Below are positions 1-64,000 of a DNA stretch of 64,000 bases, one piece after another. A program made the position numbers and the translations under genes. The notes below the pieces were generated by a model that worked only from the letters and a program-made list of their open reading frames with translations, did not search any database and was not told where the DNA came from. This DNA comes from Zygnema cylindricum. Its lineage: Eukaryota > Streptophyta > Zygnematophyceae > Zygnematales > Zygnemataceae. The stretch's first letter is position 1; the number at the start of each line of letters is the position of its first letter. Location of the stretch: NCBI GenBank assembly GCA_037447655.1, contig JBBHKE010002073.1, forward strand, positions 243,943 to 307,942. Direction: 5' to 3'.

Positions 1-785
1 AGAAAGTATACATAAGTATGGCTATGTATATATATGTGTGTGTGTTTATATGTATCGGTATGAATACATATGAAAGAAGAAGGAGAAAATGACCTCCAGA
101 ATGGCGTCTAGGCCGAGGGAGAGAGCGAATTGGACCAAGGGGAGAGTTCCTGATGGAAAAATAAAAATGGAAAAATTAATTAGAAAAACGATCTAAAAGA
201 AAGATGAAAAACATCCTAGATAGGGGAGAGAGAGAGTGAGGGATTGAGGGAGAGAGGGGACGAACGGGGTTGAGGAGAGCAACATTTGGTCCTTTTCCAA
301 ATTCACTGTTATACATTTAAAGCAGCTTGTGTTATTTAGTCAGCAAATGAAAAAGAAAAAAAAAAGTACATATGTAAAAAAAAAATGTCAACAGAAAAAA
401 TGCAGAGAATACAGATACACAAAAAGAGGAAAACAAAAAGAGAGTAATTAGTGCGAATCAAAATTAAATTAAAATGGGAAAAAAGAAAAACCATGCTGAA
501 CTTGCAAAAGTAGGTCGTGATAGGAAGATACAAAAAGAATTCATAAATAAAGGGATCAACTAAGAATTAAATAAAATAGAGGGATTTGTATGTACTTTTT
601 TTTATTATTAGTATAATTACTATTATTATTTTACCTTTTCCCAAAATTGCTGGAATTAAACTAACTCCAGCAGCACCCAAACCGGCTGTCTCCGAAATCT
701 GAAAAGAAACAATAATAATAACAATTAATAAGTAATAAGTAAAAGAATCTATAACCCACTCCTCCTCCGGTTTGATGACAGCACC
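1..785. other. Gene-free AT-rich stretch
   Basis: I see no gene here. The stretch has a short TA/TG run near the left edge, a GAGA-rich patch around 222-265, and A-rich tracts between 340 and 720. The open frame on the minus strand at 336-533 is only the complement of A-rich DNA and has no domain. Confidence 0.6.
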
Positions 786-789
786 CGAA

Positions 790-1770
790 TCAATGGACAG
801 ATTCTTTCTTGTCCTTTCCCTCTACTTCTCGGACCGCCTCCTCTTCCACTACTCTATCATGGAAATAATTCAAATCCGCGGATTCGGGGACAAATGCATT
901 TAAGACTCCTGTGGTTGTGGAGCCTTTCGAAAATCTCACCCGATTGTCCTCGGTCGGCTTAAGGTAATTAATCATAAACTCGTTGGTGCAATTCTCCCTC
1001 GCCAATAGGATCTCTTTGAGGTGTACCAATTTGTTCGACAATGCAGTTAAAAAGCTGGTCACCTTATCTTCCTCGGTAATCATTCCTCCATTGTTCAGAA
1101 TTTGCTCAACAATTATATTGTAACGCTTTACTACCTCGTTTGTGGATTCACTCAGCTTGATTCTAAATTGCATGAAGTCGGAAAATACGTATTGCCCTTT
1201 ATTTTGGATCCCCTTCTCGAATTGTCTCTTCAATGCCTTCCAACAATCCGTGTGTGGTGTTGTGAGTGAGGAAATGATCATGCACAAACACGGAACATGA
1301 ATGCATAAATCCAGCAATGGCCGCAAAATTCTTCCTCTTCCAAAGTGTCGAGCCTTAAGGTCACCAGTAGGAATCGTCTACTCTCTATTCACCGCCTTCC
1401 AAAGATGCCTCAAGCCAAGTTGCGCTTGGATGTACTTCGTCCAGGTGGGATAGTTAGATTTGTTGAAGAGCACGGATTTGCCAAGCGTCTGATACATCTC
1501 TTCCCCTCCACTACCTTCATCTAAGTCGGAATCATCATTACCGACCTGCTTCCCCTTTCAGATTCTCTCCTTACTGGCCGCATCATCATCATCACCTCCA
1601 TAGGAATCTCCTCCAATTGGACCGAGACCCGGGTCATCAAACACCTATGCCTTGCCTTTCCAATTCACTGCCGATATTCGCTCGTCAACGTATCGGAATA
1701 GGCCATCAAATAATTCACGAAGGCGCTCCTCGGAAATGCTCGCCTCTCCACCTTTCTGTTCACCCCTCCC
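790..1770 (-). pseudogene. LTR-retrotransposon gag relic (minus copy)
   Basis: This is a decayed gag gene of an LTR retrotransposon, a nucleocapsid/capsid precursor. Reading leftward it has an N-terminal segment (RYVDERISAV), an acidic linker (GNDDSDLDEGSGGEEMYQ), the substrate-like block TKYIQAQL near 1440, and the helical gag core (WKALKRQFEKGIQNKGQ, then FLTALSNKLVHLKEILLARE) at about 1230-1010. The same blocks, in the same order, occur on the plus strand at 2353-3984, so the two are members of one family arranged head to head. Stops and frameshifts between 1326 and 1700 break the frame. The gag core resembles those of copia-type elements, but with no pol attached the superfamily is an inference. 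Confidence 0.75.
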
Positions 1771-1826
1771 TTAGCCAAAGGGATTGGTAGGGAGGTAAGC
1801 TATGAATCTAGCCCTTGAGAACTAAA

Positions 1827-2301
1827 TGTTGTGTTACATTGATTGAATCAGCGGGTCGCGAAATCGGTCGTTATATCAGTATGCTTGGTTCGCGTCTGAT
1901 TTTGGCGCATTGGTTCCTGCTGTCGACTAATTTATTTCTTTGTATTGGTTTGTTTCAATTTGCGTCCAATTCATTTATTTACATTGGCGTACTATCAACA
2001 TTTGTTGTTTTCGTTCGGTTCTCGTTTCGTTGTAGAGTTTTCTAAGTTGCCTAGTGTCCGATTTCTGGAGTGTTCCGAGAGGAGCACATTCGCAGGTGCC
2101 GCGTCCTCCTCTGTGGTGCTTTAGTGTTCCGTAATGAGTAATGAATGTATCAAGTGAGAGAAGGAGAGAAAGAAAGAGCCTTGGAAACATTTGGTTGAAT
2201 ACGTTGATCTTTTCCGGTGTCTTCTCTTATGATGTGATGTGAGTGCTTCTGCGTGATTTACCTTGTTTTGTTTTGCATTTCTGTGGTGATTGATCCTATC
2301 A
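1827..2301 (+). repeat. Possible 5' LTR of the plus-strand gag relic
   Basis: The right boundary is supported: the stretch ends in CA at 2300-2301, two bases before a good initiator tRNA-Met primer-binding site at 2304. The left boundary is a guess placed at a TGTTG motif at 1827. No second LTR of this element is present in the window, so its length of about 475 bp cannot be confirmed. Confidence 0.35.
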
Positions 2302-2303
2302 AT

Positions 2304-2316
2304 TGGTATCGGAGCA
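2304..2316 (+). other. Primer-binding site for initiator tRNA-Met
   Basis: TGGTATCGGAGCA matches the complement of the 3' end of plant initiator tRNA-Met, with one A-to-G change that still allows a G-U pair. It lies just downstream of a CA dinucleotide, as expected after a 5' LTR. It supports reading the following gag relic as an LTR retrotransposon. It is nearly identical to the site in the TRIM at 41966-41978. Confidence 0.7.
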
Positions 2317-2867
2317 GGTAATGCTCCAAGTAGTGGTTGCCTTGGCGAGTCCATGGGAGGAACGAAAACACAGTTCCCACCTTCCCCCTTGGTCGCGCCA
2401 CTCTCGGATCCTTCAGAAGGCATCGCATCTCTCGTAAGAAAGAATTCAATCGAATGCAATCTCTCAAGAGCCAGATTCGAAGCTTCCATCCCAATCGATT
2501 CTTCCAGCCATGAGAAAGGTGAAGTGAAAAGTGGAGGGGTGAGCTTCTCCGAGGAGTGGCTCTGCGATCTTTTTGACAAGCTCTTGCGTTATGTAGATGA
2601 ACACATTACTAACTCCCTTGGACAAATTGGCGAGGGTCCTATTAGAGGTGATTGTGTTGGAGATGAAGATGATGCCGTGAGAAAGGATAAGATTCAAAAG
2701 GGGAAAACAGGTGCTTGACGATGATTCCGGTTTAGATGAAGGTAGTGAAGGAGGAGGTGAGATGTATCAAATGCCCGATAAATCTGTTCCTTTCAACGGA
2801 TCTAATTACCTCACTCGGAAGAAATACATCCAAGCGCAACTAATCTTGAGAGGTCTTTAGAAAGTGG

Positions 2868-3098
2868 TGTTGGATTGGCACGTGGATGCCGATTCAATAC
2901 GGGGTAGAATATGGTAATTCCATACTCAAAGCCGCCCGACATAAATGGGTACAGACCCGCCAGACTCTACATCGAGCTGGTAGCACAGTGGTTAGTGCGT
3001 TCACAGCTTAAGTGAAAGGTCCCAGGTTCGAGCCCTGACCGGCTCAATTTTCCCCAGTGTGGGACATGCCGAATCCCAGATTTCTAGGAAATCCAACA
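2868..3098 (+). mobile_element. Solo LTR of a tRNA-carrying TRIM, with target duplication
   Basis: The 231-bp unit begins TGTTGGATTGG and ends ATCCAACA. It is flanked by a perfect 5-bp duplication, AGTGG at 2863-2867 and 3099-3103. It aligns along its whole length with the two 229-bp LTRs of the complete TRIM at 41737-42251, with scattered substitutions. Only one LTR is present, which is the usual product of recombination between the two LTRs of one insertion. It is inserted in a gag relic and carries a tRNA-like sequence at 2974-3045. Confidence 0.88.
2974..3045 (+). ncRNA. tRNA-like sequence inside the solo LTR
   Basis: The 72 nt fold by eye as a cloverleaf. The acceptor GAGCTGG pairs with CCGGCTC. 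The D arm is GCAC/GTGC with an 8-nt GG-containing loop. The anticodon stem TTCAC/GTGAA is fully paired around loop AGCTTAA, and the T arm has loop TTCGAGC with one mismatched pair. TAGCACAGTGG fits the Pol III box A consensus and GGTTCGAGCCC is close to box B. TTTT follows two bases after the 3' end. The loop would read CTT at 34-36, but position 33 is G instead of the near-universal T, so function in translation is doubtful. It may serve only as a Pol III promoter. Confidence 0.7.
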
Positions 3099-3989
3099 AG
3101 TGGTAAATGGAGAGGAATCAATTCCGATTGGTGTTCAGAAGGCTCGGTTTGTGGAAGAGGAAAAATCTTGTTGGAAGGCGTTGAAGACCCAATTTGAGAA
3201 AGGAATCCAATACAAGGGGCAAGATGTATTTTCAAATTTCATGCAATTAGATCAAACCAAGTGAATCTATCGATGAGGGAGTGAAGCGGTTTGACATCAT
3301 TGTCGAGCAGCTTTAGTACAATGGGAGAGTGATCATCGAAGAAGACAAGGCGACCGGATTTCTCAATGCATTGCCGGATAAGGTGACCCACCTTAAAGAG
3401 ATTCTTTTGGCGAGGGAAAAGAACTCTTACGAGTTTGTCGTCAACTACCTGAAGATGACCGAGAGCAATCAGGTGAGCTCGTCTAAAGGCTCTACAAGCT
3501 CGGGCGTTTAAATGTGGCCCCTCCCGAATCCATGTAATTTGAATTATTTTCGTGGAAGAGGGGGAGGATGAGGACAAGGCCCGAGAGGCCGCGGAAAAGG
3601 ATAGGGAAAGGTCAACAATCCGAAAGTACAGCTCGTACCGATTGATCTCAACAATGTGACGTGCTTTCGTTGCAATTGACTCAGACCATCTTTCTACCAT
3701 CTTTCGGCCTCTTGTCCGGATAAGGACAAGCAATTTTTTCATTGCGGCAAGTGGGAGCACACCGGCCAGTAATGTTACTCAAAAATTGAAGGCGGAGAAG
3801 GGAGAGGACGACGTATATGGTCGTGGTCGCTATGGCGGCCATGGATATTTTTTTGATTCGGCCAACTCGAAAGGAGGTGAAGGAAGGAAGTCACTCTCGA
3901 TTCGTTTAGGGGAGGAGAAATACCTGAAAAGGAGTGGATCACTGACACGGGGCGCTCACCACGTGTGTAGTGACGTGACACTTTTTGAT

Positions 3990-4740
3990 GATATATATAT
4001 ACATATATATATTTTTTTTTTGGAAGAAGTAAAATCATGTAAATTTGGATTCTTCTAAAAAATTTCATCCTCCAAAATACTTAAAACTCCAAATACCCAA
4101 TATTCAGAAAAACAAAACAGGAACAAAAAAAGGGCACCTGGATGGGGTGAAGAATCCAATCTTTTCGAATCACAGGAACGCTCAGACCTGCCTGCCCAAA
4201 AAAAAAAGGGCTCAACGGTTGAGGGAAATTAAGCAAAACGAGAAAAACACTATGACTGAAAAAAAAAAAAAAGGATTCCAAATATAAAAATCCCGAATTA
4301 TAAAATGTTTGACATTTTTATAAAAAAAAAAGATATTCCCGCCAAACATTTCGATAGATTTGAAACAACTAAATACCTCAAAATAATAAACACACAGAAC
4401 AAAAAAAAAGACCGTCGGGAGTTTGTTCGTCGTCACAAAATGAAAAAAAAAGACCTTTGCAAGCAGTTTCCAAATCGGAATATCCGTCGGGAGTTTGTTC
4501 CTCGTCACAACACAAAAATATCGCATCGGCTCCTAAAAAAAGAAAAAAAAAAAAAAAAAACAACTAAGAATACTAAAAAAAGAAGAGAGAAAAGCAAAAA
4601 CTAGAAAGAGAAAAAAGAGGGTGAGAATAAGAACAACAGAAAAGAACAAAAAAAATAGAGATAAATTAAAATAAAAACTTAATCACAAGTCAAAGATGAG
4701 AAAGAGAGGAGAGGAGAGAGAGGGGGAGAGAGATTGGGAG
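3990..4740. other. Gene-free A-rich region with a 25-bp direct repeat
   Basis: I see no gene. There is a TA run at 3990-4015 and many A tracts from 4100. A 25-bp near-identical direct repeat (CGTCGGGAGTTTGTTC plus CGTCACA, one mismatch) lies at 4413-4437 and 4485-4509, 72 bases apart. The open frames in both strands here are shadows of A or T runs. Confidence 0.55.
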
Positions 4741-4748
4741 AGAGGGGT

Positions 4749-4749
<1 letters not shown>

Positions 4750-4788
<39 letters not shown>
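4750..4788. repeat. (GA)n microsatellite
   Basis: An uninterrupted GA dinucleotide run of about 38 bases, preceded by imperfect GAGAGG units from about 4700. Confidence 0.95.
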
Positions 4789-4792
<4 letters not shown>

Positions 4793-4929
4793 AATGCTAT
4801 CCAATGCCGAACACCAAAATTTTCCTTTCTTGTTTATTCTTTTCTACTTTTTTTCAATCAATCTAAATCCCAATTTTTATTCAATTTCAAGTTCGGCAAC
4901 AAATTTAAAAATCAAAATGAGAACATCAA

Positions 4930-5215
4930 ATGGAGTCATATTCCAATTTCAAAATTAAACTAAATTCGAAAAGAACGCTTTCCAATTTCGCATTCAAATT
5001 CTAATTCAAATTTTTAAAATTTAAAATTTGAAGATTGAAACCAAAAAGCAAAGATTCAAATTTTCACGTTCCAAATTTCAAATTCAAACTGAAATTTAAA
5101 TCCAAATTCAAAATTCAAATTTAGATTCAAATTCAATTTCGATTTCATTTCCGATTTCAAATTTAACTAAAAATTCAAATGTAAATTAAAATTCATGCAT
5201 AAATTTGAACTGCAC
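4930..5215. repeat. AAATTC-rich low-complexity block
   Basis: About 285 bases made almost only of variants of AAATTC, AAATTT and CAAATT, so that both strands look alike. No coding potential is visible. It lies downstream of the minus-strand gene at 5609-6504. Confidence 0.85.
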
Positions 5216-5608
5216 TTACCCATTTTATAATATTTTTGCATCCTTCTACTACATTGAAGCTTTTTTATGACATCTTTGGATTTTTAAACAACCTATAATT
5301 CATTTAAAATCTTGAAATTTTCTGTAACTCTCTTTCACTTTTTCTTTTTGGGGAAGTCAGCCTTCGAGAGTTTTGAAAAAAAAAAAACACATGAAAGAAA
5401 ACCCAAAAAACAAAACAAAACAAAAAAAATAAAAACAAAATAAGTAAAAAACAACAAAAGAAGGTTCGATTTACCCGATTCGTTGTAAACACTGAAAATA
5501 AAAAGCACACACACATAAATAAAAAATAAAAGAAAAAAAAAACAAAAACAAAAAACAACATTAAACAAAGAAACAAAAAAAAAAAAAAAACCAAGAAATA
5601 AAACGTAC

Positions 5609-6504
5609 CCCATTCCACATACTCCCTGCACCTTTCCACCAATTTTTCGGACTCTTCTGCCGGACTCAACCTCGCCACCTCAGCGATGACAGCTGTCCTT
5701 CCCTCCACCACTCTCGTCGCGAGGAGATCCATGAGAATCTGCGGATTTGTGACAGCTGGCGTCTCCGCAACGAACGATTCCACGTCCACGTCACCCATTG
5801 CTAAAAGACGAGCCTGACAAAAATTTTAGAGTTCTCTTTTCAGAGTTTTGTTCAGGGTTTTGGGATTTCGGAGTTTTGGGGTTTTCGGGTTTTTTGGGAT
5901 AATGTGGTTTTGGGATTTTAGGGTTTTGAATTTTAAAGTTTTGGTGTTTTAAATTTTAGGGTTTCAGGGCTTTGAGGATTTGTAGGGACTCCACGTCCAC
6001 GTCACCCATCGCTAAAGGACGAGCGTGGCAGAAATTTTCGGGTTTTTTTCCGGAGAGGGAGAGGGAGAGGGAGAGGGAGAGAGAGGTTCTTACTTGAATA
6101 GTTGCCTGTTTTCTCCGAATCGCCAATCCCAAATTACTTTTCTTCTCTCCTTCTCCCAAATTCTCCCCATTTGCCTCACAAACCACCCTAATTCTCCTCT
6201 TAAATCCTATATTTTCTCTTTTTCCAACCATTTTTAAAGATTTATTTACCAAATTGATGTTTTTAACATTTAAACTACTATAATTATTATTTTTTTCCCC
6301 CAGATTTCCCCATTTGCATCCTATTTGAGGAGACTTTATGAGAAAAGAAACGACAAACTCCAGTGAGTTTTTAGGTTCGGAAAAGGACAAAGAAGCGAGA
6401 GGAGAAGGAGAGAAATGAGAGGGGGAGAGAGACAGAGGGAGGGAAAGAGATTGGAAGCTTGCTCTTAAAGACATAACTGAAAGTTTTAAACAACTAAAAG
6501 ACAA
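5609..6504 (-). CDS. Spliced gene with a probable plastid transit peptide; function unknown
   Basis: Two exons can be joined in frame. Exon 1 (6504 to 6094, 137 codons) starts MSFSCLKLSV and is rich in Ser, Leu and Pro with few acidic residues. It ends in a basic stretch before VVCEANGENL, a typical look for a chloroplast transit peptide and its processing region. It stops at CAA followed by donor GTAAGA, phase 0. Exon 2 (5813 to 5609) follows acceptor TTGTCAG and reads ARLLAMGDVDVESFVAETPA, then a helical stretch ending REYVEW before donor GTACGT, phase 1. No GC-rich continuation is clear. A short frame near 5330-5290 (VKESYRKFQDFK then stop) could be the last exon, but its acceptor is weak. 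I do not recognise the family. The plastid role is inferred from the N-terminus only. Confidence 0.55.
5776..5830 (-). repeat. Exon 2 5' segment, functional copy of a local duplication
   Basis: On the minus strand this holds the intron end, acceptor TTGTCAG and the exon start encoding ARLLAMGDVDVES. A near copy of about 55 bp lies at 5987-6040. This copy retains the AG acceptor and continues into the long exon, so it is the likely functional one. Confidence 0.75.
5833..5985. repeat. Degenerate telomere-like GGGTTTT tract in an intron
   Basis: About 150 bases of irregular units such as GGGTTTTGGGATTT, TTTTAGGGTTTTG and TTTTAGGGTTTCAGGG lie between the two copies of the duplicated exon start. 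Several units contain TAGGGTTT, the complement of the plant telo-box AAACCCTA. The spacing is irregular, so this is not a true telomere array. Confidence 0.7.
5987..6040 (-). pseudogene. Decayed duplicate of the exon 2 start
   Basis: This copies the segment at 5776-5830 with a few changes and would encode ARPLAMGDVDVES. The base pair that gives the splice acceptor CAG in the functional copy reads CAC here, so no AG precedes the exon. Downstream the frame runs into the telomere-like tract instead of the rest of the exon. It lies inside intron 1. Confidence 0.65.
6052..6086. repeat. GGAGAG microsatellite
   Basis: About six tandem GAGAGG units lie just inside intron 1, next to the exon 1 donor. 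On the coding strand the repeat is CT-rich. Confidence 0.9.
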
Positions 6505-9500
6505 AAATAGCTTAAGAAAAAAAAAACTGCAAATTTGATGACTAAAAATTGAAAGATCTATTATGGATTTCTAAAACTGGAGTAAAAAAATGGGGAAATT
6601 GAGGAGGAGGGCAGGGAAGAGAGAGGTAGAGAGAGAGAGAGGAGAGAGTGAAGAGGCGAAAGGAGGAAGTAAGTTTTCCGCTATGTGACGTCAGCTGCCG
6701 CGTCATAAGAATCGGTATGTCGCAAACGTAGTACAAGAGCAAATTTGTTTCACATTTCCCCAGCGTCGGCATCGTCATATCGACAGAATCGGAAAAATGT
6801 TACATTGATAATTTGACATTCAATTACAATTAAACCATTGACAACATCGGCATTTGGACATTTTCGTATCGGCCAGTTGATAAAACATAGGATTGAGATC
6901 GGAATGCGAATCGTATTTTATTTGGACACCGATTTAATATGATACGAGACGCAACAGGAGGCTACATTAGCGACTTGCAGAGTTGCATTTCACTGTCAAT
7001 TTGATATTTAATTAAATATTTATGGACAAATAATAATAAATTTGAATTAATGCGGCGTCCCTTCACTCCCCATAATGGTGTACGGACCATAAATCAATAT
7101 GCAGAAACAAATCAATCTTCCATAGTTTTGAAAATCGGCCAAAAAGCGGATAAGATCTTTTTCCCCTAATTCAAAACAGAATCCCGAACAGCGGTTCAGA
7201 TCGTCTGCGCCAATCAGAGCTCGCGAACACGGGGAGGTGAAATAGTCAACTCGTTCGCTGTCAAATTTGAAATTTCTGCCAGTTTTTTGTCGGTAGTGAC
7301 ATATTTCCCAACGACGGCCTCATTAATCTGTCGGACAATTTCCAATAATCCAATCATTTCGGCTAAGACTTCCCTCAAACATTAATGAGCTACATGGAAA
7401 CGCAGTCATAACAGTTACGGCGCACGTGACATAGAACCGCCTGCGTGAACAATTTTCCACAAACATTATCTCAATCGACTCATGCCGTACATTCTTCCAC
7501 GTCAGAAACCACGGACATTGAAAAGTACATTCTTGAAAAGTCCGGCGCTCTCTTTCCCTCGTCTTTTCCAAAGCCCTGAGAAAAGACGCGCACTGACCGC
7601 AAATGCCACGTGGCGGTCCTCCTGACGTTCAGGGTCGCCGAAAATCGGGCACGATCCGCTGTAAAATACGCACAAATTGAGTGCTAAAAAGTATTCGCTG
7701 GCGTTATCCGTACAGACATTAGTTGACGCCGAAACAAAAATCTGTCGTATTGAATTTGACGGAATTTCCGACAAATGGTCCGCATTAAATGCGGCCGCTA
7801 GGACCAAAGAATTTTGAACGCGTGCGAATCTTGCAGACCCGGAAGTGACGGAGAATCCACCGTGCTGACGATATCCACGTGCTTTACGCGGAATCCGTCG
7901 AATGACGTGGCAAAGTTTTGGGAATATCGGGTCGACGTTGGAAGTGTACGGTCTTTCGGAACCGATTTCAGGTTAGAAACCGTCTCGGGATTCGTACATA
8001 ACCGTTTGACCTAATAGTACAGTATTGTTTTCGGGAAAAAATACAAAACAGGGACGCCAGTAACCGCTCCGGTTAGGGGAAAAACGGTTAAAAACGGTTT
8101 TGTTGTAAATAGTGTGGATTGGACACTTTATTGTGGGATACTTATTTTTAGTGTGGATGTTATAAAAACGCAGAGGTTTTAAGTTTTTGTTCTTTTTTTA
8201 TTATTTTTTAAACATGGAAATGGTGACATTAAAATGGAGCCGTTGGAAAAGATAATTCAAATTTGAAATTTAAAATAGAGAATGGGATATTGAAAAAACA
8301 AATGGGGAAAAAAATCACAGTTTTGATGTCAAATTTAGGGTTTGTGGCAAGATTTTAGGGTTTAAGGTTTAAAATAAAGATTGTTACAAAATGAACATTC
8401 ATGGAACATTGAAACCTAAAACAAAATTTGATTATTTTCATAAAAGACGTACATTGTAGGATCGAAAAAATCCCACTCTTCTCTCTTCCTCTTACTTTTT
8501 TTCTCAACCTAGATTTAACTTTCGGGGAACACATAAAGTGCTCTTTTCGTCAGATTTTTCTACGACTAAATTTATGAAGAAATGTTCTAAAATATCTTGA
8601 ATTTGTAAACTTAATCATACAAACTGTCACAAAAATAGTTAACAAAAAAAGATGCCATCGAACAATTTCTATAATTGAATTTTGGTTGCGACTAAACTCC
8701 AAAAAAAATCTCCCAAATCCTATAACATGCTGGGATTTCACAATTAAACAAAGTAATCTAAGAAAGAAAAAACCAATTGAATCCCTGATTCCAAAAAATC
8801 CCAAACTCCTACATTTCCGGAAGAAAAAAAAAGGACTATTTACGAATGTTTTTTCCATTGAAGTTACAAATAATACAAATAGGAAGAAAGAAAAGTGGAA
8901 AAAAAAAGAACTTTGCCAACTTGAGGAAAGCTCCCGGGAAAATTAAAATTCAGAAGAAAAAAAAAGAGAAAAAAAAAGAAAAAAAATGAAATGCGAATAA
9001 AACAAGTATTATTTTGAAAGGAGAGAAAAAAGAAAACAAACGAAAAGCTGAAAATGTAAAAAATGAAATCCAAAGAAAAACGGAAGATAGAATAAAAATA
9101 AATTCACGAACATAGAAATAGTCGAAAACATTTATGAAGCTAAAAATGCAAGAAATCGAATTAAATGTTATTGAAAACGACAAAATTAATCGCTGTACAA
9201 TGTAAAACTGTTTTTTCCTGCCCGAAATCGCTCAACTGCCTAATTTCTATCACTACAGTAAAAACTTTTGCTTTTTGAAAAAAAAAAAAAAAAAACGCTA
9301 TCCTACAAAAAGACCTACAGTAAAAACCCATAAAAAAGGAAAAAAAGAAAAAAAGAAAAAACGAAAAAACAAACCGATAAATGAAATAATTTTTCTGCTG
9401 TATGGTTTGCTCCACCTTATCCAGCTTCTTGAAATTTTGATAATTACAAAAAAAACCCAAAAAAACATTTTTGTTCTCTTTTTGGAATTGTTAACTTCTG

Positions 9501-9779
9501 ATTCTCCCGAAATGTTAAGAAAGGAGCCACTTTATCGTCCAAAATAAAACTTCTTTGTTCCAAGAATCCATAAATAATGAAAATAAAAAATGTAAAGAAA
9601 CGCTTGTCTGCATCCTTGAGTGTCCATAGAAGAGAAGAGGGAAAGGAGAGGGAGAGGAGAAGGAGACAAGGAAGAAGTCTGGAAATAAGAGGAAGCAAAC
9701 GAGACTAAAGAAAGAGAAAGTTTGAAAGTCAAAGAAACTCTCTCTCTCTCTCCCCTCTTTCCCTCCCTCTGTCTCCACC
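6505..9779. other. Intergenic region upstream of the small gene and downstream of the MYB gene
   Basis: I see no gene in these 3.3 kb. Both neighbours are on the minus strand, so the left part is the likely promoter of the small gene. It holds GA-rich patches at 6600-6660, a TGACGTCA palindrome at 6686-6693, a balanced-composition stretch at 7000-8060, telo-box-like TTAGGGTTT units at 8332-8370, and A/T-rich DNA from 8400 to 9600. A CT run at 9738-9770 lies just past the MYB stop codon. Confidence 0.5.
6686..6693. promoter_or_regulatory. TGACGTCA palindrome
   Basis: A perfect TGACGTCA lies about 185 bases upstream of the first ATG of the minus-strand gene. This is a known bZIP (TGA/CRE-type) binding core. 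Its use here is inferred from position only. Confidence 0.3.
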
Positions 9780-10728
9780 TTATTGTGAAATAAGACCTTG
9801 TTGAGTGGCAGTCCACTGAGTCCTTGGACTCAAAAGCCCCATAAAACCCCCATTGGACCCATTAAATCCTCTCCCTCCCGTAAAATCATTTCCGTGGTTT
9901 CCCCATCTCGGACTCGCCCCGAAAAAATCGCTCCAAGAATTTTGGACTAGTGTCTGACCACCACCTGGCGTCAATCCCAACGGAGAATAGGACGACGGAA
10001 TCTGCAACATAGATTCAGTCGGAGTCGGGAGATCATAATTCCAAAGACTGTCGACCGATTTCATCGAGTCTCCCTGTAAAATTTCATCGGTTCCGTTTAA
10101 CATTCCATTTAAGCTTCCATTCAGGTTTCCGTTCATGTTTCCATTCATGATTCCGTTCATGTTTCCATGTAAATTTCCGTGTAGATTTCCATGTACATTT
10201 TCAGAGACGTTTCCATTTCCTCCTCCGTTCCGTAACGCCCAACCGTCTTCCGTATCCATTTCCGGTTCTATTTTTACAATTCGAGGTTCTCGGATTCTCG
10301 CCACATCAGCATCGACTCCGAGAGGTCGGTCAAACGAAGTCAAATCTCCGAGGAGAGGAGAGGGTTTGACTTCGGTTTTAGGAGACTCGAGAGAGAGAGA
10401 ACCTCCTCCAGGGCGAGAGAGAGAGGCCAAATTGGGGGTGTCGAGAGAGAGAGGATCATTCTCGTAAGAGACGGTCCACCAAAAAGGTTCCGAAGAGTCA
10501 AAGTTATATAATCTGGAGGGAGAGAGAAAGAGAGGGAGAGTTAGTATTGTACTGAGAAAGAGAAAAATAAAGAGGACAGCAAAAGGGAAGGAAGAGGTTT
10601 TAGGAGAAAAGAATAAAAAAAAAATGAACAATTGGGATGGTCATGAAGCTAAAAAATAAAAGGGGACATTAACAGTGGGGAGGATAAAAAAGAGAGGGAG
10701 ACAGAAAGAGAGTTGGAGTTGCAATGAC

Positions 10729-10764
<36 letters not shown>

Positions 10765-12126
10765 TTCTCACCCTTGTTTAAACAGCGACGGGCTCAACAA
10801 TCCTCCAACATCTGTTCCCTCTCCCTTCCCCTCTCTCTCCTCACTCGGAATAATCAAACTGAGTGGCATTTGTCGCTTCTCCATCCCTCCACCACCTGTC
10901 CCCTCCAGCCTCGCCTTCACATTTCGTCCGCCTCCATTTCCATTTCCGTTTTCTTCGTCCTGTAGTGCCGCCCCTCCCTGTTGTCTTATTACACTCGTGG
11001 GAGACGCCGGAGTCTCTCCTTCGTCCAATGACAGGCTGTCCTCATCAGCACTTGACACCTGGCATGCTCTCTTTCTCTCCCTCTCCCCACTTTCTCCCAC
11101 CGATTCCTCTACAATCGCCACCTGGCGTCTCACAGAGCGTTTTCGACCAGCCCATCTTTTGACTCCGTTCCAATTTCCGTCCAATTTGTCTTTACTCTCA
11201 CCTTTTTCCTCATCCTTTTTGTCCTTTTCCTCATACATGTCATCAAAATTCTCCTCGTATTTCACCTCTTCTTCGAATTGTTCGTCCTTCACCAGACTGG
11301 GAGGGGGGAGAGGGAGAGGAAGAGGGAAAGAGGAGGAAGGAGGAGCAGCGGCACATTCTGGATAAGTCAAAAATCTTTTGGCTTCCTCTTTTTTCTGCAA
11401 AAATTCCTCGCCTTCGTCTTCATCCTCCTCGTCGTCCCCTGCCCAATCAGAATTCTCCGGCGATTTTGAAAAAGTCAAATAATTGACACCTGTCGCTCCC
11501 TCATTGGCTGAAAGGGGAGAGGGAGAGAGAGATGCAGTAGAATCCAAGGAGGATTTGAAAAGAGGGGGGGTGGAGGGAGGCCGGTGTCGTCGGGAAGCTT
11601 CTCCAGGGGGGGGTCCTCTCCGAGTAACTTTAATTTCTTTTTCGGAGTTTGCGACTTCGGAAAGGGGTTTATGAGTATTGGGGTCGATACCCATATCGCG
11701 TAATTTTCTTTTAATTCGGGTATTCCAATAATTTTTTATGTCGTTATCGGTTCTTCCGGGAAGTTCGGTGGCGATTCGAGCCCATCTGGAGAGGGAGAGA
11801 GAGGGAGAGAGAGAGAAAAAAAAAATGAGAAAAAGCTGGTTAAGATGACAGACATTTGAAATTTTTAGGGAATTGGTGAAATTGATATTAGATTCCAAGA
11901 GTCTTTTTAGTGGGTGGATCAATTTTTAGAGGGCAAATGCAAGGTCGTTAGAGATGCAAGATAATGCCAGATAGAGGGACAAAGAAAAGGGGAGAGAGAG
12001 AGAGAGAAAGAGAAAGAGACAGAAAGACGGAAAGAGTGAGAAAGAGAGAAAGAGACAGGGAGAAAGAGATAGAGACACACAGAGAGATAGAAAACGAGAG
12101 AGAGAGAGACAGAAAGAGAGACAGAA

Positions 12127-12157
<31 letters not shown>

Positions 12158-12904
12158 CATAAAGAGAGAGAGAGATAGACAGAAAGAGAGAGAGAGAGAC
12201 AGAAAGAGAGAAAAGGAGAAAGAGAAAGAGAAAGAGAAAGAGAGAGAGAGAGAGAGAAAGAGAGAGAGCGAGACAGAAAAAGAGAAAGAGACAAAGCAAG
12301 AGAGACAGAAAGAGAATAAGACAGAAAACAATAGAAAAAGATAGAGAGAGAACGAGACCAACTCACCTATTCCCCATCTGCCTGTGCAACTCCAATATCC
12401 TCCTCTCCTCCCCCTCCCCGAACGGCCCCCTCTTGAGATCCGGCCTCAGGTAGTTCGCCCATCTTAGCCTGCACGACTTCCCGCACCTCTGCAGTCCGGC
12501 CCGCCGCGGCAGCTGCGACCACCCGCCCTCGCCGTGGGCGCGGATGTGGCGGACCAGGAGGGCGTCCTCGTCGCCGGTCCAGGGGCCCTTGCGGAGGGAG
12601 GACGAGGGGGGGAGGGAGGGGAGGGAGGGGGGGGGAGGGGAGGGAGGGGGGGGGAGGGGGGATGGGAAAGAGGAGGATGGGAAGAAGAGGTAAGATTGGA
12701 CAGAGGGGAAGGGTTGGGAGGGGAGAGGGAGGGAGAGGAGGAGGGATTGGGGACGGGGGAAGAATGAGAGGGAGAGGGGTGGGGAGAGGGGTGGGAAGAG
12801 GGGTGTGAGGAGGAGGGGTGAGAGGGAGTGGGATGGGAGGGGAGGGAGGAGGAAGGGAATTCTGGATCTGAGTCAAGATCCGTGAGTCTACAGGATTCTG
12901 TCAT
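9780..12904 (-). CDS. R2R3-MYB transcription factor
   Basis: A nuclear DNA-binding regulator. The MYB exon (about 12604-12367) encodes repeat R2: [13 protein letters not shown], then [12 protein letters not shown], then [17 protein letters not shown]3 starts with F in place of the first Trp ([10 protein letters not shown]). The exon ends AATAG before donor GTGAGT, the common intron position in R3. The next exon (11785-10772) completes R3 with [18 protein letters not shown] and [12 protein letters not shown], then [11 protein letters not shown]. It continues with acidic and Ser/Pro-rich sequence. The last exon (10512-9780) joins in frame ([13 protein letters not shown]) and holds Gly-Asn repeats. 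The usual intron inside R2 is absent. The chosen start [10 protein letters not shown] at 12904 is followed by a Pro/Ser tract whose frame does not join the MYB frame, so either an indel in the C runs, an unseen intron or a different start is involved. Subgroup is uncertain. Confidence 0.85.
10085..10215 (-). repeat. Minisatellite encoding Gly-Asn repeats in the MYB C-terminal half
   Basis: About ten degenerate 12-bp units encode variants of G-N-L/M-H/N in the last MYB exon. The repeat keeps the reading frame. It probably forms a disordered linker. Its DNA-level regularity suggests slippage. Confidence 0.85.
10513..10771 (-). other. MYB intron 3
   Basis: The donor is CAAGG followed by GTGAGA, and the acceptor is CCTCCAG before ATTATATAAC. 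Joining these restores the frame (Gln-Gly-Leu-Tyr). A GA run at 10727-10765 (CT on the coding strand) sits right after the donor. Confidence 0.8.
11786..12366 (-). repeat. MYB intron 2, largely a CT-rich repeat
   Basis: This 581-bp intron interrupts R3 at the Asn-Arg/Trp junction common to R2R3-MYB genes. On the coding strand about 360 of its bases (12345-11985) are an imperfect CT/CTTT repeat, with a second run before the acceptor CTCTCCAG. Open frames on both strands in this stretch are artefacts of the repeat. Confidence 0.9.
12604..12850 (-). repeat. C-rich Pro/Ser-coding tract before the MYB domain
   Basis: On the coding strand this is an almost pure C/T tract with several runs of seven or more C. 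In the frame of the upstream ATG it encodes Pro/Ser repeats but enters the MYB domain in the wrong frame. Homopolymer length error is a likely cause. A shortened version is present at 18936-19140. Confidence 0.8.
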
Positions 12905-12944
12905 TGTTATAACGGAGAAACTTAAATAAAACTATAAATTATGT

Positions 12945-13186
12945 CACTCTCTCTCCCTCTCTCCCTCTTCCTCCTCTCTCTCTCTCTCTCCCTCTTTCTT
13001 TGTCTCTGTCTCTTTCTCTCTCTCTTTCTTTGTCTCTGTCTCTTTCTCTCTCTCTTTCTTTGTCTGTCTCCCTAACTCTTTCTCTCTCTCTCGCTCTCCT
13101 TCTCTCTCTCTTTCTCTCTCTCTATCCCTCTCTCTATCTCTCTCTCTGTCTCTCTCTCTGTCTCTTTCCCTTTCTTTCCTCTGACG
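12945..13186. repeat. CT-rich repeat upstream of the MYB start
   Basis: About 240 bases of imperfect CTCT and CTTTCTTTGTCTCTGT units lie just upstream of the MYB ATG, on the GA-rich strand relative to the gene. It is a candidate GAGA-type leader or promoter element. The copy in the tandem duplicate is at 19230-19492. Confidence 0.9.
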
Positions 13187-13189
13187 GTA

Positions 13190-16100
13190 TCTTCTGCTCC
13201 TTTCTGGCGTCCTGACACTCCTGGTTTCTCCGCCTATGTACGTATCACGTCCCTTGTACGGACAGACCCCAGATGTACGACATAATTACGGATCCGTACT
13301 TCTGTCTCAAAATATACGGACGCGGATACCGACAAAAATGAGCCGCAGGATCAGGGCGGCGCGGCTACGGCCGATTTGCAATCGCGGTCGCTCGGGCGGT
13401 CGCAGCCGGGCTCGAGGGGAAAACGGGGTATAGGGTGAAATTTTGTCGTGTAGTGGATTTAGGTGTTATCTGGGGGAGGAGGACGGTGCCGGCCTCTCCA
13501 AGAACAGCGTGGCAACGGAAAACGGGGAAAGGGTCGTGGCGGCACGTGACAGATCGGACGAAAGCTTGTCTTGACGCGTAGGATTTTGTCGTGACGTGCG
13601 TGGGATGTCGGTGGATGAGTGGGAGGGAGTTATGGGGATTATGACGCAAAAGGACTGAGGTGGGAAACGGGCAGGGAGGGAAAAGGTTTTGCGAAAGGTC
13701 TGTCAGGGAGGAAAAATGTTTTTCAGGCGTCTTGCTTTATTTTTTTTTTCTAAATTTCAAAGTTTTGTCTGTTTCTGGAGGAGTGGTCAATGCTCAATTT
13801 ATTTATGAGGTTTTTTTTTTTTTTTTTCGCCGGCTTAGAAATTCCGGCACACGTTTTTGTCACTATTTTTGGTAATCACGAGCTTTTGTACGGATATCAC
13901 ATTGAAATGCGTGTGCAGTTACATTGTACGGTCGCGTGGCCGTGTTGACTTACGGCACTTTCGAGGCGTTTAAAAAAACCGGGCAGGAAATTTAAGGTGA
14001 ATTCGCACTTGTGAGATGACTCTCCGGGCAGATTCTAAAAAAATAAATTTTGCGGGCAGGAACTGAATCGCTTAGATGGGCTGACGTTATTCCCGACAAA
14101 ACAATAAAACGGGATTGGAAGAATTTAAACGAACTGGAAGTCGTTACGTCGCGTGAATTCAAAGATGACGTCAGCATGGTGTCGATCAGCCAAGAGCAGA
14201 ATTGAAGTCTCCGTACACATTTTTTATACTCCGTGACAATGATTCTCTTTTTAGCGCAATAAATTCTCCAGCATTCGTCGCGTAACGTTTGGCCGAGAGT
14301 ACGTGGACACGACAGAAATCATTAAATGGGCGCGATCGTCCGTACATGATTTCAGCTGGACGAATCACGATCCTTGAAGAACGTACTTTTTCTCTTTTTC
14401 TCCATTTTTTAAGTTTTGAATGTTTTCCTTCAGGTATATTCGGAGCTCGATTGCCCATCCTCATTTTTGCCACTTGCCCGCGTCACTTTGCCCTAGGACC
14501 GTACAGAATCACAAAAGGACAAAAGTAAATCCGTGCACTAAGACTGGAGCATTCAATGCTCCAATCAGCAGCCACATGGGAATCAGAAACGACTAGCCTT
14601 TTCGAATAAGACAAAAGCATTCTTTGTCAGGACTCGTCCCACGGCTTACATGGTCTATCATGCGTGGCGAGTCTCCGCAGAAGAAGGTCTTCCCAGTTTT
14701 TTGTGTTAAGCGGAAATTGTGCGAACTGTTTCTATGTGAGTGCGTGAAAAGACCGGCGATTGTTTGTCAGATTCGGCACTGAGGATCTTGACCGACCCGC
14801 TCTGCGCGCCAAAAATGATTCTGTGTGCCAAAAAACAAATTGCATTTTGTATTTTTGGAGCCACACTTCGAAGTAGTGGTGCAAGACAAAGTCAATTTGA
14901 AATTCTGAATATAACGTCATATCAATTGGAGAAAGACCAAACAAAAAGGAAATTAATGTTGATAACTGATATTAAGTTATGTTGAGGCCTTTACATAAAC
15001 TCTAGTATTAATGTATCAATGTCAGTATTGGACTAGTTGGGACGCATTTCGCGACACGTGGGATTTACATTGGTGGGCCACTTCGGTTTTCCAATGAGTT
15101 TCCCTTCACTCTCGATACGAGAGCCCTTCCGATATTTTAGATTTCGAAAACTAACGTTAATTTACATCCCGATATAATAATTTTATTTTTCCGTTTTGTG
15201 TGGCTTCAATAAGAATAGCATTGAGGCCAATTTTGTGGTACACAATAAGATGTTTCTTAAATGCCCACGATAAAAGATAAGTTGTCATTTAACTCTAGTG
15301 TGTCGTTTTTTAAACACTTTAACTTAAAAGGTAAGCAACCTGAATACATTAGTCGATAATTAGCATTTGCTTTTAATGCCTGTGCTGCATGATGGCTTAA
15401 TTAAAATATATTATTTTTTGTCACTCGAGTTCCATAGGCTTTCGACTAACAAAGCATTCGTTTACTATGGTTCAGCTATTGTTGACGTGTGGTTAAAAGG
15501 AAGCATCTAAAATATGACTTGTTGACCTATGATACAAAAAAAATCATATTTAACGGTTTTATTATACCTCGTATTGTATATCATGAGTATCAAATGTGTA
15601 TCTAGTATAAGACAATGTCGCGGTGCAAAATAATAAGACTTTATTATAATGTACGTGATGCGTAAGGTTTAACGATATAACATATGAATATACAAACAAT
15701 GCAACGCACTAAGTATTGATGTGGATTTAAAACATATACAAACACACACACACACTATAACATTTGTCTCCGTGAATGTTAAAGCTCGCGTAGAAGATGT
15801 TTACGGGTTTGGTGACAATTTGGATGGGTGACTTTCAAACCCCGTCTGATACATCATCGCAGGCATCAACTTCATGAATTCCCCCTTGGAAAACATTCGA
15901 AATAACGATACTAACTAGTATTTCACCAAGATTAACAATTTATTTGAAATAGTAAAGGAATAAATAAAATTTATTAACTCGTTAATGTCATTAAACCTCA
16001 CTTGCAATAACCACATTATAGTAATAGTGAGAGACAACGGTCATTTTCTTTTTATATGTTTAATGATAAATCAACATCAAGTTAATTAAATTACACTTAA

Positions 16101-18430
16101 ACATCACCAATTAATATTATCGACCGTTTTTACTAGTTGTATGTGTATGTACATGTTAATGCCATTCTGTTGCGTATGACTTTTTATATTAGCATACATA
16201 CTAACAATCGTGGTTTTCATTGGTCATATATATATCCAATTAATTATTGTTTGTATGTAGAGGATTATACACCGATACAACCTTCAATAATCACTAAGCA
16301 CCGATTTTTACTGTGTCTTTTTGTTGCGATAATGTTTCTTTACAATATTTGATATTAAAAATATTGAACTCTTATTAAGTGAAAATGGTGTGGAAAAAGA
16401 TAAAAAAATACAAGCGACATATATACCATTTAGGTTTACTTAATCCCAAATTCAATTTGTTTTTTCATTAGATTTTAAGACAATTTATGGGTTTATTATG
16501 TCTTTAGATGGTTTTATTGTTTCATATTGCTCTAAGGTGTTTAATGAGTTTTATAGGGTCCATTTGAGATCATTTAATAGTTACAATTCGGCGACTCGTT
16601 TGTTTTGCTTTTTTTTCTATGGAAATTAGTTGATGGAGTCATGTATCATAATATTAAAGAAAAGGGTGATATCGTAAATTGTCATGTCGGCAATACGAAT
16701 AAACACAGACGAATTTCCATATCGAGGAAGATCGGTACCGCTCTGTAGATTATAAAAGTTAAAGTGTCTGTTGGATAGGCATTTGGAGTATTTATTTAAG
16801 GATATATTGTAGTGAACGAGTAAAATCGACTAAAAATTAATTCGAAAATCATGAATTGTTGTGTCGAACATAATCAACAGAAAAACGAAAAACAACCTTT
16901 ATGTTCTCTCCACAAAACGATCCAGTTCGATTTGTCACAAAAATAGCTTTTCGGAAAACAGATCCGATTTTTTACATCAAACAACGTGGAAGACGGTCAT
17001 ATAAGGGCCCTCCCAACACTTGGGAAGTTTGGGCCCCTAGGAGCCGGTCCTTGAAAAAGTCACTTTGTACGAATCAGTTTGGTTCGAACACGTCGTTCGT
17101 TTCCTGAACATAAAATTCTTGCTACGTTATTTCTTGTTACATAGCAGTTTAGTTTACGGTTTACCGTTACTGTACCTTTCCCTAAGCGTCACGGGGGAAA
17201 AATCAAAAAACGTGACCAATCGTGTTCACACGATCGCGGGAATTTTGTAGTTTTGCGCACCTTTCGGTCAAAGACAAACTACCCGTGACAAACTTTTCCT
17301 TCTTTTCTGCTTTGGATTTTACGACGGGTTAGTTAATACGTCATCCTATGCCGTATTCTCCGGCAATGCTTCCGGCATTACAAGTATTGTCGTATTATAC
17401 GCCGTAAAACGCTCTACGCCAATAATCGCTCGTGCGTAACCCAATATGAGGGTCTCGCTGGACCAATCATTTAATGCTCAACTTTTCAGGAGAAAATTTC
17501 GGGCTAACGACATATGACACAATTCGAGCAGATTGTCGTTAGCGTACTTTTTCGTACCTTTTTTGGTACGATACAGTTTTGCTATATTGTCGGATCAATC
17601 TGAGCTCTCGTTCTTCTGAGAAGTTTCGAAGTTTGGCGTTTAGGGTAAATACTTAGGTTCAAAAGTCCAAGTGCTACGTCGTTTTCGGATGATCGTAACC
17701 AGAATATCGTTCAAGATTTGCCAATCATTTTTTTGACGGTGAGACGTGTCTCTCTCTCAAAAAAGGCCAATTCTGGGAAAGATTCGTATTTCCGTACTTT
17801 CCAGTTTCCAGTCTGAAAGAGATTCTGGATCGATAGCCCTCCGTACGGTTTGTTTTGGATTGTGCAATACACGCCATGCTCGATCTGGGAACGTCTCAGC
17901 ATAATCGTGAACGTGCATATTTTTTCTGAATCGGACGGTCGATATGAAATCACGCAGAGTTTCGAATTGAATCGGGTCAATACCCGTACGAATGCCGGCC
18001 GATGTGGAAGACTTACCATTTTTTAACTGCCAAAACGGAATATCCCATAATCCTGACGGTGCCAATATCAGCAGAGCAAATATATGCATATATACTGTAC
18101 TTGTGTGTACAGTACCACATTTGCTGTGTTTATTCACTCTATTGTTTAATGCTGTTTATAAACACGTATCGGCAGACGATATTATCGTCACTCGATGTGA
18201 GTGATAAATCTGTACTGTAACTTCATACTGTAGAAGTACGGAACCGCACCAGAAAAACCGATGCGCATAGGCATGATGCAACCGACGCTCGATGCCATGG
18301 AAATGACGTGGCAGATGCCCAATCCTTGAAAATAATTTAATTTAAGGCTTTTGTCCCTCGTCCCAGTTGCTGGTGGGCCAGAAGATCCTTAATTAGTAAT
18401 TACAGGCGCACTTGCACTTTCCGGAATGCG
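13190..18430. other. Gene-free upstream region of the MYB gene
   Basis: No coding gene is recognised. Several short open frames are preserved in both duplicate copies (for example 13365-13649 minus and 13236-13433 plus), but they lie in the CpG-rich leader and look non-coding. Notable pieces are T runs at 13807-13827, a CA run at 15743-15755, and ACGT-containing palindromes scattered through 13.2-14.8 kb. This is the presumed MYB promoter. Confidence 0.5.
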
Positions 18431-18437
18431 GATAGTA

Positions 18438-18624
18438 CACCGCGAATCGTAATTAGAGTACAAAAATAATTAGAGTAAAAAAAGAGAAATGTAAAATTAG
18501 AGTTATGAACTATAATTCAGTAATTTGTGTGATAAAACTTTTTCAAAAAGGAATTATACTCTAATTTATTTAAGTACTCTAATTTGGCCCTCTAATATCT
18601 CTACTGTAAATAAGGTAGTCATAC
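18438..18624. mobile_element. Truncated MITE, left end
   Basis: It begins CACCGCGAATCGTAATTAG after a TA at 18436-18437, the terminal repeat seen in complete elements at 24419-25034 and 25940-26435. It is cut at 18624, where an LTR begins, so its right end is missing. Confidence 0.75.
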
Positions 18625-18901
18625 TGAAATTCTGTGGTCTCCATTGACCCACAGAATGAGCAGCGTATGTAAAGCCTCTAGGATAATATTTGCCCCTTCT
18701 ACTTTCCCGCTGAATAAGCGCCGCCCAGGCACACAAATATTCTGACCACTCTCACCCTTGTGAGGACAAGACTCCCCTGAGTCAAACGCAAAGAAACTGG
18801 TCGGTATTGAATGACGAGCCCACTCGTTTAAGTCACTAAGAAAAACGCAAACTGAGTCCCCTCAGAACAGGAGTGTTCCCACTCTCACCAGTCTTATAAA
18901 C
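18625..18901 (-). mobile_element. Copia LTR fragment of the element A family, ending at an assembly gap
   Basis: From TGAAATTCTGTGG onward it aligns closely with the plus-strand left parts of the two LTRs of element A (26698 and 31966). In the element's own direction these are the LTR 3' ends. It stops at the N gap. The last 80 bases are rearranged relative to element A. Confidence 0.8.
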
Positions 18902-18911
18902 NNNNNNNNNN
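18902..18911. other. Assembly gap (10 N)
   Basis: Ten N bases lie between an LTR fragment and a CT run, at the junction of the two tandem duplicate copies. True length and content are unknown. Confidence 1.
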
Positions 18912-18935
18912 CTCCCTCTCTCTCTCTCTCTCTCT

Positions 18936-19192
18936 GCTAGGGAGGAGGGATGGGAAGGGGAGGGAGAGGTGGAAGGGGAAGGAGAGAGGGAGGGAGGGTG
19001 AGAGGAGGAAGGATGGGAAGAAGAGGTAAGATGGGACAGAGGGGAAGGGTTGGGAGGGGAGAGGGAGGGAGAGGAGGAGGGATTGGGGACTAGGGAAGAA
19101 TGAGAGGGAGTGGGATGGGAAGAGGAGGGGAGGGAGGAGGAAGGGAATTCTGGATCTGAGTCAAGATCCGTGAGTCTACAGGATTCTGTCAT
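18936..19192 (-). pseudogene. Duplicated MYB first-exon fragment
   Basis: It starts with the same [20 protein letters not shown] as the MYB gene and continues in a Ser/Pro tract. It ends at a CT run beside the gap, without any MYB repeat. It is a promoter-plus-start duplicate that cannot make a DNA-binding protein from this window. If the gap hides more sequence, this conclusion could change. Confidence 0.8.
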
Positions 19193-19229
19193 TGTTATGA
19201 CGGAGAAACTTAAATGAAACTAGAAATTA

Positions 19230-19492
19230 TCTCACTCTCTCTCTCCCTCTCTCCCTCTTGCTCGTCTCTCTCTCTCTCTCTCTCCCTCTTTCTTTGTCTC
19301 TGTCTCTCTCTCTCTCTTTCTTTGTCTGTCTCCCTAACTCTTTCTTTCTCTCTCTCGCTCTCCCTCTTTCTTTCTCTCCCTCTCTCGCTCTCCTTCTCTA
19401 TTTCTCTCTTTCTTTCTCTCTTTCTCTCTCTCTATCCCTCTCTCTCTCTCTATCCCTCTCTCTGTCTCTCTCTTTCCCTTCCTTTCTTTCCT
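19230..19492. repeat. CT-rich repeat, copy 2
   Basis: An imperfect CT/CTTT repeat, the duplicate of 12945-13186, with different unit numbers. Confidence 0.9.
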
Positions 19493-19499
19493 CTGACGG

Positions 19500-22400
19500 T
19501 ATCTTCTGCTCCTATCTGGCGTCCTGACATTCTGGTTTCTCCGCCTATGTACGTATCACGTCCCTTGTACGGACAGACCCCAGATGTACGACATAATTAC
19601 GGATCCGTACTTTTGTCTCAAAATATACGGACGCGCATACCGACAAAAATGAGCCGCAGGATCAGGGCGGCGCGGCTACGGCCGATTTGCAATCGCGGTC
19701 GCTCGGGCGGTCGCAGCCGGGCTCGAGGGGAAAATGGGGTATAGGGTGAAAGTTTGTCGTGTAGGTGATTTAGGTGTTATCTGGGGGAGGAGGACGGTGC
19801 CGGCCTCTCCAAGAACAGCGTGGCAACGGAAAACGAGGAAAGGGAAGTGGCGGCACGTGACAGATCGGACGAAAGTTTGTCTTGACGCGTAGGATTTTGT
19901 CGTGACGTGCGTGGGATGTCGGTGGATGTGTGGGAGGGAGTTATGGGTATTATGACGCAAAAGGACTGAGGTGGGAAACGGGCAGGGAGGGAAACGTTTT
20001 TGGGAAAGGTTGGTCAGGGAGGATTGTATGTTTTTCAGGCGTCTTGCTTTTTTTTTTTTTTTTTTTTATGGAAAAAGGCTAAATTTCAAAATTTTGTCTG
20101 TTTCTGGAGGAGTGGTCAATACTCAATTTATACATGTGGTTTTTTTTTTTTTTTCGCCGGCTTAGAAAATTCTGGCACACGTTTTTGTTACTATTTTTGG
20201 TAATCACGAATTTTTGTACGGATAGTACATTAAAAAGCGTGTGCAGATATATTGTACGGTCGCGTGGACCGTGTTGACTTACGGCACTTTCGAGGCGTTT
20301 ATAAAAAAATCGGGCAGGAAATTTAAGGTGAATTCGCACGTGTGAGATTATTCTCAGGGCAGCTTCTAAAACATTAAATTTTGCGGGCAGGAACTCAATC
20401 GCTTTGATGGGCTGACGTTATTCCCGACAAAACAATAAAACGGGATTGGAAGAATTTAAACTAACTGGAAGTCGTTACGTCGCGTGAATTCAAAGATGAC
20501 GTCTGCATCCTGTCGATCAGCCAAGAGCAGAATTGAAGTCTCCGTACAGTTTTTTTTACTACGTGACAATGATTCTTTTTTTGGCGCAATAAATTCTCCA
20601 GCATTCGTCGCGTAACGTTTGGCCGAGAGTACGTGGACACGACAGAAATCATTAAAGTGGCGCGATCGTCCGTACATAATTTCAGCTGGACGAATCACGA
20701 TCCTTGAAGAACGTACTTTTTCTCTTTTTTTCTATTTTTAAAATTTTGAATGTTTTCCTTCAGATATATTCGGAGCTCGATTGCCCATCCTCATTTTTTG
20801 CCACTTGCCCGCGTCACTTTGCCTTAGGACCGTACAGAAACAGAAAAGGACAAAAAAATCCGTGCACTAAGACTGGAGCATTAAATGCTCCAATCAGCAG
20901 CCACATGGGAATCAGAAACGACCAGCCTTTTCGAATAAAACAAAATTTCCGTTTGTCAGGACTCGTCCCACGGCTTACATGGTCTATCATGCGTGGCGAG
21001 TCTCCGCAGAAGAAGGTCTTCCCAGTTTTTAGTGTTAAGCGGAAATTGTGCGAACTGTTTCTATGTGACTGCGTGAAAAGACCGGCGATTGTTTGTCAGA
21101 TTCGGCACTGGAGATCTTGACCGACCCGCCCTGCGCGCCAAACAAGATTCTGTGTGCCAAAAAACAAATTGCATTTTGTATTTTTGGAGCCACATTTCGA
21201 AGTAGTGGTACAAGACAAAGTCAATTTGAAATTCTGAATATAACGTCATATCAATTGGAGAAAGACCGAACAAAAAGGAAAATAATGTAGATAACTGATA
21301 TTAAGTTATGTTGAGGCCTTTACATAAACTCTAGTATTAATGTATCAATGTCAGTATTGGACTATTGGGGACGCATTTCGCGACACGTGGGATTTACATT
21401 TTACATTGGTGGGCCCACTTCGGTTTTCCAATGAGTTTCCCTTCATTCTCGATACGAAAGCCCATCCGATATTTACGATTTCGAAAGCTAATATAAATTT
21501 TCTATCCCGATATAATAAATTTATTTTACCATTTTGTGTGGCTTCAATAAGCAAACAAAGAATAGCATCGAGGCCAATTTCGTGGTACACAATAAGTTGT
21601 TTCTTAAATGCCCACAATAAATGATAAGTTGTCATTTAACTCTAGTGTGTCGTTTTTAAAACACTTGAACTCAAAAGGTAAGCAACCTGAATACATAAGT
21701 CGATAATTAGTCGTTTGTTTTTTATGCCTGTGCTGCATGATGGCTCAATTGAAATCTATTATTTTTGGTCACTCAAGTTCCATAGGCTTTGGACTGACAA
21801 AGCGGTCGTTTACTATGGTCGAGCTATTGTTGACATGTGGTTGAAAGCAAGCATCTAAAATATGACTTGCTAACCTATAATACAAAAACAAACATATTTA
21901 ATGGTTTTAATATACCTCGTATTGTATGTAGTGAGTATCAAATGTGTATCTAGTATAATGTCGCGGTGCAAAATAATAAGACTTTATTATAATGTACGTG
22001 ATGTGTAATGTTTAACGATATACCATATGAATATAAAAATAATGTGATGCACTAAGTATTAATATGGATTTAAAACATGTATATATATATACACACACAC
22101 GCACACACTAAAATATTCGTCTCCACGAATGTTAATACTCCCGTGTAAGATGTTTACGGGTTTAGTGACAATTTGACAATTTGTGTGACTTTCAAACATC
22201 ATCTGATACATCATAGCAGGCATCGACTCCATGAATTCCCTCTTAGACAACATTCGAAATAACGACACTAACTAGTATTTCACCAAGATTAACAATTCAT
22301 TTGAAATAGTAAAGGAATAAAGCAATTTTGTTAACTCGTTAACGTCATTAAATCTCACTTGCAATAACCACATTATAACATTAGTGAGAGACAACGATCG

Positions 22401-24388
22401 TTATTTTTTATAAGTTTAATTATAATTAAACATCAAATTAATTAAGTTATACTTAAATATCACCAATTAATATTATCAACCGTTTTAACTAGTTGTAGAC
22501 GTATGTACGTGTTCATGCGATCATGTTGCGTATGACTTTCCATTTTAGCGTACGTAAAAACAATCGTGGTTTTCATTGGTGATATATGTATTTAATTAAT
22601 TATTTCATGTATGTAGAGGATTATATATCGATACAACCTTCAACAATCATTAAGCGTCAATTTTTACTATGTCTTTTTTTTGCGATAATGCTTCTTAATA
22701 CTATTTGATATTAACACGTTTGAACACTTAAGAAGTGAAAATGTTGTGGAAAAAGGTAATAAAAATACAAGCGACATGTATACCATTTAGGTTTACTTAA
22801 TCCCAAATTTAACTTGTTTTTTCATTGGATTTTAAGACAAATTATGGGCCAATGAAGTATTTAGATGGTTTGATTGTTCCATGTTGCTATAGAGAGGTTA
22901 AGGGTTTTAGAGTGACCATATAAGATCATTTAATACTTAAAATTCGACGACTCGTTTTTATTGTTTTTTTTCTATGGAAATTAGTTGATGGGGTCATGTA
23001 TCATAATAGTAAAGAAAAGGGTGATATTGTAAATTGTCATGTCGGCAGTACGAATAAACACATACGAATTTCCATATCGAGGAAGATCGGGACAGCGTTG
23101 TAGGTTATAAAAGTAAAAGTGTCTATTGGATAGGCATCTGGAGTAATTGTTAAATGAAATATTGTAGTGAACGAGTAAATTCGATTAACAATAAATTCGA
23201 CAATCTCAAATTGTTGTGTCGAACATAATCAACAGAAAAACGAAAAACAACTTTTATGTTCTCTCCACAAAACGACCCAGTTCGATTTGTCAAAAAATAG
23301 CTTTTCGGAACAGATCGGATTTTTTACACCAAACAACGTGGAAGACGGTCATTCGTATATGGGCCCTCCCAACACTTGGGAAGTTTTGGCCCCTAGGAGC
23401 CGGTCCTTGAAAAAGTGACTTTGTACGGATCAAATTTGTTCGAAAACGTCGTTCGTTCCTGAACATAAAATTATAGCTACGTTATTTCTTGTACACAGCA
23501 ATTTAGTTAACGGTTTACCGTTACTGTACCTTTTCCTAAGCGTCACGGGGAAAAAACTAGAATCGCGACCAATCATGTTCACACGATCGCGGGAATTTTG
23601 CAGTTTTGCACACCTTTCGGTCAAAGACAAACTACCCGTGACAAACTTTTCCGTCTTTTCTGCTTTGGATTTTAGGACTGGTCAGTTAATACGTCATCCA
23701 TGCCGTATTCTCCGGCAATGCTTCGGGCATTTCGAATATTGTCGTATAATATTCCGTAAAACGCTCTACGCCAATAATCGCTCGTGCGTGACCCAATATG
23801 AGGGTCTCGTTGGCCCAAGCATTTAATGCTAAACTTTTCAGGAGAAAATTTCGGGCTAACGACAAATGACACGATTCTGGCAGATTGCAGTTAGCGTACT
23901 TTTTTGTACAATACAGTTTTGCTATATTGTCGGATCAATCTGAGCCCCCTCGTTATTCTGAGAATTTCGGCATTTGGCGTTTACGGTAAATACTGAAGTC
24001 CAAAAGTCCAAGTGCTACGTCGTTTTGGAGTGATCGTAACCAGAATATCGGTCAAGATTTTCCAATCACTTTTTGACGGTAAGACGTGTCTCTCTCTCGA
24101 AAAAGGCCAATTCTGGGCAAGATTCGTATTTTCGTACTTTCCAGTTTCCAGTCTGAAAGATATTCTGGATGGATAGCCCTCCGTACGGTTTGTTTTGGTT
24201 ACTACAGTACACGTCATGCTCGATCTGCGAATGTCTCAGCTTAATCGTGAACGTGCATATATTTTCTATATCGGACGGTCGTAATGAAATCTCTCTGAGT
24301 TTCGTATTGCATCGGGTCAATATCCGTGCGATTGCCGGCCGATGTGGAAGATTTACCAATTTGAAACTGCCGAAACGGAATATCCCAT
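19500..24388. other. Gene-free region, duplicate of the MYB upstream DNA
   Basis: It aligns with about 13190-18048 and has no recognisable gene. It includes a CA/TA run near 22078-22105. Short open frames shared with copy 1 are noted but not called. Confidence 0.5.
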
Positions 24389-25556
24389 CGCAGAGACGAT
24401 TTTTGCTGCGCGCAGGTACACCGCGCATCGTAATTAGAGTAATGAAAAAATTAGAGTAAAAAAACCCAAAAAAACAATTAGAGTAATTAACTCTAGTTTA
24501 TGTGATAGAACTTTTTCACAGTCGAAGTTTACTCTAATTTATTTAAGTACTCTATATTGGGTTATGTCGGCAATAAATATCCGCGCTGAAATTATAAACA
24601 CTAAACTACGTGGACGTACAAAATCTGTCAGTCCGTATAGTTTTGACGTCATTATGACGCTAGTATTATTTGTCGCGCTGAATGTCAGTTAATGTTCACA
24701 CTGACGACGATGCTGTCGACGGACGAGAGTTATGCGAACGGCTTTTTTTCGATGTGATTGATTTTTCGTTTAGTCCGATTTCACGTGCGAGCGCGATTGT
24801 ATTAAATCATTATTTGTACCTTTTTACTTTAAAAAGTACATTTTTGCACGGTCGAACGTCGTCCGTACTCCACACTATTTAAAATGAACCTATATTACAA
24901 TTCTGTTACGCTAATTAAACTTACCTAAATTAGAATAATGAAAAAATTAGAATCATTTACTCTATTTGATGTCATAGAGTCGAAATTTCGAGCGACCGAA
25001 TTAGAGTAATTTACTCTAATTACGATTCGCGGTGTAGTTGTCAGAAAAATCTACTCGCGAACCGGGACGCTGAACCCGTGAAGTAAGTTCTGTAGAGGTG
25101 TTGATTCGTAAATAGTGTGACTTCATTTGGTCGCGCGTGACGACGCGTCATTTTAGTTTCATCGATATTTAAAAGCGGGTACGCTTTTTTTTATTTTGTA
25201 CTAAGTTTATTTCGTTTCGTGCGAGTTCATACATGTTGTACGTCGTCCTTTAATTTGTGTCATCGTCCAAGTCAAATGTCAGTGTGAACTACCTGCGCGC
25301 AGCCATTTTATTTATATGTGGCTGCCGCAGTTTTGTTACAGTAAACCTGCGCCGGCCGTGTGATTTTATTTTTTTATGACGGTCGACGTTCGCAAGCGCG
25401 ACACTTTTTTAACCGCCGTTACAATATTCCGCCAATCAAAGTTGTTCGACGGATTGACCGTCTAATTTGAACTTAAAGGTACGTAGCTTGTACAAAAATG
25501 TACTTCAAATGTACAACTTCTGACAACTATCTGCGCGCAGCAAAATCGTCTCTGCG
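24389..25556. mobile_element. Non-autonomous TIR DNA element with a nested MITE
   Basis: The left end CGCAGAGACGATTTTTGCTG and the right end are inverted copies with one single-base indel. If the nested element 24419-25034 is removed, the inverted repeat extends through GCGCAG and GTTGTCAGAA. Copy 1 of the tandem duplication lacks it (break near 18048). There is no transposase-like frame. No clear target duplication is visible, so the superfamily is not assigned. Confidence 0.8.
24419..25034. mobile_element. 616-bp MITE with TA target duplication
   Basis: It is bounded by TA at 24417-24418 and 25035-25036. The ends CACCGCGCATCGTAATTAGAG and its inverted copy form the terminal repeat, and internal units ATTAGAGTAA recur. 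It sits inside the TIR of the element 24389-25556. TA duplication suggests a Tc1/mariner-type mobilising enzyme. No protein is encoded. Confidence 0.82.
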
Positions 25557-25616
25557 ATTAGCAATTCCCTATATAAATAGTTAAATACATACTGTACTTG
25601 TGACTTGTGTGTACTA

Positions 25617-25815
25617 CACCGTGAATCGTTATTAGCCTTATGTACGCTATATCGGCACCCCAAAATTTTGACATTGATACCTTAAATATAATAAATTATA
25701 CTATTTAATGACGTGGACTATAATCTGCCACGTCTCCTGGCACTAAATTAGAATGAATGACGCTAATTCTTTCTTTACACTAATAATTTCTATACGCTAA
25801 TAACGATTCAAGGTG
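25617..25815. mobile_element. 199-bp MITE with TA target duplication
   Basis: It has inverted ends CACCGTGAATCGTTATTAGC / GCTAATAACGATTCAAGGTG, with TA at 25615-25616 and 25816-25817. A copy of the same length lies at 59946-60144. Its terminal repeat is similar to that of the larger MITEs at 24419 and 25940. Confidence 0.85.
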
Positions 25816-25939
25816 TACTGTACATTTGATGTGTTTATTGTTTAATGTTGTTTATTAGCACGTATCGGCAGCCGATATTATTGTCACTCGATGTGAGTGA
25901 TAAATCTATACTGTACCTTGAGACCGTAGAAGTACAATA

Positions 25940-26435
25940 CACAGCGAGTCGTAATTAGAGTAATGAAAAATTAGAGTACAAAAACTAATAAATAAATAGA
26001 GTAATGAACGCTAATTTGTGTAATAGAGCTGTTTCAACTGTGAAGTTTACTCTAATTTATTTAAGTACTATAATTTGGCACGTTAATATCCTCTACTATA
26101 AATAAGGTATTCGTACAAAATTTGGCAAAACATACAGTTTATCGTCACTGACGTTTGCAATACGCGGTTTGTTAAAACGCAGTTACATGATAACGACCTA
26201 AATTAAATCATTATTTTTACTTTTTTACTTAATATAGTACAATTTTGCACGGTCGAAGGTTGTCCGTACTCCATACTATTTAAAACGAACCTAAATTACA
26301 ATTGAAAACGCTAATTAAACTTTACCTTAAATAGAATAATGAAAAAATTAGAATCATTTACTCTATTTCATGTGATAGAGTCGAAATTTCGAGCGACCGA
26401 ATTAGAGTAGTTTACTTTAATTACGATTCGCGGTG
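25940..26435. mobile_element. 496-bp MITE with TA target duplication
   Basis: TA lies at 25938-25939 and 26436-26437. The left end is CACAGCGAGTCGTAATTAGAG and the right end is the inverse of CACCGCGAATCGTAATTAAAG. The empty site is visible in copy 1 near 18238-18245. No protein is encoded. Confidence 0.8.
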
Positions 26436-26639
26436 TACATAACCGCACCAGAAAAACCGATGCGCATAGGCAGGATGCAACCGACGTTATATGCCATGGA
26501 AATGACGTGGCAGATGCCCAATCCTTGAAAATAAATTAATTTAAGGCTTTTGTCCCCTCGTCCCAGTTGCCAGTCGGCCAGAAGATCCATAATTAGTAAT
26601 TACAAACGCACTTGCACTTTCCGCACTGCAGATAGTACA

Positions 26640-26697
26640 GTACACCGTGAATCGCTACACCACGAATCGTTATAAGTGTCAAAGTTTAAATAGTGTT
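26640..26697. mobile_element. MITE end fragments beside element A
   Basis: Two short terminal-repeat pieces (CACCGTGAATCG and CACCACGAATCGTTATAAG) lie side by side before the LTR of element A. They look like leftovers of a MITE cut by the LTR insertion or by deletion. Confidence 0.5.
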
Positions 26698-27610
26698 TGA
26701 AATTATGTGGTCTCCATTAACCCACATAATGAGCAGCCTATGTAAAGCCTTTGGGATAATATTTGACCCTTTCACTTTCCGACTCAATAAGTGCCACCCA
26801 CGCACATACATATTCTGACCACCCTCACCCTTGTGAGGACAAGACTACCTTGAGTCAAACGCAAAAAGAATCACTGAATTCGCTCCCTTCAGCAGGAAGT
26901 TATGGTTCGCCAAAGATGACATATAAATACAAAATGTCACCTGGAGAGAGGCGCCTCTAACACGCTAAGTCACTTAACTCCTACTCACAAATACTTACTA
27001 CTATACCCTCGACCAATCAAAAGAGTGTATAGTACAAGAAGGTACAGTGGCCGATTGTACTTATAGTACGGCCATTGTACAACATGGCCTTCTGGTTGAC
27101 ACTTGTCAACATGGGAGCCATCGTTCCTCCTCCCATCCTTTCCTGCGTCCAATGATGTGGCGTCACGTGGCACAGCGCGCCGCTATGTTCGAAAGCCGCC
27201 AAAGATTCATTCGGGTTTGGCGGGGGCGACAATGTCCGTCCGATCATGTATTTTACACGGCTAAATTCGCGTCCGCGAGCGCCGTTTGACTATAGATGAC
27301 GTTTCGTCAATTTTGGTTTGTTTTAATGAAAGTGACGTTTTGCGTAACACTCTAAATACATAGAAAACTTAATACGTGTATCGTTTCGTTAACGTTGTAA
27401 TGGTTAAGGCATACCTCTATGTCGAGTGTGCAGACCTAGACTCAAATTTGGTTTAGGGCAACATTTTGGCAATCTGTCTATCTGTGTGCTTCTCTGTCTG
27501 TTTCTTTCTAACTATGGCGGCAGCCATGGTGACTCTCTCTCTCTCTTCACTATAGAGTCTAAATTAAGATGTGAATATTAATTACTTCTTTTCAACACTC
27601 TTCTTAATTC

Positions 27611-28739
27611 TTAGTCAACTTTTAATTTAAGTCTACAATTTTCTCTGCAAAATTTTAACTTAGGAGAAGGTACTGGTTTTGTCATCATGTATGCAATCAT
27701 CTCTTTATCACTTTTATGAACAAGTTTAATTATTTTATTCTCAACCTTCTCTATGACAAAGCTTAGTCTTATATCGATATGTTTAGCTTTGAAATGGTGT
27801 TTTAGATTAGCTGCGATAGAGATAGCAACTTCATTATCACAAAAGACATTCTGAGTCCTGATTTCATGAACCCAAATTCTTCGAGTAGAGAATTTACCCA
27901 CATTAATTTCGTAGTGGCAGCAGATAAAGCCATGTATTCATCCTCCATAGTGGACTGAGCAACTACTTTCTGTTGTTTGCTACTCCAACAACATGCACCG
28001 GATCCAATTTGCAACACATATCTAGTCGTACAACGTCTGAATGGCACATCCCAATATCTGGCATCACTCTAAGTGGTGATGTCAATGTGCTCCCCTCCCA
28101 AATGCAACCACAATTCCCTTGTTCCCACCAAATATCTCATCACTCTTTTGGTTGCTTCCTAGTCTATTTTCCTAGGTTCATTTAGACTTCTACTGACAAC
28201 GTCTATTGCGGCAGCTATGTCCGGACGTGTACAATTCATAAAGTAAATTAAGCTGCCTACAATCTGCCTATAAGGAATTGCTTCCATAAACCTCTTTTCT
28301 TCCTCATCCATCTTATCATTCAAAATCAATATCCCTCCCTCTTCACTCCCCTCCGATACTTTATTTAGATCCATAGGAGTGGTACACCCATTTGCTTTCT
28401 CCATCTAAAACTTTTCTAGCATATTACCGATAGCTTTTTTTTGATTGAGTCTTATAATTATATTCTCTCTATCCCTCTCCATTTGAATCCCCAAAATGTA
28501 TTTTGCTTCGCCAAGATCTTTATGTCAAACCGAATTCTCCGATCTTGTTTGAGTTTGTTAATATTATCTAAAGACTTGCTTAAGACTAAGAAATCATCAA
28601 CATAAATAGCAATAAATATCACTCCATTTTCATCCTCAAATATATATGTGGAGTGATCTGAACTTATTCTAATGTATCCCAAACATGTCAGAAATTCATC
28701 CAATTTTATGTTATATTGCCGCAAGGCTTGCTTAAGGCC
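27611..28739 (-). pseudogene. Element A RT C-terminal half and RNase H
   Basis: 28724-28458 contains the catalytic FIAIYVDDFLVLS. 28404-28159 has the RT thumb-side segment SLIYFMNCTRPDIA. 28047-27611 is copia RNase H: CCWSSKQQKVVAQST, EDEYMALSAA and FCDNEVAISIA, then HFKAKHIDIRLSFVIEKV. Frame breaks occur between blocks. Confidence 0.88.
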
Positions 28740-29929
28740 TTAAAGTGATTTTATCAGTTTGCCCACCTTGCTTTCTTCTCCACTTTCCACGAATCCTTCC
28801 GGTTGCCTAATGTAGATTTCTTCTTCCAACTCTCCGTGTAAGAAGGCGGTCTTAATATCCATTTGGTGTATTTCCATATCCTCTGCTGCGGCTAAACTTA
28901 AGAGGATTATGACAGAAGGGAATCTGACTACGGGTGCAAAGGTTTTTTCATAGTCTATTCCTTCTTTTTTATTGTAACCTTTAGCAACCAACCTAGCTTT
29001 ATATCTTTCAATGGTATTATCTGGGTTTAGTTTAAGCTTAAAAACCCACTTACATCCAATCGGTTTTTTGTCCGGTGGATAATCTACCAACTCCCATGTA
29101 TTGGATTCCATGATAGATGCCATTTCTTCGTTGATGGCAGTGATACACCGATTGCTTTCTGGGGTATTTATGGCCTCTACATATGTCTGAGGTTCTTCTG
29201 GGTGATACATCTCTGTGAGTTTGTTATTTACATGTCTTTCTTGAAGTCGTTTACCACTTCTTTTTCCTCCTTCAAAATCTGACGCCGGTTTGGAACTCAT
29301 CCTCGGGTTTCGTTTAGGAAGATTTTCATCTCCCCTATCTTCCAATTCCGGTGTTTGATCAAGTTCCTCATTGATTTCCACTTCGTATTGTGGTGTTACC
29401 TCGGATTTTTTGTCCTTCTCCTTAGGCACATTTGCAAATTTTTCCTTCTCCCCGTCTTCTTTCTCTTCATTTCCCAAGTCAAAGTCAGAATACTGACCTC
29501 ATTCAAATCTGATTTTGACTTCTTTGTTATATTTGAATGGATCAGTAGTCTTTACTTCATTCTTCACCACTATGTGTTTTATCAAAATGATGTCTCTCTT
29601 TTTCAAGTCATACACTCTATATCCTTTTGTGCTCTCATCATATCCTACAAGATATCTTAGTTTCCCTCTTCCCTCTAACTTCCATTTAGTCTTATCGGAA
29701 TCCAAACTGTAGATTTGACTTCCGAACACTCTCAAACTAGACAAATCTGGTTTTCTTCCCGTCCACCTTTCATACGGAGTTTCCTCCTTATTTGCCGAAG
29801 TTAGCACTCTATTTTTGATGAAGTTAGCATATTTCATAGACTCAACCCAAAACTGCAATCCTATTCTTTTATCAGTTAGCATACTTCTGGACATATCTCC
29901 TAAAGTTCTATTCACTCTTTCTGTACTTC
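28740..29929 (-). pseudogene. Element A C-terminal integrase and RT N-terminal half
   Basis: 29915-29499 carries the integrase C-terminal part (NRVLTSANKEETPYERWTGR, then VFGSQIYSLD and GYRVYDLKKRDI). 29477-28740 is a 245-codon frame with an acidic linker and then reverse transcriptase: SNTWELVDYPPDKKPIGCKW, ERYKARLVAKGY, and QMDIKTAFLHGEL, which includes the first catalytic Asp. A stop between the two frames and another at 28740 interrupt the polyprotein. Confidence 0.88.
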
Positions 29930-30831
29930 ATTTTGTTTCGGGTTATAAGGAGCAGTTTTCTCATGATGGATTCCTTCTTCTTTAAGAAATTCTTCAAATT
30001 CCTTTAAGGTGTATTCTTCCCATTATCACTTCTTATCTCTTTTATTGAGGTTTCATGTTATTTTTCACTCCATACTTTCTATTCTTTGAAACATCTTAGT
30101 ACCTCTGACTTATGTCTAAGAAATATATACCTTAGTGTATCTAGACCAATCATCAGTAATCATTAGCATCCATCTTTTCCCCCCATGTGAAGCACACCTA
30201 GTAGGTCCCCAAACATCAGTGTGAACTAGATCTAATACTTTCTCTCTTCTAAATGTGAATGCCTTTGGAAATGGAAGTCTATGAATCTTCCCTTGGGCAC
30301 ATCCACTAGAATCATCTGAGGTCTCATCATCTCCAAACTCAATTCCATCCAATATTCATTTTTTCTTCATTTTCTTTAATCTATCTAGATTCACATGCCC
30401 TAACCTCTTGTGCCAAAGCAATATATCACTTCCACACGAGTAGAGAACCCCTTTTTCATTGTCAAATACAATTTTGAACATTCTTTGACTACCCTTTTCA
30501 GCTATGAAATAAAGTCATTATCAAAGCTAGTTTTGAAGATCCCTTTCTTAGTTCCGGTTTTGAACTCTTTTTCATCTAGAACAGCTGTAGAGACTAGATT
30601 TTTACTAAGTTGTGGAATGTAAAAAACACCTGAGAGTGTTACAATTGAAGCTTTTCCATCAAGTAGAACCTTTAAATCAACCGATCTAACAAGACTTGTG
30701 GTTTCTACTCTACCAGCTCCATACTCTATCTCAACTGTTCGAATTTTTCTTAATGTAGTAAACCACCTCTTATCCTTCCACATATGCATTGAGGCCCCTG
30801 AGTTTATGATCCACCCATCCTCAAGTGGATC
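29930..30831 (-). pseudogene. Element A protease and N-terminal integrase
   Basis: The aspartic protease site reads INSGAS near 30800, with Asn in place of the catalytic Asp. The protease body follows (TVEIEYGAGRVET, then YIPQLSKNLVST). The pre-integrase segment has CAQGKIHRLPFPKA near 30290, and the integrase core begins LVHTDVWGP and ITDDWSRYTKVY, which carry the first catalytic Asp residues. Stops separate these parts. Confidence 0.85.
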
Positions 30832-31985
30832 TTTCTTGCCTACAAAAGCACATTTTTGTCTCCATCGAATGTCTCTTCCAGTTTAGTTACGTCATCTTCT
30901 TCCTCGTCATGAACTTCAGTCAAAAATGCCTTTTTCTTTCCTCCATCTTTGGAGGAACCTTGTCTATATTTCAGTCGAAGATCTGCAAGCTTGACATAAT
31001 CTCCCATATAATGTCCCAGTTTCTTGCAGAAGTGACATAATCCACCTCGAGGAGCTCCTCTCCCTTGTCGATCAAATGTGCCACCTCCTTGTCCTTTTCC
31101 TCCAAAGTTTTGGCAGGGATCCTTTCCATTTTCCTCATCACGCTTCAGCGAATCAGATCCTGCAGCCAATGCTTGAACACTTGGACTTCCTCTCTTAAGT
31201 TTTATGGGACTCTCTTTCACTAAAATCATCCCCACTATATCATCCCAATTCCAATTGCTATCACCTAGATCATGCAACCGATTAATGATGTTCTCATACT
31301 CTTCAGGTAGTTTCAATATCAATGTATTTACTCTTTGTCTCTCACACCATGGGTTACGTGCGCTCTCTAATTTTCCAAATAATGCTCCTAAGTCATTACA
31401 ATAATCATTCGTACTTCCTCCCTTGTAAGTATAAGCTGAAATCATATTTTCTGCCAGCTGTTGCTGTTGCAATGACCCACTCTTATATTTGTTTACTAGA
31501 GATACCCAAATCTGAGAGGAAGATCTAACATGCATAAGGGGAATAGCAACACCCTTGACTACACTTTTGAGAATTAAGAGCTTAGCCACCTTATCCTTTT
31601 AGTTCCAATTTTCATATTTTGACCTTTCGGTCTAACTCCCTGTCACCATTGCTGGTGGTGCTGCTGCTGGTATTGTCCTTGATAGTGGAGTCCCTCGAGA
31701 AGGAACTTCTCCCTTTTATCCTTCCAAGATTATTTCCTCCCCTTCATCGTCATCGTTGGTGATGGTGGCTGATGTTGTAACAGCTGTTGTGACGGAGGTG
31801 CCAGAAAAACCTGTTCCTCCAAACCCAGGTAGAGGTGGGCATCGAATTTGCCCGGACACTATGCCCCATAGGTGCTTCTCAAAGAGTTCCCCCTCCATCA
31901 TCATTTCCCAATAAAGAGAGTGTGATCCATTAAATATGGGCACCTTAGAGGGTAGGCCCATAACCTGAAATTCTGTGGTCTCCAT
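30832..31985 (-). pseudogene. Element A gag
   Basis: The ATG at 31985 lies 20 bases inside the LTR. The first frame (to 31716) starts METTEFQVMGLPSKVPIFNG and contains YWEMMMEGELFEKHLWGIV, the N-terminal motif of this gag group. After a broken stretch, 31589-30840 covers the capsid-like region (WVSLVNKYKSGSLQQQQLAE, then LPEEYENIINRLHDLG) and a zinc knuckle CHFCKKLGHYMGDY. The last Cys of CX2CX4HX4C is replaced by Tyr. An acidic tail follows before the protease. Frameshift and stops make it inactive. Confidence 0.85.
31951..31965 (-). other. Half-tRNA-type primer-binding site of element A
   Basis: On the minus strand GGTTATGGGCCTACC directly follows the LTR 3' end. It matches, with one change, the complement of the anticodon stem-loop region (about nt 26-40) of plant initiator tRNA-Met, not its 3' end. 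The gag frame starting at 31985 runs straight through it. Confidence 0.7.
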
Positions 31986-32866
31986 TAACCCACAGAATGA
32001 GCAGCCTATGTAAAGCCTTTGGGATAATATTTGACCCTTTCACTTTCCGACTCAATAAGTGCCACCCACGCACACACATATTCTGACCACCCTCACCCTT
32101 GTGAAGACAAGACTCCCGTGAGTCAAACGCAAAAAGAATCACTGAATTTGCTCCCCTGAGCAGTAAGTTATGGTTGGCCAAAGATGGCCTTATAAATACA
32201 ACAGGTCACCTGGAGAGAGGCGCCTCTAACACGCTAAGTCCCTTAACTCCTACTCACAACTACTTACTACTCTACCCTCGGCCAATCAAAATAGTGTATA
32301 GAACAAGAAGGTATAGTGGCTGATAGTACTTATTGTACGGCCATTGTACAACATGGCCTTCTGGTTGACACTTGTCAACATGGGAGCCATCGTTCCTCCT
32401 CCCATCTTTTCCTACATCCAATGATGAGGAGCCAGGTGGAACAGTGCGCCGCTATGTTCAAAATCCGCCAATGATTCATTCGAGTTTGGCGAGGGCTTTG
32501 ACGTTCCTCCGATCACGTATTTTACATGGTTAGATTTGCGTCCGCGAGCACCGTTTGACTATAGATGTCATTTCGTCAATTTTGGTATATTTTAATGAAA
32601 GTGACGTTTTGCGTAACACTTTAATTACATAGCGAACTAAATACGCGTATCATTTTGGTAACGCCATACTGGTTAAGGCTTACGTCAATGTAGTACTTCG
32701 CAGACCTAGATTCAAATATGGCTTAAGGTAACATTTCGGCAATCTATTAATCTGTTTACCGATCTACCTGTTTCTTTCTGACTATGGCGGCAGCCATGGT
32801 GACTCTCTCTCTCTTCACTCTAAAGTCTAAATTAAAAATTTGAATATTAATTTCTTCTTTTCAACA

Positions 32867-33866
32867 TGCCCAAAACCTTTTTCCTATCTTCTTGTCGGCC
32901 AACATAGTACGTACATTATCTCCTACAGTCTGGTTCAACCTTTCAGCTACCCCATTTTGTTCTGGATTTTTCTGTACAATTTTTTGATATTGAACTCCCT
33001 CATCCCTCAAGTATTCCTCAAACTGGTTAGAGGTATATTCTCCCCCATTATCACTTCTTATTCTCTTAGTAGTGGTCCCGTGCAACTTCTCACTCTATGC
33101 TTTATATTCTTTGAAGTAAGTTGGTGTTTCGAACTTTGTTTTTAGGAAGTAGACTCTAGAGTATCTAGACCAGTCAACTTAAACCTCTTCCCTCCAACCG
33201 AAAGTACTTTTTTCGGTCCCCAGATGTATGTGTGGACCAGATCTTGTATTTTCTCTCCTCTATATGAGCAATTTTGGGAAAAGGGAGTCAGTGAGCCTTA
33301 CCTTGGGCACATCCACTACAATCATCCACCATTTCATTTTCCTCAAATTGAATGCCTTCTACTACACCAAGATTTTTCATTTCCCTCAACCTATCAAAAT
33401 GCACATGCCCCAACCGCTTATTAGAAATCATCAAGTTTGAGACACCAACATAGTAAGCATTATTTTTTTCATTACTCAAGTTAAGCCTAAACATTCCTTG
33501 GATACCCTTATCTGTTGTGAAGTAGACTTCATCCCCATACTTAGGTATAAAGACTCCCTTTCTTCTGAAGGTATCAAATTCCTTATCAACTAATACAAAA
33601 ATAGAGACAAGATTTTTGCTTAGCTGAGGAATGTAGAGTACACCTGAGAAGGTGGGTATAAAAGTCTTACCCTTCACTATGACTTTCAAATCTACCAACC
33701 CCACTAGATCTGTAGTTACTACTCTCCCATCCCTATACTCTATCTCTACAGTAAGGATCTTTCTTAGCTTGGTAAAGAGGTGCTTGCACGACACATAGGC
33801 ATGGATGCACCTAAATGAATGATCTATCCTTCTTGTGGAGCTTCCTGAATTGCTCCAAGAGCACAC
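32867..33866 (-). pseudogene. Element B protease and integrase fragment
   Basis: The protease site reads IIHLGAS, so the catalytic Asp is lost. The body KILTVEIEYRDGRVVTTDLV and YIPQLSKNLVSI is well kept (33740-33590). Pre-integrase has RLGHVHFDRLREM and DDCSGCAQGKAH near 33300. The integrase core resumes at 33085 with IRSDNGGEYTSNQFEEYLRD and NGVAERLNQTVGD, up to GKRFWA at the break. The Asp-Asn-Gly-Gly motif includes a catalytic Asp. Confidence 0.85.
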
Positions 33867-34979
33867 TTCTGTTTTTGAGGGATCTCCTTCTCCTCCATAT
33901 TCTTGTCAAGAAGAAGCTCTCTATCCTCCTCCCCAGAGGACTCGTCCTCCTCAGTCTCCCCTTTCACTTGTGTGACCACAAGTGCCTTTTTCTTCCCTTC
34001 GGAAGAACCCCCTCCACTATTCTTTTGGATCCTCAACTTCGACAGCTTGGTACACTCCGCCATGAAATATCTCGGTTTTTTGCAGAAATGACAAAGACCC
34101 TTTGAGGGCCTCAGTCCTCCAGACTTATCTCTCTCTCTCTCTTTTGAAGTTGTTGTATAGCTTCCCCGAATCCTTCTCCCACCGGTCCGTTCCGGCAGCT
34201 AGAGCTTGAACGCTATTTCCTTCTCTCCGAATCTCAATAGTGTTCTCCTCCACAAGTATCATCCGGACCACTGTGTTCCACTTCCACGAATTGTCATCCA
34301 TTTCTTGCACTCAGTACACTATGTTCTCATATTCATCAGGCAACTTCATGATGAGGGTGTTGACTTTCATCTTGATTGTACTAATCTAACAGGCACTCTC
34401 CATCTCTATATATAAACAAGAGAGATCATTACAGTAGTCTAACAGTTTTCCTCTTTTGTAATTTTAATCCCCTAACATTTGCTTTGCGAGCTAGAGCTCA
34501 TGTATGGTACCAACTATATTGATCTCCACTAAAGTCTCCCACAACTCCTCTGCATTGAGAATGTGAAGATAGGAGGTTGCCAGAGCTTGAGTAAGGTGCC
34601 TCAAAATAAAATGTTTGGCAGCCATGTTTGTGTATTCCCACGTTTGAATATCGTTTTCCTCGGTCTTTACGGCAGCCGCTCCGGGTGTCGTGGCAACACA
34701 AGTGAGAGATATATCTTTCCTTTTCCCCCTTTCGGACACTTTGTTGTCCCCATCTTTTGCCTCCTCCGTTGGGGCAGATGTCGTTGCAAAAAACCTCACT
34801 CCACTAAACCTTGGTGGGATTCCCTGAGATGGACTTTTCACTTGTCCACTAACAATACCCCAGAATCGTTTTTCACACAAAGCCCCTATCATCATGGCTT
34901 CCCAATAAATGAACCCAGATCCGTTGAAGATAGGCACCCTAGAAGGTGGGTCCATATCCTGCAATTCTATGTCCCCCAT
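33824..34979 (-). pseudogene. Element B gag
   Basis: The ATG at 34979 is 20 bases inside the LTR. The first 160 codons are open: MGDIELQDMDPPSRVPIFNG, then YWEAMMIGALCEKRFWGIVS and a Ser/Thr-rich stretch. A frame break follows near 34490. Further on are NSVQALAAGTDRWEKD and a zinc knuckle in which the conserved His is Phe (CKKPRYFMAEC) near 34080. The acidic tail is at 34063-33850. Confidence 0.85.
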
Positions 34980-35960
34980 TGGACTACACAATTTAGGAAG
35001 CCTCTAAGTAGTTTTTGACCTACCCCCTTTCGACTAGGACCACTGCTACCTAAGCATGCATACAGTCAATCTCACTGCACCCTTGTGCAGTCTGAACTCC
35101 CCTAAGTCCATAGCAAAAAGAATCACTGAAAAACGCCCAGCCAAGCGATAAATTATAAAGTGGCAAAGATGCCAATATTTATACAAACTCATTGGGAGAG
35201 AGGCAACTACCTCCTTAATCCTCTAAGTCCTAAACCCCTCTCACAACCCTTATCTACTAATATACGAACCAATTAGAAGACTGTACAGTAGAGAAAGGTA
35301 CAATAGCCAATGTTCTTTCTGTACGGCCTGTGTACAACAAGGCCATGGAGTGGATGTCTGTCTCTTTCAGACTTGTCCTCATGCTCCCTAGGATTCCTTC
35401 TTCCTAATGTTATCTTGCCACATGGCGCCAAGTTAGGTTACGCCCGAAAACTACCAAAGCGATCATTTTGGGATCTCGGCGATGATACGTGCCGTCGGAT
35501 CCAAAATCGTCTTTTAATACAAGCCGTTAAAACAAATGTCCGGTTCATTTGTTTCGTGAGGGCTTTGTTAGCACCATATTCCAACTAGTCTCTATGTTAT
35601 TTATCTTTTATTGAGTTAATCGGATTAATGTTCCTAAATAATGTTTAAATAGCATTCAAACCCTATGTAGACTAACGAAATCCTACGATAGACCAGTTAG
35701 AGCTGACGACTACGCCTCGCTCTCCCGCTTGGAGGTTTGAGGTCTGCTGGACATTTTATTAAAAAGTGACTTATGTCACTCTTTAGTCCTGCCTATGGAG
35801 CTGAGGCAGCCATGGCTCCACCTCCCTCACTTTTCTTTAGTGACTGCAACAAGTATGGGGGCTAGAAAGAGGAGGTGGAGGCAGGCTACCTACGCTTTTT
35901 CCTTTTACTTTTAGTTTATCAAGACCTAGAAAATACCCCCTAAATCAAGTGTTTTCAACA

Positions 35961-36736
35961 ACATGTATAACTCAATTGTTTTTACATGTACTGAATAGTA
36001 GCGATTCACAATCAGTAACGATTTTTTCAAATCGACCTCTCCGATTTCTACGTGTTATTTGCGCGTTTCAATTGTGAGTAAAATAAAATATGAACAACTA
36101 TAGTCTGTTTTGTTATCATGCACGAAGTTTATTTTGTTTCGTGCGAGTTGGTTTATCTGTATCACGTCGTCATTTAATTTGCGTCTAAGGGTGCGTCTCT
36201 ATGTGCTAAGTAAGGGTTTTTTTGTCGTTTTTTTGTAAAACTTAGAGCCGTACCGCATAAGTTTTAGCTATATGAAAAAATAGAAAAAATAATATGTACA
36301 TTTTGCCTCATTATCAATTTTAAGATGTAGTAGCTATTGCCGTTTTGTGATTTTCAACACACGACAACGCCAGAAAACGTCCTCTTGAAAAATTTCTTTA
36401 AAACACATGGACAATGTGTTTTAAAACAAAGTATTTTCCAAAAACAAACAGGAACACGTATTTGCACGTGTGAATTTTTTTACATAAATTACAAACGAAT
36501 TCAAGCGACGGCAAAAGGTACACTATTCGCTATATTTTGTCCGTTTGCGTCCATCAAAGTACACAAATTGTTTTTTTTGCCGCGTTTTGTTCAAAACATA
36601 TTTTTCCACTCCAATGGTCTGAAAATTACGACGCCATTTGACGAAATCGTGAGAAATCTTTGAGGGCGCCTCAACAAGTCGTACACGGCACCTTTCTCAC
36701 GCAACCTCATATTCTCTCCTTCAAACTGCACTGTTC
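35961..36736. other. Unassigned stretch between elements B and C
   Basis: These 776 bases hold no recognisable gene or repeat end. An open frame at 36337-36663 has no known motif. It is the only DNA between 26.7 and 59 kb that I cannot tie to a mobile element. Confidence 0.4.
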
Positions 36737-37759
36737 TGCAATTCTATGTCATCCATTGAACTACAAAATTCATGAAGCCTCTAGGTAGTTTTTAGCTAAC
36801 CCACTTTCAGCCACAACCACTGCTACCGAAGCAGACAAATTGACAATGTGAAAGCACCCCTGTGCAGTCTGGACTCCCCCGAGTATGTAGCAAAAACAAT
36901 CACTGAAAACGGCCAACCAGCTGATAAGTTATGAGGTGGTAAAAATGCCAATTTATACAAAAATCTCAAAGAGAGAGGTGACAGTCTAAAAATATGCTAA
37001 GTCCTAACCCCTCTCACAATCCCTATCTACTACAGTACGAACCAATAAAATAACTATACAGTACATAAAGGTACTATGGTCGATGTTCTTTCTGTACGAC
37101 GTGTGTACAACAAAGCCACTGAGTGGAGGCGTGTCAACCTTCCACTCGTATGTACGTTCCCCGGAATTCCGACGACCAAATGTTATCCCTCCACGTGGCG
37201 CCAGGTCATGCCACGTCCAAAAACGCCAAAGTGACCATTCCGGGATCCGGCAGCGATATATGTCGTTGGATAAAATCTGACATTGAATGTTAGTCGTCGA
37301 AACAAATGTCAAATTCATTTGTTTCGTGTGAAATGACGTTTGCACTGAAAATTAACAAGTTCTATGTTCCTTCATTCATAATTTAGTTACTCGGTTTCAA
37401 TATCATACGACAGTTTAAATATTTATCAAACCCTATGTATTTTAACGTACTTCCACGACAGACCGGTTAGAGCTGACGGCTACGCCTCGCTCTGCCGGTC
37501 AGAGGTTCGAGTCTTACCAGACTCAACCTTTTGTTGAAAGTGACTTAGGTCACTTTTTAGTCCTGCCTAAAAAGTTGAGGCAGCCATGGCTCTACTACTC
37601 TCTCTCTCCTTCAGTGACTACAACAAGTATGGGGGATAGAGCAAAGGGGTGGAGGCAGACTGCCTGCGCTTTTTCATTCTTTTTCTTCTAAGCTATTCAG
37701 ACCTACGAAATACTCTATAAATCTAGTGATTTCAACACTCCTTTTATTTTGTAGTATAA

Positions 37760-38103
37760 ATATAACTTTTCTTTCAATCCACGTTTTTCTCTACAATATT
37801 TTAACTTGGGAGAGGGCACAGGTTTGGTCATCATGTCAGCCACCATTTCTTTATCAGACCTATGCACAAGATTTACATTTTTTTTTCCACTTTTTCTCTC
37901 ACGAAACTCAATCTTATGTCCACATGTTTAGCTTTGAAATGATGTTTTGGATTGGATTCAATTAAAATGGCAGCTTGATTATCACAAAAAACTTCATGCA
38001 CTCCCTCCTTCATATACCCTAGTTCTTGCAACAAGAACTTGACCCACATGAACTCTTTCACCGCAGAACAAGAGGCCATATACTCAACCTCCATAGTAGA
38101 CAA
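37760..38103 (-). pseudogene. Element C RNase H, C-terminal part
   Basis: It reads LSTMEVEYMASCSAVKEFMW, FCDNQAAILIESNPKHHFKA and KHVDIRLSFVREKVE, the end of copia RNase H. The Glu and Asp catalytic positions are kept here. The N-terminal half continues at 45001, on the other side of element D. The open frame extending to 38319 runs into the LTR of D and is not one gene. Confidence 0.88.
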
Positions 38104-39158
38104 TGCAACACTGAGACCTCCATAGGTCCTCAGAGTAGGCAGCTCACACGAAGCCTCTAGGATAGCCCTAACCCCTTTGTGTTTTAGCAAGAAAAACTGC
38201 CACCCATGCAGACAAAAACTTTGACCATCTCCCCCCTTGTGAAGGCAAGACTTCCCTGAGGTGATAGCAAAAAGAATCTTTGAATTTGCTCCCCTGAGCA
38301 GTAAGTTATGGTGGGTCAAAGTTGACGTATTATAAAGAAGCTATTTCGGTGAGAGGGGCCTATCTACCAAATTTTTCTAAGTCCTATCACTCTCTTAAAC
38401 TGTATCTATTGACGTACGACACCAATCACAATATTGTGTTCTACAAAAAGGTATAGGTGCCGGTGTACTTTATGTACGGACATTGTACGATATTGCCAAA
38501 AAGTCAACACATGTCATACCTCGATTCGTTCTTGTTATTCTCGAAGTTGTCGTAATCCAATGTGGTTGTGCCACTTTTCAGTCCATTTGGCTTTGACCGC
38601 AAACCGCCAAAATCATATTCGCAATCTCGGCATCGTTCGCGGCCGTCTGATCAAAACTGGGTTTCAATCGTAGCTGTCATAAATACTTCCGCGATATTTG
38701 TTTCGCTCTCGAAAAAAAATGCGCGGTATCCGTTTCGAATCCGTACCGTATTCTTTACTTCAAAAAACTGAATCTATGCATGACGTATATAGTTGCCGTT
38801 AAATGAATTATTTCACATCTAATTATTTAGATATTTGTCAAACCCTATATATCTCAACCTTGATCTTAGACTTGTAGGATAAAGCTAACCGCTACGGCTA
38901 ACTTGACGGACAGCAGGTACCAGGATCAAATCCTAGGTCCGTCAAATATCCTTTTAGTAAACCTACTTAAAACATCTGCCTGTCTCTCTATAGACACCAT
39001 AGGCAGCCATGGCTCTATCTCTCTCTTCAACCTTAAGTGACTGCGACAAGCGTGGGAGTTGAAGAGAAGAGTTATAGGCAGACTTCCTCTGCTTCTTTTC
39101 TGCATTTTATCTTTTACAAAACCTAGAAAATAGTAAAAGAACCTTTAATTTCTACCCT

Positions 39159-40640
39159 CCCCTTATTTTTTAGTCACTTTTTAATTTAAGACCACCTGCA
39201 AAAAATTAGCTTAGGGGAAGGCACAGGTTTGGTCATCATATATGCTCCCATTTCACTATCTGGTTTATACTCCAAACTGGTTATCTTATTTTCTACTTTC
39301 TCCCTAACGAAGCTAAGTCTAATGTCCATTTGTTTAGCTTCAAATTGATGTTAAGGATTGGCAGAAATGGCAATGGCCGCCTAATTATCACAAAACACCT
39401 TTTGGACACCACTCTTAAAATGACCAAGCTCACTAAGCAAAGACTTGACCCACATTAATTCTTTTACAGGAGAGCAAGAAGCCATGTACTAAGCCTCAAT
39501 GGTGGACTGAGCAATGACCTTTTGCTGCTTGCTGCTCGAGCTGCAAGCCCCATCACCCACATAAAATACATATGCTGACGTGCATCTCCTCATAGGAGCA
39601 TCCCATAGCTAGCATCACTCCAAGTGGTGATGTTAGTATTGCTCCCACCCAAATGCAACCATAGATCTCTAGTCCCTATGAGATATCTAAGGACTCTCTT
39701 AGCTACCTCCCAATCCTTCTTAGTGGAAGCATTCAGACTCATGTTTAGTACTTCTACAGATGCGGCTATATCCGGCCGAGTACAATTCATGAAATATATT
39801 AGGCTGCCCACTACTTGCCTATAAGGAATTGTCTACATAAATCTTTTCTCTTCAGGGCCTAACTTATCATCAAAGATTATAACTCCCTCTTCCACACTCC
39901 CGTCACTTCCCTTCTTTAGTTCCATTGGAGTGGTACAACTATTAGCCTTATCCATTTGGAATCTCTCTAACATGTTTCCAATGGCTTCCTTCTAAGTTAA
40001 TCTTATTATCTTTCTATTTTTCTCTCTCTCTACCTGAATTCCCAAAATATACCTTGCTTTCTCCCATATCTTTCATCTCAAATCTTCCTTTTAGATCATT
40101 TTTCAACTTATTAATTTTATCCATGGATTTTTTAAAACAATAAATCATCAACATAAATTGCAAAAATTAATTCCTTCTCATCTTCAACAAATAAATCGAG
40201 TGATCTGACTGATCGAGTATCCATCTGTAAGGAACTCATGGCTTATACCATTGTGGGCGCTAATTCAACAATACAAAGATTTATAAATCGGCTACTCTCC
40301 CCTTGCTCCCAACCTTCGGGCGTCGCGAAAATCTCCTCTTCCAACTCTCCATGTAGAAAGGTCGTCTTGATGTCCATCTGATGTACTTCCATGTCTTCTG
40401 ATGCCGCCCAACTGAGAAATATCAAAACGGAGGGAAACAAGTCGACCGGGGAAAATGTCTCCTCGTTGTCAATTCCCTCTTTTTGGGTAAATCCTTTCGC
40501 AACTAACCGAGCCTTATAACGCTCAATGGTGTTATCCATGTTGAGTTTCAGCTTAAATACACATTTGCACCCAATTGGCTTCATGTCAAGAGGACAATCT
40601 ACCAATTCTTATGTATCAGCCGCGATAATTGAGGCCATCT
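39159..40640 (-). pseudogene. Element D RT and RNase H
   Basis: RT N-terminal half at 40605-40243: KPIGCKCVFKLKL, ERYKARLVAKGFTQKEGID and HQMDIKTTFLHGELEEEI. The catalytic YVDD region near 40150 is broken: the plus strand still shows the complement of the surrounding codons, but frames shift. RNase H is at 39811-39300: SLIYFMNCTRPDIA, LRYLIGTRDLWLHLGG and TTWSDASYG, then degenerate sequence to the 3' LTR. Confidence 0.85.
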
Positions 40641-41736
40641 CCTCATTAATGGTTGTCTTCCACCGGTTTCTCTTAGGAAAATTCATTGCCTCATTATACG
40701 TTTGACGTTCATCAAGGTGAGACAGTTATGTTACCTTATTGTTAACTTGTCTCTCTTGCAGTCTTTTGCTGCTTCTTCTTCCTCCTTCAAACTCAGTTGC
40801 CGGAATAGATGGCTTATTTGGATTCTTCCAATCAGTTTCTACTTCTCCCCTATCACTTGCTTCCGGGTCGATTTCCACCACGTCTTCCCCTTCGGTTGGA
40901 GTTCATACTAGGGGTTCCACATTTGGGTCCTTCTCGATTTGATTTGTACCTGCAAGATCATCATCTTCTTGAAATCCTGGATAGTTAGGAAGCTCAAAGT
41001 CATCACAATTTTTTGTCTCAAATGTGATTTTGACTGTCTTTGTATGCTTAAAGGGATCTATAGATCTCCCTTGATCCATTACCACTAGATGCTTCACTAG
41101 GATTATATCTTCTCTCTTGAGATCATACACTCTCTATCATTTTACATCTTCATCATATCATAGTAGATATCCTAGTTTTCCTTTTGGATCTTACTTGCAG
41201 TTTGACCAATCTGTGTCTAAACTGAACACTTGACTACTGAAAACCTTTAAGTGTGAAACATCTGATTTTTGGCCTGTCCATCTCTCATAAGGTGTTTGGC
41301 CTTTTACTGCCGAAGTAAGAACTCTATTCTTGATATAATTTGCACAGTTCATTGCTTTGGCCCAAAACTTCTTTCCTATCATCTTATTTGATAGCATACT
41401 CCTAGCACTATCACTCAGTGTTCTATTTAATCTTTCAGCTACACCATTTTGCTCACGATTTTTAGGAACTATCTTTTAGTGTTGCACTCCATCTTCTCTC
41501 AGAAAATCCTCAAATTGGTTAGAGGTATACTCTCCACCATTGTCACTCGTTACTCTCCTGGTTGAGGTTTCATGGAGTTTTTCACTCCATGCTTTATATT
41601 GTCTAAAACATTCTTAAGCCCTCTGACTTATTTTTCAAAAAATACACCCTAGAATACTAAGACCAATCATCGGTGATAGTCATCATAAATCTTTTCCCCC
41701 CGGGTGAGGGCACTCAGGGCGGCCCCCAAATATCTT
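40640..41736 (-). pseudogene. Element D integrase, downstream part
   Basis: 41397-41191 has NKMIGKKFWAKAMNCANYIK and NRVLTSAVKGQTPYERWTGQ. 41130-40903 has MYDLKREDIILVKHLVVMDQ and the acidic linker. Remnants of the integrase core lie at 41650-41400. The rest of the core is on the far side of the TRIM insertion. Confidence 0.82.
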
Positions 41737-41841
41737 TGTTGGATTGGCACGTGAAGCCGGTCCAATACGGGGTATAATATAGAAATATCCATACTCGAGC
41801 CGCCCGTAATAAATGGGTACGGACCCGCCAGTCTCAACATC

Positions 41842-41912
41842 GAGCTGGTGGCACAGTGGTAGTGCGTTCGCAGCTGAAGTGAAAGGTCCCAGGTTCGAAC
41901 CCTGGCCGGCTC
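41842..41912 (+). ncRNA. tRNA-like gene in TRIM LTR1
   Basis: The 71 nt form a complete cloverleaf by eye. Acceptor GAGCTGG/CCGGCTC has seven pairs with one G-T. D arm GCAC/GTGC carries loop AGTGGTA. Anticodon stem TTCGC/GTGAA surrounds loop AGCTGAA (34-36 = CTG). The variable loop has 5 nt, and T arm CCAGG/CCTGG has loop TTCGAAC. Box A TGGCACAGTGG fits consensus, and box B GGTTCGAACCC differs at one base. TTTT at 41915-41918 is a ready Pol III terminator. Position 33 is G, not T, and no CCA is encoded. A role in transcription is more likely than one in translation. Confidence 0.78.
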
Positions 41913-41965
41913 AATTTTCCCAAGTGTGGGACATGCCGAATCCCAGATTTCTAAGAAATCTAACA

Positions 41966-41978
41966 TGGTATCGGAGCC
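41966..41978 (+). other. TRIM primer-binding site
   Basis: TGGTATCGGAGCC follows LTR1 directly. It complements the 3' terminal bases of plant initiator tRNA-Met, including CCA, with one position that would pair as G-U. This is the standard plant primer site, unlike the half-tRNA site of the surrounding copia elements. Confidence 0.85.
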
Positions 41979-42011
41979 AGCGGGATTGCGGATGGTTTGA
42001 CCGGCTTTCCC

Positions 42012-42022
42012 GTGAGGGGGGG
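42012..42022 (+). other. TRIM polypurine tract
   Basis: GTGAGGGGGGG lies immediately before LTR2, in the position of a plus-strand priming tract. Confidence 0.7.
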
Positions 42023-42127
42023 TGTTGGATTGGCACGTGAAGCCGGTCCAATACGGGGTAGAATATGGAAATATCCATACTCGAGCCGCCCGTAATAAAT
42101 GGGTACGGACCCGCCAGTCTCAACATC

Positions 42128-42198
42128 GAGCTGGTGGCACAGTGGTAGTGCGTTCGCAGCTGAAGTGAAAGGTCCCAAGTTCGAACCCTGGCCGGCTC
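42128..42198 (+). ncRNA. tRNA-like gene in TRIM LTR2
   Basis: It is identical to the LTR1 copy except for one G-to-A change in the 5' side of the T stem (CCAAG), which breaks one pair and also alters box B. TTTT follows at 42201-42204. Confidence 0.75.
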
Positions 42199-42251
42199 AA
42201 TTTTCCCAAGTGTGGGACATGCCGAATCCCGGATTTCTAGGAAATCTAACA

Positions 42252-43080
42252 ATCTTTGTGGACTAAATCTAGAATCTTTTCTCCCTTATAGGTGGCAGTT
42301 TTTGGGAATGGTAACCTATGTGCTTTACCATGAGCACATCCACTACAATCACTTAGATTCTCACTCTCAGCGAACTGAATCCCTTCCACTACTCCCATCT
42401 TTTTCATCTCTCTTAACTTATCTAGATTCACATGCCCAAGCCTCTTAGGCCACATTATTATATCATGAACACTAGCATAATAAAGTTTCTTCTTTTCATT
42501 GCTTAAAATCAGCCTAAACATCCCTTGGCTACCTTTTTGAGCTGTGAAATAAACTTCCTCCTCAAAACTAGCAGTAAAGACTCCTTTCCTAGTGTTTATA
42601 TCAAAACCCTTATTATCTAATACAGACGTAGAGATGAGGTTTTTGTTCAGCTCCGAAATAAACAATTCATCGGAGAATGTAACTATGGATGTCTTTCCTT
42701 CTACTAATACTTTCACATCTACCGATTTTACAAGAGTAGTAGTGATTATCATCCCATCCCCGTACTCTATCTCTACGGTGGGAATATTTCTTATCTTAGT
42801 GAATAGGTGTTTATCCTTACACATGTGCATGGAGGCACTTGAATCTATAATCCAACCTGCTTCACCTTTGAATCCACCGAAAACACATTTCTGCTTTCGT
42901 GGAATTTCGACCCCGTTTTTCGCTTCCAACTCATCCAATAGGAGTTCATCGTCCTCGTCCTCAGTTTCCACCTCATGTACTTGTGTCACAAGGGCCTTTT
43001 TTTTTCCTCCCGGGGGTCCATCGGTCTGCCCCTCTTTTAGCCAAAGCTCGGTTAACTTAGTCCACTCTGCCATATAGTGT
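42252..43080 (-). pseudogene. Element D protease and pre-integrase
   Basis: An open frame of about 275 codons with an acidic linker, then the protease site WIIDSSASMHMC near 42850. The catalytic Asp is kept, and the following Gly is Ser. Then come TVEIEYGDGMIITTTLV, MFRLILSNEKK, RLGHVNLDKLREM and DCSGCAHGKAHRLPFP, the zinc-binding pre-integrase region, up to ILDLVHKD where the TRIM starts. Confidence 0.88.
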
Positions 43081-44000
43081 CATGGTTTCTTACAAAAGTG
43101 GCACAAATCCTTGGGAGCCTTTGGTTCGAACTAATCAGTTTGATTTTTCTGCCCCCCCGTTCCATAATTTCCGACCGGTTTCCAGGAATCATTATCCCTC
43201 CAATCGGTCCCAGGTGCCAAGGCTTGCCCACTCTTTCCTCCCCTTTAGATCTCAATCATATTCTCCCGAACAAGAATCATCCCTACCATTAAATTCCATA
43301 TCCACCTTGAGTCAGGCAAGTCGTGCACACTGTTGACTATGTTGTCGAACTCATCTACTGACTTCATGAGCAAGCACTTAACCTTCATCTTTTCAGTTTC
43401 AACCTGTCCAGCACTCTCTAGCTCCATGAAAAGTGTTGCAAGCTCATTACAAAAATCTAACATCTTCCCCCCCTTGTATACACATGCGTCTATTTTCCGA
43501 TCAGCCGACTACTATTGTTGAATCGTATCACTTTGGTACATCTCTATGAGAGCCACCCAAAGATCGAATGCCCACTCTACCTGGCAATGAGGAGATGCAA
43601 GCCTTTGAGTAAGATGGCGAAAGATGATGTGTTATGCCCCCATATTGTTGTAGTCCCTGGCATCGCTATCATTCTCCTCGTTCCTTTGAATAGGTGACAT
43701 GAATGCCGAACCGGTTGCTATTGGTGTGACCGTCTCCTTCTCTTTTCTTTTGTCCACCACCTCCCCTTTCTTTGTCTCCTCCGTTGGAAATGGATCTGCA
43801 TCTTTGGTGAATCTGCTTACTGTAAACCTTGGTGGGATCCCAAGACTGGATGGACGCCTCACCCGTCCACTCACTATTCCCCAAAACTGTTTCTTATATA
43901 AAGCTCCTCTCATCATACTTTCCCAGTATATGAAGCTTGTTCAATTGAAAATGGTCACCCTAGAGGGTGGGCCCATAACCTACAACTTTGAGACCTCCAT
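43081..44000 (-). pseudogene. Element D gag
   Basis: The start codon at 44000 lies 20 bases inside the LTR, but a stop (TAG) sits at the LTR edge. The frame then reads VMGPPSRVTIFN across the primer site. 43916-43632 has MMRGALYKKQFWGIVSGRV and a Lys/Glu-rich stretch. 43463-43245 has a capsid-like FMELESAGQVETEKMKVK. The zinc knuckle near 43085 reads CHFCKKP then a break. Confidence 0.82.
43966..43980 (-). other. Half-tRNA-type primer-binding site of element D
   Basis: GGTTATGGGCCCACC directly follows the 5' LTR on the minus strand. It is a perfect 15-base complement to the anticodon stem-loop region of plant initiator tRNA-Met, as far as I recall that tRNA. Confidence 0.75.
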
Positions 44001-45000
44001 GGGTCCTCAGAGTAGGCAGCTCACATAAAGCCTCTAGGATACCCCTAGCCCCTTTATGTTTCAGCAAGAATAACTGCAACCTTGGTAGACAATACTGTTA
44101 CCAGCTTCACCCCTGTGAAGGAAAGACTTCCTTGAGTTTATAGCAAAAAGAATCTCTGAATTTGCTCCCCTGAGCAGTAAGTTATGGTGGGTCAAAGTTG
44201 ACGTATTATACAGAAGCTATCTCGGTGAGAGGGGCCTATCTACCAAATTTTTCTAAGTCCTATCTCTCTCTAAAACTCTATCTATTGACGCACGGCACCT
44301 ATCACAATATTGTGTCGTACAGAAAGGTACACATACCGGTGTACTTTCTGTACGAACATTGTACGATATTGCCAAAAAGTCGACACATGTCATATCTGGA
44401 TTCGTTCCTGTTATTCTCGGAGTTGTCGCATCCACGGTTAGCACAGCAGTCGTTAGGCACTAAACCGCCAAAATCCTATTTTGCAATTCGGCATCGTTAA
44501 GCCGTCCGATCAAAACCGGGTTTCAATGTAGCCTATAAATACGGCGATATTTGTTTCGGCCGAAATAAATGCCATATCCGCTGAACTGTACCGATTTTAC
44601 TTCACAAAATTGAATCTATGCATGACGTATATAGTTGCCGTTAAATGAATTATTTCACGTCTAATTATTTAAATATTTGTCAAACCCTATATATCTCAAC
44701 GTTGATCTTAGACTTGGAGGATAAAGCTAACCGCTGTTGGCTAACTTGACAGACGGCATGTACAAGGATCAAATCCTCTGTCTTTCAAATATCCTTTTAT
44801 TAAACCTTTTAAAAACAACTGCATGTCTCTCTCTGGAGAACATAGGCAGCCATGGCTCTTTCTCCCTCTTCAACCTTCAATGACTGCGACAAGTGTGGGA
44901 GGTGAAGAGAGGAGTTAGAGGCAGACTGCCTGTGCTTCTTTTCTGCATTTTATCTTTTACAAAACCTATAAAATACTAAAAAAACCTTTTAATTTTTATA

Positions 45001-46042
45001 GACTGAGCTACCACCTTTTGTTGTTTGCTGCTCCAATAGCAAGCACTTTCCCCAACATACAACACATACACAGAAGTGCATCTTCTCATAAGTGCATCAC
45101 CATAACTTGCATCACTCCAAGTAGTGATATTAGTGTGCTCCCCTCCCAAATGCAACCATACTTCTCTGGTTCCCACCAGATATCTCATGACTCTTTTGGC
45201 TGCCTCCTAGTCTCTTTTCCTAGGATCATTAAGACTCCTAGTGAGTACTCCAACTGTTGCTTCTATGTCCGGTCTAGTACAGTTCATGAAGTATATTAGA
45301 CTTCCTACAACCTACCTGTAAGGAATAGTTTTCATAAACTCTCTCTCTCTGCTGGACTAATTTGATCATCTAGAATTATCACTCCACCTTCTACACTTCT
45401 ATCACTTACTTTGTTCAAGTCCATGAGAATGGTACAACTCTTTGCCTTTTCTATCTGGAATTTCTTAAGCATATTACCTATTGCTTCTTTCTGAGTAAGT
45501 CTAATGATCCTTTTCCCCCTATCTCTCTCAATTTGGATTCCCAAAATATACCTTACCTCTCTTAAATCCTTCATGTCAAATTTGCTTCTAAGATCTTTCG
45601 TTAATTTATTGATCTTTTCCAAAGACTTACTTAACACCAGCAGATCATCCACATAAATTGCAATAAAAATCACACCATTTTCATCTTCAAACATATAGAT
45701 AGTATGGTGAGAGCTGATCCGGATACATCCGTGTCCGATGAGAAACTCATCTAATTTCTTATTCCAATCTGAAGGAGCCTGCTTCAGTTCATATGAGGAC
45801 TTTATGAGCCTGCAGACTTTGCTCTCTTCTCCGTCCTCCACAAACCCCTGTGGTTGCCGCATGAAAATTTCTTCCTCTAACTCACCATTAAGAAAGGCTA
45901 TCTTAATATCCATCTTGTGTATTTCCATGTCTTCCGCTACTGGTAGACGGAGGAGAATCTTTACTGATGGGAAGCGAACAACTTGGGCAAAAGTCTCCTC
46001 ATAATCAATCCCCTCTTTCTGGGTGAACCCTTTTGCTACCAA
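45001..46042 (-). pseudogene. Element C RT and RNase H, N-terminal part
   Basis: 46042-45332 is a 236-codon frame of reverse transcriptase, the longest in this element. It has VAKGFTQKEGIDYEETFA, HKMDIKIAFLNGELEEEIF, the catalytic FIAIYVDDLLVLS, and DLREVRYILGIQIERDRG. RNase H begins at 45300 with YFMNCTRPDIEA, LRYLVGTREVWLHLGG, TTWSDASYG and ACYWSSKQQKVVAQS. It stops at the insertion of element D. Confidence 0.9.
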
Positions 46043-47200
46043 TCAAGCCTTATATCTCTCAATGGTATTATCTGGGTTTAGTTTTGGTTTAAACACCCAT
46101 TTACAGCCAATCGGTTTTTTTGTCTGGAGGACAACCGCTAATTCCCAAGTATTTGCTTCCATGATGGAGGTCATCTCATCATTTATGGCTCTAATCCATC
46201 TGTCTTTCTCCAGACTGTTCACTGCCTCTGAGTATGACTGAGGCTCATCTAGGTGAGATAGCTTAGTTACCTTGTGAGCGGCCTTCTTTTCTTGTATCCT
46301 TTTGCTGGTAATTCTCCCTCCCTCAAACTCCGAAGCTGGAATGGAGGGAAGTCTTGGATTTCTCCTTACTGTCTCATTAGCTCCCCTATCCATGGAAGCC
46401 GATTCCGGTTCCTCCTCTTTTGTCTCCTCAAAGTCCATAGGAATATGTGAGGTTCCCAGAAGATCTCTTGTATCGTAGATCTCCCCTGAATCTGCAATCA
46501 CTGTTTCACTCATGTCCCTTTCGGGAAAGACAGAGTCCTCTACACTTTTGGACTCAAATATGATTCTTATCTTCTTGGTATATTTGAAGGGGTCAAGTGA
46601 CTTCCCTCCATTCATGACAACTAGGTGTTTGACCAAAATGATATTTTTCTTTGCTAAGTCATAGATTCTATATCGCTTGACATCCTCATCATATCCTACA
46701 ACGTATCCAGGTTTTCCCTTAGCATCTAGTTTCCAGTTTTACCTATCCGTGTGAAGACTGTATACTTGGCTACCGAATACTTTAAGGTGAGAGATATCTG
46801 GTTTCCTTCCAACCCATCTCTCATAAGGTGTCATTCCTTTTACAGTTGAGGTAAAGACTCTACTCTTAATGTAGTTGGCACAGTTCATGGCTTCAGCCCA
46901 AAATCTCTTTCCTATTTTCTTGTCGGCCAACATATTGCATACACTATCTCCTAGTGTTCGGTTCAACCTCTCAGCTACCCAAATTTGTTTCGGGTTACAT
47001 GGTACGGTTTTCTGGTTGTTGAACTCCCTCATCTTTCAAGTATTCCTCAAACTGGTTAGAGGTATATTCCCCCCCATTATCACTCCTTATTCTCTTAATG
47101 GGGGTTCCATGTAACTTCTCACTCCAAGCTTTATATTCTTTGAAGTAAGTTGGTGTTTCATACTTTGTTTTTAGGAAGTAGACTCAAGAGTATCTAGACT
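46043..47200 (-). pseudogene. Element C integrase
   Basis: 47032-46739 carries the integrase core end, VAERLNRTLGDSVCNMLADK and KIGKRFWAEAMNCANYIKSR. 46636-46043 has the C-terminal part and an acidic linker leading to the RT start KKPIGCKWVFKPKLNPDNTI. The catalytic core between 47200 and 47040 is broken: the DNGGEY region is still recognisable in another frame. Confidence 0.85.
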
Positions 47201-48104
47201 AGTCATCAGTTATTGTCAACATAAACCTTTTTCCTTGGACCGAAGGTACTTTTGCAGGTCCTCGGATATGTGTGTGGACCACATCTAGTACTTTCTCACC
47301 CCTATATGTGGCGGCTTTGGGAAAGGGAAGTCTGTGAGCCTTACTTTGAGCACAGCCACTACAATCATCCACCATTTCATTATCCCCAAACTGAATGCCT
47401 TTTACTATACCAAGCTTATTCATTTCCCTTAGCCTATCAAAATGCACATGCCCCAACCGCTTATGCCAAATCATCAACTTTGAAACACCAACATAGTAAG
47501 CATTCTTTTTTTTATTACTTAGGTTAAGTCTAAACATTTCTTGGCTACCCTTATCTGTCGTGAAGTAGGCTTCATCCCCAAACTTAGGTGTAAAATCTCC
47601 CTTTCTAGTGAATGTATCAATCTCTTTATCATCTAACACTAACGTAGAGACAAGATTTTTACTCAGTTGAGGAATGAAGAGTAAATCTGAGAAGGTGAGT
47701 ATATAAGTCTTACCCTCCACTAAGACTTTCAGATCTACCGGCCCCACTATATCTGTAGTAGCCACTCTCCCATCCCATACTCTATCTCTACAGTATGGAT
47801 CTTTCTTAGCTTCGTAAAGAGGTGCTTATCACGGCACATATCCATGGATGCACCTGAGTCGATGATCCATCCTTCCTGTGGAGCTTCTCGAATTGCTCCG
47901 AGGGCACAATTCTGTTTCCGGGGGATCTCCTTCTCCTCTAGACTCTCGTCAAGAAAAAGCTCCCCATCCTCCTCCACGGAGGACTCGTCCTTGGTCTCTC
48001 CTTTCACTTTTGTGACCACAAGTGCCTTCTTCTTCCCTCCTGAAGAACTCCCTCCACGGTTCTCTTCGAGCCTAAGCTTTGACAGCTTGACACAATCCGC
48101 TATG
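47199..48104 (-). pseudogene. Element C protease and pre-integrase
   Basis: 48019-47747 includes the acidic gag tail and the protease site WIIDSGASMDMC with an intact catalytic Asp. After a frameshift, 47765-47199 continues with YILTFSDLLFIPQLSKNLVS, MIWHKRLGHVHFDRLREM and DDCSGCAQSKAHRLPFP. The first integrase motif is altered (VVHTHIRGP instead of a D-W pair), so it would be inactive. Confidence 0.87.
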
Positions 48105-49519
48105 TGTTGTTCTTTAGTCTACAATAGACCCCAGAAGCGACCCAAACTATCAACCGTAAAGCTAAGCAAATATAGTCCAATGAACAATCCTTTGAAATGA
48201 ATGCCCTCCAAACAAATGAATGCATTCCCAGATGCATTACTAAAAAATCCCCATCAGACACACCATAGGTTTCCCAAAAAGACACAGGCTAGACACACCA
48301 TAGGTTTGCAAACCTACACCGGTTCCTCATAGATCAGACACACAATAGGTCCGCGAATCTGTGACCATTTCACACAGACCAAACACCCGTGGGTTTGCAA
48401 ATCTGTGGAAAACCTAAGACCACCCTAGGACAAATGCATACACAGGTGCATTACACAAAAAGACAAATACATGCACAATGCATGACCAACAAACACAAAA
48501 ATAACATATATAAATAATAATAAATTAATGCCATCCCACATAACCAAATATATAATCACATAATTAGATGTATCACTTAAGTGCATGACCTAACCGGCAA
48601 CCCTAAAAGACTACATCTTCGGTCCCTACTTTTCATGCTAAGCATTGATTCCAAACGCTTACAAAGCTCATAGCTATATATACACTTGTAAGCTGTCAGC
48701 CAATCATGTAACTGTCACTAAGTCCTGTTTAAGGGTAATAAACTACTACTAAGAGTAATTTAATTGTAAGCGTACACCTGAGAGTCAAACAATCATAAGC
48801 GTACACTTGTCAACAATTATAACACTTCACATACACTAGTTAAACAGTCGAAACCCTAACCCACTAAATAACACCTCACAAAAACATAAACCTTTGTAAA
48901 ATAGCGGCAGACGTCGTCCGCCGTCAAATGTAAGATAATCCACTTGCCGAAATGAAACCAAACAATCCAAATTCCTTTTCGTACAGAAACCGCGTCCACT
49001 TCAATAAATGCGGCTTGTCACATATAAGGTACATGTCATTTTGCCACACCTGCCGCCCGTCGCAAATAAAGTACACCTGTCCAAAATAGATACGACGTAC
49101 TGGCCGCGTCCCTTTTTCATTAATGCGCCTGTTACATTATGTCTCGTACTGCCGACGTACATTTTTTAACACTTCAAATATTTCAAGTCGGATCGCTTCG
49201 CGATCCACCGTCCATTTATATTACTCATTCCGCGCCACTCAAACAATCCTTTACGTCCCTTTTAAATTTATCCGTACATTTACTCCCCCAATTTATGAAA
49301 CCATGCGAGCCTCCACGCAACACTTGGTAAACATGTACGCACTAAAACCCGCGTACACACGAAACATCCCCCTTACACAAACTCTTATGGCTGATATGGT
49401 TGCTCTGATCGGTCAGCGCAGCTGCAATATTAGAGCAGCGCAGCTACGATGTCAAACTAGCCCAACATGGCAGTATAGCAACGTGATATACAGAGGACTA
49501 AAGGTTTCGAAAAACAACA
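48105..49519. mobile_element. Solo LTR of an unrecognised family inside element C gag
   Basis: The 1415-bp unit starts TGTTGTTC and ends AACAACA. It is flanked by CTATG (48100-48104) and TTATG (49520-49524), a 4-of-5 match. On both sides the gag zinc-knuckle codons of element C join when it is removed. It has no gag or pol. At 48265-48415 it contains four imperfect units built on AGACACACCATAGGTTTGC. The open frame at 49123-49551 crosses its right border and is not a gene. Orientation cannot be set. Confidence 0.75.
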
Positions 49520-49524
49520 TTATG

Positions 49525-49691
49525 AAGTGTCCCGACTTTTTGCAAAAGTGAAAAAGATCTTTGGGGGCCTCGGTCCTCCAGACTTATCTCTCTCTCAATT
49601 GTACTATTTCTTCGGATCCTTCCCCCACCGGTTAGCTCCTACAGCTAGAGCTTGGATGCTCTATCCTACTCTCCTAATCTCCATTGTGTTC
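49525..49691 (-). pseudogene. Element C gag, zinc-knuckle region
   Basis: A short piece of gag, homologous to element B at 34080-34250, lies between two insertions. It holds the end of the knuckle and the basic stretch preceding it. Confidence 0.75.
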
Positions 49692-51399
49692 TCTTGAAAT
49701 TTATGTATTTTCTACGTCTGCATTGGAAAAATAAATAGAGTAAGTCAGCGAAGGCAGACTGCTTCTCGCTCAACTCTCTCCAGTCACCATACTTGTTGCA
49801 GTCACTGAAGACCAGAGAGAGAGCTAGAGCCATGGCTGTCTAAAGAGGATAGGCTAATTCGTAGTTTGTACCAAAAGAGGACTGCCAGAAACCGGATTTG
49901 ATTCTGGTACCTACCATCCTTAATAGCGGTTAGCTTTAGCCTATAGCTTAGAGTCAATGAAAAACATCACGATAAGTAATTGAAGGCACCACTTAAGCCC
50001 AATTACAAATATATGTTGTTGGCGCAATGTTGGAAAATCAAACCTAAACAACTAGTCGAAATCGGGAGGTTATTTTGTTGACGAGCGACCGACCCCTCCA
50101 AAAGATACAAATCTCATGACCAACAAGGCGGCGAAGCACACCCAAAATATTAATGTCAAAATCTTGAAAAGAAAGCAAAAATGAAACCATTAGTGGCAGA
50201 TTTCACGCAAGATAGAGAGGGCGTTAAACAAAACCAGTGATCGAGCTTGCAAACGCCAATTGTGAGTTCTAAAATTTAGGATGGTCGTCACCATGGGGAG
50301 GTCTTCTAAAAAAGCATTTGAAATTTATGTATTTTCTAAGTCTGTATTGGAAAAATAAATAGAGTGTTGGAAAAAGGTAATTAATAGTTCTCTTCTATAT
50401 TTGAGTTAGAATGTAAAAAGAAAGAAAGAGAGGACCAAAGGCATGCCATGGCTGTTGCGTCATTTAGAAGGAGGCAGAATGAATTTACTAGTTTTAGCAG
50501 AATACAACCTCTGGCCGGAATTGAACGGGGGTCTGCAGAATACTATGTAGACCAATGCCTTATCCACTAAGGCACTAACGAAACGATACACATGAAATGT
50601 TTCACGCATATATATTTATTGATCTATAGGACTAATTCGCAGCAGACTAACGAAAACGCGCATTAATCAATTCATGCATGGAAGCGAATCGAAGCCGTAT
50701 AAATAGAACAGATCGGACGACCACCATTACAGCCGCCGCCCACAATAAGCTTTCGGCGGCCTTTAGGGATAGCGTCACACGGTGCCACGTGGTGCCACAT
50801 AATTTAATACCGGAGAAGATGGGAGAAGGAACTATGGCTCTCGATTTGGCAGATGTCACCTTGTAGACCATGTTTACAATGGCCGTACAATAAGTACATC
50901 ACCCATCGTACCTTCTTGTACTATATAGTGTTCCTATTCGACTAGGGTTTAGTAGTAGGTAGTTGTGAGTAAGCAGACCAAGACTTAGTGATATTTAGGT
51001 ACCTCTCTCTAAGAGAGCTTGTAACTATAAAGGTCATCTTTGACTAGCCATAACTTAATGCTCGGGTGAGAAAATTCAGTGATTCTTTTTGCTACGGACT
51101 CGGGGGAGTCCAAGCTACACAGGGTTGTAGTAGTCTGAGTCTTTGAGTGCCAGGGTGGCACTTATTCAGTGAGAAAGTCAAAGTGGGGAATATTGTCTAA
51201 AACACATATTCAAGCTTTGCATTCTGTGGTGGAACTGAGCACACAGAAGGTCTTCTCTTCACTAGGGTGAAGGTGTATTGGGGTTTTGATTATCAAGGGA
51301 TCATTTATTTGGGTTTATATCAACTTGGATTCGACACTATCTAGATTAGCTTCTTTTGGATTTGCGAATTCTGCGGGCAATGGAGCCCATAGAATTTCA
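49692..51399 (+). mobile_element. E-family LTR insertion in element C gag, with target duplication
   Basis: TGTTC lies on both sides (49687-49691 and 51400-51404). The 1.7-kb unit ends with the E-type LTR terminus GGAGCCCATAGAATTTCA. Its first 45 bases recur at about 50318, so the left 630 bases are an extra segment between two copies of the LTR start. From 50318 to 51399 it aligns with the E1 LTR at 53855-54947. It holds a GTAC cluster at 50884-50926 and an antisense tRNA-like sequence at 50510-50580. Confidence 0.8.
50510..50580 (-). ncRNA. Antisense tRNA-like sequence in the E-type LTR
   Basis: On the minus strand GTGCCTTAGTGGATAAGGC forms a D arm with box A character, similar to plant tRNA-Arg D arms. 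It is followed by a paired GGTCT/AGACC and then CGTTCAATTCC, a box B-like T arm. The acceptor stem is not intact. It is degenerate relative to a tRNA. Confidence 0.45.
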
Positions 51400-51404
51400 T
51401 GTTC

Positions 51405-52125
51405 CCTTGTAGAAGTATCATCAGTACCAGTGTGTTCCACTTCCATGAACTGTCAGTCATTTCCTTTCGTACTCGTCGGGTACCTTCATGATGAGAGTGT
51501 TAACTTTCATCTTCATTGTACCTATCCACTTAGCACTCTCCATTTCCATACACAAACAAAAGAGATCATTACAGTAGTCTAACATCTTTCCCCATTTGTA
51601 AGTATAATTCCCTAACTTTTGTTCGGCCAACCGGAGCTCCTGAATAGTACCAGCTCTATAGATTTCCACCAAACTCACCCACAACTCCTCGGCTTTGTAA
51701 ATGTGAAGAGGGGGGGTTGCCAACGCCAGAGTGAGGTGTCTTAGAATGAATTTTTGGCAGCATGTTGATGTCTTCCCACGTTGGGGTATCGTTCTACGCA
51801 GTTTTCACGGCCGTCGCTCCTTGTGTCGTGGTAATAGGACCGATAGGAGTAAGAGGTGTCTCCTTCTCTTTCCCCTTTTTGGACACAATGCTGTCCCCAT
51901 CATCTGCCTCCTCTGCAGCGGTAGATGCTACTACAGGAAACCTTATTCCACTAAATCGTGAAGGAGTTCCCTACTGTGGACGTTTCACTTGTCCAGTAAC
52001 AATACCCCGGTATCGTTTTTCGCACAAAGCCCTGTCATCATGGCTTCCTAATAGACAAACCTAGATCCATTGAAGATGGGCACCCGAGAGGGTGGGCCCA
52101 TAACGTGCAATTTTGTGTCCTCCAT
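51405..52125 (-). pseudogene. Element C gag, N-terminal part
   Basis: The ATG at 52125 lies 20 bases inside the 5' LTR. The frame crosses the primer site (HVMGPPSRVPIF). Degenerate sequence follows, then 51723-51457 with the capsid-like AEELWVSLVEIYRAGTIQEL and MESAKWIGTMKMKVNTLIMK. It continues past the LTR insertion at 49692-51399. Confidence 0.82.
52091..52105 (-). other. Half-tRNA-type primer-binding site of element C
   Basis: CGTTATGGGCCCACC follows the 5' LTR on the minus strand and matches 14 of 15 bases of the complement of the initiator tRNA-Met anticodon region. Confidence 0.7.
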
Positions 52126-52648
52126 TGGACTATAAAATTCAGGAAGCCTTTAGGTAGTTTTTATCTAACCCACTTTCAGCCAAAACCACTGTTGCCCAAG
52201 CTGACAAATTGACAATTTGACTGCACCCATCTGCAAGGTGGTCTCGTTTGAGTCCGGAGCAAGCAAAATCATTGAAAACAACCAATCAGCCGATAAGTTA
52301 TGAGGTGGCAAATATGCCAAATTATACAAAACTCTCAAAGAGAGAGTTGACTGTCTAAAAAGATGTTAAGTCCTAACCCCTCTCACAATCCCTCTCTACT
52401 GCAGTACGAACCAATGAAATAACTATACAGTACAAAAAGGTACTACGGTCGAAGTTCTTTCTGTACGGCCTATGTAAGACAAGGCCACTGAGTGGACGCG
52501 TGTCAACCTTCCACTTGTCCGTACGTTCCCTGGGATTCCTACGACCAAATGTAATCCCTCCACGTGGCGCAAGGTCATGCCACGTCCAAAAACGCCAAAG
52601 TGACCATTTCGCGATCCCGGTAGCGATATATAACGTTGGATAAAAATC
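52106..52648 (-). repeat. Element C 5' LTR, truncated
   Basis: It aligns with the first 540 bases (plus-strand order) of the 3' LTR at 36737-37737, with the GTAC cluster at 52402-52480. It is cut where the E1 gag begins, at 52648/52649. Confidence 0.85.
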
Positions 52649-52651
52649 ACT

Positions 52652-53335
52652 TTGGAGCTTCGTAGGGGAAGTGACAGGGTGACTGCATTTACAGTTGGTG
52701 GTGATTGGCGGAAGCGTGATGAGAGGAAAAACTGTGTCGAGCGGAAGCGTGATGAGAGGAAGAAAGACAAAGGTAAACCTTATCGGAACTTTGGTGGAAA
52801 GAGAGGGAGAGGAAAAGAAAGTGGAGCCTTGAAAAGGGGGGTTTGCTTCTTTTGTAGGGAACCGGGTCATTATATGGAGGAATGCCCTTGTTTGGAAGAA
52901 CTTAGAAGTTGGAATGTGGATGAGGAGAAAGAAAAGAAAGAGCAGAAAGAGGATAAAGTAATCATAGAGCTTCTCCACATCGGTAGAATGGAGAAGAGAG
53001 AAAAGTACACAAAAATTCCACCAAAGCAACAGTGTGCTTTTGGAGGTATAAGGGAAATAAAGGGAAGGGAGGTACTTAAAAGAGTTAGACATGATGTGGA
53101 TGTCAAGGAGTATAGAAAGTCAGATCTACAATCTATAATTGAAAAAGGGAAAAATTTAAATAATGAGGATAATTTTATAGATATTTTGGAAACAGAAAAC
53201 TGGTCAGAAACGGAGACCTCAACGGATTCCGAGGAAAGGGGAGAAGTAAATCTAGAGGGGGTTTTAAAAGATAGGGGAGAAGAGGAATATTTGATGAAAG
53301 GTTTAGGGGAGGAGAAATATTTTTATTGGGAATAA
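52652..53335 (+). CDS. E1 gag C-terminal half with intact zinc knuckle
   Basis: A 227-codon open frame. It is basic and rich in Arg-Lys repeats near the start (DERKKDKGKPYRNFGGKRGR). A perfect CX2CX4HX4C knuckle follows, CFFCREPGHYMEEC, near 52845-52890. A long acidic region ends GEEEYLMKGLGEEKY. The 5' part of gag is lost by truncation, so the first ATG is not the true start. A gag of this kind would bind RNA and assemble particles. The unusually long acidic tail continues where protease would normally begin. The preserved frame contrasts with the shattered pol genes of elements A-D. Confidence 0.75.
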   Translation: MELRRGSDRVTAFTVGGDWRKRDERKNCVERKRDERKKDKGKPYRNFGGKRGRGKESGALKRGVCFFCREPGHYMEECPCLEELRSWNVDEEKEKKEQKEDKVIIELLHIGRMEKREKYTKIPPKQQCAFGGIREIKGREVLKRVRHDVDVKEYRKSDLQSIIEKGKNLNNEDNFIDILETENWSETETSTDSEERGEVNLEGVLKDRGEEEYLMKGLGEEKYFYWE

Positions 53336-53397
53336 AAATAGAAAATGATAGCGAAAAGTTTTCCTTGGGAGAGAGTGAGGAAAAGTGAGAAAATGGG

Positions 53398-53841
53398 GTG
53401 AGTATCATAGATAAAAATATGAGTACGGAAGACGTAGATCTTGTGAGAAACTTAGTGGGGACACTTATTTTTTGGGAAAATTTGGGGGGTGATGGAGATG
53501 ACATCACTAATGGGAGTGATGGCATTTATGAAGGTGTGCTTGTAAAAGGGTTAGCATCTCGGTGTGTGTTGCAGATTGGAGATAGGGCTGGCTGTTTGAA
53601 TTGCAAGAGGGAAATTAGATTTAGTGTGGATGGAAAAAAGATGAGGTGGATAAAATCTTTTCTCGAAATTATAAAAAATGACATGCAAAATAAAATGTGT
53701 GATGTAATTATTATTTCGGCTCACATGAGACACTTCTTTAAATACGAGGGTATTCACTTAAAGTTTTATAAGGAGAAAAGAAAGAAGAAAAAGAAAAGAA
53801 AAAAAAAGTGTTTAGTGGGAGTTGAAAAGAAAGTAGACTAG
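53398..53841 (+). pseudogene. E1 relic RNase H domain
   Basis: The frame aligns with copia RNase H of elements A, C and D. RNLVGTLIFWENLGG corresponds to RYLVGTREVWLHLGG, NGSDGIYEGVLVKG to TWSDASYGDAL, RWIKSFLEIIKNDM to MWVKFLLQELGYM, and HFFKYEGIHLKF to HFKAKHVDIRLSF. The first catalytic Asp is kept (GSDG). The catalytic Glu block and the CDNQA block are changed or missing, so enzymatic activity is unlikely. It ends in a Lys-rich tail before the 3' LTR. Confidence 0.75.
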
Positions 53842-53854
53842 AAAATAATGGGAG

Positions 53855-54947
53855 TGTTGAAATTTATGTATTTTCTAGGTCTGTATTGGAAATATAAATA
53901 GAGTGTTGGAAAAAGGTAGTTAATAGTTCACTTCTATATTTGAGTTAGAAGGTAAAAAGAGAGAAAGAGAGGACCAAAGGCAGGCCATGGCTGCTGCGTC
54001 ATTTAGAAGGAGGAAGAATGAATTAGAAGGTATTTTACTAGTTTTAGCAAAATACAACCTCTAGCCGGAATTGAACCGGGGTCTGAATACTATGTGGACC
54101 CATGCCTTATCCATTAAGGCATTAACGAAACGATACACATGAAATGTTTCACGCATATATATTTATTGATCTATAGGACTAATTCGCAGCAGACTAACGA
54201 AAACGCACATTAATCAATTCATGCATGGAAGCGAATCGAAGCTGTATAAATACAACAGATCGGGCGACCACCATTACAACCGCCACCCACAATAAGGTTT
54301 CGACCGCCTTTGGGGATACGTCACACGGTGCCACGTGGTGCCACATAATTTAATACCGGAGAAGATGGGAGGAGGAACTATGGCTCTCGATTTGGCAGAT
54401 GTCACATTGTAGACCTTGTCGTACAATGGACGTACAATAAGTACATCGCCCATTGTACCTTCTTGTACTTTATAGTGTTCCTATTGGACTAGGGTTTAGT
54501 AGTAGGTAGTCGTGAGTAGGCAGACCAAGACTTAGTGATATATAGGTACCTCTCTCTAAGAGAGCTTGTAACTATAAAGGTCGTCTTTGACCATCCATAA
54601 CTTAATGCTCGGGTGAGAAAATTCAGTGATTGTTTTTGCTACGGACTCAGAGGAGTCCAAGCTACACAGTGGTGTAGTCGGCCAAAGTCTTTGCGTGCTA
54701 GGGTGACACTTATTCAATGGGAAAGTCAAAGTGGGGAATATTGTCCAAAACACATAATCAAGCTTTGCATTCTGTGGTGGACCTCAGCACACAGAAGGTA
54801 TTCTCTTCACAAGGGTGAAAGTATATTGGGGTTCTGATTGTCAAGGGATCATTCATTTGGGTTTATATCAACTTGGAGGCAGCACTATCTAGAATAACTT
54901 CTTTTAGATCTGCGAATTCTGTGGGCAACGGAGCCCATAGAATTTCA
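53855..54947 (+). repeat. E1 3' LTR
   Basis: 1093 bp from TGTTGAAATTTATG to AGAATTTCA. It has the antisense tRNA-like sequence at 54061-54130, CACGTGG near 54333, and the GTAC cluster at 54421-54470. The gag start ATGG has changed to ACGG at its right end. Confidence 0.88.
54061..54130 (-). ncRNA. Antisense tRNA-like sequence in the E1 LTR
   Basis: On the minus strand box A-like TGCCTTAATGG (54121-54111) and consensus box B GGTTCAATTCC (54077-54067) are 44 bases apart, as in an intronless tRNA gene. GCCT/AGGC makes a D stem and CCGG/CCGG a T stem. The anticodon arm is enlarged and the acceptor does not pair. A T4 run follows. It could still recruit Pol III; this is untested. Confidence 0.5.
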
Positions 54948-55719
54948 AAAGCATCTCGTGATATTTGAGTGTTTTCTAGGTCTGTTTGAGTATAGCAAAA
55001 AGATTAGAGGTAGTCTGCCTCTAACTCCCTTCTCGAAGCCCCCACACTTGTCGTAGTCACTTAAGGCTGGATGAGGGAGCTAGAGCAATAGATGCCTAAG
55101 CTCTCCAGAGAGACAAAGTAGATAATAGGTATGTTTACTAAACATATATTTGACGAACTTAGGAATTGATCCTGGCCCCTACCGTCCGTCAAACATCCAG
55201 CAGCCGTTTGCTTTGTCCATTTAGTCTACGACTAGTGCTATGTCATAAAAGGTTTGATAGATATTTACATAGTTACTGGTACAGTTTTCCATTTTAATGG
55301 ATTACAGTATATAGGGCATAGAAATCGTTGTACTTTTAGTACCGGACGAAATAAATAGTACGGACATTTATTCGACGGTTCACATAAAATGGCCATGTGA
55401 AATCGACGGCCGTGGTGCAAGCCGGGATTTCGAAATGGCCGCCTTGGTATTTTCGGGTGTCGCCACTCCTAATGACACGTGGCAAAATCGCACGTGGTTG
55501 CGGAATTTCTGGAGTGCAAGACAACAAGCTCGGATGTGACAGATGTCACATGTATGGCCCTGTCGTACAGATGGTGTACAGAAAGTACACCGACGCTTGT
55601 ACTTTTCTGTGCGGTAGAGCCTTGTGGTTCGTGCCGTATTTCAGTAGAAGGGGTTTTAGAGAGGGAATAAGACTTAGAATATTTCGGGTAGGTAGCGGCC
55701 TCTCCCAAAGAGCATCTTG

Positions 55720-55728
55720 TATAAAAGG
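55720..55728 (+). promoter_or_regulatory. TATA box of the E2 5' LTR
   Basis: TATAAAAGG lies about 115 bases downstream of the GTAC cluster and about 365 bases before the LTR end. The same motif is at 58749-58757 in the 3' LTR. It fits a Pol II promoter for the element transcript. Confidence 0.6.
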
Positions 55729-56074
55729 CAAACTTTGGCCAACCATAACTATTAATTCAGTGCACAATTTTCAAAGATTCTTTTTGTTGCAGACTCAAAG
55801 GAGTCCACGCTACACACGCGTGTAGTTGGTCAGAGTGTTTGCTTTCCAGGGTGGTTGCATTTCTAAGGGAAAGTCAAAGTGGGTGAATGTATCTAAGTCA
55901 CATACTCTAACTTTGCATTCTATAGTGAAACTAAGCACACATAAAGTCTTATTTTACAAGGGTGAAGCTGTAATGGGGTTTTGATTGTCAAGGGGTTAAT
56001 CATTTTGGTTTATATAAAATTGAAGTCGGCACTATCTAGATTAGCTTCTTTCGATCTGCGAATTTTGTGTGGCA

Positions 56075-57148
56075 ATGGAGCCGATAGAATTTCAGATTAT
56101 GGGCCCACCATCTAGGGTGCCTATGTTCGATAGAACAGACTTCACTTATTGGGAGTTTACGATGGAGGGGTTGCTTTTCGAGAAGCACTTATGGGGAATT
56201 GTTTTAAGACAAGTGAGGTGTCCGCCACCGGGCTTTGGATGAGCTCACTATGGAGAATCATCAGGGGCTGCCCAGAAAACCAACCGGAGTTCAGATGCAA
56301 CGGAAGGTGAAGGGAAAATCATTATCGTGGAAAGGGAAATAGGGGAGAAGGATAAAAGGACACTTATGGTGAGGGGAGCTAGGCTCTCGGCTACGGTTCT
56401 ACTTGTGGTGGTTATAACTGAACCAAAAACTGAAGAAAATGATAGTAAAATTTGGGAATATAAAAACACTATAGCAAAACATGTCATACTTAGATATGTG
56501 TCTAAGTCTATGGCTATCACTCTTTTAAGTCTAATAAAGTCTTCGGAAATCTGGGAAACACTAATTCAGGTTTATAAAAGTGAGACTATAAAGAGGCACT
56601 AATTAGTAAAATAAGAAATAGATGCCTATGTTTATAAAAGCGGTAGTATGATAGAGTTTTGGAATGATATTGTTGCGTTATATGTTGAGCTAGCTAGTGC
56701 GAGATATGTAGAATCTGAGGTGAGAAAGATTAATGCACTGATAATGAAACTCTCAGATAAGTACAAAGACATCATTTACCATATGCAAGGAATAGATGTC
56801 TCTTCATGGACTTGGAGTATTACCATGGTAGTAATTCTTGTGAGGGAAAGCACTTTGGAGCTTCGTAGGGGAAGTGAAAGGGTGACTGCATTTACAACTA
56901 GTGGTGACTGGCAAAAACATGATGTGAGGAACGGCGGTGACGAGCGTAAGCGTGATGAGGGGAAGAAAGACAAAGGTAAACCTAATTGGAATTTCAGTGG
57001 AAAGAGAGGGAGAGGAAAAGAAAGGGGAGCTTTGAAAAAAGGGGTTTGCTTCGCTTGTAGGAAACCGGGTCATTATATGGAGGAATGCCCTTGTTTGGAA
57101 AAACTTAGAAGTTGGATTGTGAATGAGGAGGAAGAAGGGGAAGAGTAG
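56075..57148 (+). pseudogene. E2 gag
   Basis: The ATG at 56075 lies 20 bases inside the 5' LTR, and the frame reads MEPIEFQIMGPPSRVPMF through the primer site. It continues to YWEFTMEGLLFEKHLWGIV. A stop at 56239 and another near 56600, plus a frameshift, break it. 56648-57148 is open: MIEFWNDIVALYVELASARY, the basic RKRDEGKKDKGKP, and an intact knuckle CFACRKPGHYMEEC. It gives the N-terminal half that E1 lacks. Confidence 0.82.
56095..56109 (+). other. Half-tRNA-type primer-binding site of E2
   Basis: GATTATGGGCCCACC immediately follows the 5' LTR and matches 14 of 15 bases of the complement of the initiator tRNA-Met anticodon region. Confidence 0.7.
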
Positions 57149-57545
57149 AAAGTGGAAGAAGAAATCTAGGAGCTTTTTCACATCGGTAGAATGGAGACGA
57201 GAGAAAATTACACAGAAATTCCACAAAAGCAACAGTGTGCTTTTGGAGGTATAAGGGAAGTTAAGAGAAGGGAAGTACTTGAGGATGTCGAGGAGTGTAG
57301 AATGGATGACTTAGAAATGAGAAAGTCAGATCTAGGATCCATATGTGAAAATGGGAAAGATAAAAATAATGAGGATAATTTTATAGATTTTATGAAAACA
57401 GAAAACTAGTCGGAAAGGGAGACTTTAACGGATTCTGAGGAAAGAGGAGAAGTGAAACTCGAAGGGGTTTTAAAGGATAGGGGAGAAGAGGAATATTTAA
57501 TGAAAGGTTTAGGGGAGGAGAAATACTTATTGGGGATAAGTTTAG
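57149..57545 (+). pseudogene. E2 acidic gag tail
   Basis: The frame at 57191-57409 (KQQCAFGGIREVKRREVLED) and its continuation align with the acidic tail of E1, ending in GEEEYLMKGLGEEKY. There is a stop at 57407. In autonomous elements the segment QKCAFGGI is followed directly by the protease site DSGAS; here the protease is missing. Confidence 0.75.
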
Positions 57546-57567
57546 AAAGAGAGAGTGGAAAGAATTT

Positions 57568-57960
57568 GTGGGAGAGAGTGAGGAAAGTTCATTATTTGGG
57601 GGTAATGGGTTTGAAATCACTAAAATGAGTGATGACATTTATGAGGGTGTGCTTGTAAAAGGGTTACCATATGGGTGTATGTTGCAGATTGGAAATAGGG
57701 TTGGCTGTTTTGATTGCAAAAGTTTAATTGGTTTGTGTGTGGATGGAAAAGTGATGAGGTGGATAAAATCTTCGCTCGGTTTTATGAAAAATGGGATGTT
57801 AAATAAAATGTGTGATGCAACAATTATTTCGATTCATCTAATGCATTGTGTTAAATACGAGAGTATTTTCTTAAGTTTTATAAAAGGAAAAAGAAAAAGG
57901 AATAAGAAAAAGAAAAAGCGGAGGGGATGTTTGTTTATTTGTTTGTGGGGGTTGAAATGA
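57568..57960 (+). pseudogene. E2 relic RNase H domain
   Basis: A 130-codon frame closely similar to the E1 relic: DIYEGVLVKGLPYGCMLQIG, DGKVMRWIKSSLGFMKNGML and CVKYESIFLSFIKGKRK. It has the same losses of the catalytic Glu and the CDNQA motif, and the same Lys-rich end. Shared defects show that the domain was already reduced in the common ancestor. Confidence 0.75.
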
Positions 57961-59174
57961 ATATAGACTAGAAAATAAGGGGAGTGTTGATATTTGAGTA
58001 TTTTCTAGGTCTATTTGAGTATAGGAAAAAGAGCAGAGGCAGTCTGCCTCTAACTCCCTTCTCCAAGCCCCCATACTTGTCGTAGTCACTGAAGGCTGGA
58101 TGGGGGAGCTAGAGCCATGGCTGCCTAAGCTCTCGAGAGAGATAGGAGTAGATAATAGGCATGTTTACTTAAAAGGTATTTGACGGACCCAGGAATTGAT
58201 CGTGGTGCCTACCGTCCGTCATACATCCCGCAGTCGTTAGCTTTGTCTATTTAGTCTAGGACTAGTGCTATGACATGAGGGTTTGATAGATATTTTCATC
58301 ATTACAGGTAGGGTTTTCCATTTAATTGGATTACGATATACAAGGCATAGAAACAACTGTACTTTTAGTACCGGACAAAATAAATAGTTCGGACATTTAT
58401 TTCGACGGTCCGGATAAAATGGTGATGTTAAATCGACGGCCGTGGTGCAAGCCCGGATTCCGGAATGGCCGCCTTGGCATTTTTGGGCGCCGCCAATCCG
58501 AATGACATGTGGCGAAATCGTACGTGGTTGCGGAATTTTCGGATTGCAAGACAACAAGCTCGGATGTGACAGATTTCTCCTGTATGGCCTGTCGTACAAC
58601 TGCCATACAAAAAGTACACCGGCGCTTGTAATCTTCTATACACTACAGTTTTATGGTTGACGCCGTACTTCAGTAAAAGGGGTTTTAGAGAGGGAATAAG
58701 ACTTAAAATATTTTGGGTAGGTAGCTGCCTCTCCCAAAGAGCGTCTTGTATAAAAGGCAAACTTTGGCCAACCATAACTATTGATTCAGTAGACTATTTT
58801 CAGTGATTCTTTTTCCTACGGACTCAAGGGAGTGCGCGCTACACAGGAGTGATTCTTTTTCTTACGGACTCAAAGGAGTGCGTGCTACACAGGGGTATAG
58901 TTGGTCAGAGTGTTTGCTTGCCAGGTTGGCTGCATTTCTAAGGGAAAGTCAAAGTGGGTGAATGTATCCAAGTCACATATTCTAACTTTGCATTCTGTAG
59001 TGAAACTGAGCACACAGAAAGTCTTATTCCACAGGGGTGAAGCTGTAATGGGGTTCTGATTGTCAAGGGGTCAATCATTTGGGTTTATATAAACTTAGAG
59101 TCGGTACTATCTAGATTAGCTTCTTTCGATCTGCGAATTCTGTGTGGCAATGGAGCCCATAGAACTTTAGCATC

Positions 59175-59945
59175 CCCAACTACGTTGATGACAAATTAAA
59201 CGGATCCGACAGGGCAACCTAAAACGTTTTTACATTGCTATGAGGATGCAATATGAAAACCCGCGGGGATAGGACAGTCCGGAGGCAAACCACATGAGTA
59301 CAAAGCCACACACTTAGATGGTGTAAATGGGAGCCCGATCTCATGAATTTAGTTTGCATAATGAGAGAAAGCAAAAAAAACTTGGCTGCACGAACCCACA
59401 TAATTTGTGTGACTCGTGATTGAAAGAAATAAACAACCAAGCAGGGATATAACTTATGCTCGTAATGCTTGAAAGTGGGCTAAGTCAAAAAGAGGTGCCT
59501 TTAAGGGATCACATGCGCGAGGGCCTGTTGCATACTCTAAGATGGCAACATCACCCAAAGGACCTGTAAGAGGAATGATCTCGGACAAAAATAAAATGCT
59601 CGAACAAAAATGAAGAGTTTATTTATCGGTGAAGGTGGATGTCACAATTCTCAGAAGATATCATTCCAATCAACTGCATTAAAGCGGCATCCACATGATG
59701 GACCGCCCTATCTCTAAAAATACTTACAACAATAGAAAACCTGCACACAACCCACTTTCATAGCAACACCAAATTGATGCGAGGGAAAATGGCAATGAAA
59801 TGCTCTTTAGATGTAGATGCATATTGTTCCCGAATAGGGATTAGACAAATTTCCTTACCAAGCTTAGAAAGAACCATAAGTCGGACGACATAAAAAAGTG
59901 AGAGTACACTGTGGGGAATGTGTCCACAAGCCACCTCGGATGCTA
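59175..59945. other. Unassigned stretch right of E2
   Basis: About 770 bases without a recognised gene. The minus-strand open frames (59219-59440 and 59758-60003) have no motif I know; the second runs into a MITE, so it is not an intact gene. Confidence 0.4.
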
Positions 59946-60144
59946 CACCGTGAATCGTTATTAGCCTTATGTACGCTATATCGGCACCCCAAAATTTTGA
60001 CATTGATACCTTAAATAGAATAAATTACACTATTTAAGGACGTGGACTATAATTTGCCACGTCTCCTGGAACTAAATTAGAATGAACGACGCTAATTTTT
60101 TCTTTACACTAATAATTTCTATACGCTAATAACGATTTTAGGTG
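59946..60144. mobile_element. 199-bp MITE, second copy
   Basis: The same length and nearly the same sequence as 25617-25815, with about eight differences by eye. TA lies at 59944-59945 and 60145-60146. The ends are CACCGTGAATCGTTATTAGC and its inverted counterpart. Confidence 0.87.
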
Positions 60145-60277
60145 TACCTTCAACCGGAGGTAAAACCTAAAGACGGGGTCTTAAGAGGAAATATATACAT
60201 CAAAGTACTTCATTAACCATTTCGGAGGGATATCCCACTTAAAAGAGGGGATCCGATGAGGGCTTTTGTAAAAGCTT

Positions 60278-60549
60278 TGAAATTATGTGGACTCCATAGT
60301 CATACAGAATTAGCAGCTCAAAGAAAGTTAAGAAAACCTCTAGGATAACCCTCACCCACTATAGTTCATCAACAAATATCTGCCACCCAAGCAAGCTAAA
60401 ACTCTCACCAACTCACCTTTGTGAGGAGAAGACTCCCTTGATTCGGACTCAAAAAGAATCAATGAATTTGCTCTCTTAAGCAGTTAGTTATGGTTTTTCA
60501 AAGATAGTTGATTTGTATACATGGCCTATAGGAGAGAGGGCGTAAAAAA
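60278..60549 (-). mobile_element. Copia LTR fragment related to element A
   Basis: It starts TGAAATTATGTGG and follows the left (plus-strand) part of the element A LTRs for about 270 bases. It is cut by the 5' LTR of element G. Confidence 0.7.
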
Positions 60550-61573
60550 AATGTAGAAATACATATTCTCTTTTGATATTTTATAAGTTTAACTTGTAGA
60601 AAAAAAAGCAAAAAGAAGCGGAGGCAGTCTGCCTCTAACTCCTCTCTCAAGCCCCCACAATTGCCGCAGACACTGAAAGTTAAAGAAGGGAGTTAGAGCC
60701 ATGGTTGCCTAAGCTGTCCAGAGGGACATTCAACACGATTTTGGTAGATTTACCAAAAAGGCTTGACAGACCAAAGATTTCGTCCTAGTGCCTACTGTCC
60801 GTCAGAGTAGCGTGTAGTCGTTAGCTTTGTCATATATTCTAGGAATTGTATTGAGATATATAGGGTGCGATAACTATTTAAAGATGTATCTTTAGAGAAA
60901 TTCATTTATCTGAGCGAATAGACCCCTTAGCACATAGACGCAGTTATACATAGTACGGATGAGGGTACCGCACGAAACAAATATACCACACATTTGTTTC
61001 AACGGCTAGAATTAAAAGCCGGTTTGGATTGGACGACCACAGTGGAAGTAGACATCGCGGAATGGGCATTTCGGCGATTTTCGGTTACAACCACACCAAG
61101 TGACACGTGGCGCTACCTCATTGGCTTAGGGCATCTTCAGAGAGCACTAGAAGAAGTCCGGATATGGGTGATGTCAATTCCTTAGGCATGTTGTACAATG
61201 GCCGTACTGAAAGTACTACGACATCATTACCTTTCTGTACGAGACAATGTTTTGATTGGTACCGTATTCTACTAGAAGAGAGTTTAGAGAGGGGTTTAGG
61301 ACTTAGGCAAATTTTAGGTAGCTCCCTCTCTGCGAGAGTGCTTCTGTACAAAAGAACATCTTTGACCATCCATAACTCACTGCTCGGGGAGCAAATCAAT
61401 TGATTCTTTTTGCTATTGAGTCAAAGGAGTTTGTCTTCATAGGGGTGAGACTGATCAAATTCGTTGCTTACTAGAGTGGTAGTTATTCTTGGTGAAACCA
61501 AAGGGGGTCAGGGTTATCCTAGGGGTCAGGGTTATCCTATGGGCTTAGTATAAGCTACATATTTTGAAGGTCT

Positions 61574-62515
61574 ATGGAGGCCTCAAAGTTTCACGTTATG
61601 GGCCCACACTTTAGGGTGCCCATCTTTAATGGAAATGGCTTTATCTACTTGGAGAATATGATGATAGGAGCTCTATGTGAGAAAAAGTTTTGGGGAATGC
61701 TGAGTGGACGAGTGAACCGTCCATCTAGTCTACGCATCCATCAAGGGTTTGGAGGGAGCAGATTTACCAGAGATGTAAATCCAAATCCATTGAAGGAGAC
61801 AAAGAAACGAAAGGTGGTTGACAAAGGAAAGGAGAAAGAGATATCCACACCAATAGCAACCGGTTGGACATTTTATCCACCGGTTGCGAGAAACGAGGAG
61901 AATGATATTGATGCCTGGGAGTATAATAATATGGCAGCAAATAATTTCATTCTCCAACATCTCACTCAAGGACTTGCATCTCCTCATTTGCAAGTAGAAA
62001 GAGCATCGACTCTATGGGACGTGGTACTATTCAACAACAACAATTGGCAGATCAAGAAAATAGTTGCATATGTCTACAAAAGGGGGAAGATTCTAGACTT
62101 TTGCAATGAGCTTGCAATACTCTTTTATCGAGTTAGAAAGTGCTAAAAAAGTAGAAACTGAAAAAGAAAAGGTTAATCGCTTACCCATGGAGCTACCCGA
62201 TGAGTATGAGAGCATAGTCAATCGTGTACAGAACCCATTGAACCCCAAGTGGACCTGGATTTCTGTGGTAGGGATGATTCTTGTTTGAGAGAATAGCATA
62301 GAGATCCGAAAGGGAGGGAATAGTGGACAAGCCTTGGATGCCTAGACCGATTGGAGGAACAAGGACTCAAAGAAACGCTTCGGAAGTTATGGAGGAGGGG
62401 GACACAAAAATCAGTCTGATGAGTCCGAACCGAGAGTTCTTAAGGGTCTTTGTCAATTATGTAAAAAACCACGACACTACATGGCGGAGTGTTCTAAGCT
62501 AACGAGCTTCGACTA
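61574..62515 (+). pseudogene. Element G gag
   Basis: The ATG at 61574 is 20 bases inside the LTR. A 190-codon frame reads MEASKFHVMGPHFRVPIFNG, MMIGALCEKKFWGMLSGRV, a Lys-rich linker and NNMAANNFILQHLTQGLASP. After a frameshift near 62130, 62106-62288 has ELESAKKVETEKEKVNRLPM and LPDEYESIVNRVQNPLNP. An intact knuckle CQLCKKPRHYMAEC follows near 62455-62495. Few breaks suggest a fairly young copy. Confidence 0.85.
61594..61608 (+). other. Half-tRNA-type primer-binding site of element G
   Basis: CGTTATGGGCCCACA directly follows the LTR and matches 13 of 15 bases of the complement of the initiator tRNA-Met anticodon region. The gag frame runs through it. Confidence 0.65.
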
Positions 62516-62945
62516 AAGGAGGGGCAGACCGATGGACCTATGAAAGGGAAAAAGAAGGCACTTCTGACGCAGGTAGAAGAGGAGGAGTCCGAGGATGATG
62601 AGCTCTTCTTGGATGAAGAGATGGAGGTGAAGACCGAGGTTGAAATTCCACGAAAATATAAATGTGCCTTTGGAGGATTGACTGGTGAAGCAGACTAGAT
62701 TGTGGATTCGGATGCTTCTATGCATATGTGTAAGGATAAACACAGGTTCAGAAAAATAAAAAAGATTCCCATTGTAGAAATAGAGTATGGGGATGGGAGG
62801 GTAGTAATTACTACTTTGGTAGGAACTATAGATTTGAAAATTAGTGGAAGGAAAGACATCCACGGTTACATGAAACTTTCACGGGTTCTATTCCCATAGA
62901 ATTCATTAGATTTAAAGAAGCTTATCTAAGCGATGCTTCAGAAAG
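62516..62945 (+). pseudogene. Element G protease fragment
   Basis: An acidic linker (EEEESEDDELFLDEEMEVKT-like) leads to VDSDASMHMCKDKHRF near 62701, with a stop just before it. The catalytic Asp is kept and the following Gly is Asp. The body IVEIEYGDGRVVITTLVGTI follows. It fades out by about 62945. Confidence 0.8.
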
Positions 62946-62964
62946 GTGATCAAACCAAATGGTA

Positions 62965-63560
62965 CGACTTAGGTCATAAACCCAATACAACTTCACCCCT
63001 GTAAAACAAGACTTTATGTGTGCTCAGTTCCCCAACAGAATGCAAAGTTAGAACATGAGTATTTAGACACATTCCCCCACTTTCACTTTCTCTCATAAAT
63101 GCAGCCACCTTGGTAGGCAAAAACTTTGACCAACTACACCTTTGTGTAGCTTGGACTCTGAGTCCGCAACAAAAAGAATCACCAAAAATGGTCAACCGAG
63201 TGAGTTCTAATTAAATGGCAAAAAGAATCACTGAAAATGGTCAACTAAGTGAGTTGTAATTAAATGGCAAAGTTTGCCGATTTATACAGCTGCAATCTAG
63301 GAGAGAGGCAGCTATCTAGCAAAATAATCTAATTCCTAAACCCCTCTATAAACCCCCTAGTAGTGAGGTACGGACCAATCAGTGGACTGTAGCGTACATA
63401 AAAGTACAAGTGCCAAAGTACTTTTTGTACGACATTTGTACTACATGGCCAAAATAGTGACATTTATCATATTCGGATTTGTTATCGTTTGCTCTGGAGA
63501 TTCGATAAACCCGTAAGATAATGTCCAAAGTAAGTATCTTGTGACGGACGCGATTTCCCG
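62965..63560 (-). mobile_element. Copia LTR fragment, E-like, minus orientation
   Basis: Its reverse complement aligns with the E2 LTR from the GTAC cluster (63369-63453) to near the LTR 3' part (CACACATAAAGTCTTGTTTT). It holds a tandem repeat of about 52 bases at 63165-63275 (AAAAAGAATCAC units). Both ends are missing. Confidence 0.72.
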
Positions 63561-63687
63561 TCCCTCACCAAACTGACGGCGCCACCGTCCGTAGCTCTTT
63601 TCCCGCATAGTTGATGTCATGTCACACTGTCACACAATCACTTGACGAACTGATGCCACCTCACCAAAATTAATCCATACACGTGCT
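63561..63687. other. Unassigned junction sequence
   Basis: A short stretch between an LTR fragment and an RT fragment with no recognised feature. Confidence 0.4.
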
Positions 63688-64000
63688 TGGGAGCTGGTGG
63701 ACTATCCACCTAACCGAAAACCAATCGGTTGTAAGTGGGTTTTCAAATTAAAACTGAACCCAGATAACACAATCGAACGCTACAAGGCCAGATTAGTGGC
63801 AAAGGGATTTACACAAAAGGAAGGAATTGACTACGAGGAAACCTTTGCCCCGGTGGTCAGATTTCCCTCCGTCCGCATACTTCTCAGTTTAGCAGCGGCG
63901 GAAGACATGGAAGTGCATCAGATGGACATCAAGACAACCTTTTTGCATGGAGAATTGGAAGAGGAGATCTTCATGCGACAACCCGAAGGTTTTGTGGAGG
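63688..64000 (+). CDS. Copia reverse transcriptase, open, runs off the window
   Basis: 104 uninterrupted codons of RT N-terminal half: WELVDYPPNRKPIGCKW, NTIERYKARLVAKGFTQKEG, TFAPVVRFPSVRILLSLAAA and HQMDIKTTFLHGELEEEIF, ending MRQPEGFVE at the edge. The first catalytic Asp is within QMDIKT. The upstream integrase is absent, so the element is truncated at its 5' side. It is better preserved than any other RT in the window. Whether it is intact further right is unknown. Confidence 0.85.

Follow-up and report, generated by a model that had tools for sequence, protein, structure and literature searches.

TRIMs that carry a tRNA-derived sequence in their LTRs are known under the name Helenus. 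They were described in fungi, animals and one plant by Kojima 2024 (PMC10886601), the one paper found in a literature search by that name, and are grouped there with Cassandra as TRIMp3. In the parts of that paper drawn on here, Selaginella moellendorffii is the sole plant with Helenus, the elements range from 311 to 1263 bp, and Pol III transcription is not shown for the published elements (section 4.1). The family described below fits the Helenus type as set out in those parts and appears to be a new and well-preserved case of it, probably from a plant. Its layout had therefore already been described; the preliminary description of this locus, which knew of no family with such a layout, is not supported on this point.

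So far as the same parts of PMC10886601 go, Helenus and the present family both carry tRNA-derived sequence in each LTR and retain boxes A and B there; they also share a primer-binding site (PBS) and a polypurine tract (PPT) bounding the interior, 5-bp duplications (for Helenus, in plants and fungi) and solo LTRs. Tandem arrays, present here, are reported there for zebrafish LTR-11_DR. The element studied (515 bp) lies inside the published size range and, with LTRs of 229 bp and an interior of 57 bp, differs in these lengths from Helenus-1_SMo (LTRs 120 bp, interior 85 bp). Base-pair covariation and the exchange of a tRNA 5′ half in one LTR are not mentioned in those parts of the paper.

Cassandra is likewise a TRIM with part of a Pol III gene in each LTR, and the parallel with it drawn in the preliminary description is apt. 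The primer site TGGTATCAGAGC, given for Cassandra as a search pattern in the cited part of PMC7215508, and tandem arrays are also shared; Cassandra carries 5S rRNA sequence, the present family a tRNA-like one instead. Plant TRIM arrays of L3I2 to L5I4, with duplications drawn around them (Fig. 2 legend), were found in 35 of 43 genomes with TRIMs (Gao 2016, PMC4717578) and resemble the arrays seen here; unlike the present family, they have no tRNA part reported in the portions of that paper used, and the word tRNA is absent from its main text. tRNA-derived SINEs (SINE2) are likewise short mobile elements whose Pol III promoter derives from a tRNA. To our knowledge, SINEs have no LTRs, PBS or fixed 5-bp duplications; unlike them, the element described here has all three.

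The window is the whole stretch of DNA analysed (64,000 nucleotides of Zygnema cylindricum, contig JBBHKE010002073.1). The window element, at 41737-42251, is an LTR element of 515 bp. Its features are sorted below by position; the type of evidence is given last.

41732..41736, no strand: target-site duplication ATCTT, left copy, perfect; sequence.
41737..41965, + strand: 5′ LTR, 229 bp; repeat scan, same boundaries in genome copies.
41737..41841, + strand: putative U3 of the 5′ LTR, 105 bp; deduced from where the cloverleaf begins.
41842..41913, + strand: tRNA-like cloverleaf, with the T-run the putative R region; ARAGORN, RF00005 (53.6 bits), fold.
41849..41860, + strand: box A TGGCACAGTGGT; sequence.
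41892..41902, + strand: box B GGTTCGAACCC; sequence.
41915..41918, + strand: TTTT, candidate Pol III terminator; sequence.
41966..41980, + strand: primer-binding site TGGTATCGGAGCCAG; sequence, same site in genome copies.
42014..42022, + strand: polypurine tract GAGGGGGGG; sequence.
42023..42251, + strand: 3′ LTR, 229 bp; repeat scan.
42128..42199, + strand: tRNA-like sequence in the 3′ LTR, box B with a single substitution; ARAGORN, RF00005 (48.1 bits).
42201..42204, + strand: TTTT behind the tRNA-like part of the 3′ LTR, predicted end of the full transcript; sequence.
42252..42256, no strand: target-site duplication ATCTT, right copy, perfect; sequence.

In a repeat scan of 41500-42500, the LTRs are direct repeats of 229 nt each, 98% identical and spaced 286 nt start to start. 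Both start with TGTTGGATT and end with AATCTAACA; the 57-bp interior has TGGTATCGGAGCCAG at its start and GAGGGGGGG at its end. The scan and the sequence thus bear out the LTRs, their ends, the duplication and the purine tract as first described. The assignment to TRIMs also stands, the element having 515 bp, two LTRs, a PBS, a PPT and no ORF of at least 150 aa. The PBS had been claimed to be of initiator type; it recurs in the genome copies, and we take it to be of the initiator tRNA-Met type, complementary to the 3′ end of that tRNA.

One tRNA per LTR is called by ARAGORN, at 41842-41913 and 42128-42199. The two RF00005 scores are to be read against a gathering score of 29; the match of the 3′ LTR was missed under fast filters and was scored in a second Rfam scan. 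Folded at minimum energy, the tRNA-like part gives a cloverleaf in the 5′ LTR and no clean cloverleaf in the 3′ LTR. A cloverleaf-capable part of 71 nt had been claimed for each LTR; both parts are recognised as tRNA, with a length of 72 nt once the unpaired terminal A is included. No unusual folding energy was found for either part relative to shuffles (z -0.66 and -0.68), and the part in the 5′ LTR has a tRNA-like shape of ordinary stability. Boxes A and B and the TTTT lie where the preliminary description had placed them; box B of the 3′ LTR differs by a single substitution (AGTTCGAACCC).

The family was searched for in the whole genome (352.8 Mb, 2689 contigs). The exact pattern of the junction between LTR end and primer site gave 119 matches, its reversed control 0; both variants of the primer site (G and A forms) are present among these matches (GAGCC after TGGTATC). 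The search with the whole element gave at least 53 matches, its counts being lower bounds because only 40 of the 981 candidates were scored. A perfect 5-bp duplication was found at 24 of 30 loci of that search (21 of 27 distinct places). Loci L001-L136, a non-random sample of best matches and of copies with the exact junction, hold 124 LTR chains after flank-based removal of repeats, 39 of which were dropped for incomplete ends. The remaining 85 comprise 61 two-LTR elements, 6 arrays of three to five LTRs and 18 single LTRs; these counts describe the sampled loci and are lower bounds.

Two-LTR elements have a perfect duplication in 33 cases out of 61 and none that is perfect in 28. Their LTRs are identical in 6/61 and have two differences or fewer in 17/61, so some transposition is recent. 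A single duplication surrounds the whole array in 5 of the 6 tandem arrays. Six of the 18 single LTRs have a duplication and are therefore true solo LTRs; several other single-LTR rows are pieces of elements or arrays, either broken or cut by the limits of the fetched stretch. The family of the window element is recently active, non-coding and mobile. Closely spaced TRIM LTR copies are clustered on both strands in L130 (C144:50900-52500). At L004:815-947, a hairpin matches Rfam mir-4716 on both strands, below the gathering score; it is perhaps an inverted-repeat element.

The tRNA-like part is found in most of these copies. RF00005 covariance scans, one of the checks on the LTRs proposed beforehand, took in 39 of 46 loci and gave 85 matches (38.8-56.9 bits) on the approximately 93 LTRs counted in those 39; 8 of these LTRs (in L022, L026, L028, L030, L039 and L041) have no RF00005 match at E 0.01. 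ARAGORN made 60 tRNA calls on 61 distinct LTRs that were picked by likeness. From the loci and the window, 112 distinct stretches were extracted between the U3 motif and the T-run; 10 were dropped (7 of unrelated sequence; 3 truncated, rearranged or internally duplicated), which leaves 102 distinct tRNA regions, a set confined to copies that have both the U3 motif and the T-run. The box A pattern is exact in 85 of the 102, the box B core in 84, and 85 are called by ARAGORN. The family thus carries the tRNA-like part as a constant feature. The copies sampled show neither a chance insertion into a single copy nor the loss of both boxes from most copies, either of which the preliminary description would have taken as speaking against its reading. 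A chance tRNA-like match was rejected, the LTR unit recurring genome-wide. So was identity with 5S or Cassandra: the Rfam scans give tRNA and no 5S in the LTRs.

It is highly improbable that the LTRs spread real decoding tRNA genes, that is, an expanded tRNA-Gln set. ARAGORN does type 69 of its 85 calls in the 102-region set as tRNA-Gln (CTG in the 61-LTR set), and Rfam scores reach 56.9 bits. Decoding tRNAs need U33. Of the 102 distinct copies, 95 have G at position 33 and a single one has T, which excludes a decoding role; the anticodon drifts, with G in 83, C in 11, T in 6 and A in 2 at position 36. With U33 missing and the anticodon unstable over the 102 regions, a functional tRNA gene was rejected. 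For the published Helenus sequences, the parts of PMC10886601 used give isotype disagreement by tRNAscan-SE and mostly predict no working tRNA; position 33 points the same way here.

The preliminary description had a tRNA gene supply the LTR with a Pol III promoter. The term "tRNA gene" went too far, given position 33; most copies retain both boxes and the T-run, and a promoter role is probable. The element is likely a member of a young non-autonomous LTR family (a Helenus-type TRIM) that would be transcribed by Pol III from the internal promoter of the 5′ LTR and mobilised by an autonomous LTR retrotransposon. The tRNA-shaped sequence in the LTRs probably switches the element on. RNA polymerase III would bind the internal promoter of the 5′ LTR and start near 41842, sometimes read through the TTTT at 41915 and stop at that of 42201; the transcript would measure about 360 nt and carry the tRNA-like part at its two ends. 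If transcripts start with the tRNA-like part and end at the T-run, the lengths of U3, R and U5 would be roughly 105, 77 and 47 nt. The repeated tRNA-like part could then act as R in the first strand transfer; initiator tRNA-Met would prime at 41966 and the purine tract would prime the second strand. Reverse transcriptase and integrase would be provided by an autonomous LTR retrotransposon, perhaps Copia, and recombination between LTRs would yield the solo LTRs and tandem arrays.

In the 5′ LTR, too, TTTT comes directly behind the tRNA-like part. On a simple Pol III model the RNA would stop there after about 75 nt, and read-through must be assumed. According to PMC10886601, transcription of Cassandra runs from the 5S sequence in the 5′ LTR to the 5S sequence in the 3′ LTR, so that it faces a similar difficulty.

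The same TTTT, in speaking against a long Pol III RNA, favours an ordinary TRIM with a Pol II promoter in U3, in which the tRNA-like part would be a passenger from a SINE or a tRNA gene. Such an origin of the transcript is considered unlikely, although Pol II promoters are attributed to all known TRIMs other than Cassandra in a passage of PMC10853983, which deals with the promoters of Cassandra. A TATA-like stretch is present at LTR 37-45 of the window element; its letters are peculiar to that element, LTR position 39 being G in 60/61 LTRs and T in 1/61, and this weakens the Pol II alternative. Divergence between subfamilies also bears on the question. A longer D loop characterises older copies (L047-L049, L082, L085, L091, L094, L096, L110, L112, L121 and L126) that are about 78-90% identical to the LTR of the window element. 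Fourteen LTRs of the older subfamilies were complete enough to be compared with it; none is from L091 and some are old/young hybrids. In these, differences amount to 24% at 53-105 (U3), 18% at 1-52 and 16.3% at 185-229 (U5); the tRNA-like part has 12.7% and the stretch with the T-run 11.5%. That the tRNA part is less diverged than the adjacent U3 (12.7% vs 24%), and that its pairs covary between subfamilies, goes against a passenger. A passenger would fit better with the differences inside the tRNA part (box A 9.4%, box B 14.3%, rest 13.2%): box B does not stand out from the rest and is conserved no better, and box A is conserved only slightly more. One A-to-G change, at a free position of box B, is common to 12 of the 14 older rows. 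Among the young copies (61 LTRs), diversity is 0.0118 in the tRNA part, 0.0179 in U3 and 0.0135 in the rest; the lower value of the tRNA part proves little, because the copies were picked by likeness. Pol III transcription of the window element, as predicted from its sequence, remains the preferred reading.

Base pairs of the cloverleaf covary between subfamilies, including those of the anticodon stem. Two alignments were used: A1, with 41 rows (one for the young type, the others being 40 out of 45 tRNA stretches that have at least 3 differences; five length variants were left out, besides three rearranged stretches), and A2, with 18 rows (the young type and 17 diverged rows, four of which, two of L088 and those of L093 and L109, were cut by hand). 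Scored against the standard cloverleaf, A1 has 92.3% paired cells and a covariation of 0.168 (0.015-0.060 in slid versions), A2 92.0% and 0.203 (slid 0.020-0.082). Cells changed on both sides of a pair number 23 in A1 vs 8.5 (sd 2.4) when shuffled and 16 in A2 vs 6.4 (sd 2.5), with 0/500 shuffles as high in either case; these counts are inflated by related rows, since few independent events were inherited by several copies. Pairs with a change on both sides are 7 in A1 (shuffled 4.2, 19/500 as high), which is not above two of the slid versions (7 and 8), and 6 in A2 (16/500 shuffles as high; slid at most 3). The few independent events chiefly concern two pairs of the anticodon stem and one of the D stem. 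When RNAalifold was run de novo on A1, which includes the poorly aligned row of L056, it recovered the D and anticodon stems and not the full cloverleaf. These alignments provide moderate evidence that an RNA shape has been kept, beyond boxes A and B.

The cloverleaf might then be under selection as RNA: R would mimic a tRNA at either end of the transcript and help an uncapped, non-polyadenylated Pol III RNA to leave the nucleus, to persist or to be packaged, with a promoter half exchangeable between lineages like a cassette (L056); this is proposed tentatively and is more doubtful than not. The covariation could also come from whole tRNA pieces swapped between lineages, with no selection on RNA shape, an origin that is thought somewhat unlikely. 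Swapping was seen once, in the two-LTR element of L056 (C66:35964-36482; L056:1212-1728; found again in L129), and the partial duplications of the tRNA 5′ half in L097, L098 and L106 point in the same direction. The anticodon stems argue for stepwise change instead: the older copies have CTGAC/GTCAG, TTGAC/GTCAA, TTCAC/GTGAA or broken forms (as in L048), which form a series of intermediates with the young type TTCGC/GTGAA.

The LTRs of the L056 element are identical outside columns 107-150, and all of the 17 differing columns lie within them. In the 5′ LTR alone, the tRNA 5′ half is of another sequence that includes a standard box A, and ARAGORN still calls a tRNA there. U3, U5 and the 3′ half show no change, the interior has 57 bp and the TGTTA duplication is perfect. 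No donor of the alternative half was seen by motif in L001-L076 or among the 112 extracted stretches. It may have been acquired through gene conversion once the element had inserted, or through template switching during reverse transcription. The tRNA-like part is internally duplicated or rearranged in LTRs of L097, L098, L106 and L079, the box A half being doubled in some.

The covariation between subfamilies, the near absence of T at position 33 (1/102) and the 5′ half swapped in one LTR are the new elements of this description. Identical LTR pairs, more than 100 junctions and several subfamilies make Helenus transcription testable in this family, which offers a defined prediction of start and stop and natural variants of boxes A and B. 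The covarying stems could separate promoter function from a function of the RNA shape. tRNA-like LTRs also inflate automatic tRNA gene counts, as in the rust fungi treated in the cited part of PMC10886601.

In the window, the element is surrounded by Copia-type sequence on the opposite strand, with Pol_BBD and gag_pre-integrs at 42249-43073 and RVT_2 in other units. Self-repeats of the window place the next Copia unit at an offset of 5537 bp to the left of the element and 5016 bp to the right; the 521 bp by which the right offset is smaller correspond, within a base, to the element and its duplication. The Copia units of 38100-49980 are apparently in tandem, one LTR region being common to the pol end of a unit and the gag start of the next. 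An older member of the element's family (L047), whose LTR is 89.7% identical to the 5′ LTR of the window element, is found elsewhere in the window.

2868..3098, + strand: solo LTR (L047); AGTGG duplication on both sides.
2974..3046, + strand: tRNA-like part of the solo LTR; ARAGORN, RF00005 (49.5 bits).

A Copia-like primer site, TTGGTATCGGAGC, of the same G form as that of the TRIM, lies at 2303-2315, with this solo LTR downstream; a Copia with a G-form primer site is a weak hint at the kind of helper. tRNA-like stretches antisense to gag/pol occur in Copia copies at 37455-37530, 38865-38950 and 44705-44790 (+ strand) and at 50530-50600 and 54060-54121 (- strand). They adjoin an apparent LTR end and could represent primer sites whose complementarity extends along most of a tRNA. 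Copia LTRs with a Pol III promoter of their own were considered and found unsupported, these stretches being antisense to gag/pol and having no ARAGORN or RF00005 call. A MYB-type gene with at least two exons (partial match to Pfam Myb_DNA-binding) is located at 9780-11922 (- strand) of the window and, together with the Copia families, suggests a plant host; its motif is presumably of the plant R2R3 type.
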